From NCBI GenBank assembly GCA_028868855.1, contig JAGWTR010000003.1, positions 124,001-188,000 on the forward strand: a DNA stretch of 64,000 nucleotides, in the 5' to 3' direction. Numbering within the stretch: the first letter of the stretch is position 1; the number at the start of each line of letters is the position of its first letter. Below are positions 1 through 64,000 of the stretch, one piece after another. This DNA is from Burkholderiales bacterium. Lineage in GTDB: Bacteria; Pseudomonadota; Gammaproteobacteria; Burkholderiales; Burkholderiaceae_C. The position numbers and the translations under genes were made by a program. Below the pieces are notes generated by a model. The model searched no databases. It saw only the letters and a program-made list of their open reading frames with translations, and was not told the origin of the DNA.

Positions 1-219
1 CAATAGGGCCGCGGGCCTTGGGTTAAATTCACCCCGGATGGGCCAGTACAGGCCCAGACATTCGGGTTCCAATTGGCGCAGCGCGTCGATCAGTTTTTCC
101 TGCAGTGCCGCTTGCGCGGTCAGGGCTTGCGGGCTGTCGGCCCAGGCTTGGCGGGCGGCCAGTAACTGGCGACGCAGCGCGGCGCGCGCAGGGTGGGACA
201 AGGGTGTCGGGGCGTTCAT
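1..219 (-). CDS. 5-formyltetrahydrofolate cyclo-ligase, N-terminal part
   Basis: Partial gene running off the left edge; 73 residues from an ATG at 219 are visible. The stretch 'LGLYWPIRGEFNP' followed by small residues is the N-terminal hallmark of 5-formyl-THF cyclo-ligase (YgfA/MTHFS family), which converts 5-formyl-THF to 5,10-methenyl-THF in an ATP-dependent step of cytosolic folate recycling. The N-terminal helix is rich in Ala, Arg and Gln, as usual. It is divergent from the lytic transglycosylase gene, with only 34 nt between the two starts. The catalytic C-terminal part lies outside the window, so its integrity cannot be judged. Confidence 0.8.
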   Translation of the reverse strand, partial: MNAPTPLSHPARAALRRQLLAARQAWADSPQALTAQAALQEKLIDALRQLEPECLGLYWPIRGEFNPRPAALL

Positions 220-253
220 GGCAGAAGGTACAAAGGGCACACAATTGATCACA

Positions 254-2515
254 ATGACTAAGTATGCGGCCAGTGCAGGGCGGCGCTGGGCTTGGGTTCT
301 TGCCTTGGCCGGGGCGGTGACGGGGGGCAGTGTGGCCTACGCGGCGGTCGATGACCTGGGCATCGTGGAGGCCCGCGAGGCCGTCCGGGTCAAGAGCCGA
401 GAGCGCCTACGCGTCGCGCGTGATGCGCTGCTGGCGGCACAACATCCCCTGGCACCTTGGGCCGATTTCTGGGCCTTGCAAAATCGCATCATCGAAGCCT
501 CACCGTCCGAGGTCGACGCCTTCCTGGCGCGCTGGCCGCAGGCCTATGTCGCCGACCGCATGCGCAACGACTGGCTGCTGGTGCTGGGGCAGCGCCGTGA
601 TTGGGCCACCTTTTTGCGCATCCAGCCCAGCTTTCGCATGAATGACGACCGCGAGGTGGTCTGCTACGGCGTGCTGGCGCGCCAGCAGACAGGCGCCGTG
701 CCCGAAGGCCCTGGCGACCTGCGTGAGCAGGCGCGTCAGGCCTGGTGGGCGCAAAAGGAGCCAGACTCGGGCTGCGTTGTCATGGCCCAGACGCTGTTTT
801 CAGCCGGGGTGCTCAGCCCCACCGACGTCTGGCGCAAGCTGCGTCTGGCTTTGGAATCTGACAAGCCCAAGGTGGCGCAGCAGGCGGCGCAGCTGCTGGG
901 TGACCCGGTGGCGCAGGCGGTGGCTCGTTTGATGGGTCAGCCGCGCGATTACCTCATGCCCAAGCCGCGCAACGGCGCTGCCTTGACCGCGCTGTCGGGC
1001 GCGCGCGCGCCGGGCCCCCGCATCGAGGCGGAGCCCCAAGCCAAAGCTAAACGCAAGCGGTCCAGCCGATTCGCCCGTAAGCTGGTGCGGCCCAGCGATC
1101 TCCCGCAGGTCGCGCCGTCGGTGGCCGGCCTGCCCCGGGATGTGCAGGGTCCGCTGAATTTGTTGGCCTTGATCCGATGGGCGTCCATGGACCCGCAGGG
1201 CGTTGCGGCCGCCTTGGACGATGAGGAGGCCCGCAGCCGCTGGCAGTTGAGCGCTGAAGAGGCCGCCTGGGCCTGGGCGCAGGTGGCGCGCCACAGTGCC
1301 TGGCGTTTGCTGCCCGAGGCCCCTTTGTATTTCGAGCGGGCGCTGGCGGTGGGCGGCGGTTTGAATCCCGGCAATGTGGCGGCGACATGGTCGGCTGACG
1401 CGCTGGCGTGGATGGCGCGGGCGGCCGTGCGGGCGGCTGTGGGTGGGCAAGCCCAGCATTGGTCCCTGGTGGAGCGTGCCGTGGACGCCATGGGGCCCGA
1501 GCAGCAGCAAGACCCTGCCTGGGTGTACTGGAAAGCCCGCGCCTTGATGGCCCGCCCGGCCAACCCGGCCGTGCCGGTGCCGGGGGCCGCCCAAGCCGCC
1601 GATGCCCGCCAGCAAGGCCGTGATCTGCTGGCCAGCATCAGCGGCTCCATCGGGTTTTATGGGCTGCTGGCGGCAGAAGACCTGCGCGGCACGCCGATCA
1701 AGCTTGGCCCGCACCCGGCGCGTCCGACCGAAGCCGAGGCTGCCGAGGCTCGCAACATGCCTGGCATCGATCGCGCCTTGCGTCTGTTTGACCTGGGCTG
1801 GCGCACGGAAGCCGTGCGCGAGTGGAACTACACCCTGTCCTACGGCAAGCCCGGCGGCTTGAATGACCGTGAGCTGCTGGCCGTGGCCGAGGTGGCGTGC
1901 GAGCATGAAATCTGGGACCGCTGCATCAACACGAGCGAGCGCACGCGTCAGGAGATCGACCTGAACCAGCGCTTCCCAACCCCCTTCAAGCGCGACGTCA
2001 TGGCCGCGGCGCAAGAGGTGGGTTTGGACGCCGCCTACATGTACGGGTTGATTCGCCAGGAGTCGCGGTTCATCGTCGCCGCACGCTCCCATGTGGGGGC
2101 GGCCGGGCTGATGCAGGTCATGCCCGCCACGGCGGAATGGACGGCTCGGCGTCGCGGCATCGACTACGCGCCCGAACTCATCACCGACCGACTCACCAAC
2201 CTCAAGATCGGCGCGGGCTATCTCAAGTTGATCCTGGATGATTTTGGCGGCTCGCAGGCCATGGCCGCGGCCGCGTACAACGCCGGCCCCGGACGACCCC
2301 GCCGTTGGCGCGAAGGGCCTCGGCTGGAGACCGCCGCCTGGGCGGAGAACATCCCCTTCGCGGAAACGCGGGACTACGTGAAAAAAGTGCTGACCAATGC
2401 CGCCGTGTATGGGCATGTCTTGCATGGGCGTCCGTTGTCGATTAAAACCCGACTGGGGGCGCCCATTGGGCCCCGCGCGGCCAGCGCCCCCGAGCCTCAG
2501 GACGACCTGCCCTGA
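254..2515 (+). CDS. slt: soluble lytic murein transglycosylase (Slt70-type)
   Basis: A 753-residue periplasmic peptidoglycan lytic transglycosylase that cleaves the MurNAc-GlcNAc bond to give 1,6-anhydro products. The ATG at 254 was chosen over upstream in-frame starts because it begins a signal peptide (MTKYAASAGRRW, then a hydrophobic core ending AYA). The middle is the helical superhelix typical of Slt70. The C-terminal SLT domain shows 'GLIRQESRF' with the catalytic Glu near residue 603, 'GAAGLMQVMPATA', and 'AAAAYNAGPGR'. Residues about 265-285 form a Lys/Arg-rich linker (KAKRKRSSR). The length fits the family. An ACAAT box lies only 8 nt before the ATG and no Shine-Dalgarno is visible. 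Confidence 0.93.
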   Translation: MTKYAASAGRRWAWVLALAGAVTGGSVAYAAVDDLGIVEAREAVRVKSRERLRVARDALLAAQHPLAPWADFWALQNRIIEASPSEVDAFLARWPQAYVADRMRNDWLLVLGQRRDWATFLRIQPSFRMNDDREVVCYGVLARQQTGAVPEGPGDLREQARQAWWAQKEPDSGCVVMAQTLFSAGVLSPTDVWRKLRLALESDKPKVAQQAAQLLGDPVAQAVARLMGQPRDYLMPKPRNGAALTALSGARAPGPRIEAEPQAKAKRKRSSRFARKLVRPSDLPQVAPSVAGLPRDVQGPLNLLALIRWASMDPQGVAAALDDEEARSRWQLSAEEAAWAWAQVARHSAWRLLPEAPLYFERALAVGGGLNPGNVAATWSADALAWMARAAVRAAVGGQAQHWSLVERAVDAMGPEQQQDPAWVYWKARALMARPANPAVPVPGAAQAADARQQGRDLLASISGSIGFYGLLAAEDLRGTPIKLGPHPARPTEAEAAEARNMPGIDRALRLFDLGWRTEAVREWNYTLSYGKPGGLNDRELLAVAEVACEHEIWDRCINTSERTRQEIDLNQRFPTPFKRDVMAAAQEVGLDAAYMYGLIRQESRFIVAARSHVGAAGLMQVMPATAEWTARRRGIDYAPELITDRLTNLKIGAGYLKLILDDFGGSQAMAAAAYNAGPGRPRRWREGPRLETAAWAENIPFAETRDYVKKVLTNAAVYGHVLHGRPLSIKTRLGAPIGPRAASAPEPQDDLP

Positions 2516-2568
2516 TGGGGCGCGACCCGTCGGCGCAGGCAGGCACTTAAAAAATAAAAGGGCCAGCC

Positions 2569-3531
2569 ATGAAACGATGCTTGATTCTGGGCGGTTCGGG
2601 GTTTGTGGGACGCGCGCTGTGCGAGCAGTTGGTGGCCCTGCACGGCGGCGGCGGCCCGCGCATCGTGGTGCCCACGCGTCGGCGCGAACACGCCAAGCAC
2701 CTGCTGGTCTTGCCGACGGTGGATGTCGTCGAGGCGCGCATTGCCGACGACGCCGCCCTGAACCAGCTGCTGATGGGCTGTGATGCCGTGGTCAACCTGG
2801 TGGCCATCCTGCATGGGTCGGCCGACGAGTTCGAGCAGGTCCATGTGGGGCTGCCTCGGCGTCTGGCTGCGGCCTGCGTGCGCGCTGGCGTGCGGCGTCT
2901 GGTGCATGTCAGCGCATTGGGCGTGCCCGAAGACCCTGCCGATGCGCCGTCCGACTATTTGCGCACAAAGTCGGCGGGGGAGCAGGTGTTGCGCTCGGCC
3001 GGCCTGGACCTGACGGTGCTGCGCCCCAGCGTCATGTTCGGGGAGCATGACCGATTCTTGAACTTGTTCGCCAGCATGCAGGCGGTGCTGCCCTTGGTGC
3101 CGCTGGTGGGTGCCGAGGCGCGCTTTCAGCCGGTCTGGGTCGAGGACGTGGCGCGCGCCCTGGTGCGTTGCCTGGTCGACTCAGGCACGGTGGGCGATCT
3201 CTATGAGTGCGCGGGGCCGAGGGTCTGCACCCTGGCCGAACTGGTGCGACTGGCGGGGCAGTGCAGTGGGCATGTGCGGCCCATCGTGCCCATGCCCATG
3301 GTGGTCGGGCGCATTCAGTCGGCGCTGCTGGCCTGGTTGCCCGGGGAGCCCATGATGTCGGCGGACAACCTCAAATCAATGCAGGTGCCCAACGTGGCGA
3401 GCGGGCAATGGCCGCGACTGGAGGCCTTGGGCATCACGCCGACTGCGCTGGAGACGGTCGCCCCCACTTACCTGGGCCAGAAGTCCCGCCAGGACCATCT
3501 GAACTTCTGGCGCGCCTGGGCGCGCCACTGA
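2569..3531 (+). CDS. NAD(P)-binding SDR-like protein (NDUFA9/YbjT-like)
   Basis: A 320-residue atypical short-chain dehydrogenase. The N-terminal Rossmann motif is 'LILGGSGFVGRALCEQL' (GGxGFxG), followed by an acidic strand end, 'DAVVNLVAILHG', and 'LVHVSALG' with 'SDYLRTKSAGEQVL', where Tyr and Lys sit in a modified YxxxK. 'LTVLRPSVMFGEHDRFLN' is typical of the complex-I NDUFA9-like and YbjT-like subgroup found widely in Burkholderiales. These proteins bind NAD(P)H; quinone-related or structural roles have been proposed, and the substrate here is unknown. It follows slt by 53 nt in the same direction and is convergent with the barstar gene. Confidence 0.75.
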   Translation: MKRCLILGGSGFVGRALCEQLVALHGGGGPRIVVPTRRREHAKHLLVLPTVDVVEARIADDAALNQLLMGCDAVVNLVAILHGSADEFEQVHVGLPRRLAAACVRAGVRRLVHVSALGVPEDPADAPSDYLRTKSAGEQVLRSAGLDLTVLRPSVMFGEHDRFLNLFASMQAVLPLVPLVGAEARFQPVWVEDVARALVRCLVDSGTVGDLYECAGPRVCTLAELVRLAGQCSGHVRPIVPMPMVVGRIQSALLAWLPGEPMMSADNLKSMQVPNVASGQWPRLEALGITPTALETVAPTYLGQKSRQDHLNFWRAWARH

Positions 3532-3556
3532 GGCCATCAGCCCCCGTGGGCGATCG

Positions 3557-4123
3557 TCAGGCGGCGGCCAGCAGGATGGCCGTGTCGAACGCGCTGCTCA
3601 TGGGCGGCAGGTTCATGGTCATGGGCTGTGGGGCGTTCTTGGACACCTTGACGGGCTTGGCCGTGGCCGAGGCGTCGTTCTGCGCGACGTCCGCCTTGTC
3701 CCAGTTGCCGACGGATTCCTTGCCTGAAACGGCGATGGAGTAGAAGACGCGGAAGGCGATCTTGCGCTCGCTCCAGAAATCGGCGGCATCGCGGAAGGAG
3801 TCCAGCAGCAACTCGCGGGTTTCGCGGTCGAACTTGGCGCCATCGGGGATCAGCTCCAGCACCACCACGAAGCCTGGCTGCGGACCCGACTTGTGCACCA
3901 GGTCGGTCATGCAGTCGTACAGGGCGTCCAGGTTCTTGCCGAAGTGGTCCGGGAACAGGAAGTCGCGGGCAATGATGTCCAGCACGTCCTGTTTGGATTG
4001 GGCTTCACTCAGGTTGGTGTAGAGAAAGTGCTGGCCGATGTCCTGGGCGGCCTGTTGCAAGTCTTCCGGGCGAAAGGCGCGGATGGATTGAACGATGTTG
4101 GGTCGAACGGATTGCAACAACAT
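3557..4123 (-). CDS. barstar-family ribonuclease inhibitor
   Basis: A 188-residue cytoplasmic inhibitor. Residues about 28-130 match barstar: 'FPDHFGKNLDALYDCMTDLV' contains the two acidic positions (Asp66 and Asp70) that in barstar fill the active site of barnase-like RNases, followed by the typical 'GFVVVLEL' strand and a helix with 'LLDSFRDAADFW'. Classical barstar is about 90 residues; this protein has an N-terminal extension and a 55-residue Ala/Pro/Lys-rich tail of unknown role. It lies 74 nt downstream of the secreted RNase gene on the same strand, the classic toxin-inhibitor order, so it most likely protects the cytoplasm from that enzyme before export. Confidence 0.88.
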   Translation of the reverse strand: MLLQSVRPNIVQSIRAFRPEDLQQAAQDIGQHFLYTNLSEAQSKQDVLDIIARDFLFPDHFGKNLDALYDCMTDLVHKSGPQPGFVVVLELIPDGAKFDRETRELLLDSFRDAADFWSERKIAFRVFYSIAVSGKESVGNWDKADVAQNDASATAKPVKVSKNAPQPMTMNLPPMSSAFDTAILLAAA

Positions 4124-4197
4124 GATCGCGTGTGGCCGAAGTGAAGGTCAAAGAAAAGGGCGGAAAAGCAAGACAGGGTGCGTGGCATCAGCCAAGC

Positions 4198-4668
4198 TCA
4201 CCGCCGAGGATCAATGGGTCTGAAGCTAAAGTAGTGATCCTCGGAATAAAAACAAGTTTCAGGAGATTGCACAACGTAGCCTCCACAAACAATGCGCCGA
4301 GCGCCGCGGTCACGTGAGCCCACCGTGGGGACGGTATATTCACGGTAAAACCCGCGTTGTCTGCGAGGCAAAGCATGCTCCCGGTTGCCAAAAACGACGC
4401 CGTCCTTGGCGTATCGAAAAGGACCACCAGCCAGAATGCGCCGATGAATGTCTTGGGCTTGTGGCGGCAACTGCGACAAGCCCACCGAAGTACCTGAGTC
4501 CGCTTGATCGAGGGTCGACACCGCAGGTCTGGACCGGGCCCAGGCCGAAGAAACACCCGCGTCGCTCAAGGCGGCTCCGAGGTTGACCCCAGTGGCCATC
4601 AGTGTTGATGCCAGCACAGTAGTGCAAAGGGCGACCCATGAAGCCTTCAAACGTGCGCGATGCTTCAA
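4198..4668 (-). CDS. secreted guanyl-specific ribonuclease (RNase Sa/barnase superfamily)
   Basis: A 156-residue precursor with an N-terminal signal-like segment (KHRARLKASWVALCTTVLAST) and a C-terminal RNase domain from about residue 64. 'LPPQAQD', 'GPFRYAKDGVVFGNRE', 'GFYREYTVPT', 'RDRGARRIVCGG' and 'YSEDHYFSF' align motif by motif with streptomycete RNase Sa. Predicted catalytic residues are Glu110, Arg125 and His145, all present. Cys128 and Cys139 could form a disulfide. The start is a TTG at 4668; an in-frame stop four codons upstream rules out a longer protein, and a start at the internal ATG (residue 24) would delete the signal segment. The enzyme cleaves RNA 3' of guanosine, presumably outside the cell. 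The barstar gene follows. Base composition is visibly less GC-rich than its neighbours, consistent with acquisition. Confidence 0.87.
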   Translation of the reverse strand: MKHRARLKASWVALCTTVLASTLMATGVNLGAALSDAGVSSAWARSRPAVSTLDQADSGTSVGLSQLPPQAQDIHRRILAGGPFRYAKDGVVFGNREHALPRRQRGFYREYTVPTVGSRDRGARRIVCGGYVVQSPETCFYSEDHYFSFRPIDPRR

Positions 4669-4725
4669 CTGCTTTGCTCAACTCTCGTCAAAGGCGTAAT
4701 GCTACTGAATACGGGCCAAAAGCTC

Positions 4726-4763
4726 AAGGCCCCCGCCGCTGAAAACCAGCAGACAGGGGCCTT
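4726..4763 (-). terminator. probable intrinsic terminator upstream of the RNase gene
   Basis: Outer arms AAGGCCCC (4726-4733) and GGGGCCTT (4756-4763) pair, with an inner GCTG/CAGC stem around a GTTTT loop on the minus strand. The 3' side on the minus strand is GAGCTTTT. It lies between the malic enzyme stop and the RNase start, so it likely ends the maeB transcript. Confidence 0.5.
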
Positions 4764-4817
4764 TGCGTGAGGGGTTGACAGTTTGTGCTATATGCGGGTG
4801 CTGATCGGCGCCGCTGT

Positions 4818-7112
<2,295 letters not shown>

Positions 7113-7228
7113 GCAGGGGCCCTTTCTGGGGGCGCGGCCTTTGTGCAACCGGCAAGGGCAGGTGCAGGGGCGGCGCTCGGACCACCATTGTAGGAACTTG
7201 GGTGGGAAAGTGCCGGCGTTGGATGGTG

Positions 7229-8365
7229 TCACGCGGCGGTGACGCTGCGATCACGGCCCCCGGCCTTGGCTTGGTAGAGCGCCGCGTCGGCGCGCCGCAC
7301 CAGTTGTTCGGTGGTTTCGCCAGGGCGCCAGGCGGCCACGCCGGCAGAAAACCTCAGGCGCGGCATGGCTGTGCCGTGGGACGACAGGTCAGCCTGGGCC
7401 AAGTTCGCGCGCAAACGGTCCAGGCCGAGGGTGGCAAGCTGGCTTGGGTCGGTGGCGGGCATCACGATCACGAACTCTTCCCCGCCCCAGCGCCCGATCA
7501 GGTCGGTCTCGCGCAGCACGCCGCGGGCGTGGCGGGCAAAGGTGGTCAGGGCCTCGTCACCGACATGGTGGCCGTGCGTGTCGTTGATGAGTTTGAAGTG
7601 ATCAAGGTCGACCAGGGCGATGCTGAAGCCTTCGCCGCTGCGTTCGGCCCGGTGGCGCTCGGCGTCGATGCGGGCCTGGATGTGCTGGCGGTTGAACAGG
7701 CCGGTGAGGGAGTCATGCAAGGCAATTTGCTGGACTTTTTCAACCGCGCTGGCCAGTGCGCGGCGCTCGATGGCCAGTCGCTGGCGCGACAGACTGAAGT
7801 TGCGCGACTGCCAGGTCAGCAAGGCGACGATGAAGCAGGTGGAGCCCATCCGCAGGGTGTGGCTCTGGAGGTTGAAATTGGCCGGATGCAGCACGCTCAT
7901 GATCGCCAGCATGTCAAGCAGCATGGCGATGGTGGCGCCGCCAACGAACACGGTGGCGCGAGGGCGCAGGCTGACAAAGCCGAACATCTGGATGAGTACC
8001 AGCGTCTGCAAAATGGCAGGCCGCATGGACGGCGCCAGGGTGTAGCCCACCACCAGGGCCAGGTTGCCCCAAATGATCTGAGGGGCCACCAGGCCGGGAT
8101 CGGCCCAGCGCCGGGTGCGACCGCTGCGCACCAGCGGGTAGAACACCACCAAGGCGATCGCCTGGTGGATCAGGTAGGCGCGCCCCCAGTTCGCAGTGGT
8201 GAGCCCGGCGGGGACGATGTAGAGCCAGATCAGTGCCATCCAGATCGTGTACATGCCCGATGCGACCAGACACAGGACCAGGGTGGGTCGCCGTTTCGGG
8301 TCGGTGGTCACCAGCAGGCCGACCAGGCGCTGCCACGGCGTTGGGGCCAGGGTGCGGGTGTTCAC
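7229..8365 (-). CDS. membrane diguanylate cyclase (GGEEF, with I-site)
   Basis: A 378-residue inner-membrane protein. Roughly six hydrophobic segments occupy residues 30-185, then a helix linker and a GGDEF domain from about 215. The active-site motif is 'GRWGGEEF', and an RETD sequence sits exactly five residues upstream, the autoinhibitory I-site (RxxD). It therefore should make c-di-GMP from two GTP and be product-inhibited. The start is a GTG at 8365 whose bases overlap the stop of the upstream cyclase gene (GTGA), so the two are translationally coupled. The input ligand of the membrane domain is unknown. Confidence 0.9.
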   Translation of the reverse strand: MNTRTLAPTPWQRLVGLLVTTDPKRRPTLVLCLVASGMYTIWMALIWLYIVPAGLTTANWGRAYLIHQAIALVVFYPLVRSGRTRRWADPGLVAPQIIWGNLALVVGYTLAPSMRPAILQTLVLIQMFGFVSLRPRATVFVGGATIAMLLDMLAIMSVLHPANFNLQSHTLRMGSTCFIVALLTWQSRNFSLSRQRLAIERRALASAVEKVQQIALHDSLTGLFNRQHIQARIDAERHRAERSGEGFSIALVDLDHFKLINDTHGHHVGDEALTTFARHARGVLRETDLIGRWGGEEFVIVMPATDPSQLATLGLDRLRANLAQADLSSHGTAMPRLRFSAGVAAWRPGETTEQLVRRADAALYQAKAGGRDRSVTAA

Positions 8366-9474
8366 GAGGCGATGGCCCGGTTGCGACCCTGGGCCTTGGC
8401 CCGGTAGAGGGCGGCGTCGGCGCGTTCCAGGGTCTGCGTCAGGTCGGTGCCGGCGGTGTGTTCGCACACGCCCGCCGAAAACGTCACGGCCAGACCCTGC
8501 GCGTGGGCGCTCCAGGCGTGCTTTGCCAAGGCATCGCGCAAGCGGTCCAGGGCCTGCAGCGCCAGGGTCGGGGTGGCGTCGCAGAACAGGACCAGAAACT
8601 CTTCGCCGCCCCAGCGCGCCATGACGGCGCCGTCCTCCCAGGTGGCCTGGGCCAACATCGAAAATTCGCGCAGCACCGTGTCGCCCACGGGGTGGCCGTG
8701 CTCGTCATTGATGCATTTGAAGAAGTCCAGGTCGAGCAGGGCGATGCAAAAGGGCTGGCCTGTGCGTTTCTGACGCCGGTCTTCTTCTTCCAGCAAGGCG
8801 AGCATGTGACGGCGGTTGAACAATTGGGTCAGGCCATCGCGGATCGCCAGGGCGTTGAGTTGCGCCAGCGCTTCGTGCAGGGCGGCGCGCTGGGCCTGGC
8901 GCAGATGGTGCAGACGCCGCCCGATGCTGGTGATGATGATCAGCGCGGGCATGGTCATGGCCGCGGCCGCAAGGTTGATCGCCTCGGTTTCCAGGTCGAC
9001 CGGCGCCAGGTTGAAATGCCGGCTGATCAGCAGCGCCGCGATCAGCAGGCCCATGCTGCCAAAGGTGGCGACCTGCACTTGGCGGGCGCTCAGGCGGCGC
9101 ATGTCGTACACCACGATCAGGCTCATCCACTGGAGGGCCAGACCCCGGCTGGGCTCGATCAGGGCATAGCACAAGCCGAACGCACCCAGGGTGAACAAAA
9201 CCTGAGGGAAGGCCAGGGTCACTTCCTGGCGCTGCGCCGTGAAGCCGCCGCGCAGCAGCAGGTAGAACCCGCTCCAACCCACCACCGCATAGGCGGCCAT
9301 CACCAGCGCGGGGCCGACCTGGATGCGCCCCATGTCCACGGCGGCAAACAGGATGGCTATGCCGAAGAGGTAGGCGGGCAAGGCGATGAGCAGGCGCTTG
9401 ACCCCATGGCGCACAGCGCCGGGCGGACCCAGAACAAGCCGGGTCAGCGCAGGATAGGGAAACACACTCGTCAT
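8362..9474 (-). CDS. membrane diguanylate cyclase (GGEEF, no I-site)
   Basis: A 370-residue inner-membrane cyclase beginning MTSVFPYP at 9474; the 24 codons upstream in frame look non-coding. Six hydrophobic segments precede a coiled linker and a GGDEF domain from about residue 200 ('IRDGLTQLFNRRHML', 'LLDLDFFKCINDEHGH'). The active-site loop is 'ARWGGEEF'. The position of the I-site reads EDGA, so no RxxD product-inhibition site is visible, unlike its downstream partner. The overall architecture matches the next gene, suggesting tandem duplication. The gene is divergent from thiL with a short shared control region. Confidence 0.9.
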   Translation of the reverse strand: MTSVFPYPALTRLVLGPPGAVRHGVKRLLIALPAYLFGIAILFAAVDMGRIQVGPALVMAAYAVVGWSGFYLLLRGGFTAQRQEVTLAFPQVLFTLGAFGLCYALIEPSRGLALQWMSLIVVYDMRRLSARQVQVATFGSMGLLIAALLISRHFNLAPVDLETEAINLAAAAMTMPALIIITSIGRRLHHLRQAQRAALHEALAQLNALAIRDGLTQLFNRRHMLALLEEEDRRQKRTGQPFCIALLDLDFFKCINDEHGHPVGDTVLREFSMLAQATWEDGAVMARWGGEEFLVLFCDATPTLALQALDRLRDALAKHAWSAHAQGLAVTFSAGVCEHTAGTDLTQTLERADAALYRAKAQGRNRAIAS

Positions 9475-9545
9475 TCGAACGATTTCGGCCAGTGGGCCTG
9501 CAAACTGAAGGGAAATTACCTCGCGTCCGCGCGACAATCCCTCCA

Positions 9546-10586
9546 ATGAGCCTTGGCGAATTCGACCTCATTGAACGATTTTTCTGGCGGCCCGCCGGTC
9601 AGGGGCCGCAGCGCGCCGTGGTGGGCAATGGCGATGACTGCGCGGTGATCGCGCCCTCGCCGGGCATGCAGCTGGCGGTGTCCACCGATACGCTGGTGGA
9701 AGGGCGGCATTTCCTGTCGACCGTCGACCCGGCCCGTCTGGGGCACAAGGCCCTGGCCGTCAATTTGTCGGACCTGGCGGCGTGCGGCGCCCGGCCCCTG
9801 GCCTTTACCCTCGCGCTGACCCTGCCGCAGGTCGACGAGGCTTGGTTGGCCGGCTTTGCGGGCGGGCTGCTGGCGCTGGCCGACGCGCACGACTGCGAGC
9901 TGATCGGGGGCGACACCACGGCCGGCCCACGGGCCATCGGCATCACCGTGCTGGGAGAGGTGCCGCCCGGCCAGGCCCTGCTGCGCAGTGGCGCTCGCGC
10001 GGGCGACGATCTGTGGATCAGTGGCTGGCCGGGGCTGGCCCGTTTGGCGCTGGAAGCCTTTCGTGGCACGCTGCAGCCGCCGCTGTCGGGCGAGGATTTC
10101 GAGGCCGCGCGCCTGGTCATGGAATGCCCGCTGCCACGCGTGGCGTTGGGCTTGGCACTGCGCGGTGTGGCCAGCGCGGCCATTGATGTGTCGGACGGCC
10201 TGCTGGGCGACCTGGGCCACATTCTGCGCCGCAGCCGCGTGGGGGCCACCGTGGTGCTGGATGCCTTGCCCGTCAGCCCGGTGCTGGCGCGCCGCGCGCG
10301 GGATCAACAGCTGGACTGCATCCTCGCTGGGGGTGATGACTACGAGTTGCTGTTCACCGCGCCAGTGGCGCAGCGTGCCGAGGTGCTGCACCGGGCTGCG
10401 CAGGTGGGGGTGCCCGTCACGCGCATTGGCCGGATGGATGCCTTGCCGGTGGCTGCAACCGCCGCCGCGGCCACCGTGCCATCCGGGCTGCACCTGATCC
10501 ATGGTCCACTGGACGCCGGCCCTGACGATCCGGCGCCGCGGCAAGTGGCCAAGCGCTGGACTTCTTTCGACCATTTCAAACGATGA
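9546..10586 (+). CDS. thiL: thiamine-monophosphate kinase
   Basis: A 346-residue cytosolic kinase that phosphorylates thiamine monophosphate to thiamine diphosphate, the last step of cofactor synthesis. Family marks are the N-terminal 'GEFDLIERFF', 'GNGDDCAVI', 'STDTLVEGRHF', 'HKALAVNLSDLAACGA' and 'LIGGDTTAGP', with 'AIDVSDGLLGDLGHIL' later. The ATG at 9546 gives the usual MSLGEFDLI start. A GACAAT box (9533-9538) lies only 7 nt upstream and there is no Shine-Dalgarno, so the transcript may be leaderless. The stop overlaps the start of pgpA by 4 nt. Confidence 0.95.
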   Translation: MSLGEFDLIERFFWRPAGQGPQRAVVGNGDDCAVIAPSPGMQLAVSTDTLVEGRHFLSTVDPARLGHKALAVNLSDLAACGARPLAFTLALTLPQVDEAWLAGFAGGLLALADAHDCELIGGDTTAGPRAIGITVLGEVPPGQALLRSGARAGDDLWISGWPGLARLALEAFRGTLQPPLSGEDFEAARLVMECPLPRVALGLALRGVASAAIDVSDGLLGDLGHILRRSRVGATVVLDALPVSPVLARRARDQQLDCILAGGDDYELLFTAPVAQRAEVLHRAAQVGVPVTRIGRMDALPVAATAAAATVPSGLHLIHGPLDAGPDDPAPRQVAKRWTSFDHFKR

Positions 10587-11182
10587 CCATGACGACCGAT
10601 TCCGCCCCTGATGCAAGCGACGCGGTCGAGGTGTTGCCGCCACGGCGCCCCAGCGTGGCCCTGCTGCTGAGCCATCCCGCCCATTTCATCGCCCTGGGGG
10701 CCGGCAGCGGCCTGAGCCCTGTGGCGCCGGGCACGGTGGGCACCTTGTGGGCCTGGCTGAGTTTCGTGGTGCTTCAACAGGTCTGGGGCGTGGGCGCACA
10801 GGCCGATGTGAAGTGGGCGTGGTTGCTGGCGCTGGGCCTGCCGGTTGGCTGGTGGGCCTGCACACACACGGCGCGCAGCCTGCGCGTGGCCGACCCGGGC
10901 TCGGTGGTGTGGGATGAAATTCTGGCCTTCTGGCTGGTGTTGTGGGTGCTCACGCCCACGGGGTTCAAGGGCCAGTTGCTGGCCTTTGCCTCGTTCCGTT
11001 ATTTCGACGCAGCCAAGCCCGGGCCGGTGGGCTGGGCCGATGGCCTGTTCAAACGCCAACCGGGCCAGCCCATCGGCTGGGCACAAGGCTTTGGCATCCT
11101 GTGGGACGATCTGGTGGCCGCGCTGTGCACCTTGCTGGTGATGGCCTTGGCCGTGAAGCTGTGGCCCACGCTGCTCGCCTGA
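10583..11182 (+). CDS. pgpA: phosphatidylglycerophosphatase A
   Basis: A 199-residue integral membrane phosphatase that dephosphorylates phosphatidylglycerol phosphate. Hallmarks are 'FIALGAGSGLSPVAPGTVGTLWAW' near residue 40-60, 'WDEILAFWLVLW' with its acidic pair, and 'FRYFDAAKPGPVGWAD' followed by a C-terminal membrane segment. Its ATG overlaps the thiL stop (ATGA at 10583-10586), so it is translationally coupled, a common thiL-pgpA arrangement. The pncC/cinA-like gene follows after 33 nt. Confidence 0.95.
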   Translation: MTMTTDSAPDASDAVEVLPPRRPSVALLLSHPAHFIALGAGSGLSPVAPGTVGTLWAWLSFVVLQQVWGVGAQADVKWAWLLALGLPVGWWACTHTARSLRVADPGSVVWDEILAFWLVLWVLTPTGFKGQLLAFASFRYFDAAKPGPVGWADGLFKRQPGQPIGWAQGFGILWDDLVAALCTLLVMALAVKLWPTLLA

Positions 11183-11215
11183 GCATTCCCGACCCCCACT
11201 GAAACAGGACCCGTC

Positions 11216-11728
11216 ATGCCGCCTGCCGACCTGATCGCCCTGGCCGCCGACGTGGCCGAGCAACTGCTGGCGCGCGGCTGGCGCCTGGCCACGGCCGAGT
11301 CCTGCACCGGCGGCTTGATCGCCGCGACCTGCACCGAGTTGTCCGGGTCCAGTCAGTGGCTTGATCGCGGTTGGGTGACCTACAGCAATGCGGCCAAGAC
11401 CGATTTGTTGGGGGTGGACGCGGGCCTGATCGAGGACCATGGTGCGGTCAGCGAAGCGGTGGCCCGTGCCATGGCCGAGGGCGCCTTGCAACGCTCGACG
11501 GCCGAGGTGGCGGTGGCCGTGACTGGCATTGCCGGCCCCACCGGGGGGTCGCCGGACAAGCCCGTGGGCACCGTGTGGCTGGCCTGGGCCGTGCAGGGCT
11601 CGCTCACGCAAGCCCTGCGATGCCACTTTGACGGCGACCGCGCGGCGGTGCGGCACGCCACGGTGGCGCAGGCGCTGCGGGGGGTGTTGCTTGGCGTGTT
11701 GAACACGGCGCCGCCTCGGACGCCATGA
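11216..11728 (+). CDS. pncC: nicotinamide-nucleotide amidohydrolase (CinA C-terminal family)
   Basis: A 170-residue single-domain protein of the CinA C-terminal family, which deamidates nicotinamide mononucleotide to nicotinate mononucleotide in pyridine nucleotide salvage. 'LATAESCTGGLIAA', 'WLDRGWVTYSNAAKTDLLGV' and 'VTGIAGPTGGSPDKPVGTVW' are the family signatures. The N-terminal CinA pyrophosphatase-like domain is absent, as in stand-alone PncC. It sits third in the thiL-pgpA operon and is convergent with the small membrane protein gene. Confidence 0.93.
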   Translation: MPPADLIALAADVAEQLLARGWRLATAESCTGGLIAATCTELSGSSQWLDRGWVTYSNAAKTDLLGVDAGLIEDHGAVSEAVARAMAEGALQRSTAEVAVAVTGIAGPTGGSPDKPVGTVWLAWAVQGSLTQALRCHFDGDRAAVRHATVAQALRGVLLGVLNTAPPRTP

Positions 11729-11732
11729 GGTC

Positions 11733-12098
11733 TTACAGCCGACGCGGCGACGGCATCAGGCGTTCAAGGGCGGCGTCGATCACCAGGCCCCACAGGCTGT
11801 ACAGCACGGACCCCAGCAAGGCGTCCCAGAAGCTGTGCACCTTGAAGCCTTCCAGGAGGGTGGAGGCGATCTGGAAGGTGAAGGCGTTGATCACGAACAG
11901 GAACAGCCCCAGCGTCAGCAGGGTGACCGGCAGCGTGAGCAGGATCAGCAGTGGGCGCACGAAGGCGTTCAACAGGCCCAGCACGAGTGCGGCGATCATG
12001 GCCGCGCCGAAGCTCTTGACCTCCACCCCCGCGTCCCACTGCGCCAGCAGCATGAGGGCGGCGGACAGGAGCAACCAGCGAATGATCAGTTTCGTCAT
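11733..12098 (-). CDS. phage holin family/DUF360-type small membrane protein
   Basis: A 121-residue protein with four hydrophobic segments covering almost its whole length ('LIIRWLLLSAALMLLAQW', 'FGAAMIAALVLGLLNAFVRPLLILLTLPVTLLTLGLFLFVINAFTF' region). 'LNAFVRPLL' and 'LPVTLLTLGLFLFVINA' are the signature of the phage_holin_4 superfamily of chromosomal, non-phage proteins of unknown role. The ATG at 12098 gives the normal MTKLIIRWLL start. No prophage genes surround it, so a lysis role is unlikely. Confidence 0.85.
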   Translation of the reverse strand: MTKLIIRWLLLSAALMLLAQWDAGVEVKSFGAAMIAALVLGLLNAFVRPLLILLTLPVTLLTLGLFLFVINAFTFQIASTLLEGFKVHSFWDALLGSVLYSLWGLVIDAALERLMPSPRRL

Positions 12099-12202
12099 GG
12101 CTGCAAGCTTAGCCGATGGCGGTGCTGGTGGGGCTGATTCGTCGCGGATGGGCTCGATCTTGCGAAACAATACGCCATGAATTCGAAATGAGGGGGTGGG
12201 CC

Positions 12203-13315
12203 ATGAATCGAGCCAGAAAAACCGTGATCGCTGCGATCGCGAGCCTGTGGGCCGCGTCGGTCGCAGCGCCCGCCTGCGCCGACGAGGAACGGGTGCTGAA
12301 CGTCTACAACTGGTCCAACTACATCGCGCCCGACACCATTGCCAACTTTGAAAAAGAGACCGGCATCAAGGTGCGCTACGACATGTTCGACAGCAACGAG
12401 GTGTTGCACGCCAAGATGGTCGCCGGCAAGACCGGCTATGACATCGTGGTGCCCACGTCGTACTGGGCCAAGATCCAGGTGGAAGGCGGCTTGCTGCAAA
12501 AACTCGACAAGACCAAGCTGCCCAACCTGAAGAACCTCGACCCCCACATCGTGGAGCAACTGGCCAAGCTCGACCCGGGCAACCAGTACATGGTGAACTG
12601 GTTGTGGGGCTTCACCACGGTGGGCATCAATGTGGACAAGGTCAAGGCCGCTTTGGGTGCACTGCCCATGCCCGACGATGCCTGGGATCTGGTCTTCAAG
12701 CCCGAATACATCAGCAAACTGCACCGCTGTGGTGTCTCGATGCTGGACTCCGCCAGCGAGGTGGTGCCAGCGGCCTTGCACTACCTGGGCAAGCCTGCCT
12801 ACAGCCGCCATATTGCCGACTACCATGAGGTGGCGCCGCTGCTCAAGGCCATCCGCCCCTATGTGACGGTGTTCAGCTCTTCGGGCTACATCAATGACAT
12901 GGCCAATGGCAGGATCTGCCTGGCGCTGGGCTGGTCGGGTGACATGAACATCGCCCGCGCGCGCGCCATCGAAGGCAAGACCGGGCAGAACATTCAGACC
13001 TTGATCCCCAGCATCGGCGGGGTGCTGTTCATGGACACCATGGTGATCCCGGCCGATGCGCCGCACCCGGACAACGCGCACAAGTTCATCAACTACATCC
13101 TGCGGCCCGAGGTGCATGCGACCCTGAGCAACAAGGTGTTCTTTGCCACGCCCAACCTGGCCGCGCGCAAGTTCGTCCGGCCCGAGGTGGCCAATGATCC
13201 AACGGTGTTCCCGCCCGAGTCCGACCTCAAAAAAATGGCCCTGCCCGAGGCCATCAACAATGACCTGCGTCGGCAGATGACGCGCCTCTACACCTCCTTC
13301 AAAACGGGTCTGTGA
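12203..13315 (+). CDS. potF: polyamine (putrescine-type) ABC transporter substrate-binding protein
   Basis: A 370-residue periplasmic binding protein, the same length as E. coli PotF. The signal peptide ends PACA before DEERVLNVYNWSNYIAPDTI, the standard mature start of PotD/PotF proteins. Further marks are 'YDIVVPTSYW', 'VNWLWGFTTVGINVDKVK', 'CLALGWSGDMNIA' and 'VLFMDTMVIPADAPHPDNAHKFINYIL'. A purine-rich Shine-Dalgarno (GAGGGGGTGG) precedes the ATG at 12203. No potGHI permease or ATPase genes are adjacent; the next gene, 7 nt away, is an outer-membrane porin. Ligand is inferred to be a polyamine from the family. Confidence 0.88.
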   Translation: MNRARKTVIAAIASLWAASVAAPACADEERVLNVYNWSNYIAPDTIANFEKETGIKVRYDMFDSNEVLHAKMVAGKTGYDIVVPTSYWAKIQVEGGLLQKLDKTKLPNLKNLDPHIVEQLAKLDPGNQYMVNWLWGFTTVGINVDKVKAALGALPMPDDAWDLVFKPEYISKLHRCGVSMLDSASEVVPAALHYLGKPAYSRHIADYHEVAPLLKAIRPYVTVFSSSGYINDMANGRICLALGWSGDMNIARARAIEGKTGQNIQTLIPSIGGVLFMDTMVIPADAPHPDNAHKFINYILRPEVHATLSNKVFFATPNLAARKFVRPEVANDPTVFPPESDLKKMALPEAINNDLRRQMTRLYTSFKTGL

Positions 13316-13322
13316 GCGCTGT

Positions 13323-14732
13323 ATGACGTGTTCGATTCCTGTTGCCGCGTTGCGGCGCCTCGCGGTGGCGTCAGGCTTGGTGTTCGCCGCGGCCGCGCAG
13401 GCCGGCGGCAACGACGACATCCTGAGTGAGTTGCGCGCCCTCAAAGCCCGTGTGGCCGAGCTGGAGGAAAAACTCCAAGCGCAGGACGCCAAGTTGGCGC
13501 AGGTGGCCCAGACCGCCCAGACCGCCGATCAGTCGGCACGTGGCATGACCGAGGAGCAGCAGGGCGAATTCAACCGCATCATGGTCAAGACCGAGGCCCT
13601 GGAGGATGCGCGCGATGCGCTGGGCTGGAAGGGCTTGAAAATCAGTGGCTACCTGGACCCGACCTTCATCGCCAACCAGCGCCAGCATCGGGCCGGCTTC
13701 CAGCTCCTCAATCCCATTGACGAGGGGGGCTACCGCTACGACAACTCTTACTTTGGCGCCGCCGTCATCGACTTCAGCAAGGAGACCGAGGGCGGCTCGC
13801 GCTGGCGACTGAGTCTGGCGCCCAACCGGGGTGTGGGCGCGGCCCTGGATGGCCGCTCGCCGGTGCAGGAGGCCTCTGTCTCGATTCCCCTAACGGACTT
13901 GCAAACGCGCTTCATCGCCGGTCAGATGCCGGACTGGTCGGGCTATGAGTATTTGCCGTCCACGCTGAACAAACTCATCACGCACAACTTGCTGTTTGAT
14001 TTCACCTTGCCCGCGGCCTACACCGGCGCGGGCCTGGAGCTGGCGCGGCGCAAGTGGTTGTTCAAGGGTCTGCTGGCCAATGTGAACGCCAGTCAGCGCG
14101 CCCAGGGCGGCGCGGCGCCAGCCCTGGCCTATCGGGTGGACTATGCCAAGGGCGAGTTTCAGGGCTTTGGTTTTGCGGGGGTGCATGGGCCGATGAAAAA
14201 CGCCCGCCAGGCCGGGCACGACTCACGCCTGGACCTGTTTGAATTTGACGCCTCCTTCATTCGTGGCGACTGGACGGTGCAGGGGCAGTGGAGCTGGGGG
14301 CGCCAAGCCAGGGCGGCGATCATGCCGGGGGCCGACGGGCGTCTGGCCGATGCCCGGTGGTGGGGGTTGTCGGCGCTGGCGGCCTACAAGTTCCAGCCGC
14401 GCCTGGAAGGCACGCTGCGCTATGACCTCATCAACAACCGCAGTCATGGAGGCGGTTTGCTGGGCACCGCAGCGGCCGACGATCGCAATGGCATTGGCCC
14501 CGATGCCACGCTGGGTTGCGACCCTTTGGTGGCGGCTGTGCCAGGCTGCGAGCGCGGCGTGAACCGCAGCGCGCTCACCTTTGGCTTGAGCTACCTGTTC
14601 AACCTGAGCACCACCTTCAAGCTGGAATACCGTCTGGACCAGGCCACCGGTCCGGTGTTCCTGGACACCAGGAGCGGCACCTACCAGCCCAGCAATCAGT
14701 TGTTCGGGGCCTCGGTGTTGGTCAGTTTTTAA
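13323..14732 (+). CDS. putative outer-membrane porin (DUF3138-like)
   Basis: A 469-residue protein with a signal peptide (cleavage near AAAQA-GG), then a coiled coil at about residues 35-90 (LRALKARVAELEEKLQ, LAQVAQTAQTADQ) as in trimeric porins that have periplasmic coiled-coil heads. The rest is rich in alternating aromatic and polar strands: 'GLKISGYLDPTFIANQRQH', 'LFDFTLPAAYTGAGLEL', 'FEFDASFIRGDWTVQGQWSWG', ending 'LFGASVLVSF' with a C-terminal Phe typical of Bam substrates. This resembles the DUF3138 family of Burkholderiales. Solute is unknown; coupling to the PotF-like gene suggests polyamines or amines. Its end overlaps the convergent parA gene by 11 nt. Confidence 0.75.
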   Translation: MTCSIPVAALRRLAVASGLVFAAAAQAGGNDDILSELRALKARVAELEEKLQAQDAKLAQVAQTAQTADQSARGMTEEQQGEFNRIMVKTEALEDARDALGWKGLKISGYLDPTFIANQRQHRAGFQLLNPIDEGGYRYDNSYFGAAVIDFSKETEGGSRWRLSLAPNRGVGAALDGRSPVQEASVSIPLTDLQTRFIAGQMPDWSGYEYLPSTLNKLITHNLLFDFTLPAAYTGAGLELARRKWLFKGLLANVNASQRAQGGAAPALAYRVDYAKGEFQGFGFAGVHGPMKNARQAGHDSRLDLFEFDASFIRGDWTVQGQWSWGRQARAAIMPGADGRLADARWWGLSALAAYKFQPRLEGTLRYDLINNRSHGGGLLGTAAADDRNGIGPDATLGCDPLVAAVPGCERGVNRSALTFGLSYLFNLSTTFKLEYRLDQATGPVFLDTRSGTYQPSNQLFGASVLVSF

Positions 14733-15339
14733 GCCAGGCCAGCAGCGGCGCCCATTGTTCGAGGTCTTTCTCGACCTTGTGGGGGGCCACGTCAAACAAG
14801 GTCAGGCCGTGCGCGGCCAGGTGGGCGTAGTTTTGCGTGTCGCGCAGCAGGGTCAGCACCGGCACGTCCATGGTGGCCAGAAACTCCTTGAGGTGCTCGG
14901 TGGCCAGGGTGTGCTCCTTGATGCGGTTGCCCACCACGGCCAGTTTTACTTTGTCGGAGCGGCGGCGCCTGTGCAGGTCGGCCACAAAATCGCGCGTGGC
15001 GTAGATGTCGAACACGCTGGCTTGCAGCGGGATGACGATCTGGTCGGCGATCTTCATCACCGCATCGAGTGCCTTGCCGTGCAGGCCCGCCGGCGTGTCC
15101 AGCACCACATGGGTCACGCCCTTGGGTGGTTTGGCGTGGAACTTTTCATCCACATCCCACGACTCGATTTTGGGCAGATGGTCCGGGCGCAACTGCAGCC
15201 ACAGGCGCGAGGACTGCTGGCGGTCGATGTCGCCCAGCAACACGTGCTGGCCTTGCTGGGCCAGGTGGCCGGCGATGTTGCTGGACAGGGTGGATTTGCC
15301 CACGCCCCCTTTGGGGTTGGCGACAACGATGACGGGCAT
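14722..15339 (-). CDS. ParA/MinD-family ATPase (orphan)
   Basis: A 205-residue P-loop ATPase. The deviant Walker A 'KGGVGKST' is at residues 10-17 with the signature Lys at 10; 'VLLGDIDRQQSSRLWL' is the A' region, and 'THVVLDTPAGLHGKALD' is Walker B. 'RDFVADLHRRRR' and a short C-terminus resemble small ParA proteins that position cargo or small plasmid partition ATPases. No parB, parS-like repeats or replication genes are nearby, so a role in positioning a cellular structure is more likely than plasmid segregation. The ATG is at 15339, divergent from the thioredoxin-like gene. Confidence 0.88.
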   Translation of the reverse strand: MPVIVVANPKGGVGKSTLSSNIAGHLAQQGQHVLLGDIDRQQSSRLWLQLRPDHLPKIESWDVDEKFHAKPPKGVTHVVLDTPAGLHGKALDAVMKIADQIVIPLQASVFDIYATRDFVADLHRRRRSDKVKLAVVGNRIKEHTLATEHLKEFLATMDVPVLTLLRDTQNYAHLAAHGLTLFDVAPHKVEKDLEQWAPLLAWLKN

Positions 15340-15413
15340 TGCGCGTCCTGGCTGAGTGGAGGAGCTTGAATTGTGGCGCGATTTTGCGCCGCGTCGTGCG
15401 TCAAAATGGCGAC

Positions 15414-15809
15414 ATGCGGACCCCTGCGCCTTCTCCCAAATTTGAGCACCCGCCCTTGGATGTGGTGTGCCTGTGCGCGCATTGGTGTGGCACCTGCCGC
15501 GAATACCAAGCCGTTTTCACGGCCTTGCAGGAGGCCGAGCCCAGGCACCGTTATCGCTGGATCGACATTGAAGACGAGGCCGATCTGGTGGGCGAGATCG
15601 ACATCGAAACCTTCCCGAGCTGGCTGGTGGCGCATCAGGGCCGGGTGTTGTTCGCTGGGCCGGTGTTGCCGCGTTTGCCCGATGCGCTGCGTTTGCTGCA
15701 GGCGCAGTGGGCGCGGGTGCAATCAGGGGATCAAGGGGGGGAGCTGCCAGGCCTGGCGCCCGATCAGGCCCAGGCCTACCGGGCCCTGGCGCACGCCCTG
15801 GCGCCTTGA
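15414..15809 (+). CDS. thioredoxin-family protein
   Basis: A 131-residue thioredoxin-fold protein with 'CLCAHWCGTCREYQAVF', i.e. a CGTC redox motif near residues 26-29, and 'IDIETFPSWLVAHQGRVLFAGP' carrying the cis-proline loop. No signal peptide is visible, so it is probably cytosolic. The ATG at 15414 is preferred because upstream codons overlap the promoter region shared with parA. An extra short-Cys upstream of the motif (VCLCAHW) is unusual. The C-terminal 35 residues extend beyond the usual fold. Partner unknown. Confidence 0.8.
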   Translation: MRTPAPSPKFEHPPLDVVCLCAHWCGTCREYQAVFTALQEAEPRHRYRWIDIEDEADLVGEIDIETFPSWLVAHQGRVLFAGPVLPRLPDALRLLQAQWARVQSGDQGGELPGLAPDQAQAYRALAHALAP

Positions 15810-15814
15810 GCCGA

Positions 15815-18223
15815 TCAGATCATCGCGGCGAATTCGGTGCCCAGCCATTCGTGGGTGGTGTCGGGTGGGGTCCATTGGCGCACCCAGTGCTCGAACTGTT
15901 CGGCCGGCATCGGCTTGGAGATCAGATAGCCTTGCGCCTCGTCGCAGGACAGGCCGGCCAGCAGCTTCCAGGACTTGGCGTTTTCCACGCCTTCGGCCAC
16001 CACCGTCAGGCCCAGGTTGTGGGCCAGGTCAACGGTGGAGCGCACGATCTTGGCGTCCTGCAGATCGCTCTCCATGTTCATCACGAAGGACTTGTCGATC
16101 TTGAGTTCGTCCACCGGCAGGCGCTTGAGGTAGGCCAGCGAGGAATAGCCCGTTCCGAAGTCGTCAATGGACAGCTTCAAGCCCATGGCATGCAGGCGGT
16201 TGAGGGTTTGCAGCGCACGCTGCGGGTCGTCCATGATCGCGCTCTCGGTGATCTCCAGCATCAGCAGGCCGGGATTCACGCCGTATAGGGTGAGCAGCTT
16301 TTCGAGCTTCACGGGCAGGTCCTGGTCCATCAGGTCGCGCGTGGACAGGTTCACCGCGATCTTCATGGGCATGCCCGCGTCGGTGAGGTCGCGGCTGATG
16401 ATGGCGGCCTGTTCGATGACCCAGGCGGTCAACAGGCACACAAAGCCGGTTTGCTCGGCAAAGGGGATGAAGCGCATGGGCGGCACGATGCCCCGCGTCG
16501 GGTGTGCCCAGCGCACCAGCGCTTCGGCGCCGATGACTTCGCCGGTGTGCAGGCTGATCTTGGGTTGCAGGTACAGGCGCAGTTGCTGCTGGTCGAGGGC
16601 GTGGCGCAACTCGCTGAGCAGGGTGAGCGACTCTTCGCTGGTGGAGTCCAGGCCCGGGTGGTAGGTGATGGTGCCCGCCTGTTGGCGCTTGGCCGCGTAC
16701 ATGGCCACTTCGGCGTGGCTCAGCAAGGTGTCTGCGTCCATGCCGTGATCGGGGCTGCTGGCGATGCCGATGCCCGCGCTGAGGTCGACGGTGTGCTCGT
16801 CCAGCGTGAGGGGTTTTTCAAAGGCCTGCAGGATGCGTTGCGCCACCGGGTAGGCATTTTTCGCGTCGGTGTTGTGCAGCAAGAGGGCGAATTCATCGCC
16901 GCCCATGCGGGCCAGAATGTCGCGCTCGCCCAGCACTTCGCTGCGCAGCCGTTCGGAGACCGAGCGCAACAGGCGGTCGCCAAAACGGTGTCCCAGCACG
17001 TCGTTGACGTGTTTGAAGCGGTCCATGTCGAGCAGCAAGATGGTGCAGGGCACGTCTTCTTCGCGGGAGCGTTCGATGGACTGGCGCAGGTCATGGCGGA
17101 ACTGCTCGCGGTTGGGCAGGTCGGTCAGGGAGTCCTGGTACGCCAGACGGCGGATTTCGGCTTCGCGGGTCTGAATGGCCTGGCGCATGGCCTCGAAGGA
17201 CTGGGCCAGATCGCCGATTTCGTCCTGGGACGACATCTTGACCGCGACGGCATAGTCGCCCCGTTCCAGCCGGCGCGCCGAGCTGGATAACACGCGCAAG
17301 GGCGTGGTGATGCGCCGCGCCGTGACATAACCGCCCACCCCGAATACCACCACGCCGACGCCACTGAGCAGCAGCAGGGTCCACTTCAATTCGACGTAGG
17401 GCTGCAGCGCCTGATCAACGGAGCGCATCAGCAGGGCCGTCACGGGCGCTTGCCCGGGCGCTCCCGGCAGGACGACCCGGTGGCCGCTGTATTCGGTCTG
17501 GGGCAGGTGCAGCGTCATGCCGGCGGCATTGCTGCTGGGCCGAGACCAGGCATTGGCCAGCAGGGGCCACTGCGCCGCCTCCAGGGTGGCGCGGCTGACG
17601 CGCCATTGGCCATTGCCTTGGCGCAGCAGCAGGGACACATCAAGCCCAGACAGGCTTTTCATGTCGGCCAGCAGTTTGTCCCCGATGGGAAAGCCCATGC
17701 CCACCCAGCCGATGATGGCTGGGGCGCGCACCGGCACGGCAACGATCTGATAGGGCTGGCCGTCGATGATCTCGACCTGGTGCAGATCCGACCCCGCCGA
17801 CACCACCTGCTCGGCGTAGCGCCGCACCGCTGCCGCGAAATGGTCGGGCGATTGGAGGGTGCTGCTGCGGACCTTGAACTTCTCGTCCGTGAAGATGGCG
17901 GCGCTGGCCCCGACGCGTTCGGCGTTGTTGGTCAAGGCCGACAGTATTGTTTCCTGATCGCCGCTGGTCACCGCGGAACGAAAGCCATAGTCGGCCGCCA
18001 GCACCCGCGTGGGCTGGTTCAGGTTGTCGGCGTTCTGGTTGAGCAGGCGCAGAAATACCTTTTCGCCGGTCAGCAGTTCGGTGTGGATGGCTGCCCGCGC
18101 ATTGCGGTCAATGCTGTGCTGGATGAACCAGTAACTGGCGGCCTGAACCAGCAGCAGCAACACCAGGTACACCGCAACGATGCGGGCCTGTAGCTTGCGG
18201 GGGTTGAGGAACGCGGGCAGCAT
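15815..18223 (-). CDS. membrane HAMP-GGDEF-EAL cyclic-di-GMP protein
   Basis: An 802-residue bifunctional protein. One membrane helix (VYLVLLLLVQAASYWFI) precedes a large periplasmic sensor domain (about 38-275), then a second helix, a HAMP domain (RRITTPLRVLSSSARRLERGDY), GGDEF and EAL. GGDEF is intact ('ARMGGDEFALL'). EAL is also intact: 'GAEALVRWAHP', 'LEITESAIM', 'DDFGTGYSSLAYLKRLP', 'ELKIDKSF' and 'VAEGVEN'. Net activity (synthesis or breakdown) cannot be told from sequence. It starts at an ATG at 18223. The periplasmic domain resembles double-Cache-like sensors only loosely; ligand unknown. Confidence 0.93.
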   Translation of the reverse strand: MLPAFLNPRKLQARIVAVYLVLLLLVQAASYWFIQHSIDRNARAAIHTELLTGEKVFLRLLNQNADNLNQPTRVLAADYGFRSAVTSGDQETILSALTNNAERVGASAAIFTDEKFKVRSSTLQSPDHFAAAVRRYAEQVVSAGSDLHQVEIIDGQPYQIVAVPVRAPAIIGWVGMGFPIGDKLLADMKSLSGLDVSLLLRQGNGQWRVSRATLEAAQWPLLANAWSRPSSNAAGMTLHLPQTEYSGHRVVLPGAPGQAPVTALLMRSVDQALQPYVELKWTLLLLSGVGVVVFGVGGYVTARRITTPLRVLSSSARRLERGDYAVAVKMSSQDEIGDLAQSFEAMRQAIQTREAEIRRLAYQDSLTDLPNREQFRHDLRQSIERSREEDVPCTILLLDMDRFKHVNDVLGHRFGDRLLRSVSERLRSEVLGERDILARMGGDEFALLLHNTDAKNAYPVAQRILQAFEKPLTLDEHTVDLSAGIGIASSPDHGMDADTLLSHAEVAMYAAKRQQAGTITYHPGLDSTSEESLTLLSELRHALDQQQLRLYLQPKISLHTGEVIGAEALVRWAHPTRGIVPPMRFIPFAEQTGFVCLLTAWVIEQAAIISRDLTDAGMPMKIAVNLSTRDLMDQDLPVKLEKLLTLYGVNPGLLMLEITESAIMDDPQRALQTLNRLHAMGLKLSIDDFGTGYSSLAYLKRLPVDELKIDKSFVMNMESDLQDAKIVRSTVDLAHNLGLTVVAEGVENAKSWKLLAGLSCDEAQGYLISKPMPAEQFEHWVRQWTPPDTTHEWLGTEFAAMI

Positions 18224-18227
18224 GAAT

Positions 18228-18413
18228 TCAGACGGGGGCCGAGGGCGCAGTGCACCAGAGTTTCATGGCCTCATCCAGCCATTGCCCTTCAGCGGGCGAT
18301 GGCTCGGCGCGCGCCTGGCGCTGCTCAGTCGGCGCGGCCTGGGGCAATCGCCCATCGGGGGCAGGCAGCGGCGCCGCCGCGTGAGCTATCACCATCTGGA
18401 AATGCTGCTGCAT
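18228..18413 (-). CDS. small hypothetical protein
   Basis: A possible 61-residue ORF starting MQQHFQMV at 18413 and ending 4 nt before the GGDEF-EAL start. It is rich in Ala, Pro, Gln and Glu, with no signal peptide, Cys motif or domain I recognise. No clear Shine-Dalgarno precedes the ATG. Its position just ahead of a gene with little leader of its own makes it either a short upstream cistron or non-coding leader; the evidence is only an open frame with plausible codon use. Confidence 0.25.
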   Translation of the reverse strand: MQQHFQMVIAHAAAPLPAPDGRLPQAAPTEQRQARAEPSPAEGQWLDEAMKLWCTAPSAPV

Positions 18414-18480
18414 GATTAATACATCACTTCGAATACACCCTATGACTCTTGGGATATCGGCAGGCTTGGCGATGTCTTGA

Positions 18481-18528
18481 AGGGCCCCCACATGGGGAAC
18501 AGGGAAGAGTCGGGCCCTAAACCGTGCG
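18481..18528 (-). terminator. possible terminator after acyltransferase gene
   Basis: Arms AGGGCCC (18481-18487) and GGGCCCT (18522-18528) are exact inverted repeats, with an inner CCCCA/TGGGG near one side. It lies just downstream of the acyltransferase stop on the minus strand. The trailing sequence is not a clean T-run, so it may instead be a processing or operator structure. Confidence 0.35.
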
Positions 18529-18533
18529 CTTCC

Positions 18534-19901
18534 TCACGCTGGGCTCGTTGCTGGGCTCGTGGCCACGGTGGGCGGCGCGATGGCCACCAGTTGTGCGTCC
18601 AGGATTTGCCGGAAGCGGTCGATGGCGGGGTCATCGGTTTCATCGCGCTGATAAACGATGGGCAGAAGAAATTTCCCGCCCAGGCTGACCAGGCCGATGA
18701 TGACGGCGGTGCTGAGCGTCGAGGGCCACAGCTCGGTCAGGCGCACTTGGGGGTCGGTCGGCTGGAGGGCCTCGGCGTTGCCCAGGTTCGAAAAGTGGCA
18801 GCTCACTGGGGGAAATGAACCCTTGGCCTTGCTCTTGACAATGAAGTGGCTGTAGAGGGTGCGGCCAATGATGGGCAGCCATTCGTAAACCATCAGAGGG
18901 AGGGCGTTTTCGCGCCGCTCATAGCGGGCCATGTGCTCCTTGGTCTGCGCATCGATGCTGCGAACCTGGTCGGCCAGCGTGGCCTGACGCGTGGCCCGCA
19001 CCGCGAACGATGACACGAAATTGCCGAACTCCGGTTGCTGGCCGGGCGGGAAAAAACGCCGCAGGTCGAGCGACAGGCGGATCACGGCCACCGCATTGGG
19101 GTTGTCGGGCTCCAGCGCCAGGAAACTGTTGCACAACACCGCAACCACCACGGAATTGGCCGACGAGCCCAATTGCTTGGCCAGCGCCCGCAGTTTGGCC
19201 TGGTCGCAGGCCAGCTCGTGGTAACGGACCGCGCTGGTGGTGTAGCGTGGGCTGCGTCGACTGGCCAGGGTGATGATCTTTTGACCCAGGGCGGCGCGCG
19301 CATCCCGGCGGCTGTTGCGCCACCAGCCGGCGATGCTGGCTGGCCACTGGTGCCACTTGGCGGGCGTGATGGCGGGCACCATACTGGGCGATTCGAGCGG
19401 GCAGGGCTTCATGGCCTGGCCACTGAGGCGGGCCATGATGGCACTGACCATCTGGAACATGGAGCGGCCATCGCCGACGATGTGGTGCACCGAGAACAGC
19501 AAGGCAGGCTGCTCGGGGTGTGGAATGAAGCGGGCACGCCAGGGCAGGCCGCGCTCCAGCGAGATCGCTTCGTTGAAAAACTCGTTGTGGAAGGCTTCCA
19601 GTTCGGCGCGTGAGCTGGCGTCCACGCCGCGTTGTACGCGGTAGGCGTCGTCAAATAACTGGTCGACGTACAGGTCATCCGGCAGGATGCCCAGTTTGTA
19701 GGTGAAGGCCGTGGGCACCAGGATGCCGCGCATGCGCGGAAACGAGCTGGCCAGTTCGCGCAAAGCCTGGCGCACCAGGGATTCGTCGACGGCGCGGTCA
19801 AGGCGCACCAGATAGGCCTGACTGATGGCGCCGAGGAAGCCTTCGCCGGCCCAGTACATGTGTTCGGAACGGTTCAGGGGGATCAGTGCGCGCTCGCTCA
19901 C
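18534..19901 (-). CDS. condensation/WS-DGAT-like acyltransferase (HHxxxDG)
   Basis: A 455-residue protein of the chloramphenicol-acetyltransferase/condensation superfamily. The catalytic motif is 'SVHHIVGDGRS' (His139, His140, Asp144, Gly145). A second typical region, 'IRLSLDLRRFFPPGQQPEFGNFVSS', corresponds to the structural (N/D)FG-type element after the second half-domain. Such enzymes move acyl groups from a thioester to an alcohol or amine (wax ester, polyketide or lipid acylation). A GTG at 19901 with AAAGG upstream was chosen; the 66 codons before it are GC-rich leader without family features. There are no NRPS or PKS genes nearby, so the acceptor is unknown. Length is close to stand-alone members. 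Confidence 0.72.
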   Translation of the reverse strand: MSERALIPLNRSEHMYWAGEGFLGAISQAYLVRLDRAVDESLVRQALRELASSFPRMRGILVPTAFTYKLGILPDDLYVDQLFDDAYRVQRGVDASSRAELEAFHNEFFNEAISLERGLPWRARFIPHPEQPALLFSVHHIVGDGRSMFQMVSAIMARLSGQAMKPCPLESPSMVPAITPAKWHQWPASIAGWWRNSRRDARAALGQKIITLASRRSPRYTTSAVRYHELACDQAKLRALAKQLGSSANSVVVAVLCNSFLALEPDNPNAVAVIRLSLDLRRFFPPGQQPEFGNFVSSFAVRATRQATLADQVRSIDAQTKEHMARYERRENALPLMVYEWLPIIGRTLYSHFIVKSKAKGSFPPVSCHFSNLGNAEALQPTDPQVRLTELWPSTLSTAVIIGLVSLGGKFLLPIVYQRDETDDPAIDRFRQILDAQLVAIAPPTVATSPATSPA

Positions 19902-20023
19902 AAGGAGGCCTTTCTTGGTGGACTGCCGCGTCAAATATAACCATGGGGTGCTCGGCCCCACCTGGGGGCTTTCCAGCGCAGCCCCTTGATCCAGGGGGCG
20001 CCTTGCTGAGGCGGCCCCGGCCC
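19902..20023. other. GC-rich intergenic stem-loops between holA and acyltransferase
   Basis: This spacer holds two neighbouring hairpins: GGGGCT/AGCCCC around an about 9-nt loop, then GCGCCT/AGGCGG with a TGCTG-type loop, both followed by CCCCGGCC. They could end the holA transcript or be a REP-like palindromic unit. A second copy was not noticed in this window. Confidence 0.35.
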
Positions 20024-21091
20024 TCAGGCCGTTGGCGACACCTGGCGACTGAGCATCAAGGCCAGGCGGCGCAACGCTTCCCAGGGGTCGTGTGGCCATT
20101 GCGGGTGACGCAGGCCCTTGACGATGCCATCGACCGTGCTGGCCGAGCTCACCAGGCGGGCCACGGCGGGCGCCTTGAGTCGGGGCAGCACACGCTCGAA
20201 CAGGCGTTCGCGCGGGCCCCAGACGCGTTGTTCGCGCAACACCATGGGCAAGGGCTTGCCGCCATCCAGCGCAGTGCGGCAGCGGTGCAAGGCCATGATG
20301 TCCTCGGCCAGGGCCCAGTGCACCAGCACGGCGGCCTCACCCTCGGCCTGCAGGCCATCGATCATGCGCAGGGTGCGCTGAATCTGGCCTGACAGCACCG
20401 CCTCGCTGAGCTTGAACACATTGAAGCGCGACACGTCGACCACGGCCTCTTCGATCTGGGTGACGCTGAGCGGACCGGGCGGGTAGAGCAGGCCCAGCTT
20501 GACGACCTCCTGGTGCGCCGCCAGCAAATTGCCCTCCACGCGATCGGCGAAGAAACCCAGGGCGTGCTGGCCTTCTTCGCCAGATTCGACGTGCTGGCCT
20601 TGTGCGGCCAGGCGCTGCGCAATCCACAGGGGCAGGGCGTTGCGCTCGATCGGGTCGCAGCGCAGGGTCACGCCCGCGCCATCCAGCGCCGTGAACCAGG
20701 CGCTGGTGGTCTGGGTCTTGTCCAGGCGGGGCAGGGTGACGACGGTGAGCACGCTGTCGTCATCGGCGTGGCGTTCGCAATAGCTTTGCAAGGCCTGCGA
20801 CCCATCCTTGCCAGGCTTGCCCGAGGGGATGCGGATCTCGATCAACTGCTTGTCGCCGAACAGGGACATGGCACTGCCCGCACCCAGCAGGCTGGACCAG
20901 TCGAAGTGCGCGCCGGCCACAGAGTGGACCTGTCGCTCGGTGTAGCCCGCTGCGCGTGCGGCGGCCCGGATGGCATCGAGCGCCTCCTGCGCCAACAGGG
21001 GCTCGTCGCCATAGAGGGTATAGAGGGGCTTGAGCCCCGTCGGCCCGGCCTTTTGCAGGTGGGCGGGGAGCTGGTCCAGACGCAATTGCAT
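20024..21091 (-). CDS. holA: DNA polymerase III subunit delta
   Basis: A 355-residue clamp-loader delta subunit, which opens the beta sliding clamp. 'LYTLYGDEPLLAQEALDAIRAAAR' near residue 23-47 and 'LFGDKQLIEIRIPSGKPG' are the family signatures, followed by 'FFADRVEGNLLAAHQEVVKLGLLYP' in the AAA-like lid region. It has no Walker A, as expected for delta. It lies 18 nt after lptE in the leuS-lptE-holA order widespread in proteobacteria. Confidence 0.95.
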   Translation of the reverse strand: MQLRLDQLPAHLQKAGPTGLKPLYTLYGDEPLLAQEALDAIRAAARAAGYTERQVHSVAGAHFDWSSLLGAGSAMSLFGDKQLIEIRIPSGKPGKDGSQALQSYCERHADDDSVLTVVTLPRLDKTQTTSAWFTALDGAGVTLRCDPIERNALPLWIAQRLAAQGQHVESGEEGQHALGFFADRVEGNLLAAHQEVVKLGLLYPPGPLSVTQIEEAVVDVSRFNVFKLSEAVLSGQIQRTLRMIDGLQAEGEAAVLVHWALAEDIMALHRCRTALDGGKPLPMVLREQRVWGPRERLFERVLPRLKAPAVARLVSSASTVDGIVKGLRHPQWPHDPWEALRRLALMLSRQVSPTA

Positions 21092-21109
21092 GGGGCTGGA
21101 TCGGGCGCT

Positions 21110-21682
21110 TTAAGGGGCGGCCAACTGTTCGGGCTGCACCACCGCGAGGCGGCGCATCACCTGTTCGACGATGTCGGTTTGCATGGCGCGGTGTAGGGCG
21201 GCGGACTCGTCCAGCTTGGCCAGGGCGTCCTTCTCGTCATAGGTCAGGTCGCGGGCCAGCATCAGCTGGGTCGGGGCGATCACGACGCCGCCGTTGGCGC
21301 GGGTCAGGCGAAAGCGAAAACCGGTGCGCAGGCTCAGGTCGCGCACCTGCCCGAAGGCGGTGTTTGAGGCCACCACCTGATCGCGCGTGTCGGACAAGGC
21401 CTCCAGCACGGCATGGCGGGACAGGGCTTGCGCCCCGGAGGCCCCACCGGCGGTGCCCAGAGCCGCGGCCGCTGCGGTGGTGCTGACCACCGACACGCCG
21501 GCGGACTCCAGTGCCCGTGCCAGTTCGGAGGCCAGGGGCGAGTTGCCCGCAAAGCCCACCAACTGGATGCTCCTGAAGGCCATGACGGGCGGGTGGCGCA
21601 GTTCAAAGCCGCAGCCGCTCAGGCTGAGTGTGGCGCCAGCGCCAAGGGCCAGCAGGGACAAGGTGAGGGTGCGGCGGTTCAT
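21110..21682 (-). CDS. lptE: LPS-assembly lipoprotein
   Basis: A 190-residue outer-membrane lipoprotein that plugs LptD during LPS insertion. The signal ends in a lipobox 'LSGCGFELRHPPVMAF', with Cys as the lipidated residue and the conserved GF.LR that follows it in LptE. 'FQSIQLVGFAGNSPLASELARAL'-like sequence and 'LTYDEKDALAKLDESAALHRAMQTDIVEQVMRRL' match the C-terminal family region. The ATG at 21682 gives MNRRTLTLSLLALGAG. It is 10 nt downstream of leuS. Confidence 0.93.
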   Translation of the reverse strand: MNRRTLTLSLLALGAGATLSLSGCGFELRHPPVMAFRSIQLVGFAGNSPLASELARALESAGVSVVSTTAAAAALGTAGGASGAQALSRHAVLEALSDTRDQVVASNTAFGQVRDLSLRTGFRFRLTRANGGVVIAPTQLMLARDLTYDEKDALAKLDESAALHRAMQTDIVEQVMRRLAVVQPEQLAAP

Positions 21683-21692
21683 GGCGTGAACC

Positions 21693-24509
21693 TTACACCA
21701 CCACGTTGACCAGGCGGCCAGGCACCACGATGATCTTCTTGGGTGGTTTGCCTTCGCTGAATTTGGCCACGTCCTCGCTGGCCAGGGCGGCGGCCTCAAT
21801 GGCGGTCTTGTCGGCCGTGGGGCTGACCTTGATCGAGCCGCGCAGCTTGCCGTTGACCTGCAGCATCAGCTCGATCTCGTCTTGCACCAAGGCTTCTTCG
21901 ACCACGGTGGGCCAGGCGGCGTCCAGCAGGTCGCCCATCTTGTCCGGCGCGGCATAGCCCAGGTCTTGCCACAGCACATGCGTGAGGTGCGGGCAGGCCG
22001 GGTACAGGCCACGCAGCAGCACGCTGTAGCCTTCGCGCAGCACGGCCATGTCCTGTGCCGAGGTGCCTTTGTGGGCTTCGAGCGCATTGAGCAGCTTCAT
22101 GGCGCCCGAGGCCACGGTGTTGTACTGCATGCGTTCGTAGTCGTAGCTGATCTGCTTGAGGATGACGTAGACCTCACGGCGCAAGGCCTTGGCGTCTGCG
22201 CTCAGCTCGGCTTGCACCACGGCGCCCGCGCTCTTCAGCGCCTCGGCGTTCTTCGCGCCAAAGGCCCACACGCGCTTGACGAAGCGGTGCGCGCCTTCCA
22301 CGCCGGCGTCGTTCCACTCCAGCGTCTGCTCAGGGGGCGAGGCGAACATCACGAACAGGCGAGCGGTGTCGGCGCCCATTTCTTCGATCAGGGCTTGCGG
22401 GTCCACACCGTTGTTCTTGGACTTGGACATGGTGGTCAACTCATAGTCGAGCACGGTGCCGTCGGCCTTGAGCTTGCCGCCGATGATCTGGCCATGCGCG
22501 TTGCGCTCGACGTCGACCTCGTTTTCCCAGTAGTAGTTCTTGCCCGCGCCTTCGGGCTTGTGCGAGAACGCGCCCTTGAGCACCATGCCCTGGGTGAGCA
22601 GCTTCTTGAAGGGCTCGTCGATCTTGACCAGGCCCAGGTCGCGCATGACCTTGGTCCAAAAGCGCGCATACAGCAGGTGCAGGATGGCGTGTTCGATGCC
22701 ACCGATGTACTGGTCCATGCCGCGGTTGCCCGGTGCATTGGCCGCGCCCATCCAGTAGCTGGTGCGCTCGTCGACCATCTGGTTGGCGTCGGAGGCGCAG
22801 GCTGAGCCGTCGCGTTGCGACTGCGTGCAGGTATAGCGCATGAAGTACCAGCTCGAATCCACGAAGGTGTCCATCGTGTCGGTTTCGCGCTGGGCAGGCT
22901 TGCCGCACTTGGGGCAGCCGACGTTGAGGAAGTCGGGGCGAGATTTGAGCGGGTTGCCGGAACCATCGGGCACCACGTCTTCAGGCAGGACCACGGGCAG
23001 GTCCTTCTCGGGCACGGGCACGGCGCCGCAGGTGTCGCAGTGGATGATGGGGATGGGGGTGCCCCAGTAACGCTGGCGGCTGATGCCCCAGTCGCGCAGG
23101 CGCCAGGTGGTCTTCTTCTCGCCCACGCCCTTGGCGATGAGGATCTCGGCGACCTTGTTGACGGCGTCCTTGTGGCTCAGGCCATCGAGTTCACCAGAGT
23201 TGACGCACACGCTCTTTTGCTTGTCGCCGTACCACTCTTGCCAGGCGGTGGTCGAGAAGCTCAGCGCCCTCAACTCTTGCGTCACCTGGGTCAACTGCGT
23301 GACAACGGCGACGTCGCCTTGCGTGACCAGTGCTTGGGCTGTCGCTTCGAGCTTGATCAAGTCCGTGCTGGTGATCACCTGCTTGATGGCGATGCCGTAC
23401 TTCTTCGCAAACGCGAAGTCGCGCTCATCGTGCGCGGGCACGCCCATCACGGCGCCATCGCCATACGACATCAGCACGTAGTTGCCAACCCAGACCTCGA
23501 CCTGCTCGCCGGTGATCGGGTGGGTGACGAACAGGCCCGTGGGCTCGCCCTTCTTCTCTTGTGTGGCCAGCTCGGCTTCGGTGGTGCCGCCGGTCTTGCA
23601 TTCTTCGATGAAGGCTTGCAGTTTGGCATTACCAGCCGCGGCATGCACGGCCAGGGGGTGCTCCGGCGCCACGGCGCAGAAGGTCACGCCCATGATGGTG
23701 TCAGCGCGGGTGGTGAAGACCCACAGCTGGCCCTGGTTGATCAGTTGGCCATCAGCACCGGTGATGTCATGCGCAAACGCAAAGCGCACACCTTCGGACT
23801 TGCCGATCCAGTTTTCCTGCATCAGGCGCACGCGCTCGGGCCAGCCGCTCAGGTAGTTCGGGTCTTCGGGGTTGGCGACCGCGCTCAGCAGCTCGTCGGC
23901 GTATTTGGTGATGTTCAGGTAGTAGCCGGGGATCTCGCGCTTTTCAACCGGGGCGCCCGAGCGCCAGCCCTTGCCGTCGATCACCTGCTCGTTGGCCAGC
24001 ACGGTTTGGTCGACCGGGTCCCAGTTCACGGTCTGGGTGCGGCGTTCGCACACACCGGCTTCCAGCATCTTGATGAACAGCCACTGGTTCCACTTGTAGT
24101 AGCTGGGCTGACAGGTGGCGATCTCGCGCGACCAGTCGATCGCCAGGCCCATCGCCTTCATCTGCTTCTTCATGTAGGCGATGTTGTCGTACGTCCAGGC
24201 GGCGGGTGGCACCTTGTTCTTCAAGGCGGCGTTTTCAGCCGGCAGGCCGAAGGCGTCCCAGCCCATGGGCATCAGCACGTTGTGACCGTTCATGCGCAGG
24301 TAGCGCGTGAGCATGTCGTTGATCGTGTAGTTGCGCACGTGGCCCATGTGCAGCTTGCCCGAGGGGTAGGGCAGCATGGAGCAGGCGTAGAAGGCCTTTT
24401 TGTCCTTGCTTTCGGTGACGCGGTAGGCGTCGCGGTCATTCCAGTGCTGCTGGGCACGGGCCTCGACGGCGCGTGGGTCGTAGGTCAGGGGTTCAGATGG
24501 AGCGCTCAT
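21693..24509 (-). CDS. leuS: leucyl-tRNA synthetase
   Basis: A 938-residue class I synthetase that charges tRNA-Leu. '[17 protein letters not shown]' contains the HIGH-equivalent HMGH; '[12 protein letters not shown]' is KMSKS; the editing CP1 domain has '[21 protein letters not shown]'. The protein is longer than the usual 860-880 residues because of about 35 extra residues in the region encoded at 23264-23371 (Thr/Gln/Val-rich). The ATG at 24509 ([12 protein letters not shown]) was preferred over an in-frame GTG 12 nt upstream; neither has a good Shine-Dalgarno. First gene of leuS-lptE-holA. Confidence 0.96.
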
Positions 24510-24620
24510 GGAGGGGGTCACCGCAAAGACAAGATCAGGCTGGCAGCCACGGTGGCTCCAGCCTGTGAAGGGGATGCTAATCCTGCGATTATAGAAAGGT
24601 GGCTTTGCCTGGGCGTTCGC

Positions 24621-25226
24621 TCAGATCAAGCCTTCCGCCTTGAGGGCGGCTTGAACCGCCGGGCGGGCCGCGACGCGAGCCTGAAAGGCCAGCAGCGAGG
24701 GCCAGGGGGCCAGGTCCAGCTGGACGAACGGGGCCCAGTTCAAGATGACGAAGAGGTAGGCGTCGGCCACGCTGAAGACCTCGCCGAGCAGGTAGGGCTG
24801 GCCGGCCAGTCGCTCGTTGGTGTAGGACAGGCGTCGCTCTAGATGGGCACGGGCCGTGGCCTTCATGTCGGCGGACGCCGTCGGGTTGAAGAAGGGGCTG
24901 AAGTTCTTGTGGATCTCGGTGCTGATGAACGCCAGCCAGCTCTGCAACTGGTAGCGCGCCACGGTGCCGTTGGCCGGGGCCAGTTGCTTGGCCGGCACCA
25001 GGTCGGCCAGATACTGCACGATGGCCGGGCCTTCGGTCAGCAACTCGCCACTGTCGAGCAGCAAGGCCGGCACATATCCCTTGGGGTTGAGGTCGGCGTA
25101 GTTGGCGCCACTGGCGGTGAGCTTGGTCTTGAGGTCGACCGCTTCGGTCGCATAGGTCAGGCCGGTCTCTTCCAGCACGATGTGCGGGGACAGCGAGCAG
25201 GCGCCAGGGGAGTAGTAGAGCTTCAT
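24621..25226 (-). CDS. beta-class glutathione S-transferase
   Basis: A 201-residue cytosolic GST. 'MKLYYSPGACSLSPHIVLEETGL' is the bacterial beta-class start, with Cys10 as the catalytic or mixed-disulfide residue; 'YVPALLLDSGELLTEGPAIVQYLADLVP' contains the glutathione-binding 'TEGPAIVQYL'. The C-terminal helical domain follows ('YLLGEVFSVADAYLFVILNW'). Its ATG overlaps the stop of the upstream peptidase/ABC transporter gene by 4 nt (ATGA), so it is translationally coupled to the peptide-export operon. Its role there is unknown: detoxification, thiol chemistry on the exported product, or self-protection are all possible. Confidence 0.93.
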   Translation of the reverse strand: MKLYYSPGACSLSPHIVLEETGLTYATEAVDLKTKLTASGANYADLNPKGYVPALLLDSGELLTEGPAIVQYLADLVPAKQLAPANGTVARYQLQSWLAFISTEIHKNFSPFFNPTASADMKATARAHLERRLSYTNERLAGQPYLLGEVFSVADAYLFVILNWAPFVQLDLAPWPSLLAFQARVAARPAVQAALKAEGLI

Positions 25227-27397
25227 GAGGGTTGTCCTGGCATAGAGGTTTCGGGGGCGTTCGTGACGGGGGCATCCGGCTCCTGCGCCGGGACCAGCTT
25301 GCCGCCCTTGAGCGCGTAGACGACATCGCCTTCGCTCAAATTGTGTTCGCGGTGCGTGATGATGAAGCGCCCGCAGCCCAGGGCGTTGATCGACTGCTGC
25401 ACATGCGCCTCGGTGGCAAAGTCCAGGTTGCTGGTGTACTCGTCCAACAGCAAAAAGCGCGGTTTTTTGTAGAGCGCGCGTGCTAGTAGGATGCGTTGTT
25501 TCTGACCGCCTGACAAGGTGGCGCCCATGCCGCCGACCAGGGTTTGGTAGCCCATGGGCATGTGCAGGATGTCCAGGTGCATGCAGGCCAGTTGCGCGGC
25601 GGCCTCGACCTTCTCGGGCGTGGCTTCCACATCGTTCATGGCGATGTTGTCGTAGATCGAGCACGAGAACAATTGATCATCCTGAAACACCGTGCCCAGC
25701 ACGGAACGGAAGGCCTCCGAACCCAGGCGTTGGATGGCCACGCCATTGAGCAGCACTTCGCCCGACTCCGGGATCACCTGGCCCGACAGCACTTTCAGCA
25801 AAGTGGACTTGCCGCAGCCCGAGGGCCCCACGATGGCCACGGCCTGTCCGGTGCGCACGCTCAGGCTGAGGTCGTCCAGCACGGGTTCTTCACCGATGGC
25901 ATAGCGGAAGGTCACGTTGCGCACCTCCAGCGTCATCGGCGCATCGCTCTGCAGGGAGGCGGCCGCGTGGGCGGGCGAGATGGCCTCGGGCTCGGACAGC
26001 ACGATGTCGGCCAGGCGTTCACCTTGCAGCTTGAGCAGGCGCAGATTGATGATGCGCTCCAGCAGTTCGGCCGTGCGCTGCAGGAACTGGCCCTTGTAGG
26101 CCAGGAAGGCCACCAGCATGCCGATCGAGAACTTGTCGGCAATGATCAGGTTGGCCGCCAGGTACAGCACCAGCGCTTGTTCCACCGAGCTGATCGTGCC
26201 ATTGATGCCCTGGTGCAGCATGCTGATGCGCTCTTGCTTGACCTGGGCATTGACCATGGCCGCTTGCTGGTTCATCCAGCCGCCGACGCGCCAGTTGGGT
26301 TTGGCAAAGAACTTGATGGCCGAGACGCCGCGCAGGGTTTCGAGCAAGAAGGTGCTGGCATTGGCCTCGCGCACGATCAGTTCTTCAGCCGCCTGGCGAT
26401 AGGGCTTGAACACGGCAAAGCGCACGAGCGCCGACAGCAGCGCCACCACCACCACAATGCCCGCCAGCATCGGGCTGTACATGAACATCAGGGCCAGCGT
26501 GATCAGGCTGACGAGGCCATCGAGTACCGCTTCGACCAGGTGGTTGGTGATGGTGTCCTGGATGTGGCCGACCGAGGCAAAGCGCGACATCACATCGCCT
26601 GTGTGGCGCTTGTCGAAGTAGGACAGTGGCAACTTCAGCATGTAGCGAAACACGTTCGTGCTTGAGGCGATCTTCCAGGACAGGCTGGCGCCCAGCATGA
26701 TCCAGCCACGCAGCATGCGCGTGCCGATCGACATGAAGCTCAGCAAGAAAATGCCGATGGCCAGCACCGCCAGCAGGGGCGCATCGCGGGTCACGATCAC
26801 GTCGTCGATGATCCACTGGCTGAGCATGGGCATGAGGATGCCGAACAGCTCCAGCACGACCGACAGCACGGCCATCTGCGCAAAGGCGCGCCACAGGCCC
26901 GACTGGCCTGTGAACAGCACGCGGATGTCAAAGCTGGTCTTGTCCGTCGTTTTTTGAAAACCCTGGGTCGGCGACAACTCCAGCCCCACGCCCGTGAAAT
27001 GCGGGCTGGCTTCGGCCATGGTCAGGGTGCGCTCGCCCACCGCCGGGTCCAGGATGGTGATCTGGCGGGCATCGGCCTTGATCAGCACCACGAAGTGGTT
27101 CAGGTCCCAGTGCAGCATGCAGGGCGTTTGCAACTGGGGCAGCTCGTCGAGCTCCAGTCGCAGCGGCCGGGTCGCCAGGCCCATCTGTTCGGCGATTTCC
27201 ATCAGGCGGGCCAGCGTGGCCCCGCGCGAGGACATCTCAAAGCGCCGGCGCAAGGTCAGCAGATCGGTTTCATGGCCGCGTGCGCTGGCGATCATGGCCA
27301 GGCAGGCCAGGCCGCATTCGGCGGCTTCGGACTGCAGGATCATCGGCACGCGCTTGCGCGGCCACAGTGACAGCAGGTTGACGCTAGATTGGGACAT
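25223..27397 (-). CDS. peptidase C39-containing ABC transporter (PCAT) of a type I secretion system
   Basis: A 724-residue exporter that cleaves double-glycine leaders and transports the peptide. N-terminal C39 peptidase: Gln22, Cys28 ('SEAAECGLACLAMI'), His101 ('NHFVVLIK') and Asp117 ('ILDPAVG'), all present, so it should be active, unlike degenerate RTX-type C39-like domains. A six-helix ABC transmembrane domain spans about 160-440. The ATPase has Walker A 'GPSGCGKSTL', signature 'LSGGQKQRILLARAL', Walker B 'RFLLLDEYTSNLD' and H-loop 'ITHREHN'. The ATG at 27397 gives MSQSSVN. It is flanked by hlyD-like and GST genes in the same operon. Confidence 0.95.
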   Translation of the reverse strand: MSQSSVNLLSLWPRKRVPMILQSEAAECGLACLAMIASARGHETDLLTLRRRFEMSSRGATLARLMEIAEQMGLATRPLRLELDELPQLQTPCMLHWDLNHFVVLIKADARQITILDPAVGERTLTMAEASPHFTGVGLELSPTQGFQKTTDKTSFDIRVLFTGQSGLWRAFAQMAVLSVVLELFGILMPMLSQWIIDDVIVTRDAPLLAVLAIGIFLLSFMSIGTRMLRGWIMLGASLSWKIASSTNVFRYMLKLPLSYFDKRHTGDVMSRFASVGHIQDTITNHLVEAVLDGLVSLITLALMFMYSPMLAGIVVVVALLSALVRFAVFKPYRQAAEELIVREANASTFLLETLRGVSAIKFFAKPNWRVGGWMNQQAAMVNAQVKQERISMLHQGINGTISSVEQALVLYLAANLIIADKFSIGMLVAFLAYKGQFLQRTAELLERIINLRLLKLQGERLADIVLSEPEAISPAHAAASLQSDAPMTLEVRNVTFRYAIGEEPVLDDLSLSVRTGQAVAIVGPSGCGKSTLLKVLSGQVIPESGEVLLNGVAIQRLGSEAFRSVLGTVFQDDQLFSCSIYDNIAMNDVEATPEKVEAAAQLACMHLDILHMPMGYQTLVGGMGATLSGGQKQRILLARALYKKPRFLLLDEYTSNLDFATEAHVQQSINALGCGRFIITHREHNLSEGDVVYALKGGKLVPAQEPDAPVTNAPETSMPGQPS

Positions 27398-27422
27398 GAG
27401 GCTTGGGGTCAGGCGAAATCGT

Positions 27423-28679
27423 TCAAAGCTTGCCGCTGAAGGCAAACACGGGGTCGAGCATCCAGCGGATCAGGCGACGGCGGTCGAGTTCGACATCGGC
27501 CGTGAGCGTGTGGCCTGGATGCAGCGCCACCTGGGCGCCGTAGGCCTTCACCTGCGACGAATCCAGCGTGACATGCACCAGGAAGACGGCGCGGCGGTCC
27601 TGGTTGTTGTTGCCCTGGCCGCCGGCCACCTGGATGTCGGTTTGCGAGACGCTGCGCACCGTGCCGTGGTACTGGCCAAAGCGTTGATACGGGAAGGCGT
27701 CATAGCTCACGCGCACGTTCTGCCCGGCCTTGATGAAGCCGATGGCGGTGCTGGGCACATAGAGCACCGCTTCCATGGGCGAGCGGCTGGGCACGATGGA
27801 GGCGAGGGTGGCCCCTGCTGGCGTGACCTGGCCGGCTGAGGCGAGCAAGCCCGACACGATGCCATCGACCGGGGCTTTGAGCAAGGTCACGCGCGCGCCG
27901 CGCCGCTGCACGACCTCTTGCTGCAGGGTCAAGAGGTCACGGTCCAGTCCAGCGCGGGTCACGCGGTGTTGGGCGCTGAGGCGGGTCTGCTCGTCGCGGG
28001 CCAGGGCCAGGTCGGCCTGGGCCGCGCTGCGTTGGCGTTGCAAGGTCTGCAGGCGCGCGGTTTGCTCCAGCAGCGCCTGATGCTGCTGTTCGTATTGCAC
28101 TTCGGAGACGATGTGCTCGGCCAGCAAGGGCTGCAACTGGTCCAGCAGCTTGCGGGCCGAGCCGATCTGTTGCGTCTGCAGTCGAATCTCTTCGGACAGG
28201 GTGGTCGCATCGCGTTGCGCTTGCGCCATGCGCTGCGCCAGTGCGGCCAGCGACGCCTCGTTGGCCTGCGCCTGCCCTTCGGCCTGGTGGACCACCTGAT
28301 CGCGCTGGCTTTGCAGATTGCTTTCAATCAGGGCCTGGGTGTTGCCCGCGTCGGTGTAGCGCTCGCTGCTGATCTCGGCGAGCACCTCGCCGGCCTTGAC
28401 GGCCTGGCCTTCGGTGACCATCACCCGCTTGATCAGGCCGGCCTCCAGGGGCGTGACCATGGCCACGCCGTCGCGGGCCTGCACCACCCCTTGCACGCGC
28501 TCCTTCTTGGTGTAGGAGCCGAAGATCAGCACCAGCAGCACGAGGGTGGCGATGGCCGCAAAGAACAGGGTCAGGCGAGACGCACCCACCGGGCGGATGT
28601 GCAGGGCCGGGCCGGCGCTGGTGTCAGCGCGGGCCGCCAGCACCTCTTGTCGAAACAGCGATTGAGGGTGATTGCTCAT
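27423..28679 (-). CDS. HlyD-family periplasmic adaptor (membrane fusion protein)
   Basis: A 418-residue adaptor linking the inner-membrane ABC exporter to TolC. One N-terminal membrane helix (LTLFFAAIATLVLLVLIFGSY), a lipoyl-like half ('GVVQARDGVAMVTPLEAGLIKRVMVTEGQAVKAGEVLAEI'), a long coiled-coil hairpin at about 125-260, and the second half 'VTLLKAPVDGIVSGLLASAGQVTPAGATLASIVP'. This organisation is that of CvaA/HlyD partners of peptide exporters. The start overlaps the TolC-like gene stop by 4 nt, and the ABC gene follows after 25 nt. Confidence 0.93.
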   Translation of the reverse strand: MSNHPQSLFRQEVLAARADTSAGPALHIRPVGASRLTLFFAAIATLVLLVLIFGSYTKKERVQGVVQARDGVAMVTPLEAGLIKRVMVTEGQAVKAGEVLAEISSERYTDAGNTQALIESNLQSQRDQVVHQAEGQAQANEASLAALAQRMAQAQRDATTLSEEIRLQTQQIGSARKLLDQLQPLLAEHIVSEVQYEQQHQALLEQTARLQTLQRQRSAAQADLALARDEQTRLSAQHRVTRAGLDRDLLTLQQEVVQRRGARVTLLKAPVDGIVSGLLASAGQVTPAGATLASIVPSRSPMEAVLYVPSTAIGFIKAGQNVRVSYDAFPYQRFGQYHGTVRSVSQTDIQVAGGQGNNNQDRRAVFLVHVTLDSSQVKAYGAQVALHPGHTLTADVELDRRRLIRWMLDPVFAFSGKL

Positions 28680-30127
28680 GGGGCGGACTCGGGCATGGGC
28701 TCGGGGTCGAATTGGGCGCTCAGGGGCGCCACGTGTTGGGCGTCCAGCTGGTCGAGCAGGGCCAGGATGTTGACGTGGGCGCTCAAGGCGGTCACGCGCG
28801 CCGCCACCAGGCTCTGGCGGGCGGTGTGGATCTGCTGCTGGGCGTTCAGGAGGTCCAGGTTGGTGCGCAGGCCCGCCACAAAGGCTTTGTTCACCGCCTC
28901 GTAGGTGGCGCTGGCGGTTTGCTCGACATCTTGTTGCGCCGCGATGATGACCTGTGCTTGTGTCAGGCTTTGATAGGCGTCGCGCAGGCCGCTCTGGGCC
29001 GCCGCCTCGGCGTCATCGTGGCCCGCCTGTGCGCGGGTGAGCAGGGCTGCGGCTTCTTGCACGCGCCCCTGCTGGTAGCCGCCGGTGAACAAGGGCCAGT
29101 TGAGTTGCACGCCAATGGCCTTGGTCGAGACGTCCTGCTGATCGGTGATGCCTTCAAAGCGCTGCGTCTGGTGGGTTCGGCTGGCCGTCGCCGAGGCGTC
29201 CAGCGTGGGCTGCCAGTATTCGGCATCGCGGGCCGAGGTGGTGGCGCGGGCGGCCGCCAGTCTGGCGCGGGCGTCCTGTAGTTGCGGGTTGTCCTGGGCC
29301 GCCTGTTGCAAGGCCTCGTCCAGGCTGGGCAGCAGATCTGGCGTGCCGATGCTGGTTTGGCTCAGTCCTGCCGGGATGCGCACGCCCTGGCCGCTCAGGC
29401 GCTCGATGGTCAGCCTTTGGCTGGTGACGCGCATGCCCAGTTCGCGGATCGAGGCGCGGGTCTGGTCCATGCGGGTGCGTGTTTCAAGCTGGTCCAGCAT
29501 GGTGCCCAAGCCGGCCTGCAGGCGCCGGTCGTTGATGTGCAGTTGCTTTTGCAGCAGACTCAGTTGGGCCTGCGCCAGGCGCCGTTGTTCGGCGGCTTCT
29601 GCGGCGGCTAGATAGGCCAGGCTCAACTCTCGGGCCACCAGGACGCGCTGGCTGCGTGCTTGCCAGCGGGCCAGGTCGGTCAGGGCGTTTTGGGCCTGCG
29701 CGTTGGCGCGGTCTGCTGCGCGCCACAGGGGCAGGGTGGTGGTCAGGGAGATGGCCGTGGCCGGGGTGCTGCTGCTGGTTCCGTTGTAGACCTGTTGCTG
29801 GCGGCTGCTGCCAGCGTTGAGGTCCACGCGCGGCATCCAAGCGCTGGACCACACTTGCTTGTGCTGCGCTTGCGCGGCCTGCACGTTGGCATCGGCCATG
29901 CGGTTGGTGGCCGCTTGCTGCGCGGCCACCTCCAGCAGGTGTGACCAGGGGGTGGCGGTGTCGTTGCCTTGCGGCGGCGCGGCGCTGGGCGCGCTGAGGC
30001 TGAGGTCCCAGCGCAGGCCGGGCTCAGGGGGCGACGTGGCGTGGGTCGGCGATCCGGTCAGTCCGGCGAGGCTGGTGATGGCCAACAGACTGAGCGTGGA
30101 GCGTGCCCGTTGGGCGAGAGGGAGCAT
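28676..30127 (-). CDS. TolC-family outer-membrane efflux protein
   Basis: A 483-residue channel protein (491 if the ATG at 30151 is used). It has a signal peptide and then the TolC pattern of two repeated helical hairpins: 'LLEVAAQQAATNRMADANVQAAQAQHKQVWSSAWMPRVDLNAGSS', 'LARWQARSQRVLVARELSLAYLAAAEAAEQRRLAQAQL', and 'QLNWPLFTGGYQQGRVQEA' before the second half. It is the first gene after the terminator of the GG-peptide gene and is coupled to the HlyD gene by a 4-nt overlap. I chose 30127 because the ATG at 30151 lies inside the terminator's T-rich tail. Confidence 0.9.
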   Translation of the reverse strand: MLPLAQRARSTLSLLAITSLAGLTGSPTHATSPPEPGLRWDLSLSAPSAAPPQGNDTATPWSHLLEVAAQQAATNRMADANVQAAQAQHKQVWSSAWMPRVDLNAGSSRQQQVYNGTSSSTPATAISLTTTLPLWRAADRANAQAQNALTDLARWQARSQRVLVARELSLAYLAAAEAAEQRRLAQAQLSLLQKQLHINDRRLQAGLGTMLDQLETRTRMDQTRASIRELGMRVTSQRLTIERLSGQGVRIPAGLSQTSIGTPDLLPSLDEALQQAAQDNPQLQDARARLAAARATTSARDAEYWQPTLDASATASRTHQTQRFEGITDQQDVSTKAIGVQLNWPLFTGGYQQGRVQEAAALLTRAQAGHDDAEAAAQSGLRDAYQSLTQAQVIIAAQQDVEQTASATYEAVNKAFVAGLRTNLDLLNAQQQIHTARQSLVAARVTALSAHVNILALLDQLDAQHVAPLSAQFDPEPMPESAP

Positions 30128-30160
30128 GAGTACAGCGGTTGAGCAGCGCATAAAGCAAGA

Positions 30161-30180
30161 AAGGCCGCTTGCGCGGCCTT
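30161..30180 (-). terminator. intrinsic terminator/attenuator after the GG-peptide gene
   Basis: Perfect 8-bp stem AAGGCCGC/GCGGCCTT with a 4-nt loop, followed on the minus strand by TTTCTTGCTTT. It stands between the peptide gene and the exporter genes on the same strand. Partial read-through would give abundant peptide and less exporter, a common bacteriocin arrangement. Confidence 0.75.
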
Positions 30181-30188
30181 GCTATCTT

Positions 30189-30210
30189 GGCACAGCCTGC
30201 AGGCTGTGCC
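30189..30210. repeat. perfect 22-bp palindrome downstream of the GG-peptide gene
   Basis: GGCACAGCCTG and its exact reverse complement are joined without a spacer, 27 nt beyond the peptide stop and just before the terminator. It may be an RNA-stabilising hairpin or a protein-binding dyad. Nothing decides between these. Confidence 0.6.
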
Positions 30211-30236
30211 GATCAACGCTGTCAGGTGTTGAACCT

Positions 30237-30449
30237 TTAAGCGGCGACCTTGGCCTTGATGCTGGCCAGCAGGTCGGTGAGCAGCTTCTTGATGTAGGGC
30301 GAAGCCAGGGCGATGGCCAGCGTGATGATCTTGGTGTCGGTCGATGCGAAGATCGAGACGTTGGGCTTGCCGTTCAAGGCGTTCAGGATGTCCAGGGCAT
30401 TCACGCCACCGGTGACAGCTGCGATTTCGGTTTGATTCAATGTACGCAT
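30237..30449 (-). CDS. double-glycine leader peptide (candidate class II microcin/bacteriocin)
   Basis: A 70-residue precursor. The leader MRTLNQTEIAAVTGG carries every position of the GG-leader consensus: Leu at -12, Glu at -8, Ile at -7, Val at -4, Gly-Gly at -2/-1. Cleavage after Gly15 would release a 55-residue core starting VNALDILNAL, with six Lys and three Asp (net about +3), no Cys, and hydrophobic amphipathic stretches (ITLAIALASPYIKKLLTDLLASI) expected to be helical. A clear GGAG Shine-Dalgarno sits 6 nt before the ATG at 30449. It lies immediately upstream of tolC, hlyD and an active-looking C39 ABC exporter on the same strand. Activity is inferred, not shown. No immunity gene is evident. 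Confidence 0.8.
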   Translation of the reverse strand: MRTLNQTEIAAVTGGVNALDILNALNGKPNVSIFASTDTKIITLAIALASPYIKKLLTDLLASIKAKVAA

Positions 30450-30667
30450 GAGAACTCCAGTTCGGTGGTATTGGGTGTGCTGCGAATCGCGCAACGCTTG
30501 ATGTTTGTTGGGCTGACGAGTCCAATGTAAACGGCCGTCACCCGCTGTTTCTTTCGGGGTTTCCCGCGAAAAATACCGATTCAAGGGGATCTTCTAGGCG
30601 GGATGACCCTGAGTGGCCTGGTGATGGTCAGGGTTAACAAGCAATGGGTGCGGGGCAGGCGTGAGAA
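30450..30667 (-). other. upstream region of the GG-peptide gene
   Basis: A 218-nt spacer between glpK and the peptide gene. Apart from the GGAG ribosome-binding site I see no convincing -35/-10 pair or dyad; a TTGAAT followed by an A/T-rich TATTTTT is the only promoter-like piece. Control of the peptide is therefore open. Confidence 0.4.
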
Positions 30668-32197
30668 TCAACGGCTGCAGGTTTGACGCACGGCGTGTTC
30701 CCACTGGCCCATCAGTTCGTCGGCGCGTTCGCGTGACAAGGTGGGGTAGAAGGTGCGCTCGGCCTGCCACAGGCGGGCAATGGTGGGGGTGTCGGCATAC
30801 ACCCCCGTGGCCAGGCCAGCCAGGTAGGCCGCCCCCAGGGCCGTGGTTTCGATCACCTGGGGCCGCACCACCGGGATGCCCAGCAGATCGGCCTGGAACT
30901 GCATCAGCAGGTTGTTCACGCAGGCGCCCCCGTCAACCCTTAATTCGCTGACCGGGCGGCCGCCTGCAGCGACGGCGTCGCGGCTCATGGCCTGCAGCAG
31001 GGCCGCGCTTTGAAACGCGATGGATTCGAGTGCCGCGCGCGCAATGTGGGCGACGGTGCTGCCCCGGGTCAGGCCCACGATGGCGCCGCGTGCCTCGCTG
31101 TTCCAGTAGGGCGCGCCCAGTCCGGTGAAGGCGGGCACGAACATCACTCCACCGGCATCGGGCACGCTCTCGGCCAGAGGTTGTACGTCGCTGGCGGCGC
31201 GGATCGCGTGCAGGCCATCGCGCAACCACTGCACCACCGCCCCACCCATGAAGACGCTGCCTTCCAGGGCATAAGCGGCTTGCGCGCCCACCTGCGCCGC
31301 CGCCGTGGTCAGCAGGCCATTGGCCGAAGGCTGGGCGTGGCCGCCCGTGTGCATCAACATGAAGCAGCCGGTGCCGTAGGTGTTCTTGGCCAGGCCGGCT
31401 TCAAAACCTGCCTGACCGAACAGGGCGGCCTGCTGGTCGCCCGCGATGCCGCCAATGGGCAATGTTGGCAGGCCCGGCAAGGTGTCGGCCTGACTGCCCC
31501 AGATGCCCCGTTCGGCCATGCCAAAGGGGTGGCTGGAGGGGTGCACGGCGGGCAGCACGCTGCGCGGGATGTCCATCAAGGCCAGCAGATCGTCGTCCCA
31601 CTGCTGGGTGTGCAGGTTGAACAGCAGGGTGCGCGAGGCATTGCTGACATCGGTGGCGTGCACCTGCCCGCCCGTCAGCTTCCACAGCAGCCAGCTGTCC
31701 ATGGTGCCAAAGGCCAGTTCGCCGCGCTCAGCCGCTGCGCGCGCGCCATCGACGTTGTCCAGCAACCATTTCAGTTTGGTGCCGGAAAAATAGGGGTCGA
31801 TCACCAGGCCGGTCTTGCGGCGGAGGGTCTCGCTCAGGCCCTGCTCGCGCCACTGCGCGCACAGGGGTTCGGTGCGGCGGTCCTGCCAGACAATGGCGTG
31901 GGCCACTGGTTCGCCCGTGTCGCGGCGCCACAGCACGGTGGTCTCGCGCTGGTTGGTGATGCCGATGGCGCGCACCTCGGCCAGCGAATGGCCCAGGGCG
32001 CGCGCCTGTTGCAAGGCCGACACGGCGGTGTCGCGCTGGCTGGTCCACAGCTCCAGGGGGTCGTGCTCGACCCAGCCGGGGCGGGGGTAGTGCTGTCGAA
32101 TCTCACGCTGAGCCTGGGCGATGAGACGGCCCTGTTCGTCAAAGACGATGCTGCGCGAGCTGGAGGTGCCCTGGTCGAGCGCGAGGATCAAAGCCAT
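30668..32197 (-). CDS. glpK: glycerol kinase
   Basis: A 509-residue FGGY kinase that phosphorylates glycerol to glycerol-3-phosphate. '[19 protein letters not shown]' at the N-terminus, '[19 protein letters not shown]', '[14 protein letters not shown]', '[26 protein letters not shown]' and '[19 protein letters not shown]' are the standard signatures. It is downstream of the DeoR-type regulator gene by 15 nt. No glpF permease gene is in the window, so entry may be through a distant porter or by diffusion. Confidence 0.97.
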
Positions 32198-32212
32198 GGC
32201 CGGTGCAATTCT

Positions 32213-33034
32213 TCAAGGGGCGATCGTCAAACCCACGCCGGCTTCTTGCAGCAGGGTCGGAAAGGGCGCCGGTGGCAGGGCCTCGGTGAAAACGCGTTTG
32301 ATGCTCTCGATGCGGCCGGCTTCGGCCAGCGCGACGTGGTGGAACTTGCTGACATCGACCGCCAGCCAGGTTTCGCGGGCCTGGCCCACCATGGTTTGGG
32401 CCACGGGCTGTTCGCGCAGGTCCATGTCGCGCAAGGTGCCATCGGGGTCGATGCCCAGGGCGCTCAAGATGGCGATGTCCACCTTGAATTGCTGCAAGAA
32501 AGCCACCGTGCTTTCCCCCTCCAGCGCGCTGTCGCGTCGGCGCAGCAGCCCGCCAGACAGGTGCAATTTGCAGTCGTGGTGCTCACTCAAGGCGAGCGCC
32601 ACCGGCAGGCTGTGGGTGATGACGCGCAGCCCCGATTTGTTCAACAGTTCGCGGGCCACGGCTTCCACCGTGGTGCCGTTGCCCAGCATCAGGGTGCTGC
32701 CGTCCGGGATGGCGGCGACCACCGAGCGCGCAATGCGCGCCTTGGCCTCGGCCCGCAGCGCCTGGCGTGCCTTCCAGGCGCCCACGGCCGGCACGTTGCT
32801 GCGCGGCAGGCTGACCCCCCCGTGAAAGCGTTGCAACAGGCCGCCATCGGCCAGACGCTGCACGTCGCGGCGCACCGTCTGCATGGTCACGTTCAAACGC
32901 AAGGCGAGGCGTTCCACCGACACGGCTCCGCGCGCCTTGACTTCTTCGAGCAAGGCGATCTGGCGCGGGTTGGGACTCCAGTCGGGGTCGGCGGCTGACA
33001 CGGTGGACTCCTGGGGGGGCGGTGCGCTGTTCAT
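32213..33034 (-). CDS. glpR: DeoR-family regulator of glycerol metabolism
   Basis: A 273-residue repressor. N-terminal DeoR helix-turn-helix: 'NPRQIALLEEVKARGAVSVERLALRLNVTMQTVRRDVQRLADGGLLQRFHGGVSLP', then the DeoR sensor domain with 'IPDGSTLMLGNGTTVEAVAREL' that binds a sugar phosphate, by homology glycerol-3-phosphate. The ATG at 33034 was preferred; the longer in-frame form would place a hydrophobic stretch before the HTH and overlap the glpD promoter. It is divergent from glpD and upstream of glpK, as in other beta-proteobacterial glp loci. Confidence 0.9.
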   Translation of the reverse strand: MNSAPPPQESTVSAADPDWSPNPRQIALLEEVKARGAVSVERLALRLNVTMQTVRRDVQRLADGGLLQRFHGGVSLPRSNVPAVGAWKARQALRAEAKARIARSVVAAIPDGSTLMLGNGTTVEAVARELLNKSGLRVITHSLPVALALSEHHDCKLHLSGGLLRRRDSALEGESTVAFLQQFKVDIAILSALGIDPDGTLRDMDLREQPVAQTMVGQARETWLAVDVSKFHHVALAEAGRIESIKRVFTEALPPAPFPTLLQEAGVGLTIAP

Positions 33035-33039
33035 CCCTG

Positions 33040-33100
33040 GCAGAATAAACGAAAATAAAACAACAAAAAAGACTATAAACGCGCATTCACCAGGAGATTT
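33040..33100. promoter_or_regulatory. glpR/glpD divergent control region with possible GlpR half-sites
   Basis: An AT-rich spacer unlike the surrounding DNA. AACGAAAATA at 33048-33057 fits the GlpR half-site consensus as I recall it from E. coli, and AACGCGCATT near 33078-33087 fits partly. A TATAAA stands near 33074 ahead of glpD. AGGAG at 33092-33096 is the glpD ribosome-binding site. Confidence 0.45.
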
Positions 33101-33102
33101 TT

Positions 33103-34746
33103 TTGTCAACGATCCTCTCGGCGCCGGTCATGGCCGATCACCGATGTGACGTTTTGGTCATCGGTGGCGGCATCAATGGCGTGGGCATTGCACGAGACCT
33201 GGCCGGACGTGGCTGGAGCGTGCTGCTGTGCGAACAGGACGATCTGGGCAGCCACACTTCGTCGGCGTCGACCAAGTTGATCCACGGCGGCTTGCGTTAC
33301 CTGGAATATGGCAAGTTCTCGCTGGTGCGCAAGGCGCTGGCCGAGCGCGAACTGCTGCTGCGCTGCGCGCCGCACATCATGGGGCCGATGCGTTTTGTGC
33401 TGCCGCATGATGCCGCCATGCGACCGGCCTGGATGATCCGCATGGGCCTGTGGTTGTACGACCATCTGGCGCCGCGCGAGTTTCTGCCGGGCAGCAAGAC
33501 CATCGCCTTGCATGGCAATCCGCTGGGGGCGCCGTTGCAGCCGCAATGGGCCAAGGCCTTTGTCTATTCAGACGGCTGGGTGGACGATGCGCGCCTGGTG
33601 GTGTTGTGCGCTCTGGATGCGGCTAATCGCGGGGCCGTGGTGCTGACGCGCACGCGCTGCGCCCAAGTGCGCGCCGACGGGCGAGGCTGGGAGGCGCAAC
33701 TGGCGCGCCTCGACCCGGCCACGCAGGCTGTCACGCAAACCCTGACGGTCAAGGCGCGCATGGTGGTCAATGCGGGCGGGCCTTGGGCTGAACAGGTGCT
33801 GCGCCAGGTCATGGGGGTGCCGGTCAAATCGACCCAAGCCAAGGCGGCGGGCGATGCTGGCGCTCACCTGCGCCTGGTCAAGGGCAGCCACATCGTGGTG
33901 CCGCGCCGCTTCACGCACGACCACGCCTACCTCTTTCAGGGCCAGGATGGGCGCGTCATTTTTGCCATTCCCTACGAGCGCGATTTCACGCTGATTGGCA
34001 CCACCGATGTCGACTACAGAGGGGCTCCTGGGGCCGTCCAGATTGATCGGGACGAAGTGAATTACCTATGTGACCAGGCCAGCCGCTACCTGCGCCAGCC
34101 GGTCTTTCCGAGCGACGTGGTGTGGTCCTTCGCGGGCGTGCGTCCCTTGCTGGACGATGCCCATGGTCGCGCTGCCGCCGTGACGCGCGACTACCGTCTG
34201 GAAGCACACACCGAGCCCTCGCCGTGGTTGACGGTGTGGGGCGGCAAGCTGACCACCTTCCGGCTGTTGGCCGAACAGGCGGCGGACCTGGTGAGCAAGC
34301 AGTTGGGTGACCCACGCCACCCCTGGACGGCCGAGGCGTCCTTGCCCGGTGGCCAGTTGACCGACCTCATCGACGAGAGCGTGCACCCCGAGCAGGACAT
34401 GGCCGAGTTTCAGCGCCGCCTGCGCAAGCGTCACCCCTGGCTGGACCTGGGTCTGATGCGGCGTTGGAGCCGCGCTTACGGCAGCCTCGTGCTGCGGCTG
34501 CTTGATGGCGTGAGCGGTCGCTCCGACCTGGGCGCGGAGGTGGCGCCGGATCTGTACGAGGTGGAGCTCTATTACCTCAAGCGCCACGAATGGGCGCTCA
34601 CCGCCGACGACGTGCTGTGGCGGCGCAGCAAGCTGGGGCTGCATTACACCCCGGAGCAGTGCGAGGCCGTGGCCCGGTGGTGGCAGGATCAGGCGGGCGG
34701 CGCGCGCACGCTGGGCTTTCACCACAGCGACATGAGCCGAACCTGA
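33103..34746 (+). CDS. glpD: glycerol-3-phosphate dehydrogenase (FAD, quinone-linked)
   Basis: A 547-residue membrane-associated flavoenzyme that oxidises glycerol-3-phosphate to DHAP and feeds the quinone pool. FAD motif 'DVLVIGGGINGVGIARDLAGRGWSVLLCEQDDLGSHTSSASTKLIHGGLRYLEYG'-type region, 'FAIPYERDFTLIGTTDVDYRG', and 'WSFAGVRPLLDD' are characteristic. The start is a TTG at 33103, with AGGAG six nt upstream; the ATG at 33130 has no ribosome-binding site. Divergent from glpR. Confidence 0.96.
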   Translation: MSTILSAPVMADHRCDVLVIGGGINGVGIARDLAGRGWSVLLCEQDDLGSHTSSASTKLIHGGLRYLEYGKFSLVRKALAERELLLRCAPHIMGPMRFVLPHDAAMRPAWMIRMGLWLYDHLAPREFLPGSKTIALHGNPLGAPLQPQWAKAFVYSDGWVDDARLVVLCALDAANRGAVVLTRTRCAQVRADGRGWEAQLARLDPATQAVTQTLTVKARMVVNAGGPWAEQVLRQVMGVPVKSTQAKAAGDAGAHLRLVKGSHIVVPRRFTHDHAYLFQGQDGRVIFAIPYERDFTLIGTTDVDYRGAPGAVQIDRDEVNYLCDQASRYLRQPVFPSDVVWSFAGVRPLLDDAHGRAAAVTRDYRLEAHTEPSPWLTVWGGKLTTFRLLAEQAADLVSKQLGDPRHPWTAEASLPGGQLTDLIDESVHPEQDMAEFQRRLRKRHPWLDLGLMRRWSRAYGSLVLRLLDGVSGRSDLGAEVAPDLYEVELYYLKRHEWALTADDVLWRRSKLGLHYTPEQCEAVARWWQDQAGGARTLGFHHSDMSRT

Positions 34747-34753
34747 ACCGGGC

Positions 34754-35674
34754 TTACGCGGGCTTGTCGCTGGGCAGCAGGAAATGCCCGCGAGCGGTGG
34801 CGACCGGGCGCAGCGGATCGTCCTGCCACACCGACACCTGCACCAGCGCGACCCGACTGCCTTGGCGCACCGTGGTGGCCTGCGCGAAGGTGTCCACCGG
34901 CCTGGCTGAGCGCAGGTAGTCGATTGAGAAATCCACGCTGCGCGGCGGCGTGTTGTCGTTCAGGCTCAGGGTGCTGGTCAGGTGCAGGATCATGGCCGTT
35001 TCAGCGAAACCGGCCAGCACACCGCCATGCAGGGCCGGCAACAGCGGGTTGCCGATCAGGTCTGGCTTGAAGGGCAGCCGAAACAGCGGCGTGGGCAGAT
35101 CGTCCGCGCTCTGCAACACGCCCAGGTATTCCACATAGGGTGATCGGCCCGCCGGCAGGGGGGGCGACAAGGCCTGGCGTGGCGCGGTGCCCTGCGGCGC
35201 GGCGTTGGCGGGCGCGGCCTCCGGCTGCTTGCGCCGACCGCTGGCGGTGGCTCGCATGAAGGCGGCGTGGACCGTGGCCAACACCTCGTCCTGACCATCC
35301 TGACGCAACTCGCCACGCACAAAGGCCACGCTGCGCGACAGGCGATGGCATTCGGCGTGGCACACCAGATTGCGATCGGGCACGGCCGGGCGCAGGTAGT
35401 CCATGCGCAGGTCCAGCGTGGCGATGGGCTCCATGACCTCCAGGGCGGCGGTCACGGCCAGTCCACAGGCGGTGTCTGCCAGCGCCGTCAGCACGCCGGG
35501 GTGCAGCAAATGCCGCACCGAATCGCCGGTCCAGGTGGCGCGTGCCGGCATCGACACGCTGGCGCGTCCTTGCGAAACCTCGACCACCTGCATGTTGGAG
35601 GCCTTCACATAAGGGATCGCGTTGACGAAGACATCGAACCATCGTTGGTGATCGAGGGTAGGAGATAGGCTCAT
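34754..35674 (-). CDS. acyl-CoA thioesterase-like protein with two hotdog domains
   Basis: A 306-residue protein made of two PaaI-like hotdog domains. Domain 1 (about 1-150) has 'LLHPGVLTALADTACGLAV' and 'LDLRMDYLRPA'; domain 2 (about 175-300) has 'LHGGVLAGFAETAMILHL' and 'VDFSIDYLRSARPVDTFAQATTVRQG'. The catalytic Asp-type position differs between the two, with D in the first and E in the second. Such fused proteins hydrolyse acyl-CoA thioesters; the substrate is unknown. The start overlaps the lipoprotein gene stop by 4 nt; it is last in a five-gene overlapping operon. Confidence 0.85.
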   Translation of the reverse strand: MSLSPTLDHQRWFDVFVNAIPYVKASNMQVVEVSQGRASVSMPARATWTGDSVRHLLHPGVLTALADTACGLAVTAALEVMEPIATLDLRMDYLRPAVPDRNLVCHAECHRLSRSVAFVRGELRQDGQDEVLATVHAAFMRATASGRRKQPEAAPANAAPQGTAPRQALSPPLPAGRSPYVEYLGVLQSADDLPTPLFRLPFKPDLIGNPLLPALHGGVLAGFAETAMILHLTSTLSLNDNTPPRSVDFSIDYLRSARPVDTFAQATTVRQGSRVALVQVSVWQDDPLRPVATARGHFLLPSDKPA

Positions 35675-36216
35675 GGTTTAGGACTCAGTTTGATCAATAG
35701 GCCACGGCTGGTCACTTGAATGTCCTGGACCTGGTAGCCCAGGCGGTCGGCCGTGCGCAGGTCTTCCGGCTTGAAGCGGTGGATGGGGTAATTTTGCAGG
35801 CCTTCTTCGGCCAGCCAGGTGCCCAGGCGGGAGACGCCGGGCAGGCCGCCCAAGCTGTCCAGCGCGCCTGTTTGAACCGTGTCGACCTTGACATCGTTCA
35901 GGCGAATGGTCTGGTCCTGCGCCTCATAGCGCAGCCCGAAGCTCAGGCCGATGAGGCCCTGGTAATGGCGTCCGAGCAGGCGGCTCGTGGCCGACAGGTC
36001 AAACTGCGCGCCGACGCGGTTGGTCTGCGGGAACAGCGCCAGGCGCGGGGCGGCGGCCTCCATCTCGAACAGCTCGGTCAGCCGCGTGTGCATGGGGAAG
36101 GGGAGGGCCAGCTTTTGCTGCATTTCTTCGCGCGAGATCTCCACCGTGCGCGGGCCCAGCAGAGAAGCGCACGCAGACAGGAGCAGCGCGACCAGCAGGG
36201 GCAGTCCTCTGATCAT
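35671..36216 (-). CDS. DUF1439 lipoprotein (YceB-like)
   Basis: A 181-residue predicted lipoprotein: '[21 protein letters not shown]' has a lipobox with the lipidated Cys at residue 15. The rest, beginning 'TVEISREEMQQKLALPFP', matches DUF1439 (E. coli YceB), a lipid-binding-like fold of unknown role. It overlaps both neighbours by 4 nt (PIN gene stop before it, thioesterase start after it). Function not known. Confidence 0.8.
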   Translation of the reverse strand: MIRGLPLLVALLLSACASLLGPRTVEISREEMQQKLALPFPMHTRLTELFEMEAAAPRLALFPQTNRVGAQFDLSATSRLLGRHYQGLIGLSFGLRYEAQDQTIRLNDVKVDTVQTGALDSLGGLPGVSRLGTWLAEEGLQNYPIHRFKPEDLRTADRLGYQVQDIQVTSRGLLIKLSPKP

Positions 36217-36665
36217 GCGTCCACCACCTCTGGCAGGCCCGCCCACTGTTGCAAGGCCATCACCTCGACGCCATGCAAACGGGCGCGCCGCGCCAGTTTC
36301 AGCAGGGCCGCATCCTTGCTGAACAACCACTGTGCGCCCACCTGCACGGCCAAATCGATGAAGACCTGATCGTCCGGGTCCTTGCAGACCAGGGGGCCGC
36401 GCGGAGGCTCGTCGACCATGATCGCGTGTTCAAACACCGTGGTGGTGAGGGCCGCATCGGGCTGCCAGCGGGCAAACACGCTGCGCGGCCAGACGTGGTT
36501 CCATTCGGTCAGCATGGCGGGGCTCGCCAGCCAGCGCAGGCGGCCGTCCAGCAGCGCCTGCGCCAAGGGCCGGGCCGCCGGGTCCTTGAACACCCGCCAA
36601 TCCAGCAGGGCGTTGGTGTCCAGGATGACGATGGGGGCATGGCTTGCCAGCCCGGGCGCCCTCAT
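36213..36665 (-). CDS. PIN-domain ribonuclease (TIGR00305-like)
   Basis: A 150-residue PIN nuclease. Metal-binding acidic residues: Asp16 ('[11 protein letters not shown]'), Glu54 ('[10 protein letters not shown]'), Asp99/Asp104 ('[15 protein letters not shown]') and Asp118 ('[10 protein letters not shown]'), all present. The 'CxDPDD...FxxLA' block is typical of the PIN family often labelled a putative toxin. No antitoxin gene is adjacent: upstream is mnmA (4-nt overlap), downstream a lipoprotein gene (4-nt overlap). The co-translation with a tRNA-modifying enzyme suggests a housekeeping RNA role rather than a toxin, but this is inference. Confidence 0.87.
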
Positions 36666-37795
36666 GCGGCGACGGCGCCGCTGATGATGCCGCCGCCCAG
36701 GCAGACCTCGCCGTCGTACAGCACGGCCGACTGACCCGGTGTGACGGCCCACTGCGGCTGCTCAAAGTGCAGCTGCAGTTGCTGGCCGTCCACCGACTCG
36801 ATGCGGCAGGCGGCATCGGCCTGGCGGTAGCGGGTCTTGGCCGCGCAGGGCCCCAGGGACGGCGCTTGGCCGGCCACCCAACTCAGGTCGTCGGCGCTGA
36901 GGCTGTGGCTTTGCAGCCAGGGGTGCTCATGGCCTTGCACCACATACAGGGTGTTGGTGGCCATGTCCTTGCGCGCCACGAACCAGGCGTCGTGCTCGCC
37001 GCCACCACGCGGGGCGCCTTTGTCCTTCACGCCGCCAAGGCCGATGCCCTTGCGCTGGCCCAGCGTGTAAAAACTCAGGCCCACATGCTCGCCCAGCGTG
37101 CGGCCACGGTCATCCTTGATCGGCCCGGGCTGGTTGGCCAGGTAGCGGTTCAGAAATTCGCGAAACGGCCGCTCGCCGATGAAGCAAATGCCGGTGGAGT
37201 CCTTCTTTTTGGCATTGGGCAGGCCGATCTCGGCGGCGATGCGGCGCACCTCGGTCTTGGGCAACTCGCCCACCGGGAACAGCGTCTTGCTCAGTTGTGC
37301 CTGGTTCAGGCGGTGCAGGAAGTAGCTCTGGTCCTTCAAGGGGTCCAGCCCTTTGAGCAGTTCAAAGCGCTGGCCGTCTTCATACGCGGCATCGGCCACC
37401 GAACGCACGCGGGCGTAATGGCCGGTGGCGATCTTGTCGGCGCCCAGGCGCATGGCGTGGTCCAAAAACGCCTTGAATTTGATCTCGGCATTGCACAGCA
37501 CGTCCGGATTGGGCGTGCGCCCGGCCTGGTATTCGCGCAGGAATTCGGCGAAAACGCGGTCCCGGTAGTCGGCGGCGAAATTGACGTGTTCAATCTCGAT
37601 GCCCAGCACATCGGCCACGCTGGCGGCGTCCAGAAAGTCTTGTCGGCTCGAACAGAACTCACTGTCGTCGTCATCTTCCCAGTTCTTCATGAAGATGCCG
37701 ATGACCTCGTAGCCTTGCTCTTTCAGCAAGTGAGCACTCACTGCGGAATCAACGCCACCACTCAGCCCGACGACGATGCGCCGCAGTTTGTTCAT
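36662..37795 (-). CDS. mnmA: tRNA-specific 2-thiouridylase
   Basis: A 377-residue enzyme that makes 2-thiouridine at the wobble position of tRNA-Lys, -Glu and -Gln. PP-loop '[17 protein letters not shown]' near residue 10-25, catalytic Cys in '[16 protein letters not shown]', second Cys in '[17 protein letters not shown]', and the C-terminal '[22 protein letters not shown]'. The ATG at 37795 gives [10 protein letters not shown]. It overlaps the NUDIX gene stop and the PIN gene start by 4 nt each. Confidence 0.97.
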
Positions 37796-38343
37796 GCGGG
37801 TCGGGCGGCGGCGGGAGACGCGAAAACGCTGTCGTGGACCGTCAGGATGGACAGGGGGTGGCGCACGCCCGCCAAATAACTTTCCAGGCACTCCAGCACC
37901 AGGGGGCTGCGCATGCGCTCAGGGCAGGCGCGAACCTCGTCGATGCTCATCCAGACCGTGCGCACAATGCCTTCGTCCAAGGCCAGGGCGGGGTCGGCTT
38001 CGGAAACGCTGCCAAAAAACGTCAAACGCAGGTAGGTGGTGTCTTCTCCCGTGCGCGTGCGCCGAAAACGCGACATGTACATGCCCAGAAAACCTTCGGG
38101 CGTGAACTGGCAGGCGGTTTCTTCCAGGGTTTCGCGGATCACGCCCTGCACCGGCGATTCGCCCGGGTCCAGGTGGCCCGCCGGATTGTTCAGCAGCAAG
38201 CCGTCGGAGGTTTGCTCTTCGACCAGCAAGAAGCGACCGTTGCGCTCAATCACTGCCGCGACGGTCACATTGGGTTTCCAGCGTTGCTGGTGTGCAGGAG
38301 GGGCGGACGGCGCTTGCGCGTGCATGATATCGGCGGTCTTCAT
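37792..38343 (-). CDS. NUDIX hydrolase (NudJ-like)
   Basis: A NUDIX hydrolase of about 183 residues from the ATG at 38343; ATGs at 38376 and 38325 are alternatives. '[54 protein letters not shown]' region contains the complete NUDIX box (G, E, REXXEE). It resembles NudJ, a thiamine-pyrophosphate/nucleoside-triphosphate phosphatase that lies beside mnmA in E. coli as well. It opens the mnmA operon with a 4-nt overlap. Substrate is inferred only from the family. Confidence 0.88.
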
Positions 38344-38530
38344 GAGCGCAGGATTATCCGCCAATGATGTGTCCATGTGTTGCGCGGGTTGTCCCCCGTC
38401 ATGTGACAACATCAACCCTCACATTTGCGTCGCGGGCGCGGCGCAGCCAGGGGATCTGCGGTGTTTGTTGTGTATGCTGACAGGTTTGGCAGCATTGACG
38501 CCCGTTTGCCCCTCAATACAAGGAGACCGA

Positions 38531-39646
38531 ATGCTGATCGGCATACCCCTGGAGACCGTCGCCGGTGAAACCCGCGTGGCCGTGACCCCAGAGACGGTGA
38601 AGAAATTGAAAACCCAGGGCCATGCCCTGCGTGTGCAGTCTGGCGCCGGTTTGGCGGCCAGCGTGACCGACGAGGCCTATGTGGCCGCCGGTGCCGAAAT
38701 CACGGACGCCCCCGGGGCCTTTGGCTGCGACATGGTGCTGACCGTGCGTGCGCCGCAGGCCAGTGAGCGTGCCCTGATGAAGCCGGGCGCCGCCCTGATC
38801 GGCATGCTCAACCCGTTCGACAAGGACGGCTTGCAGGCCATGACCGACGCCAGGCTGACCGCCTTCGCGCTGGAGGCCGCGCCGCGCACCACCCGTGCCC
38901 AGAGCATGGACGTGCTGTCCTCGCAGGCCAACCTGGCGGGCTACAAGGCCGTGATGATCGCCGCCGACAAGTACCAGCGCATCTTCCCCATGCTGATGAC
39001 CGCCGCCGGCACCGTCAAGGCCGCCCGAGTTGTGATTCTGGGGGTGGGCGTGGCGGGCTTACAAGCCATCGCCACGGCCAAGCGCCTGGGCGCGGTGATC
39101 GAAGCCTCCGACGTGCGCCCTTCGGTGAAGGAGCAGGTCGAGTCCCTGGGCGCCAAGTTCATTGACGTGCCCTATGAAACGGCCGAAGAAAAAGAAGCCG
39201 CCGAAGGCGTGGGTGGTTACGCCCGCCCCATGCCGCAAAGCTGGCTGGACCGCCAGAAGGTGGAAGTGGCCAAGCGCGTGGCCGCGGCTGACATCGTCAT
39301 CACCACCGCCCTGATCCCCGGGCGCGCCGCCCCGGTGTTGGTGACCGAGGACATGGTCAAGGCCATGAAACCCGGCTCCGTCATCGTCGACCTGGCTGCG
39401 GCACAAGGTGGCAACTGCCCCCTGACCGAAGCCGGGCAGATCGTGGTCAAGCACGGCGTGACCCTGGTGGGCGAGACCAACCTGCCCGCCCTGGTCGCCG
39501 CCGATGCCTCGGCCCTGTATGCCCGCAATGTGCTGGACTTCTTGAAGCTGGTCTTCAACAAGGAAGGCCAGTTTCACGTTGATCTTGAAGACGACATTGT
39601 CAAAGCCTGCCTGATGTGCCGCGACGGCCAACTGCTGCGCGCTTGA
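38531..39646 (+). CDS. pntAA: NAD(P) transhydrogenase subunit alpha, soluble part
   Basis: A 371-residue NAD(H)-binding domain I of the proton-pumping transhydrogenase. 'GETRVAVTPETVKKLKTQGH' and 'ILGVGVAGLQAIATAKRLGAVIEASDVRPSVKEQVESLGAKF' are diagnostic. AGGAG at 38521 precedes the ATG at 38531. The alpha subunit is split, as in many alpha- and betaproteobacteria, with the membrane part encoded separately as pntAB. Unusually, panD intervenes. Confidence 0.96.
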   Translation: MLIGIPLETVAGETRVAVTPETVKKLKTQGHALRVQSGAGLAASVTDEAYVAAGAEITDAPGAFGCDMVLTVRAPQASERALMKPGAALIGMLNPFDKDGLQAMTDARLTAFALEAAPRTTRAQSMDVLSSQANLAGYKAVMIAADKYQRIFPMLMTAAGTVKAARVVILGVGVAGLQAIATAKRLGAVIEASDVRPSVKEQVESLGAKFIDVPYETAEEKEAAEGVGGYARPMPQSWLDRQKVEVAKRVAAADIVITTALIPGRAAPVLVTEDMVKAMKPGSVIVDLAAAQGGNCPLTEAGQIVVKHGVTLVGETNLPALVAADASALYARNVLDFLKLVFNKEGQFHVDLEDDIVKACLMCRDGQLLRA

Positions 39647-39682
39647 ATGCGCCCAGTTGTGGAGCCCCTTAAGGAGACCGCC

Positions 39683-40048
39683 ATGTACCGCAATATGTTG
39701 CGCGCGAAACTGCACCGCGCCACCGTGACCGAAGCCGACCTGAACTACGAAGGGTCCTGCGGCATTGACGAAGACCTGCTCGATGCGGCTGACATGAAGG
39801 AGTTCGAATACATCGAGCTCTACAACGTCAACAACGGCGAGCGTTTTGCCACCTACGTCATCAAGGCCGCGCGGGGCTCGGGCGCGATCTCCCTCAATGG
39901 CGCAGCAGCGCGTCGGGCGCATGTGGGTGACCATTTGATCATCTGCACGTATGCGCCCATGAACGAGGAAGAAGTCGCTTCCCACAAGCCCAAGGTGATC
40001 TTGCTTGACGAGCGCAATGGCATCAAAGAAATCCGCAAATTCGATTAA
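39683..40048 (+). CDS. panD: aspartate 1-decarboxylase
   Basis: A 121-residue pyruvoyl enzyme that makes beta-alanine from aspartate for pantothenate synthesis. 'MYRNMLRAKLHRATVTEADLNYEGSCGIDEDLL' has the self-cleavage Gly24-Ser25 bond, plus 'YNVNNGERFATYVI' and 'ISLNGAAARRAHVGDHLIICTYA'. AAGGAG is 10 nt upstream of the ATG. It is placed between pntAA and pntAB on the same strand with short spacers, so it is probably co-transcribed with the transhydrogenase, which supplies NADPH for ketopantoate reduction in the same pathway. Confidence 0.97.
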   Translation: MYRNMLRAKLHRATVTEADLNYEGSCGIDEDLLDAADMKEFEYIELYNVNNGERFATYVIKAARGSGAISLNGAAARRAHVGDHLIICTYAPMNEEEVASHKPKVILLDERNGIKEIRKFD

Positions 40049-40081
40049 CCCTTTTTTTACAGATCCCCAGGAGACAGCGCG

Positions 40082-40393
40082 ATGGAAGCCATTTCCCACG
40101 TCGTCATCAACCTGACCATCTTTGTGTTGGCCATCTATGTGGGCTATCACGTGGTCTGGACGGTGACCCCGGCCCTGCACACCCCCCTCATGGCCGTGAC
40201 CAATGCGATCTCGGCCATCGTCATCGTGGGCGCCATGCTGGCCGCCGCGCTCACCGTCACGCCCTTGGGCAAGACGATGGGCGTGCTGGCTGTGGCGCTG
40301 GCGGCCGTCAATGTGTTTGGTGGCTTTCTGGTCACGCGGCGCATGCTCGAAATGTTCAAGAAGAAAGAAAAGAAAGCCGGGGCCCGTCAATGA
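40082..40393 (+). CDS. pntAB: NAD(P) transhydrogenase subunit alpha, membrane part
   Basis: A 103-residue membrane protein with three hydrophobic segments ('VVINLTIFVLAIYVGYHVVW', 'NAISAIVIVGAMLAAAL', 'VLAVALAAVNVFGGFLVTRRMLEMF'), the usual alpha-subunit helices of the proton channel. AGGAGA precedes the ATG. Its stop overlaps pntB by 4 nt (ATGA). Confidence 0.95.
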   Translation: MEAISHVVINLTIFVLAIYVGYHVVWTVTPALHTPLMAVTNAISAIVIVGAMLAAALTVTPLGKTMGVLAVALAAVNVFGGFLVTRRMLEMFKKKEKKAGARQ

Positions 40394-41844
40394 GCATGAA
40401 CCTGATCGCGCTGCTCTACCTGTTCGCCTCGGTGTGCTTCATCCAGGCGCTCAAGGGCTTGAGCCACCCGACCACGTCCATTCGTGGCAACTTCTTCGGC
40501 ATGGTCGGCATGACCGTGGCCGTGCTGACCACCGTGGGCTTGATCCACGGCCAGGCCCAGGCGCTGGGCATTGACTTTGGCAGCGGCCTGGCCTATGTGC
40601 TGGGCGCCCTCGTCATTGGCGGCGGTGCCGGGGCCATCATGGCCAAGCGCGTCGAGATGACCAAGATGCCCGAACTGGTCGCCTTCATGCACAGCATGAT
40701 CGGCCTGGCGGCGGTGTTCATCGCCGTGGCCGTGGTGGCCGAGCCCTATGCCTTCCAGATCGTGGCCAAGCCCGTGGGCGATGCGCTGCCCGAGATCCCG
40801 GTGGGCAACCGCCTGGAGCTGTTCCTGGGGGCGGCCATTGGCGCCATCACCTTCAGCGGCTCAGTCATCGCCTTTGGCAAGCTCAGCGGCAAGTACAAGT
40901 TCCGCCTCTTCCAGGGCGCGCCGGTGTCCTTCAAGGGTCAGCACTGGCTGAACCTGGTGCTGGGTCTGGCCCTGCTGGGCCTGGGCGGCGTCTTCATGGC
41001 CACGCAAAGCATGCAGGCCTTCTTCGCCATGCTGGTGCTGTCCTTCATCCTGGGCGTGCTGATCATCATCCCCATCGGCGGCGCCGACATGCCGGTGGTG
41101 GTATCCATGCTGAACAGCTACTCGGGTTGGGCGGCGGCGGGCATTGGCTTCTCGCTGAACAACGGCATGCTGATCATTGCCGGCTCGCTGGTGGGCAGCT
41201 CGGGCGCGATCCTGAGCTACATCATGTGCAAGGCCATGAACCGCTCCTTCTTCAACGTCATCCTGGGTGGTTTTGGCGGTGAGGCGGCAGCTGCCACGGG
41301 CGGTGCCGCGCAGGCGCAGCGCCCCGTCAAGAGCGGCAGCGCCGATGACGCCGCCTTCGTGCTGGGCAACGCCGAGACCGTCATCATCGTGCCGGGCTAC
41401 GGCCTGGCGGTGGCCCGTGCGCAGCATGCGGTCAAAGAATTGGCCGCCAAGCTGACCGAAAAGGGCATCACCGTGAAGTACGCGATTCACCCGGTGGCGG
41501 GCCGCATGCCGGGCCACATGAACGTGCTGCTGGCCGAGGCCGAAGTACCGTACGATCAGGTGTTCGAGATGGAAGACATCAACGGCGAATTTGGCCAGGC
41601 CGATGTCGCCATCATCCTGGGCGCCAACGACGTGGTGAACCCCGCCGCGCACATCAAGGGCAGCCCGATCTACGGCATGCCCATCCTGGAGGCCTACAAG
41701 GCCAAGACCATCATCGTGAACAAACGCTCGATGGCCGCCGGTTATGCCGGCCTGGACAACGAGTTGTTCTACATGGACAAGACCATGATGGTCTTTGGCG
41801 ACGCCAAGAAGGTGGTCGAGGACATGGTCAAGGCGATTGAATAA
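40390..41844 (+). CDS. pntB: NAD(P) transhydrogenase subunit beta
   Basis: A 484-residue subunit: eight or nine membrane helices (about 1-280), then NADP(H)-binding domain III: 'VIIVPGYGLAVARAQHAVKEL', 'IHPVAGRMPGHMNVLLAEAEVPYDQVFEMEDIN', 'VAIILGANDVVNPAA' and 'IVNKRSMAAGYAGLDNELFYMDKTMMVFGDAKKV'. All signature residues are present. Last gene of the operon, followed by a strong terminator. Confidence 0.97.
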   Translation: MSMNLIALLYLFASVCFIQALKGLSHPTTSIRGNFFGMVGMTVAVLTTVGLIHGQAQALGIDFGSGLAYVLGALVIGGGAGAIMAKRVEMTKMPELVAFMHSMIGLAAVFIAVAVVAEPYAFQIVAKPVGDALPEIPVGNRLELFLGAAIGAITFSGSVIAFGKLSGKYKFRLFQGAPVSFKGQHWLNLVLGLALLGLGGVFMATQSMQAFFAMLVLSFILGVLIIIPIGGADMPVVVSMLNSYSGWAAAGIGFSLNNGMLIIAGSLVGSSGAILSYIMCKAMNRSFFNVILGGFGGEAAAATGGAAQAQRPVKSGSADDAAFVLGNAETVIIVPGYGLAVARAQHAVKELAAKLTEKGITVKYAIHPVAGRMPGHMNVLLAEAEVPYDQVFEMEDINGEFGQADVAIILGANDVVNPAAHIKGSPIYGMPILEAYKAKTIIVNKRSMAAGYAGLDNELFYMDKTMMVFGDAKKVVEDMVKAIE

Positions 41845-41874
41845 GGAATAAGTGCCTTCGCGAAGGCCACCAAC

Positions 41875-41903
41875 AACAAAGCCGGGCAATGCCCGGCTTT
41901 GTT
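41875..41903. terminator. bidirectional intrinsic terminator between pntB and the Slam cargo gene
   Basis: AACAAAGCCGGGCA (41875-41888) pairs with its complement at 41890-41903 as a 14-bp stem. The AACAAA/TTTGTT base makes T-rich tails in both directions. It separates two convergent genes. Confidence 0.85.
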
Positions 41904-41920
41904 CATTGTCTTGGCAACGA

Positions 41921-42985
41921 CTATTGAGGGGTCAGACGGCCCGCAATGAACGGCGTGACCGTGTGGGTGCCGCTCTGGGTGACGTCTGCCACGCCGATGG
42001 CGCCTGCGGCGTTGGACCCCGTGAAGGCGCCACGCGCGAAGCCGGTGGTGCCCGCCGACAGCGCGGTCGTTGTGAAGTTGGAACCAGAAATGGTGCCCGA
42101 ACCCGTGAAGGTGGGGCTGGTGCTGACGGCGCCGCCCTCGTTGAAGGTCATGGAAAAGCTGCTCTTCCCAAAGTCCACGTTCATGCGGACGCGCGGCTTG
42201 CCGGTTTGGCTGTCAATGCCCAAGCCCGTGTAAGTGGCGGTGGCACCGCTGCCGCGCAAGGCGTTCATGTCAGGGGCGGTGGTTGTGACACCAATGGCAC
42301 CCAACATCATTTGCGCGGAATTGCCGCTGCCCGACAGGTAACTCTGCATCCAGGCATTGGCGAACATCGCACGGGTCTCGCGGGGGTCCAGCGCTTCGCC
42401 CGCTTGCTGAAGACTGAGGGCAACACTGGCGACCCCCGCCGTGTTGCGGCTGTAGGTGTTGATGCCGTCGAGCGTCAGCACGCCAGAGTCAGGCATCAAG
42501 TTGGTCCCGCCAGCCAAGGCGCTCGTGGTCAGGCGCACCGTCTCGCCCAGGATGGCCGGGGTTGAGGACTCGCCGGTGGTGCTGCCTTGGGTGATGAAGG
42601 AGTGGACTGCCGACGGTTGTTCGGCCGTGCCGGTCACAAACGCCCCGAATCCACACAGACTTCCGGCGGCGCACTCGACGATCGCTGGGGCTTGCGATGG
42701 CGTCAGCACGCCAATCGACCGATAGAAATCAGGGGTGAACTTGGGCAGATTCAGTTGCGCGGTCGGGCCGGCCGCTGGGGCTTCAAATTCGGTCCACGGC
42801 CCCCAGCTGCTCGTTGAGTCTTGCGCGATGCTGACCCCGTCATAGACCTTGATGCTTTCCAGCTGTTCTTGCGAGGCGGCCGCGACGGCGTGCGATTGCG
42901 CCAGCAATGCCGTGGCCAGGCCCAGCGCGCTCAAAACCGAGCGGCGCGCAATGTGAACAGAACGAATACGGCGAATGGTGTTCAT
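41921..42985 (-). CDS. secreted TbpB-like cargo of a Slam-type (type XI) system
   Basis: A 354-residue exported protein. The signal peptide (RRSVLSALGLATALLAQSHAVA) has no lipobox and carries a twin arginine. Residues about 25-210 are an unassigned domain with a Cys pair (VECAAGSLCGFG). The C-terminal 140 residues, 'ATYTGLGIDSQTGKPRVRMNVDFGKSSF', 'FTGSGTISGSNF', 'GFARGAFTGSNAAGAIG', have the lnVDF / GxfxG-A-x-G pattern of TbpB-type beta-barrel domains, which mark substrates of Slam translocons. The Slam-like gene is 14 nt upstream on the same strand. Ligand (iron carrier, haem, adhesion) is unknown; no TonB receptor gene is adjacent. Confidence 0.7.
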   Translation of the reverse strand: MNTIRRIRSVHIARRSVLSALGLATALLAQSHAVAAASQEQLESIKVYDGVSIAQDSTSSWGPWTEFEAPAAGPTAQLNLPKFTPDFYRSIGVLTPSQAPAIVECAAGSLCGFGAFVTGTAEQPSAVHSFITQGSTTGESSTPAILGETVRLTTSALAGGTNLMPDSGVLTLDGINTYSRNTAGVASVALSLQQAGEALDPRETRAMFANAWMQSYLSGSGNSAQMMLGAIGVTTTAPDMNALRGSGATATYTGLGIDSQTGKPRVRMNVDFGKSSFSMTFNEGGAVSTSPTFTGSGTISGSNFTTTALSAGTTGFARGAFTGSNAAGAIGVADVTQSGTHTVTPFIAGRLTPQ

Positions 42986-42999
42986 GATGAGGTTCCAGG

Positions 43000-44274
43000 T
43001 TAGTAACTGCGACCCAGAGTCACTTGGACCATGTCGCGGTCGTAGCGATACAGATCAAGGTTGGCTTGGTTGTGGACGCGGGTGAGCGTGGCCGCGGTTT
43101 GCCACTTGTCGAGCCAGCCCGCCTGGTATTGGTGGCTGGCGCCCAGCTCCAGGCGTTGCTCGGTTTCACGGCGGGGGATGCCGAAGAACACTTCGTCGCC
43201 CTCGTAGCCGCTGTGCCGCCAGGAGGCCCGCGCAAACAGGTCGCCGCCGGTCCAGACGTTCTGGCGGCCGCCGACGAAGTATTCATAACCGCTGTTGCTG
43301 AAGCGGCTCTCCTTGGCCGACTCGCTGAACAGGCGGACGCCGCCTTGCAGGGCCAGCCTGTTCTGGTTGAACAGTCCGCCGTAGCTCAAGCCGACCGAGT
43401 TGTAGTGGCTGGTGCGGCCTTGGTCCTGATCGCGGTCAAAGTTGCGGTACACCCACTGGGCGTCGACGGTGAGCTCGCTGCCCTTGCCCAGGCTCCAGGT
43501 GCTGGAGGGAGAAATGGAGCTGTACAGGGCCAGTGCCTTGTCACCCAGCGTCAGGCGGTCGGCCTGGAAGTTGACATTGCCGCGCCAGCCTTGGCCCACC
43601 ACCAGGGTGGGGCCGGTCGCCACGGTGGCCACGCCAAGGTTGTAGTCGCTCAGGCGGGTATAGCCCTTGTAGTAGCCGCTGACCTGGCTGTTCCAGCCAA
43701 AACGCCCGGTCGACTCGCCCATGCGCACCGCCACCGGGGCGGTCCAGCTGTGGTTCAAGCCCGCTTGCACGGCGTAGCCCGAATCGGCCTTGGCCGTCGA
43801 ACCGGGGTCGAGCTGCAGGCCGCCCGAAAGCAGGGCGCTGTCGGGCCCGGCGTTGACATTGCTGTCATACAGGGCGCTGAGCGAAAAGCTGGGCTCGAAG
43901 CGGTGAGGTTTGCCGAACTGGGCTTTCTCTTCCAGCTCCAGTTGCTTCAGGAAGGACAGCACGGACAGGCGCACCGGTTCCGGGGTTTTCGGGTCATTGA
44001 GTACGGCCTGCGCTTCAGCCTTGGCTTTGGCGAAGTTCAGGGTGCGGTAGTAGCTCACCGCCAGCTCAAGGCGGGCCCGATTGAGTGAGGGGTCAGCGGC
44101 CAGCAGGGACTGCAGCGTCTCAATGGCCGAATAAGGCTGGCCGGTTTCACGCTGGTAGAGGCCCTGGCGGTACTGATCGTCGGACGAAGCGGTGGACTGC
44201 GCGAAGGCGCAGACTGCGGAAAAAGAGCCCAAGGCTGCCAAGGTCAAACGCATGCGTCGAGTAACAAAAATCAC
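43000..44274 (-). CDS. Slam-like outer-membrane translocon (TPR + DUF560 barrel)
   Basis: A 424-residue protein with a signal peptide (cleavage near CAFA-Q), an N-terminal TPR-like helical domain at about 30-120 ('YRQGLYQRETGQPYSAIETLQSLLAADPSLNRARLELAVSYY' region), and a C-terminal barrel starting 'FEPSFSLSALYDSNVNAGPDS', the YD-NVN-P signature of DUF560 surface lipoprotein assembly modulators. Alternating strands lead to a C-terminal aromatic (LGRSY), as in Bam substrates. The start is a GTG at 44274 with GGAG 6 nt upstream; the later ATG at 44253 has none. It delivers specific cargo across the outer membrane in known members. First gene of a two-gene operon. Confidence 0.82.
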   Translation of the reverse strand: MIFVTRRMRLTLAALGSFSAVCAFAQSTASSDDQYRQGLYQRETGQPYSAIETLQSLLAADPSLNRARLELAVSYYRTLNFAKAKAEAQAVLNDPKTPEPVRLSVLSFLKQLELEEKAQFGKPHRFEPSFSLSALYDSNVNAGPDSALLSGGLQLDPGSTAKADSGYAVQAGLNHSWTAPVAVRMGESTGRFGWNSQVSGYYKGYTRLSDYNLGVATVATGPTLVVGQGWRGNVNFQADRLTLGDKALALYSSISPSSTWSLGKGSELTVDAQWVYRNFDRDQDQGRTSHYNSVGLSYGGLFNQNRLALQGGVRLFSESAKESRFSNSGYEYFVGGRQNVWTGGDLFARASWRHSGYEGDEVFFGIPRRETEQRLELGASHQYQAGWLDKWQTAATLTRVHNQANLDLYRYDRDMVQVTLGRSY

Positions 44275-44279
44275 AACTG

Positions 44280-44316
44280 CTCCACAATTTCACGGGCTGA
44301 ATAGCCGCGAATTGTG
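44280..44316 (-). promoter_or_regulatory. hairpin abutting the Slam-like gene ribosome-binding site
   Basis: CACAATT (44283-44289) and AATTGTG (44310-44316) enclose an inner GGCT/AGCC stem with a GAAT-type loop. The base of the stem touches the GGAG at 44280-44283. Folding could mask the ribosome-binding site; the same dyad could be a repressor site in DNA. Confidence 0.5.
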
Positions 44317-44478
44317 AAGTTTGTTGCACATGGTGTCGACCCCCCAGTCGGGTTGAAATCACGGGGGTTACTGCTAGCTAGACCCCGGTTCAGGGGTGGG
44401 TGGGTGTGATTTTTCGCACGGGAAGCATCCATCGAAAGGGGCAGAATGCCTCCTATCGGTACACCACGGAGCGTGTTC

Positions 44479-45090
44479 ATGTCTCTGGCTTCTTTGACAT
44501 GGTGGCCGCGCTCGTTCGCATCCCTCGCGTTGGCGCTGTCCTGGCTGCCTCTTCCCGGTGTGGCTCAAATGCCCGCTTCGGCGCCGACGCCGATGTCTGC
44601 GTCCTCGTGCCCGCGCCTTCTCGACAAAACCTTCCCCAGGCTGCAGGACGAAAAACCGCAGTCGCTGTGCCAGTACGCCGGCCACGTCGTGCTGGTGGTG
44701 AACACGGCCAGCTATTGCGGCTTCACCCCGCAGTACAAGGGCCTGGAGGCGCTCCATGCCAAGTACAAGGATCGGGGCTTGGTGGTGCTCGGGTTTCCGT
44801 CGAACGACTTTGGCAGCCAGGAGCCCGGCAGCGCCAAGCAAATCGCCGAGTTCTGCGCCAACACCTATGGTGTGAAGTTTCCGATGTTTGCGAAAAGCCA
44901 TGTGCGTGGGGCAGACGTGAACCCCTTGCATGCCGAGTTGATCAAGGCCACCGGCACGATGCCCAAGTGGAACTTCTACAAATACCTGATCGGGCGTGAT
45001 GGGCGCACCGTGACGGCCTACAGCAGCCTGACCAAGCCCGACGATGCGGACTTGGTGAAGGACATCGAGGCGCAGCTGGCGGTCAAGTGA
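44479..45090 (+). CDS. periplasmic glutathione-peroxidase-family thiol peroxidase
   Basis: A 203-residue GPx-like protein with a signal peptide (WPRSFASLALALSWLPLPGVAQ). The peroxidatic Cys80 is in 'NTASYCGFTPQYKGLEAL'; Trp164 and Asn165 are in 'KWNFYKYLIG'. The usual catalytic Gln (NQF) is Asp110 here ('GFPSNDFGSQEPG'), unlike the cytosolic paralogue at 58471. Two extra Cys residues precede the domain. It reduces peroxides, probably with thioredoxin- or DsbD-like donors in the periplasm, by inference. GGAG lies 7 nt before the ATG at 44479. Divergent from the Slam-like gene. Confidence 0.88.
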   Translation: MSLASLTWWPRSFASLALALSWLPLPGVAQMPASAPTPMSASSCPRLLDKTFPRLQDEKPQSLCQYAGHVVLVVNTASYCGFTPQYKGLEALHAKYKDRGLVVLGFPSNDFGSQEPGSAKQIAEFCANTYGVKFPMFAKSHVRGADVNPLHAELIKATGTMPKWNFYKYLIGRDGRTVTAYSSLTKPDDADLVKDIEAQLAVK

Positions 45091-45102
45091 GCCCCTTGGG
45101 GT

Positions 45103-45132
45103 AAAAAAAAGCCCCGCCAAGAAGGCGGGGCT
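45103..45132 (-). terminator. intrinsic terminator pointing along the minus strand
   Basis: AGCCCCGCC (45110-45118) and GGCGGGGCT (45124-45132) form a 9-bp stem; eight A residues precede it, giving a T-run only for minus-strand transcription. No minus-strand gene feeds it, as the gene to the right is on the plus strand. It could end an unannotated small RNA. Confidence 0.6.
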
Positions 45133-45235
45133 GCGCAAACCTGTGTGGCTTGTCTGGAATTGTCGATCTACCTCCACTCTTGCCGTGATGACAGCGTGTG
45201 TGTTGCTAATGTAGAAGATGGCCTGCGCCGCCCAT

Positions 45236-45340
45236 ATCCCCCTGTGGGGGGATTTGCCCCTCAAGTCGGGCGTTGTTTTGGTCGAAGAAAGGATGAATCA
45301 TGGGCTTGAGCTTGCCCACGGGGTCCCCATCTGGGGGTAG
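45236..45340 (+). other. structured leader upstream of DUF3567 gene
   Basis: Two GC-rich hairpins: ATCCCCC/GGGGGGAT with a TGT loop at 45236-45253, and a CCCCATCTGGGG hairpin near 45324-45335. They occupy the 5' region of the DUF3567 gene. No known riboswitch consensus is recognised. Confidence 0.35.
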
Positions 45341-45363
45341 ATCAGTAATCTGGAGTGCAGTCC

Positions 45364-45645
45364 ATGCAAATGCTTTACAACTCCGACAACTATGCGGTTC
45401 TTCAGATCGAAATGATTGCAGAAAATGCCCCTGTGTTGCCGGCCAAGGTGGTGGCCCTGACCCGCGGGGGTTATGAAATCGTCGACAAGTTCGCTCGCAA
45501 GGAGCTGTTCATTGAAGGCGCCATGGCGGAAAGCTTCAAGGAAGGGGTGGATGCCCTGATCGAAAGCTCGCCCAGCATTGAAGAATTTGATGCCTACCTC
45601 GAACGCTACGCTTGCCTGGCTCAGCAGCCAGTCGTGATGCATTAG
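45364..45645 (+). CDS. DUF3567 family small protein
   Basis: A 93-residue cytosolic acidic protein: 'MQMLYNSDNYAVLQIEM', 'GGYEIVDKFARKELFIEGAMAESFKEGVDALI' and 'IEEFDAYLERYACL' match DUF3567, a family largely confined to Burkholderiales. The 3D fold and role are unknown to me. It has a 270-nt upstream region with hairpins and a TGGAG ribosome-binding site before the ATG at 45364. Confidence 0.8.
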   Translation: MQMLYNSDNYAVLQIEMIAENAPVLPAKVVALTRGGYEIVDKFARKELFIEGAMAESFKEGVDALIESSPSIEEFDAYLERYACLAQQPVVMH

Positions 45646-45735
45646 GCGTTTAGGCCCTCCGGGCATTCAAGTCCGCGCTGGCGCTGCCGAAACGATAACC
45701 AGGTAGTTTTGTAATCTGGATTTTCGTGGGGGCGC

Positions 45736-47850
45736 ATGGCGCAGGATCTCATGATGGTCCGCCACAACGGCGTCGCGATGATCGCGGCGTGGTTTTTGGC
45801 GGTGTACGCCATTTACGTTCAAACCCTGGTGACCCGCCGCTTGCGGGCCGCCGAGTCTGACCTTTCCTGGTGGTGGTTGATCGGCGGTGCCCTGACCGTC
45901 GGCACCGGGGTGTGGGCGCAGAGCTTTGTCAGCCTGCTGGGCCGCCAGTTGCCCATCCAGCTGGGTTACCGGCCGGAGATCATCATGGCGGCATGGTTGC
46001 CGGCGGTGATGGCCGGCGCCATCACGATCGGGTCGATCGCTCAAGTTCGGTTCAGCCCATTCAAGCGGGTCCGCAGTGTGGCCGCGGTATCGGCGATCTT
46101 TTGTCTGATTGCCTACTTGAATGTGTCGTCCACGACCTTGACTCCCGCTGTGGTCTGGGATGGCTGGATGGCGGGGGCGGCGCTGTTGATTGCCCTGGTG
46201 GGTGCCGGTGTGGGCTCGGTGATGATGCGCCGAGAGCAGCTGTTGGAGGCCCGGTGGTCGCGCCAGTTGCTGGTGGCCTTGGTGCTGGGCAGTTTCCTGA
46301 GCCTGGGGCAATGGCTCATGATCGAGGCCGCAGGTGTGCCTGCTTCGGCGGTGTGTCTGAGCGTCGATCAGCTGTCGGGCCAGCACCTTGAATGGCTGAT
46401 CACCGGGGTGGTGGTGATGGTTCTGGTGTTGACGCAACTGGGCGCCGCGCTGGACGGCATTTTGCGTAGCCGGCATGCGCAATTGGAGACCTCGCTGCGC
46501 CTGGCGCACACGGAGTTGCAGACGGCCGCCAACCGTGATGCACTGACGGGGCTGCTCAATCGGGCCGGTTTTGAGGCCTATCTGGGTGAAGTCATGGCCT
46601 CGGCCGATGAGTGTTCGGGAGGCGTGGTCGTGATGCGCATCAACCTGGATGGTTTTCGTGCGCTGGTCAACACCTATGGCCACGCCTTGGGCGACACGCT
46701 GCTGCGCCAGGTGGCGCAACGGCTGCTGGTGCTGGTGCGCAGCAGCGATGCGCCGGCCCGGGCCGATGGCGAGGAGTTCATGCTGCTGCTGCGCAACATG
46801 CCGGACCAGGTGACGGTGATTCAGTTGGCCCAGCGCATTGGCGCGGCGGTCAGCATGCCTTGCCTCATCGATGGGGAAGAAATCAGTGTGACCTGCTCCA
46901 TCGGCATCGCCATGCACTCGGACAGCGCCACGCCCGCGCAATTGATTGGCCATGCCAACGAGGCCATGTTGACGGCCAGCAAGGCCGGTGGTGGCATGTA
47001 TTGCCTGCATGCGCCGGGCATGGACCAGTCGGGTTCTCGGCAAGTGGAAATGCAGCGCGAGCTGCGCCACGCCATTCAACGCAGCGAGCTGACCTTGCAT
47101 TTCCAGCCCAAGCTGGATGCGCTCAACGGCCGGTTGGTGGGGGTGGAGGGGCTGCTGCGCTGGACCCATCCGCAGCGCGGTCCCATCAGTCCGGCCGACT
47201 TCATCCCGGTGGCCGAACGCTTTGGGCTGATCGGCGAGCTGGGCCTGTGGGTGCTCGACGAAGCCTGTCGACACATGCGCGTCTGGCTGGATATGGGGCT
47301 GGAGATCCCGGTGGCCGTCAATATGTCGGCGCATCAGTTGCGCGAATATGACCTGGAAGAGCGTGTGCGCGACGCGCTGGATCGACATCGTGTGCCGGCG
47401 TCCATGCTGATCATGGAGATCACCGAGTCGGTCGCCATGGACGACATCGAGGCGTCCTTGCGCGTGTTCGATATGCTCGATCGCATCGGGGTGAAGTTGT
47501 CCATTGATGATTTCGGGACGGGCTATTCGAGCCTGAGTTACCTGCGCCGCCTGCCCGCCCGCCAGATCAAGATCGACCGAAGTTTTGTGCGCGATCTGGA
47601 TCACAGCCGCGATGCCCGTGCCATTGTGGAGGCGGTGGTTCGCCTGGCCCATGCGCTGGGCTTGCAGGTGGTGGCCGAAGGCGTGGAAACACAAGCCCAG
47701 CGCGATGTGCTGGTAGAGCTGGGGTGCGATGAGCTGCAAGGCTTCTTGCTGGGGCGGCCCATGCCTGCAGCGGGTTTGCGCGAGTGGATGGCATTGCAAC
47801 CCGTCAAATTCCTGGAGACAGTGACCGAGGCCATGCATGTCGATATTTGA
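45736..47850 (+). CDS. membrane EAL phosphodiesterase with degenerate GGDEF
   Basis: A 704-residue c-di-GMP protein. Seven or so hydrophobic segments (about 10-240) resemble MHYT-type sensors, but the MHYT motif itself is not seen. The GGDEF motif is degenerate ('ARADGEEF'), so cyclase activity is unlikely; it may bind GTP as an allosteric input. The EAL domain is complete except for EGL instead of EAL ('GVEGLLRWTHP'): 'MEITESVAM', 'DDFGTGYSSLSYLRRLP', 'IKIDRSF' and 'VAEGVETQ' are intact. It probably hydrolyses c-di-GMP. Its end overlaps the next gene by 14 nt. Confidence 0.88.
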   Translation: MAQDLMMVRHNGVAMIAAWFLAVYAIYVQTLVTRRLRAAESDLSWWWLIGGALTVGTGVWAQSFVSLLGRQLPIQLGYRPEIIMAAWLPAVMAGAITIGSIAQVRFSPFKRVRSVAAVSAIFCLIAYLNVSSTTLTPAVVWDGWMAGAALLIALVGAGVGSVMMRREQLLEARWSRQLLVALVLGSFLSLGQWLMIEAAGVPASAVCLSVDQLSGQHLEWLITGVVVMVLVLTQLGAALDGILRSRHAQLETSLRLAHTELQTAANRDALTGLLNRAGFEAYLGEVMASADECSGGVVVMRINLDGFRALVNTYGHALGDTLLRQVAQRLLVLVRSSDAPARADGEEFMLLLRNMPDQVTVIQLAQRIGAAVSMPCLIDGEEISVTCSIGIAMHSDSATPAQLIGHANEAMLTASKAGGGMYCLHAPGMDQSGSRQVEMQRELRHAIQRSELTLHFQPKLDALNGRLVGVEGLLRWTHPQRGPISPADFIPVAERFGLIGELGLWVLDEACRHMRVWLDMGLEIPVAVNMSAHQLREYDLEERVRDALDRHRVPASMLIMEITESVAMDDIEASLRVFDMLDRIGVKLSIDDFGTGYSSLSYLRRLPARQIKIDRSFVRDLDHSRDARAIVEAVVRLAHALGLQVVAEGVETQAQRDVLVELGCDELQGFLLGRPMPAAGLREWMALQPVKFLETVTEAMHVDI

Positions 47851-49318
47851 ACGTCTGTCGGAGACGGTGAGGGCCGCACTGGCCGCCCTGTGGCGGCGCC
47901 AGCCTGAGTCATCCCCGCAATTGCTGCGTGCCTTGCAGGAGGCTCACGATGCGCGGATGGCCTTGAAGGACATGGCGCACCGAGACCCGCTGACCGGGCT
48001 GGCCAACCGGCTGCTGTTTGAGGACCGCCTGGATGGCGTCATTCGGCGCGCGGAACAAGCGGGGGATCGATTCAGCGTGTTGTTCATCGACCTGGATGGG
48101 TTTCGACCCATCAATGAGTCGTATGGACACCTGGCGGGCGATGCGGTCTTGCGAGAGGTCGGGCGGCGTCTGGATGAACTGGCGCGCCAGTCGGACACGG
48201 TGGCCCGCGTGGGCAGTGATCAATTTTTGATGCTGGTGGACGGCAACCCGGAAACCTCGGCGGCGGCGGTGGTGGCTTCGCGGGTGCGCAGCACGCTGGC
48301 ACAGCCCATGGACGTTGGCGGGCGGGGCCTGAAGCTGTCGTGCTCGATCGGCATCGTGCTGTACCCAGACCACGGGCCGCGCGCCAAGCTGATCGCCCAC
48401 GCCGAAGCGGCCATGATCGCGGCCAAGGAAGCCGGAGGTGGCCTGCACGCCTTCTTTGAAGAGCGCATGGAGGCCAATAGCGAAGAGCAGCTCAATCTGC
48501 AAAGCGATTTGCGCCACGCCATCGAACACGGCGCGCAAGGCCTGAGCCTGGACTACCAGCCCAAGATCAACAGCAAGACCGGACGCCTGACCGGGGTGGA
48601 GGCGCTGCTGCGCTGGCAGCACCCTCAGCATGGCGCCATCAGCCCGCTGGTGTTCGTGCCCGTGGCCGAGCGATTCGGCCTGATTGCGGGACTGGGGCAA
48701 TGGGTCATCGAGGAGACCTGTCGGCAGTTGCGGATCTGGCAGGACGAGGGGCTGGACCTGCGCGTGGCCATCAATCTGTCGGTGCACCAGCTGCGCCAAG
48801 GGGATCTGGTGGAGCGCATTGAGCAGGCCTTGAACGCGCACCGCATCAATCCCGATCGGATCATGTTCGAGGTGGCCGAGTCCGTGGCGATGGCCGATTC
48901 GCAAGCGTCCCATCGCCTGTTCGAACAGTTCCTTCGCTTGGGCGTGCAGGTGTCGATCGACGACTTTGGCGGGGGGCATGCCAGCCTGAGTCAGTTGCGC
49001 AAGCTGCCGGCCGGTCAGCTCAAGATTGACCACCGCCTGGTGCGCGACATGGCGCACGATGCCGACGCCAAGGCCGTGGTGGATGCGGCGGTGCGCCTGT
49101 CGCACGCACTGGGGATGGATGTGGTGGCCAAGGGGGTGGAAACCGCTCACCAGCAAAACATGCTGCTCAGTTATGGCTGCGATGAGCTGCAAGGCGATCT
49201 GGTGGGCAAGCCCATGCCAGGGGCCCAGATGGCCACATGGGCGCACAGCAGTGAGGCCGTGCCGCGCCCACGGATGGCGGGCACATCGGAGGCGTCGGGC
49301 GAGGGCCATCAACCCTGA
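47837..49318 (+). CDS. GGDEF-EAL protein with both active sites altered
   Basis: A 493-residue soluble protein without membrane segments. GGDEF motif is GSDQF ('ARVGSDQFLML'). In EAL, 'GVEALLRWQHP' is normal, but the DDFG loop reads 'DDFGGGHASLSQL' and the late motif is 'VAKGVET' with Lys replacing the catalytic Glu of VAEGVE. Both enzymatic functions are therefore predicted lost; it may bind c-di-GMP or a protein partner. It shares much sequence with the upstream gene, which it overlaps by 14 nt, suggesting duplication and division of labour. Confidence 0.85.
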   Translation: MSIFERLSETVRAALAALWRRQPESSPQLLRALQEAHDARMALKDMAHRDPLTGLANRLLFEDRLDGVIRRAEQAGDRFSVLFIDLDGFRPINESYGHLAGDAVLREVGRRLDELARQSDTVARVGSDQFLMLVDGNPETSAAAVVASRVRSTLAQPMDVGGRGLKLSCSIGIVLYPDHGPRAKLIAHAEAAMIAAKEAGGGLHAFFEERMEANSEEQLNLQSDLRHAIEHGAQGLSLDYQPKINSKTGRLTGVEALLRWQHPQHGAISPLVFVPVAERFGLIAGLGQWVIEETCRQLRIWQDEGLDLRVAINLSVHQLRQGDLVERIEQALNAHRINPDRIMFEVAESVAMADSQASHRLFEQFLRLGVQVSIDDFGGGHASLSQLRKLPAGQLKIDHRLVRDMAHDADAKAVVDAAVRLSHALGMDVVAKGVETAHQQNMLLSYGCDELQGDLVGKPMPGAQMATWAHSSEAVPRPRMAGTSEASGEGHQP

Positions 49319-49366
49319 TTTCGGCCTTGGCCGGCAAGTGCCTGAGAGACTTTCTACAATGGCGGG

Positions 49367-50464
49367 ATGAGCTCCATCGCCTCCCCCCAGTCCGCCACCG
49401 TCCCGGTGGAACGTCGCCCCTACACCCGTGGGGCCCAATTGCCCGAGATCATGCGCCAGCGCATCGTCATCCTGGACGGCGCCATGGGGACCATGATCCA
49501 GCGCTACAAGCTCACCGAGGCCGACTATCGGGGGGCACGCTTTGCCGACCATCCCAAGGACGTCAAAGGCAACAATGAACTGCTGCAGTTGACCAAGCCG
49601 GAGGTGATTCGCGAGATTCACGCGCAATACCTCGCGGCAGGCGCCGACCTGATCGAGACCAATACCTTTGGCGCCACCACCGTGGCCCAGGATGATTACG
49701 ACCTGCCCGAGCTGGCCTATGAGATGAATGTGGTGGGCGCCCGCCTGGCACGCGAGGTGTGCGATCAATACAGCACGTCGGACAAGCCGCGTTTTGTGGC
49801 CGGCGCCATCGGCCCCACGCCCAAGACGGCCAGCATCAGCCCGGATGTGAATGATCCGGCCGCGCGCAATGTCGATTTCGACACGCTGCGACAAGCCTAT
49901 TACGAGCAGGCCAAAGGCTTGATGGAGGGCGGCTGCGATGTCTTCCTGGTGGAAACCATTTTTGACACGCTCAACGCCAAGGCGGCGATTTTTGCGCTGG
50001 ACGAATTGTTTGAGGACACCGGCGAGCGGCTGCCCATCATCATCTCGGGCACGGTGACCGATGCCTCGGGCCGCATCCTGTCAGGCCAGACCGTCAGCGC
50101 CTTCTGGCATTCGGTGCGACACGCGCACCCACTGGCCATCGGCCTGAACTGTGCTTTGGGCGCCGCGCTGATGCGGCCTTACATCGAGGAGCTGTCCAAG
50201 ATTGCCGGGGACACCTTCATCAGCTGTTACCCCAACGCCGGCTTGCCCAACCCGATGAGCGACACCGGCTTTGACGAAACGCCGGAGATCACTGGCGGCC
50301 TGGTTGAAGACTTTGCCAAGGCGGGATTTTTGAACATCGCGGGTGGCTGCTGCGGCACCACGCCCGATCACATCGCGGCCATTGCGCGGCGCGTCAGCCA
50401 ACATCGCCCGCGCTGCCTGCATGAGGGCGCGGCGGGTTTTCTGAGCGGGCTGGCCGCGCGCTGA
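49367..50464 (+). CDS. metH: methionine synthase, homocysteine-methyltransferase module only
   Basis: A 365-residue protein corresponding to the N-terminal module of cobalamin-dependent MetH. '[24 protein letters not shown]' near residue 30, '[15 protein letters not shown]', and the zinc Cys in '[11 protein letters not shown]' and '[11 protein letters not shown]' are present. The folate, B12 and reactivation modules are absent and not encoded immediately downstream, so the enzyme must be split, with the rest elsewhere. Converts homocysteine to methionine with the missing partner. A TACAAT box lies 6 nt before the ATG and no ribosome-binding site is visible. Confidence 0.92.
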
Positions 50465-50478
50465 GAGGTGCCGCCGAT

Positions 50479-50682
50479 TCACTCCTGCAGCGCGTCGCGG
50501 TGGCGGGCCACGGCCTTGTCAAAGCTGGAGTCGGCCCAGGCTTGGCCCGCGCGCTGATGTGCCGTGCAAGCGTGGTCGAGGGCCCGGCTTTGCAATCCCT
50601 TGCCGCAATAACGCAGCAGAGCAGTGAACAGGGTCCGGGCTGGGTCACGGGGGTGATTCAGGGCCTTGGCTGAACTGGACAT
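50479..50682 (-). CDS. small conserved-type hypothetical protein
   Basis: A 67-residue protein starting MSSSAKALNHP at 50682, with GAGG 8 nt upstream. Mostly helical, with Arg, Ala and Asp in abundance ('ARTLFTALLRYCGKGLQSRALDHACTAHQRAGQAWADSSFD' region) and two Cys. No signal peptide or domain recognised. It lies between metH (convergent) and ybeY (same strand, 162 nt upstream). Confidence 0.5.
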   Translation of the reverse strand: MSSSAKALNHPRDPARTLFTALLRYCGKGLQSRALDHACTAHQRAGQAWADSSFDKAVARHRDALQE

Positions 50683-50844
50683 GGGGACCTCGGGATGGTT
50701 GGTCGATGCCATCCATTGTTCCGAAGACGCACGGATCGCGGTAGGGGGCCCGACCCACCCTCCCCCCGATCAGGCGGGTCGATCTGCGTGCAGCAATGCA
50801 CGGAAGGCGCGGCCCGTGCAAGGCGCTCGACTTGAGCGATCTTT

Positions 50845-51297
50845 TCAATAGGGGTCGGCAAAGCCCAGGCTGGCCAGGATGGCGCGCTCCTGCGCTTCCA
50901 TGGCCTCGGCTTCGTCGTGGACCAGGTGGTCGAAGCCTTGCGCGTGCAAGGTGCCATGCACCACCAAGTGGGCGTAGTGCGCCTCCAGGGTCTTGCCTTG
51001 CTCGCGGGCCTCACGCTCGACCACGGGGGCGCACAGCACCAGGTCGGCCGTGACCACGGGCTCCTGCGCGTAGTCAAAGGTCAGCACATTGGTGGCGTAG
51101 TCCTTCTGGCGGAACTCGCGGTTCAGGGCGCGGCCCTCGTCCTCGCCGACGATGCGCACGGTGATCTCGCCATCCAGGCCATCGACGGCCAGCGCGGCGC
51201 GGATCCAGCGGGCCACTTTGTGGCGTGGCAGGTGCTCGCGGTGCGCCTTGTCGGCGAATTGCAGGCTCAGGCTCAAGTGGGGTTGGGTGGGCTTCAT
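50845..51297 (-). CDS. ybeY: endoribonuclease YbeY (rRNA maturation)
   Basis: A 150-residue zinc-dependent endoRNase for 16S rRNA 3' processing and ribosome quality control. The metal motif is His114, His118 and His124 in '[17 protein letters not shown]'. '[19 protein letters not shown]' is the conserved mid-region. Its start overlaps the phoH stop by 4 nt. Normal length. Confidence 0.96.
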
Positions 51298-52262
51298 TCG
51301 GTGGGTTCGTTCTGATGGGCGCGGTCGTAGGCCTCGACGATGCGGGCCACCAGCGGGTGGCGCACCACGTCAACGCTGGTGAAGCGGGTGAAGGCCACGC
51401 CCGAGACTTTGCTCAGGATGCGTTCGGCCTCGATCAGTCCGCTGCGGCTGCCTTTGGGCAGGTCGATCTGGCTGACGTCGCCGGTGACCACGGCGCGCGT
51501 GCCAAAGCCGATGCGCGTCAGGAACATCTTCATCTGCTCGGGGGTGGTGTTCTGTGCTTCGTCCAGGATGACAAAGGCATGGTTGAGGGTGCGCCCGCGC
51601 ATGAAGGCCAGCGGCGCGACCTCGATCAGGCCTTTTTCAAAGGCCTTGGTGACGCGGTCCAAGCCCATCAGGTCGTACAGCGCGTCATACAGGGGGCGCA
51701 GGTAGGGGTCGACCTTCTGGGCCAGGTCGCCCGGCAGGAAGCCCAGGCGTTCGCCCGCCTCGACGGCCGGGCGGGTCAGGATGATGCGCTGCACGGCGCT
51801 GCGCTCCAGCGCGTCGACCGCGCAGGCCACCGCCAGAAAGGTCTTGCCGGTGCCGGCCGGGCCGATGCCAAAGCTCAGGTCGTGTCCCAGGATGTTGCGC
51901 AGATAGGCCACCTGGTTGGTGGTGCGGCCTTGCAGGTCGGCGCGCCGGGTGTTGAGCTGGGGGCCTTGCGCGGTGAGCTCATCGGCGCGCGCGATGTCGC
52001 CCTGACGCGCGAGGGTGGAGGCCAGGGCCAGTTGCACCTGTTCCGGGCTGATCGGGCGTGCCGATTTGGCGTACAGCGCTTCCAGCAGGGCCAGGGCTTG
52101 CTCGGAGGCGCCCTTGGCGCCGTCGATGCGGAACTGGTCGCCGCGCCGCGCCACGGACACGCCCAGCGCGGCCTCGATGCTGCGCAGGTGTTCGTCCAGC
52201 GGGCCGCACAAGTGGGCCAACCGGGCGTTATCGAGGGGGGCGAATCGGTGACGAAGCGGCAT
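51294..52262 (-). CDS. PhoH-like ATPase
   Basis: A 322-residue PhoH-family P-loop NTPase. Walker A '[13 protein letters not shown]' at about residues 132-143, Walker B '[26 protein letters not shown]', and '[11 protein letters not shown]' sensor. The N-terminal 110 residues form the KH-like portion. Members are RNA helicase-like or phosphate-starvation linked; the coupling to ybeY (4-nt overlap) is common in proteobacteria and suggests ribosome or RNA quality control. The ATG at 52262 gives [10 protein letters not shown]. Confidence 0.94.
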
Positions 52263-52369
52263 GTGAGGACCAGGTGTGAACAAATAACCCGCAAATTGTC
52301 GCTTGACCGAGGCTTGGGGGTGTGACGAATCTTGCAGAATGTCCTGGGCATTGCGCAAGGTGCGCAGCC

Positions 52370-54490
52370 ATGGCCGTGGAGTTGGTTTTGTTCATGATGC
52401 AACGCTGGTGGCCAAGTTTGGTGCAGAAGTTTCAGCGCACGCCTTCCGCCGAGAAGCTGTCGGGGCGGATCCAGCGCGGCTGGGCGGGGCAATGGCTGAT
52501 GTTGACGCTGGGGCTGGCACTGGCCTGGGTGGTGGGCTGGGGGCTGGTGGTGCTCAACCGCGAGGCCACCCGTTTGAGCGCTCCGACGCTGGCCGACGGC
52601 GGCGGCGCCACGCTGCTGTTCCGAGAGGCTTGGTCCGTGGCCAGCGCGGCCAGTCTGTTTCCGGACAACGCAGCCGGCCAGACGGTGGCACTGCCAGATG
52701 AGTGGTCACGCACCCACCCGCATTACGAGGGCGCCGTTTGGTATCGGTTTCATTTCGACGCCCCTGCACAGCCTGGCCCGGAGCCCTTGCTGGCCGCTTA
52801 CATCGAGCGGGCGTGCTCCAGCGTCGAGGTGCACCTGAACGGCCAATTGCTGTACCGGGGCGGGCGGATGACCGAGCCGGTGTCGCGCCATTGTTCTCAG
52901 TCTCATGTGGTGCCGTTGCCCTCAAGCCTGATGCGAGGGGGTGACAACCAGCTGGACTTGAAGGTGGTGGGCCACCCGATTGACCGTGTCACGGCTCGGC
53001 AGCGGGCCGGTGGGCTGGCCGAGGTGCGTGTGGGCCACTTGTCGGACATGCAGCGCATGCACCAGGAGCAGGCATTCTGGTCCGAGACCATGGCGCAGGT
53101 CATCGGCGGCATCCTGGCGGTTCTGGGGCTGTTTGCCCTGGGCTTAGCCTGGGTCCGCCAGCTCAGCTACCTCACCTATTTCGGGCTGTTGACCGTGGGC
53201 TGGTCCTTGCTGACTGGGCGTTTGTGGTTGGAGACGATGCCGCTGACCAACGCCTCCGTCGAGGTCATGATCGCGATGACTTGTGCCCCGATGACCGCCT
53301 TTGCGATCAAGTTTTTGCTGGCTTACTCGGGGCATGGCATTCGAAACGCCACGGCACGCCATCGGGCTCGCCAGGTCAATGCGCTGTTGTGGGCGCAGTG
53401 TGTGCTGCTGCCTGTCAGCTTGTGGCTGGTGGGGGTGAACCACCTCTTCTTGGTCAGCCGCTGTTGGTATGTGCTGTTTGCGCTGGAACTGTTCGTGGCG
53501 ATTGGTTATTTCCTGTGGCATGCGGGGCGGGCGCGCCGGCCCGAGTTCTGGCTCATGAGCGTGGCGTTGGGGGTGGTTAGTGCCGTGCTGGGCATTGAGC
53601 TGTCGTTCCAGAACGGCCTGGTGCAGGTGGGGGGGGTGCACGTCACCCATTTCGTGATGCCGCTGTTGTATGCCGTGGTGGCGGTGCGACTGATCCAGGT
53701 CTATGCACAGGCGCTGCGAACGGCCGAAGGTGCGCGTCACCAGCTGGAAAAGCGCGTGCAGGAAATCAGCGGAGAGATCGAGCACAACTTCAATCAGATC
53801 GCCGAACTGCGCGTCGAGCAGATCGCCGAGAAAGAGCGCAAGCGCATCGCGGCCGACCTGCACGATGACCTGGGCGCCAAGCTGCTGACCATCGTGCACA
53901 CCAGCGACAACGACCGCATTTCCACCCTGGCGCGCGAGGCGCTGGAAGAGATGCGCCTGTCGGTGCGCGGCCTGACCGGCCGTCCGATGATTCTGTCGGA
54001 AGCGCTGGCCGATTGGCGGGCCGAGGTCGTGTCGCGTCTGGGACAGGCGGGCATCGAAGTGGAATGGCGCAACTCGGTCGAGGAGGTGCCCGAGCCCTTG
54101 TCGGCGCGCACTTATGTGCAGACCACCCGCATCATTCGCGAGGCGGTCAGCAACATCATCAAGCACAGCCAGGCCTCGCATGTGGGCATCCACACCGATG
54201 TGCACCTGGAGCACCATGACTTCTTGCTGGTAATCCAGGACAATGGACGCGGTATTCCGATGGAATTGGACGGTCGCCTGGATCGGGGCCACGGCATGAC
54301 CACCATGAAGCACCGCGCCAAGCAGCTCAATGGGCAATGCTTGGTGGAATCAGGGCCGGGTTTTGGCACGGTGATCCGCCTGACCTTGCCCTTGGAAATC
54401 GCCACGGTGCAACACAAGCTGCTGTCAGAGCCCGCAGGGGCCGCGGGCGCTGCTAGCATCCGTAACAGTGCTGCCGCAGGATCGCCCTGA
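52370..54490 (+). CDS. membrane sensor histidine kinase (7TM-DISM type, NarL-group)
   Basis: A 706-residue kinase. One N-terminal helix (WLMLTLGLALAWVVGWGLVVL), a periplasmic jelly-roll-like domain (about 60-240, with 'AVWYRFHFDAPAQ' and 'VEVHLNGQLLYRG'), seven membrane helices (about 250-455), a coiled coil, then HisKA_3 with the phospho-His in 'ERKRIAADLHDDLGAKLL' and HATPase_c 'VIQDNGRGIPMELDGRLDRGHGMTTMKHRAKQL'. The start is uncertain: ATGs at 52370, 52394 and 52397 are possible. It is followed 40 nt later by a LuxR-type response regulator, its likely partner. Divergent from phoH. Confidence 0.9.
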   Translation: MAVELVLFMMQRWWPSLVQKFQRTPSAEKLSGRIQRGWAGQWLMLTLGLALAWVVGWGLVVLNREATRLSAPTLADGGGATLLFREAWSVASAASLFPDNAAGQTVALPDEWSRTHPHYEGAVWYRFHFDAPAQPGPEPLLAAYIERACSSVEVHLNGQLLYRGGRMTEPVSRHCSQSHVVPLPSSLMRGGDNQLDLKVVGHPIDRVTARQRAGGLAEVRVGHLSDMQRMHQEQAFWSETMAQVIGGILAVLGLFALGLAWVRQLSYLTYFGLLTVGWSLLTGRLWLETMPLTNASVEVMIAMTCAPMTAFAIKFLLAYSGHGIRNATARHRARQVNALLWAQCVLLPVSLWLVGVNHLFLVSRCWYVLFALELFVAIGYFLWHAGRARRPEFWLMSVALGVVSAVLGIELSFQNGLVQVGGVHVTHFVMPLLYAVVAVRLIQVYAQALRTAEGARHQLEKRVQEISGEIEHNFNQIAELRVEQIAEKERKRIAADLHDDLGAKLLTIVHTSDNDRISTLAREALEEMRLSVRGLTGRPMILSEALADWRAEVVSRLGQAGIEVEWRNSVEEVPEPLSARTYVQTTRIIREAVSNIIKHSQASHVGIHTDVHLEHHDFLLVIQDNGRGIPMELDGRLDRGHGMTTMKHRAKQLNGQCLVESGPGFGTVIRLTLPLEIATVQHKLLSEPAGAAGAASIRNSAAAGSP

Positions 54491-54530
54491 TCTTGCGTGC
54501 AGACACGCCACTTGATGTGAGGTTCCCGCC

Positions 54531-55196
54531 ATGAAGCAAATCCTGTTGCTCGAAGACCTGCCTGAAATTCGTGCCTGGCTCAAAAGCCTGGCGCTGCAGG
54601 TGTTTCCGGGTGCGCACATCAGTGAAAGCGCTCGAGTCCACGATGCCCTGGAGCTGGTCAACGCCGTGCGCTTTGACGTGGCCTTGTGCGATCTGGGCCT
54701 GCCCGATGGCTCGGGGGTGGAGGTGATCCAGGCTCTGCGTGAAAAGCAGCCCGATGTGCAATCGGTGGTGGTCACCATCCACGACGACGACGAGCACCTG
54801 TTCCCTGCGTTGCAGGCCGGCGCGTTTGGCTACCTGCTCAAGGAGCAGTCGCGCGAGCAGCTCACCGAGCAGCTGCACCGCATCAGCCAGGGCGAGCCGC
54901 CGCTGTCGCCCTCCATTGCCCGGCGTGTGATCCAGTACTTCACCGCACAGGCCCGCCAGCAGCCGCCGGTGCAGGAGGCCGATTCGGTGACGCCGCACGT
55001 GCAACTGACCGACCGCGAAAACGAAGTGCTGCTGCGTGTGGCCAAGGGCTTCACGCTGCCCGAAATCGGCGTGCAGCTGAACCTGTCGCGCCACACCATC
55101 GCCGATTACGTCAAGCAGATCTACCGCAAGCTCAATGTGTCGTCGCGGGCCGAGGCCGCCCTGGAAGCGCAGCGCCTGGGCCTGTTCCGCCGATGA
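54531..55196 (+). CDS. NarL/LuxR-family response regulator
   Basis: A 221-residue regulator. Receiver domain with Asp54 as phospho-acceptor ('[15 protein letters not shown]') and Lys in '[13 protein letters not shown]'; LuxR-type HTH at about 150-210: '[45 protein letters not shown]'. It pairs with the upstream kinase. The stop overlaps the ruvA start by 4 nt (ATGA), so ruvA is translationally coupled to it. Confidence 0.94.
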
Positions 55197-55768
55197 TTTC
55201 TCGTCTGACCGGGCTGCTGGCCGAGAAGTCCCCCCCGCATGTGCTGGTCGATGTGAACGGGGTGGGCTATGAAGTCCAGGTGCCCATGAGCACCTTTTAC
55301 AACCTGCCCGAACTGGGCGCGCGCGTGACGCTGCTGACCCAGTTCGTGGTGCGCGAGGATGCGCAGTTGCTGTATGGCTTCCTGACCGTTGGGGAGCGCG
55401 CCTCGTTTCGTGAGCTGACCAAGATCAGTGGGGTCGGCCCTCGCATCGCTTTGGCGCTGTTGTCGGGCTTGAGCACCGGCGAGCTGGCACAGGCGGTGGC
55501 GGCTCAGGACGCCGCCCGGCTGGTCAAGGTGCCGGGCATTGGCAAGAAAACCGCCGAGCGTTTGCTGCTTGAACTCAAGGGCAAGCTGGCCCCGACGCTG
55601 GCACCCGGTGCGGTGGCGCTGGTCAATGATGCCCAGTCCGACATCCTGCAAGCCTTGCTGGCCCTGGGCTACACCGAGCGCGAAGCCCAGGCCGTGCTCA
55701 AGCAATTGCCCTCCGAGGTGTCGGTCAGTGATGGCATCAAACTGGCGCTCAAGACCCTGGCGCGTTGA
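55193..55768 (+). CDS. ruvA: Holliday junction DNA helicase subunit RuvA
   Basis: A 191-residue DNA-binding subunit that holds Holliday junctions for RuvB branch migration. '[35 protein letters not shown]' OB fold, two helix-hairpin-helix motifs ('[18 protein letters not shown]', '[21 protein letters not shown]') and the C-terminal RuvB-contact domain '[22 protein letters not shown]'. No ruvB or ruvC is adjacent in this window; it follows the two-component genes instead. Full length. Confidence 0.97.
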
Positions 55769-55784
55769 GAGGTTGACAAGCAGT

Positions 55785-56669
55785 ATGCGCAGTGATGTTT
55801 GGAAGCGGTTCAGGGCCGCATTGACGGTGGGCTCGGTGGTCTGGCTGACGGGTGCGTGGCCGGTGGGGGCGCATGCCGCGCTGCCGCCCGCCCAGGCTGT
55901 TGCGGTGGTCGCCGCGACGCCGCAGCAGTTCTGTCAGCAGGTCACGCAGCGCTTGCCCAATGTGTCGATGGCGCTGTGCGCCCAGGCGCAGCTGATGCTC
56001 AATGGCGCCCGCTCTGTGCAGGGGCGCCCTTTGTTCCAGCGCGATGTGATCTCGCCCAATGCGCACCTGCGCGTGCTGGTGGTTGGCGGGGTGCATGGCG
56101 ACGAGCTGTCGTCCACCGCCGTCGTGCTGCACTGGGTGAGGGCCGCCATGGAAGTCCCCTCGAACATCCACTGGCGGTTTGTCCCGCTGATGAACCCCGA
56201 TGGCATGTTCCTGGCCACGCCCACGCGCACCAATGCCCGCGGGGTGGACCTGAATCGCAACTTCCCCACGCCCAACTGGGACAAGGAGGCGCCGTTCTAT
56301 TGGGCCAAGCGCACCAAGAATGACCCGCGCCGTTATCCTGGCCCACAACCGCTGTCTGAGCCGGAAAGCCGTTGGTTGTTCAACGAGATGGATCGCTGGA
56401 AGCCCAACCTGATCGTGGCGGTGCATGCGCCCTACGGTGTGCTGGACTTTGACGGACCCACCTCGCCACCGCAACGCCTGGGCCGCCTGTACCTGGACCA
56501 GGTGGGTATTTTTCCGGGCAGCCTGGGCAACTATGGCGGGGTGCACAAGAAAGTGCCGGTGGTGACCATTGAGTTGCCCAGCGCGCTGCGCACGCCGCAG
56601 GAGGCCGAGATCCGGCAGATGTGGCTCGACCTGCTGCGCTGGACCGCCGAACGCCTCGGCGCCGCGTGA
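55785..56669 (+). CDS. periplasmic M14-family zinc carboxypeptidase (MpaA-like)
   Basis: A 294-residue secreted carboxypeptidase-like enzyme. Signal peptide ends GAHAALPP. Zinc ligands: 'VVGGVHGDELSSTAVV' (HxxE) and the later His in 'LIVAVHAPYGVLDFDG'; 'LMNPDGMFLATPTRTNARGVDLNRNFPTPNW' is the substrate region; catalytic Glu in 'VVTIELPSALR'. It resembles MpaA murein peptide amidases, which remove meso-diaminopimelate from muropeptides. The ATG at 55785 is 16 nt after ruvA. Confidence 0.9.
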   Translation: MRSDVWKRFRAALTVGSVVWLTGAWPVGAHAALPPAQAVAVVAATPQQFCQQVTQRLPNVSMALCAQAQLMLNGARSVQGRPLFQRDVISPNAHLRVLVVGGVHGDELSSTAVVLHWVRAAMEVPSNIHWRFVPLMNPDGMFLATPTRTNARGVDLNRNFPTPNWDKEAPFYWAKRTKNDPRRYPGPQPLSEPESRWLFNEMDRWKPNLIVAVHAPYGVLDFDGPTSPPQRLGRLYLDQVGIFPGSLGNYGGVHKKVPVVTIELPSALRTPQEAEIRQMWLDLLRWTAERLGAA

Positions 56670-56676
56670 TGGCCAC

Positions 56677-58320
56677 TCAGTGCGTTGGCGGCGCGGCCTG
56701 CGTGCTGGGTAGCGTGGCCAAGATGGTCAGCAGCCGGTTGATCTGCAAAGGTTTGACCAGGTATTGATTGAAGCCCGCCTGCAAGGCGCGTGCGATGTGA
56801 TCGGGCATGGCATCACCGCTCAGGGCGATCAAAGGCAGCTTCCTGAATTCGGGCTTGGCGCGCAGTTTGCGGCACAGGTCCAGCCCGCTGCCGTCGGGCA
56901 AGTTGATGTCGACCAGGGCCACATCGGGTTGCATGGCCTCGATGCGGGCCAGGCCTTCGGCGGCGGTGTCGGCCGACACCAGACGCACCTGCGGGTAGGT
57001 GGCGAACAGGGCTTCGACCAGGCTGCGATTCAAGGGGTTGTCTTCGACGTGCACCACGCGCAGCGCCGGCAGCATCACCAGGGGCTCGGAGGGGCGGGCG
57101 GTCGTGGGCGACTGGGTCGAGAGGGACCGCTCGGCCAGCGGCAGCTTGAGCGCGAACACGCTGCCCTCGCCCAGGGTGCTGTGCACTTCGATGCGGCCGT
57201 GCATCAAGGCGGCCATGCGCTGCGCCACCGCCAAACCCAGACCATGGCCATCGGAGGTGTCCTGGCCCATGCTGCGGTCCAGTCGCGTGAAAGGCTGGAA
57301 GAGTTTGGGCAGATCGCCTTGGTCAATGCCCACGCCCTGGTCGCGCACTTCGACCATGCCCAGGCGTTCGTCCGTGGCCTCGCGGGCCCGCAGCCACACG
57401 GTGCCTCCTGCGGGACTGACGCGGATGGCGTTGTTGAGCAACTGCACCAGGATGTCGCGGGTTGCGTGGGCATCGGCCCACACGGTGTGTGGCGCACAGT
57501 CCACCACCACGGTCACGTCGCGGGCGCTGGCCAGGGTTTCCTGGGCGGCGCAGACCTCGCGCAGCAAGCCGGTCATGGCCAGACGCTGTGGCCGCATGCT
57601 GACCGAGGGCTCATCCAGCCGGGCATAGTCCAGCGCCTGATCCAGCAAGGTCAACAGTTGCTGGCCGGCGGTGCGGATGTGTCCCAACTGGCGTTGCAAG
57701 GGTTCGGGCATGCCCTGCGTGTCCTGCATGTCCAGCAGTTGTGAAAAGCCCATGATCGCGTTCAGGGGCGAGCGCATGCTGTGACCCATGCGGGCCAGGA
57801 AATCGGCCTTGGCCGCCAGGGCCAGTTCAGCCTGCAGGCGGCGGGTGTGCTCGCTTTCGGCGCGTCGCTGGGGGCTGATGTCGCGCATCAGCTCGATGTA
57901 GCGGGTGACCTGGCCGTCCGGTGCCGGCACCGGATGCACGGTGCGCGACACCCAGATGGGCTCGCCATCCTTGCGGTGCTCGCAGATTTCCAGGCCTTCA
58001 ATGGCATGGCCCTGCGCCAGCGTCTGGTTGATGCGGGTGATCAGGGTGGCCTCGGTGTGCGGGCCGCTGAGCAGTTCTTCGGGTTGCTGGTCGAGGCTTT
58101 CGGCCAGGGAAAAACCGGTCAGGCGCGTGAAGGCGGGGTTGACCCAGCGGATGCAGCGCTGGGCATCGCAGATCATGACCGCATCGCTCACGCGATCGAC
58201 CAGCAGCGCCAGCTCTTGGTTGGTGGCCTGGGCCATTTGCAAGGCGGCCTGGATCTGGCGCAGCTGCTGGTTCTGGTCGGCGGTCGTGTCAGACTCGATG
58301 GCAATGGTTTCGTGGGCCAT
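56677..58320 (-). CDS. hybrid sensor kinase (PAS, HisKA, HATPase, receiver)
   Basis: A 547-residue soluble kinase. PAS domain at about 45-160 ('RVSDAVMICDAQRCIRWVNPAFTRLTGFSLAESLDQQPEELLSGPHT' region), histidine box 'FLARMGHSMRSPLNAIMGFSQLL' (HSMRSP instead of HELRTP), HATPase with 'LLNNAIRVSPAGG' and 'DGHGLGLAVAQRMAALMHG', then a receiver with 'PDVALVDINLPDGSGLDL'. There are no membrane helices. It lacks an adjacent response regulator. The ATG at 58320 gives MAHETIAIES. Confidence 0.9.
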   Translation of the reverse strand: MAHETIAIESDTTADQNQQLRQIQAALQMAQATNQELALLVDRVSDAVMICDAQRCIRWVNPAFTRLTGFSLAESLDQQPEELLSGPHTEATLITRINQTLAQGHAIEGLEICEHRKDGEPIWVSRTVHPVPAPDGQVTRYIELMRDISPQRRAESEHTRRLQAELALAAKADFLARMGHSMRSPLNAIMGFSQLLDMQDTQGMPEPLQRQLGHIRTAGQQLLTLLDQALDYARLDEPSVSMRPQRLAMTGLLREVCAAQETLASARDVTVVVDCAPHTVWADAHATRDILVQLLNNAIRVSPAGGTVWLRAREATDERLGMVEVRDQGVGIDQGDLPKLFQPFTRLDRSMGQDTSDGHGLGLAVAQRMAALMHGRIEVHSTLGEGSVFALKLPLAERSLSTQSPTTARPSEPLVMLPALRVVHVEDNPLNRSLVEALFATYPQVRLVSADTAAEGLARIEAMQPDVALVDINLPDGSGLDLCRKLRAKPEFRKLPLIALSGDAMPDHIARALQAGFNQYLVKPLQINRLLTILATLPSTQAAPPTH

Positions 58321-58400
58321 GGTGCTTCTCCTCTCGACAGCCTGCATTCAATGTGGCGACGCAGGTCTGCCGTGCGCTCACCGATGCCTGGTGAGCAAGG

Positions 58401-58430
58401 CTGACAACACTTCCTCCATGATGTCAGAAT
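58401..58430 (+). promoter_or_regulatory. possible sigma70 promoter of the cytosolic glutathione peroxidase gene
   Basis: CTGACA (58401-58406) and CAGAAT (58425-58430) are separated by 18 nt, about 40 nt before the ATG. Both boxes are one or two mismatches from consensus. Low confidence. Confidence 0.3.
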
Positions 58431-58470
58431 GATTGACCCCAGTGTAGGTACTTTGAAGGATCTTCAGGCG

Positions 58471-58959
58471 ATGACCCCCTCTATTTATGACTTTGACGCC
58501 CAATCGGTCGACGGGCAGCTCGTTAAGCTGGAGGCGTACCGGGGAAAGGTGCTGCTGATCGTCAACACGGCCAGCAAATGTGGCTTCACGCCACAGTTTG
58601 AGGGCCTGGAGGCGCTCTGGAAGGACTACGGCAGCCGGGGCTTGATGGTGCTGGGGTTTCCGTGCAACCAGTTTGCCGGGCAAGACCCTGGCAGCAACGC
58701 GGAGATCGCCTCATTCTGCCAACTCAACTATGGCGTCAGCTTCCCGATGATGGGCAAGATCGATGTCAATGGCCCTGCCGCCCACCCGCTGTACCAGTGG
58801 CTGGTGCGCGAGGCCCCGGGCATTTTGGGCACCAAGGCCATCAAGTGGAATTTCACCAAGTTCCTGGTGGGCCGCGATGGCCAGGTGCTGGGCCGCTACG
58901 CCCCCACCGACACACCCAAGGCCCTGCGCGCCGACCTTGAAAAGGCCCTGGCGGCCTGA
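58471..58959 (+). CDS. glutathione peroxidase (cytosolic)
   Basis: A 162-residue GPx-family peroxidase without a signal peptide. Cys37 ('NTASKCGFTPQFEGLEAL'), Gln67 ('GFPCNQFAGQDPG'), Trp126 and Asn127 ('IKWNFTKFLVG') make the complete catalytic tetrad in the Cys form. Known bacterial members often use thioredoxin as donor. AAGGA precedes the ATG at 58471. It is followed after 55 nt by the aminotransferase gene in the same direction. Confidence 0.95.
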   Translation: MTPSIYDFDAQSVDGQLVKLEAYRGKVLLIVNTASKCGFTPQFEGLEALWKDYGSRGLMVLGFPCNQFAGQDPGSNAEIASFCQLNYGVSFPMMGKIDVNGPAAHPLYQWLVREAPGILGTKAIKWNFTKFLVGRDGQVLGRYAPTDTPKALRADLEKALAA

Positions 58960-59014
58960 GCGTTCGCTCTGCGCCGCAGCGTTATCTCCACTGACTTATT
59001 TGCACGAGACCGGC

Positions 59015-60223
59015 ATGTTCCAACACGTTGACGCCTACCCGGGCGACCCCATCCTCACGCTCAACGAGGATTTCCAGAAAGACCCGCGAGTGGCGGGCGT
59101 TGGCAAGATCAACCTCAGCATCGGCATTTACTTTGACGACGCCGGGCGCCTGCCCGTGATGGCCGCCGTGCGCGAGGCTGAAACCGCGATGCTCAGCCAC
59201 ATTGGCCCCAAGCCCTATCAGCCCATGGTGGGCGCGGCCAACTACCGCGAGGCCGTGCAGCACCTGCTGTTCGGCGCCGAGCACGAGGCCGTCAAGGCCG
59301 GCCGCATTGCGACGCTGCAAACCCTGGGGGGCTCGGGCGGCCTGAAGGTGGGCGGCGACTTCCTGAAGCGTTACTTCCCCGATTCGCAAGTGTGGATCAG
59401 CGACCCGACCTGGGACAACCACCGCGCCATGTTTGAAGGCTCGGGCTTTCAGGTCAACACCTATCCGTATTACGACGCGGCCACGGGCGGGCTCGCGTTC
59501 AAAGCCATGCTGGACACGATCCAGGGCCTGCCCAAGCACAGCATCGTGCTGCTGCATGCCTGCTGTCACAACCCGACCGGCGTGGACCTGAGCGAGGCGC
59601 AGTGGGCCGAGTTGATCCCGGTGCTGCGCGATCGCCAGTTGCTGCCTTATCTGGACATCGCCTATCAAGGCTTTGGCGATGGTATTGAGGCCGACGCCCA
59701 TGCCGTGCGCGCCCTGGCCTCGGCGGGCGCCAGCTTCTTCGTGGCCAATTCGTTTTCCAAGAGCTTCTCGCTGTATGGCGAGCGCGTGGGCGGTTTGAGC
59801 GTGGTCTGCCCCGACAAGGATCAGGCCGATCGCGTGCTGGGCCAGCTGATGTCGGCGGTGCGGCGCAACTATTCCAGCCCGCCCACCCATGGCGGCCAGA
59901 TCGTGGCCCGTGTGCTGCAAACGCCAGCCTTGCGCCAGGTGTGGGCCGACGAGCTGGAGGCCATGCGCACCCGCATCCAGGCCATGCGCCGCCAGTTGCA
60001 CGCCGGCTTGAGCGCACGCCTGCCGGGGCGTGACTTCAACTACTTCCTGACCCAGCGCGGCATGTTCAGCTACACCGGGCTGAGCGCGGCGCAGTGCGAT
60101 GTGCTGCGTGAGCAGCATGGTGTGTACCTGGTGCGCTCGGGCCGCATGTGCGTGGCGGGCCTGAACGCCGGCAATGTGGACCGCGTGGCCGAGGCGATGG
60201 CGGCGGTGCTGGCTCGGGGCTAG
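59015..60223 (+). CDS. tyrB: aromatic amino acid aminotransferase
   Basis: A 402-residue class I PLP aminotransferase of the AspC/TyrB group. 'MFQHVDAYPGDPILTLNEDFQKDPR' and 'KINLSIGIYFDDAGRLPVM' at the N-terminus, 'DPTWDNHRAMFEGSGF', 'LLHACCHNPTGVDLSEAQW', and the PLP Lys in 'SFSKSFSLYGERVGGLSVVC', with 'MCVAGLN' and an Arg near the C-terminus. TyrB-like enzymes transaminate phenylalanine, tyrosine and aspartate. ATG at 59015. Confidence 0.92.
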   Translation: MFQHVDAYPGDPILTLNEDFQKDPRVAGVGKINLSIGIYFDDAGRLPVMAAVREAETAMLSHIGPKPYQPMVGAANYREAVQHLLFGAEHEAVKAGRIATLQTLGGSGGLKVGGDFLKRYFPDSQVWISDPTWDNHRAMFEGSGFQVNTYPYYDAATGGLAFKAMLDTIQGLPKHSIVLLHACCHNPTGVDLSEAQWAELIPVLRDRQLLPYLDIAYQGFGDGIEADAHAVRALASAGASFFVANSFSKSFSLYGERVGGLSVVCPDKDQADRVLGQLMSAVRRNYSSPPTHGGQIVARVLQTPALRQVWADELEAMRTRIQAMRRQLHAGLSARLPGRDFNYFLTQRGMFSYTGLSAAQCDVLREQHGVYLVRSGRMCVAGLNAGNVDRVAEAMAAVLARG

Positions 60224-60267
60224 GGCCACCCCACTCGCCTGATCGGCGGGTGCGCTGCGCATGGGTT

Positions 60268-63135
60268 TCAACGCTGCGCGGGCGGTGTGCGCAGCAGTCG
60301 GCGCATCCCTTCGGTGAAGTGCTCGAAGTCGATCGGCTTGGTCCAGTAGTCCAGGGCGCCCGCAGCACGGGCGATTTTCATGTCCTTGGCCATGGTGTTG
60401 GCCGACAGGGCGACCACGGCGAGGTCGCGCGTCGCTTCGTCGGCCTTGAGTTGCCGCAGCACGGCGAGGCCGTCCATGTCGGGCAATTGCATGTCGAGCA
60501 GGACCACGCTGGGGCGCAAGGCGCGGGCGCGCTCCAGGCCACTTGCGCCATCGATGGCCACCACCAGTTGGGTTTGGGGCCAAAAGGACAGCATCTCCCC
60601 GACCAGGATCGCGTTGATGGGGTTGTCCTCGATGTAGAGCACCACGCCTTCCGGTGAGGGGTCTTTGGGGGCGGCTTGGGCGGGCAGGGCGGTCGGCTGC
60701 GGCGCCACCTGATGCCCATCGGCCGTGGGCAGCGTGACCCGCACGGTCGTGCCCTCGTTTTCGCTGCTCTCCAGGGTGAGTTGGCCATCCATGAGGCCGA
60801 CAATCTGGCGCACCAGGACCAGGCCGATGCCCGTGCCCTGCACGTTGCTGTGTTCGCGGCCGAGGCGGTTGAAGGGCTGGAAAAGCCCCGCCTTCTGTTG
60901 CTCGGTCATGCCCAGGCCGTTGTCCCGCACGGTGATGTGTGCGAAGTACGGGTCGCGCGTCAACTCGACGCGCACCCAGCCTCCCGGGCGGTTGTACTTG
61001 ATGGCGTTGGAGACCAAGTTGAGCAGGACCTGTCGCAGGCGGTCGGGGTCGCCGTGCATCGCCAGCGGACAGGCGTTGCCATACATGAGCTGCAGCGTGA
61101 CCTGAAACTGTTGGGCGTGGGGCTCGCTCATGCGCACCACGCCATCCAGCAGTTCACACAGTTCGAAGTCTTGCGGCGCCATCGCCAGGCGTCCCGCCTC
61201 GATGCCCGAGACGTCGAGCGTTTCGTCGATCAAGGTGCGCAGATGCGAGCCGGCCTGCAGGACGAGGTCGAGTTGTTCGAGATGCCGATCGCTCAGAGGA
61301 TCACGGGTATCGATGCGCATCAACTGCGCGAACCCCAGGATCGCATTCAGTGGTGTGCGCAACTCATGGCTGATGCGCGACAGGAATTGGGTCTTGGCCC
61401 GATTGGCGGCTTCAGCTGCGTTGCGGGCGAGCTGGGCTTTTTCGGCCTGGCGCAATTGGGTCACGTCCCGGGCCATCACCGTCATCAGCTGGCGCTTTCC
61501 TTCGCCTGCGCGGGAGATGGAGGCTTCCATCGGGAAGGCCTCGCCGTTGGCCCGCAGGCCGGTCAGTTCGCGTGCGACGTTCATGCTCTGCGAGGTCTTG
61601 CCCGCGGCAGCGAAGCGGGCGAGGTGCTGCCGGTGCGCATGGCGGTGCTCCACCGGGATGAAGCGCTCGATGTTGCTGCCGATGGCCTCCTGCGGCGTCA
61701 CGCAGAACATGCTGGCCGCCGCCTGGTTGAAGAGCATCACCTGGCCCTGCTCGTTGACCGTGATGATGGCGTCCATCGCGGTCTCGACGATGCCCGAGAG
61801 CTGCGCCTCGCGCTCGCGCAGGGCCTGCTCGGATCGCTTGCGCTCGGTGATGTCGATGTTGATGTTGAGCAGGCACTGCTGGCCGTAGAAGTTGATCGGC
61901 TCGACGTTGATTAACACGTCGCGCCGTTCACCGCTGCGGGTGAGCATCCTGGCCTCAAGGTCGCGGATATGGGGGTCGTGTTTGAGCGTGGCGCACAGCG
62001 CCTGGCGCTCGGCCAAGTCCAGGCCCAGGTCGAGTTCGGCTGTGTTGTGGCCGATGAGCGCCTCGCGCGTGACGCCCAGCAGTTGCGCGCAGGCCTCGTT
62101 GGCATCGATGCACAGGCCATCGGGTAAACCGAAGATCGCCGCCGGCAGCGGCAAGGTGGCGAACACGCGCTGAAAGCGTTCGTAGCCCTCTTGCGCTTCG
62201 CGCACGGCCAGGGCGCGCGCCGCTTCGCGGTCGATGTTCTCCAGTGCGACGCTCAGGTTGGCCACCATCTGCTCGACGAGTTCGACCATGGCGTTGTCGA
62301 AGGCGCTGACTTCGCCAAAGTACAGGTTGAGGGTGCCGAAGGGCTTGCCAGCGCGCCGGATTGGAAAGGCGCCCGAGGCCTTGACGCCAAAGCGTGCGGC
62401 GTTCGAGCGCCAGGGCACGGTGCTCGGGTCGGCGAAGAAGTCATTGCACACGTAGGGGCGGCCGCTGGCGAGCGCCAGGCTGGTGGGGCCGATGGTTTCT
62501 GCGGTCTGGCCGGGAACGCCGATGAGGGTGTTCAGCCCTCGCGTGTACTCATGAGCGCGCCCGCCCCACGCCACCGGCACCACATGAGCGCCCTCGACAA
62601 CGCCGATCCAGGCCATGGTGGCATGCCCAGACTCGACGGCGATGCGGCAGATCGAGCGGTACAGATCAAGGGGAACGGTGGCCTGGGCGATGGCCTGCCC
62701 CATGTTCAGGAGCGCACGGTAAAAATCTGCCAGGCGCTGTGTGCGGGCCTCCTGCGCGCGTTGCTCGGTGATGTCGATGCCCAGCACGGACAGGCCGGTG
62801 ATCTGGCCGGCGGCCTCGCGCAGCAAGCACGGGTGCCAGCGCACCAGGCGTCGGCCACCGTCGCGCTTGAGGAGCTCGCCCTCCATGGGATCGAAGGGCG
62901 GCGACCCTGCCAACCAGGCCAGGAATCGCGCCCGCATCAATACGGCATCCGCGGGGACGAAGTTGTCCAGCCAGTTCAGGCCCGTGATATCGCGGCCCAG
63001 CCAGCCAGTATGGCGCTGCAACACAGCGTTGCCATGGCGGATGCGGCCATCGGGCTCCAATACCGCCGCGAGCAATTCGGCGCTTTCGAACAGTTGGGCC
63101 CAGTGGGCGGGTGGGGCGTCATGCCTATCGGGCAT
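60268..63135 (-). CDS. hybrid sensor kinase with PAS/GAF domains and C-terminal receiver
   Basis: A 955-residue soluble kinase. PAS at about 20-120, a GAF domain at about 145-310 ('LASGRPYVCNDFFADPSTVPWRSNAARFGVKASGAFPI' region), two further PAS domains at about 320-560 (one with 'ITVNEQGQVMLFNQAAASMF'), HisKA 'FLSRISHELRTPLNAILGFAQLM', HATPase with 'HITVRDNGLGMTEQQKAGLFQPFNRLG', and a receiver 'PSVVLLDMQLPDMDGLAVLRQL'. No membrane helices; the GAF may bind a small ligand or chromophore. No separate regulator is adjacent. The ATG at 63135 (MPDRHDAPP) was preferred to a TTG upstream. Confidence 0.9.
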   Translation of the reverse strand: MPDRHDAPPAHWAQLFESAELLAAVLEPDGRIRHGNAVLQRHTGWLGRDITGLNWLDNFVPADAVLMRARFLAWLAGSPPFDPMEGELLKRDGGRRLVRWHPCLLREAAGQITGLSVLGIDITEQRAQEARTQRLADFYRALLNMGQAIAQATVPLDLYRSICRIAVESGHATMAWIGVVEGAHVVPVAWGGRAHEYTRGLNTLIGVPGQTAETIGPTSLALASGRPYVCNDFFADPSTVPWRSNAARFGVKASGAFPIRRAGKPFGTLNLYFGEVSAFDNAMVELVEQMVANLSVALENIDREAARALAVREAQEGYERFQRVFATLPLPAAIFGLPDGLCIDANEACAQLLGVTREALIGHNTAELDLGLDLAERQALCATLKHDPHIRDLEARMLTRSGERRDVLINVEPINFYGQQCLLNINIDITERKRSEQALREREAQLSGIVETAMDAIITVNEQGQVMLFNQAAASMFCVTPQEAIGSNIERFIPVEHRHAHRQHLARFAAAGKTSQSMNVARELTGLRANGEAFPMEASISRAGEGKRQLMTVMARDVTQLRQAEKAQLARNAAEAANRAKTQFLSRISHELRTPLNAILGFAQLMRIDTRDPLSDRHLEQLDLVLQAGSHLRTLIDETLDVSGIEAGRLAMAPQDFELCELLDGVVRMSEPHAQQFQVTLQLMYGNACPLAMHGDPDRLRQVLLNLVSNAIKYNRPGGWVRVELTRDPYFAHITVRDNGLGMTEQQKAGLFQPFNRLGREHSNVQGTGIGLVLVRQIVGLMDGQLTLESSENEGTTVRVTLPTADGHQVAPQPTALPAQAAPKDPSPEGVVLYIEDNPINAILVGEMLSFWPQTQLVVAIDGASGLERARALRPSVVLLDMQLPDMDGLAVLRQLKADEATRDLAVVALSANTMAKDMKIARAAGALDYWTKPIDFEHFTEGMRRLLRTPPAQR

Positions 63136-63226
63136 GACGGGTCCGTTCTTGCATGGCAGATTCCCTGTGTTTATGTCCAAATCATGCGGACGGCGTCACA
63201 GGAAGTCAAGGCGGCGGCGGGGTCGG

Positions 63227-63784
63227 TCAATCCGGTCCCATCAACTTCACCGGCGTGATCTCGACGGACTCCTGCCCGTCATTGACCCACACGGTGCCGT
63301 CTTGCACCGTGATTTGTAGCTGCATGGTGCGCTGCGCCAGCTTGGCCAGGGCTTGACTTTGTTCGCAGGGCACTTGCCACACCGTCAGGTTGCGGGCGCG
63401 GGTGAGCTTGGTGGCGATGCTGTCCCACCACACGGGGGTGCTGCTTTGAAAGGCCCACAGGCTGACGCGGTGGGCACGGCCGCTGGCCTTCATGAGGCGC
63501 TTGTCGTCGGGTTGGCCCACTTCGACCCAGTGCAAAATTTCGCCGGAATAGTTCTTCTGCCACAGGGCCGGTTCGTCGGGCTCCCACATGTCCTTGGCCA
63601 ACTCGATCGTCCCTTGCGAGGTGTCGGCGGGCCAGCCCAGGGCCAGCGCCAGCACGCGGATCATCATGCGTTCGTCGGCTTCGGAGGGGTGGCGGGCGAT
63701 GGTCAGCGACGCCTCGGTGTAGACATGGCGGTCCATGTCGGCCAGTTGCAGCGTGGCTTTGTAAATGGTGGCTTTGATGGCCAT
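63227..63784 (-). CDS. YaeQ family protein
   Basis: A 185-residue protein matching YaeQ: 'MAIKATIYKATLQLADMDRHVY', 'LTIARHPSEADERMMIRVLALALGW', 'LWQKNYSGEILHWVEVGQPDDKRLMKASGRAHRVSLWAF' and 'LTVWQVP'. The fold is PD-(D/E)xK nuclease-like, with D/E/K residues in the 'GEILHWVEVGQPDDKRL' part in line with that. Function is unproven. It lies 32 nt downstream of an alpha/beta-hydrolase gene on the same strand. Confidence 0.9.
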   Translation of the reverse strand: MAIKATIYKATLQLADMDRHVYTEASLTIARHPSEADERMMIRVLALALGWPADTSQGTIELAKDMWEPDEPALWQKNYSGEILHWVEVGQPDDKRLMKASGRAHRVSLWAFQSSTPVWWDSIATKLTRARNLTVWQVPCEQSQALAKLAQRTMQLQITVQDGTVWVNDGQESVEITPVKLMGPD

Positions 63785-63815
63785 GAGGTCGGGTCCTGCC
63801 AGGGCGGCGTGAGGG

Positions 63816-64000
63816 TTACAGGGTGTCGAGCCAGCGGGCCAGGTCGGCAAAGACCTGGGACTGATCGGGCTCGTTGAAGATTTCGTGCGCCATGCGCGGG
63901 TAGACATGGGTGGCGACGCGGCGCGTGGGCGCCAGGGCCGAGAAGCGGGCGCTGCCAGCGGCTTGCACGCAGCGGTCGGCACCGGCGTAGATCAGCAGGG
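63816..64000 (-). CDS. alpha/beta hydrolase (lysophospholipase-like), C-terminal part
   Basis: The last 60 codons of a hydrolase continuing beyond the right edge. 'LLIYAGADRCVQAAGSARF' has the catalytic Asp, and 'YPRMAHEIFNEPDQSQVFADLARWLDTL' the catalytic His, in the pattern of monoacylglycerol lipase or lysophospholipase C-termini. The nucleophile lies outside the window. Confidence 0.78.
   Translation of the reverse strand, partial: LLIYAGADRCVQAAGSARFSALAPTRRVATHVYPRMAHEIFNEPDQSQVFADLARWLDTL

Follow-up and report, generated by a model that had tools for sequence, protein, structure and literature searches.

A double-glycine leader peptide with an exchangeable core beside a genus-level C39 type I exporter in the Aquabacterium group

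Within a 64,000-nucleotide stretch of DNA (the window) from a bacterium of the Aquabacterium group, a peptide gene is followed on the minus strand by tolC, hlyD and a C39-ABC transporter gene (Table 1). The precursor, with a GGAG 5' of its ATG, consists of a 15-residue leader, MRTLNQTEIAAVTGG, and a 55-residue core, and the leader carries every residue named in the first-pass annotation of this DNA (Leu -12, Glu -8, Ile -7, Val -4, Gly-Gly), a double-glycine leader being among the features looked for in class II microcins. The core, described there as Cys-free and Lys-rich, does contain no Cys, six Lys and three acidic residues (predicted mass, 5.72 kDa; predicted pI, 9.6). Its further description as helix-prone found no support in amphipathicity, the sole aspect considered, since 224 of 1,000 shuffled sequences matched its maximal helical moment; among 23 peptides compared with shuffles, only type E (L043) reached 0 of 1,000. 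A leader model built from 19 leaders of the genus, including that of the window, recovered the window leader in its own 3.4-Mb genome at E 7.7e-7 and no second site at E ≤ 10; a single leader site that adjoins an exporter is more than chance. The pairing of a GG-leader peptide with an exporter is real and confirmed.

Table 1. Positions of the peptide gene, the exporter genes and neighbouring features in the window
Feature	Position	Strand	Detail
GG-leader precursor, 70 aa	30237..30449	(-)	leader 30449-30405, core 30404-30240
Intrinsic-terminator-like hairpin, between peptide gene and tolC	30161..30180	(-)	
TolC-family outer-membrane channel, 491 aa	28676..30151	(-)	Pfam OEP 1.2e-42
HlyD-family periplasmic adaptor, 418 aa	27423..28679	(-)	Pfam HlyD_3 2.7e-18
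Peptidase C39-ABC transporter, up to 740 aa	25223..27445	(-)	Pfam Peptidase_C39 9.2e-31 + ABC_membrane + ABC_tran
GST-like gene	24621..25226	(-)	name from sequence reading alone

The exporter has the composition of a PCAT-type system, with a C39 domain fused to ABC membrane and ATPase domains and with an adaptor and a channel that both exceed their Pfam cut-offs. The catalytic Cys, His and Asp, earlier reported as intact, were confirmed in the motifs QSEAAECGLAC, HWDLNHFVV and ILDPAVG, as was the same-strand arrangement of the three genes after the peptide gene. The hlyD start overlaps the tolC stop, and conservation in relatives suggests a C39-ABC start near 27397. Both accessory proteins fell under their NCBIfam cut-offs (type_I_hlyD, 160.6 vs 208.65 bits; type_I_sec_TolC, 166.3 vs 225.15 bits). 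The transporter aligned over residues 28–720 with the solved ‘ABC-type bacteriocin transporter’ 4ry2 (E 1.4e-80), which we take to be PCAT1, though multidrug ABC transporters and HlyB scored higher (best, 4f4c, 4.9e-86). Its best NCBIfam match was TIGR03796 at 471 bits, and an NHLM/NHLP bacteriocin system was rejected on the cut-off of that model (853.3 bits); the leader, at 15 residues, is presumably not of the long NHLP type.

The peptide gene stands between glpK/glpR/glpD-like genes and the tolC/hlyD/abc set. At the far end of the set, the ATG of the GST-like gene overlaps the ABC stop (ATGA). This gene probably lies outside the secretion system because in one relative (L012) it begins about 1.1 kb past the ABC gene; of the span first annotated (24621–30449), the peptide and exporter genes stand, and the start at 24621 was due only to the GST-like gene. 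The hairpin scored higher than all of 50 shuffles, and terminator-like hairpins occurred 3' of the peptide gene at 18 of 22 loci of this kind, while such sites across the 7-kb region numbered four vs 4.8 in shuffles. It would probably make transcripts of the peptide gene abundant and those of the exporter scarce. Judged from the sequence, the core is very likely secreted by the neighbouring exporter.

Leader matches (E ≤ 1.2e-4; weaker ones were left uncounted) occurred in 26 of 42 genomes of the genus, and all 26 held exporter parts. The exporter ABC was present at ≥64% identity in 24 of them, the others having a partial ABC copy (G041) or a tolC-hlyD pair running into a contig end (G039). 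At the thresholds used, the remaining 16 genomes had neither leader nor exporter, save for a 43%-identity paralogue in G013. Counts excluded two loci with contig edges at the peptide position (L028, L049), a partial exporter (L052) and a 43%-identity paralogue (L053), as well as the outgroup exporters L054–L067, six of which were used in the exporter tree and the rest for context. Exporter-bearing relatives include A. lacunae KMB7, A. soli SJQ9 and A. fontiphilum CS-6. Some genomes hold additional GG-leader peptides that are unlinked to the exporter.

At the slot adjoining tolC the leader is kept and the core exchanged, with eight core types in 22 loci that follow the clades of the exporter tree. 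The first-pass annotation asked for conservation of leader plus core beside the exporter, and this held for the leader; a window-type core occurred in only three other genomes of the 42 (G023, G024 and G030; 42–49% core identity), and all further matches to the window peptide had E ≥ 0.14. Against these nearest relatives the window core had a pN/pS of about 1.05 (0.67–1.74; 41 ungapped codons), so that no purifying selection was detectable on it, while the leader was conserved. An apparent excess of pN over pS across 55 gapped codons fell to this value over the ungapped ones, and we make no claim of positive selection. Such a ratio would also be expected if constraint on the slot were relaxed, with the core drifting while a different substrate maintained the exporter, and one exporter (L033) indeed lacks an adjoining GG peptide, the only leader match of that genome lying on another contig. 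Decay of this kind is nevertheless improbable, as the gene retains its leader, ribosome site and reading frame and the hairpin after it, the motifs NGKP and SPYIK are common to the window core and its relatives, and no other leader was found in the window genome.

Core type C behaves in the opposite manner. Its members are 91–98% identical while the accompanying TolC proteins are 32–44% identical, its pN/pS is 0.03 (L045–L051), and its family consensus is IDxIHxxEWNxYGxPL; in one lineage the core has changed less than the leader and exporter that go with it. Homology between cores A and C was rejected (hhalign probability, 0.3%; very small alignments). The contrast in selection between C and window-type cores might reflect one exporter with two classes of cargo, a conserved signal or house peptide (C) and lineage-specific weapons or type labels (A, B, E–H), of which the window genome kept only the variable class. 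C or C-like peptides are present in 18 of the 26 leader-positive genomes; in G002, G004 and G008 they are unlinked and occur in addition to other cores. This division of cargo is rather unlikely: by the searches made, eight of the 26 genomes are without C, which makes C dispensable, and no receptor linked to C was seen.

Searches of Pfam and NCBIfam placed the window peptide in no Pfam family and over no NCBIfam cut-off, and so gave no similarity to known microcins; the best solved-structure match of the core had E 0.072. The remark that the core resembles no named bacteriocin was borne out in these collections. Likenesses of other peptides were likewise sub-threshold: type G resembled microcin V (Pfam E 0.11) and type H Bacteriocin_IIc (E 0.1), type B came closest to an rSAM-RiPP model (TIGR04149, E 0.006), and the leader of C2 was similar to that of the cerein 7B family (E 0.088). 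Searched for in 369 genomes of the class, cores A and C matched 17 times, in 15 genomes (best E, 0.004, for an alignment that crosses three stops); in 299 genomes of the family they matched four times outside their own genome (best E, 0.018). These were treated as chance, with no GG leader in the seven segments inspected from the 21 matches. Plasmid-borne relatives of the window peptide were not found. Adjacency of some unlinked peptides (L100 and L105; L107 just under cut-off) to PEP-CTERM surface proteins is plausibly chance, since five genomes searched held 20–65 PEP-CTERM matches each.

Screening of the neighbouring genes and small ORFs gave no plausible immunity ORF beside the window peptide. 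Each of the six small ORFs was either the frame of the peptide itself, a frame antisense to it or one that no relative matched; TM-like ORFs at the window were antisense. As defined in PMC9746304, which allows exceptions, a class II microcin has a cognate immunity protein of 51–216 aa nearby; none was found within three genes on either side. A scan for ORFs of 45–250 aa with a hydrophobic 19-residue stretch, covering 36 peptide loci (22 slot loci and 14 of 16 further stretches, L109 and L111 left out), gave 17 candidates. Only one pair was alike between loci (L045/L050), the L045 ORF containing the peptide's own frame, and no TM-like small ORF clearly recurred with a core type.

These results bear on the reading of the peptide as a class II microcin-like antibacterial that leaves through C39-HlyD-TolC and kills relatives, the producer protecting itself through a variant target, a gene located elsewhere or the exporter. 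The complete exporter set is like that of microcins, the conserved leader carries exchangeable, small and mostly cationic cores, the near-neutral pN/pS of the window core is also expected of bacteriocins and is evidence against our favoured reading, types G and H have the weak likenesses given above, and an unlinked peptide of a relative (L106) is directly followed 3' by a 101-aa TM-like candidate ORF. Immunity genes may also be unlinked, and 12 of 23 bioinformatic microcin candidates from other genera inhibited E. coli (PMC13174018), which again counts against the favoured reading. Set against an antibacterial peptide are the missing adjoining immunity ORF, the presence of exporter parts across the genus rather than sporadically, and the frozen C core that this exporter also carries. 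We consider it the less probable reading, though a substantial one, and ‘microcin/bacteriocin’ as first proposed is unsupported; that interpretation was supported in part only.

We slightly favour a self- or community-directed role. The locus would be a dedicated C39 type I secretion system with its cargo: the leader would dock on the C39 domain and be cut after Gly-Gly, and the core, presumably unmodified (no modifying enzyme was recognised near the peptide), would leave the cell via ABC-HlyD-TolC. Across the genus the exporter and its leader act as a constant delivery platform, while lineages have swapped the core and some genomes have multiplied it at other sites. Because no dedicated immunity gene was found, the released peptide would most likely serve as a signal or belong to the surface or matrix, a classical class II microcin being less likely, and it may be no ordinary bacterial antibiotic since the search beside it turned up no self-protection gene. 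Against this reading, no linked receptor, kinase or matrix gene was noticed in an unsystematic inspection of the genes. Overall, we give even odds to the view that the genus has an exporter for secreted, interchangeable peptides that come without dedicated immunity, and that the core acts on the population or surroundings of the producer. More speculatively, one C39 exporter serving both a near-frozen C and lineage-specific, exchangeable peptides that need no dedicated immunity could represent peptide-based Gram-negative kin or community signalling outside the known autoinducer types, which we regard as a long shot.

A GG peptide that occurs with a C39 exporter in a Gram-negative bacterium is usually assumed to be a microcin. 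Here no immunity gene could be recognised, one lineage conserves its core more strongly than leader or exporter, and others swap the cargo, all of which argues that some of these loci may serve another purpose, and strain-named relatives bearing the exporter could make the question of role directly testable (peptide-null strains, synthetic peptides). Shared exporters of the pneumococcal ComAB/BlpAB type likewise serve conserved and variable GG peptides through one C39 exporter, but are linked to kinases and immunity genes, none of which was seen at the window locus. With class II microcins and MccV (CvaA/CvaB/TolC)-type export, as defined in PMC9746304, the shared features are the GG/GA-type leader, the C39 ABC with Cys, His and Asp, the HlyD-type adaptor and TolC; the window locus differs in that no immunity gene was found next to the peptide, tolC belongs to the locus, the core is unrelated to known microcins by family searches, the exporter is genus-wide and one core family is frozen. 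The gonococcal Naps are also GG-motif, cationic and bacteriocin-like, and are reported in PMC11798529 as without detectable antimicrobial activity; they use a C39 peptidase and a FapF-like channel on a horizontally acquired island and have a LagC-like gene, whereas at the window the type I exporter is complete and occurs widely in the genus. Like the Naps, HetC is a precedent for a C39/GG system with another role (PMC10986499). Although the host belongs to a different phylum and the likeness is drawn from descriptions rather than sequence comparison, the arrangement also resembles that of Synechococcus elongatus, in which, according to PMC4997328 and PMC9981879, several GG-motif small proteins (EbfG1-4) share one C39 peptidase-transporter, PteB, and have a role in biofilm.

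The first-pass annotation had proposed a candidate microcin or bacteriocin locus in which a peptide with a double-glycine (GG) leader adjoins a dedicated C39 exporter, and its observation of peptide and exporter is right. All of the leader positions it named are correct on reading the peptide, and tolC, hlyD and the C39-ABC gene lie downstream on the same strand, with Pfam support and intact C39 motifs. The locus had been given a start at 24621 because it takes in a GST-like gene, whose ATG is shared in part with the ABC stop; in the relative L012, the GST-like gene starts ~1.1 kb past the ABC gene. The neighbours are presumably glpK, glpR, glpD, leuS and GST, names assigned by reading the sequence. 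Export of the peptide through C39-ABC, HlyD and TolC is inferred to be very likely.

Coordinates of features in the window and in loci of relatives (L, locus; G, genome)
Feature	Source	Position	Remarks
GG-leader peptide MRTLNQTEIAAVTGG-VNALDILNALNGKPNVSIFASTDTKIITLAIALASPYIKKLLTDLLASIKAKVAA	window	30449-30237	minus strand; translated from the window
tolC/hlyD overlap	window	28676-28679	
GST-like gene	window	24621-25226	ATG overlaps ABC stop (ATGA), an arrangement resembling translational coupling; named from sequence reading
Type E peptide	L043	2862-3041	
Type G GG peptides, tandem	L113 (G004)	4242-4421, 4586-4765	identical, 59 aa; leader E 0.01 each
Hydrophobic ORF	L106 (G034)	4614-4919	101 aa; ~15 bases after the GG peptide, same strand
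Unlinked GG peptide	L106 (G034)	4934-5119	

A terminator-like hairpin lies between the window peptide gene and tolC, and similar hairpins occur 3' of 18 of 22 peptide genes beside tolC in the exporter loci (all but L036, L037, L043 and L045), 17 of them with ≤4/50 mononucleotide shuffles scoring equally. Although no hairpin was called at L045, a palindrome containing a run of Ts can be made out after its peptide gene. Over the 7-kb region, terminator-like sites were not in excess (4 vs 4.8 in shuffles), and a search of 24000-31000 for sigma-70-like sites gave none (0 vs 0.8 expected).

Of the 18 loci retrieved by the exporter, 12 bear the name Aquabacterium, a genus within the Sphaerotilaceae (Burkholderiales). 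Among 42 genomes of the genus, 26 had an ABC match (E ≤ 1e-120), of which 24 lie at ≥64% identity, one is a paralogue (G013, 43%) and one is a gene left incomplete by the end of its contig (G041); beyond the genus, the top ABC identity was 48% (family sample of 399 genomes, a few of them from the genus itself). A 16-position leader model, built from 19 genus leaders including the window's own, matched the window leader at E 7.7e-7 and, across the genome to which the window belongs (3.4 Mb, 99.67% complete), no second site at E ≤ 10. Leader matches occurred in 26 of the 42 genomes at E ≤ 1.2e-4; weaker ones, reaching E 1 and seen twice in G013 and once in G025 among others, are excluded from this count. 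All 26 have exporter parts; the sole one lacking an exporter ABC match, G039, has the peptide, then tolC and hlyD, then the contig end. The other 16 have neither leader nor exporter at the thresholds used, and nine of these are ≥90% complete and ≤5% contaminated. Co-occurrence was strong (Fisher p ~6e-12, or 1e-10 with G039 as a mismatch; uncorrected for relatedness).

The window and L028-L051 make up 25 exporter loci in 24 genomes. A GG peptide adjoins tolC in 22 of these loci, codirectional with it in 16 and divergent in six, and two further loci end at a contig edge. The remaining locus, L033 of genome G016, has an exporter but lacks a GG peptide next to tolC; the sole leader match in G016 lies on a different contig (L107) and is of the C1 type. 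Grouped by eye, the peptide cores after the leader fall into eight types: A (n = 4; window, L029, L030, L031), B (n = 2), C1 (n = 4), C2 (n = 7), E (n = 2), F (n = 1), G (n = 1) and H (one locus, two tandem peptides). These types track the clades of the ABC and HlyD tree with the minimum of seven changes for eight states, three of the types being single-member. No profile similarity was found between A and C; C1 and C2 are related, with I17, D18, I20, H21, E24, Y28, G29, P31, L32 and N34 invariant in their alignment. With unlinked copies included, 18 of the 26 leader-positive genomes have a C or C-like peptide, the most divergent being that of G041, and none was found in the other eight: those with A (G000, G023, G024, G030), G/H (G012, G020) and E (G009, G022). 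The two leader matches of G004 at E ≤ 1.2e-4 are of types F and C2, and its weaker matches (E 0.01-0.56) include two G-type tandem peptides and an H-like one. The core end of a type E peptide (L043) is strongly amphipathic and helix-like, with 0/1000 shuffles matching its moment, unlike the window core. Second C1 copies at L105 and L108 lie near another HlyD-like/ABC-like pair with 27-30% identity to the window exporter. PEP-CTERM proteins adjoin unlinked GG peptides at L100, L105 and L107 (the last just under the cut-off), an adjacency that may be chance, since PEP-CTERM matches number 20-65 in each of the five genomes searched.

Selection on the cores differed by type. In ten C2 pairs (L041/L042 vs L045/47/48/50/51), core identity was 91-98%, compared with 47-73% for the leader, 32-44% for TolC, 45-55% for HlyD and 66-73% for ABC. 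By simple counts from small samples, core pN/pS among L045-L051 was 0.03 (0.00-0.12). Synonymous sites have clearly diverged (pS 0.56), so constraint, and not recent transfer, accounts for the near-identity of C2 cores. The window shows the opposite pattern: against L029-L031, identity was 87% for the leader, 42-49% for the core, 63-69% for TolC, 67-70% for HlyD and 82-83% for ABC (without L029), and core pN/pS, likewise a small-sample count, was 1.05 (0.67-1.74) over 41 ungapped codons. Values for L043-L044 (0.72) and L030-L031 (0.54) were intermediate.

An antibacterial peptide of the class II microcin kind, as the bacteriocin label implies, is one of two live options and is held tentatively. 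A cognate immunity protein is one of five microcin components in the available text of PMC9746304, which adds that perhaps not every microcin has one. No immunity-size gene is present among the three genes upstream (glpK-, glpR- and glpD-like) and three downstream (tolC, hlyD, abc). The interval 30100-30760 holds six small ORFs: the peptide's own frame read from an upstream start, two antisense to the peptide and three unmatched in relatives. When the surroundings of 36 peptide loci were scanned for ORFs 45-250 aa long that contain a hydrophobic stretch, 17 candidates emerged, none clearly recurring with a core type; other ORF lists covered five exporter loci, and a further list was confined to ORFs of ≥110 aa. 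The favoured reading, to which we give an even chance, is a genus-level platform for exchangeable secreted peptides that would act on the producer's own community and have no dedicated immunity. Counting against it, the hydrophobic ORF at L106 is, from its position, a possible immunity candidate for the adjoining peptide. The confidences placed in these explanations overlap and sum to other than one.

Among the matches listed for Aquabacterium, bacteriocins and GG/C39 peptides, no literature title concerned this locus. PMC11494933 and PMC9746304 deal with the Enterobacterales, and 12 of 23 microcin candidates are reported to have inhibited E. coli (PMC13174018). Naps, EbfG and HetC exemplify C39/GG systems whose roles are different, or are proposed to be.
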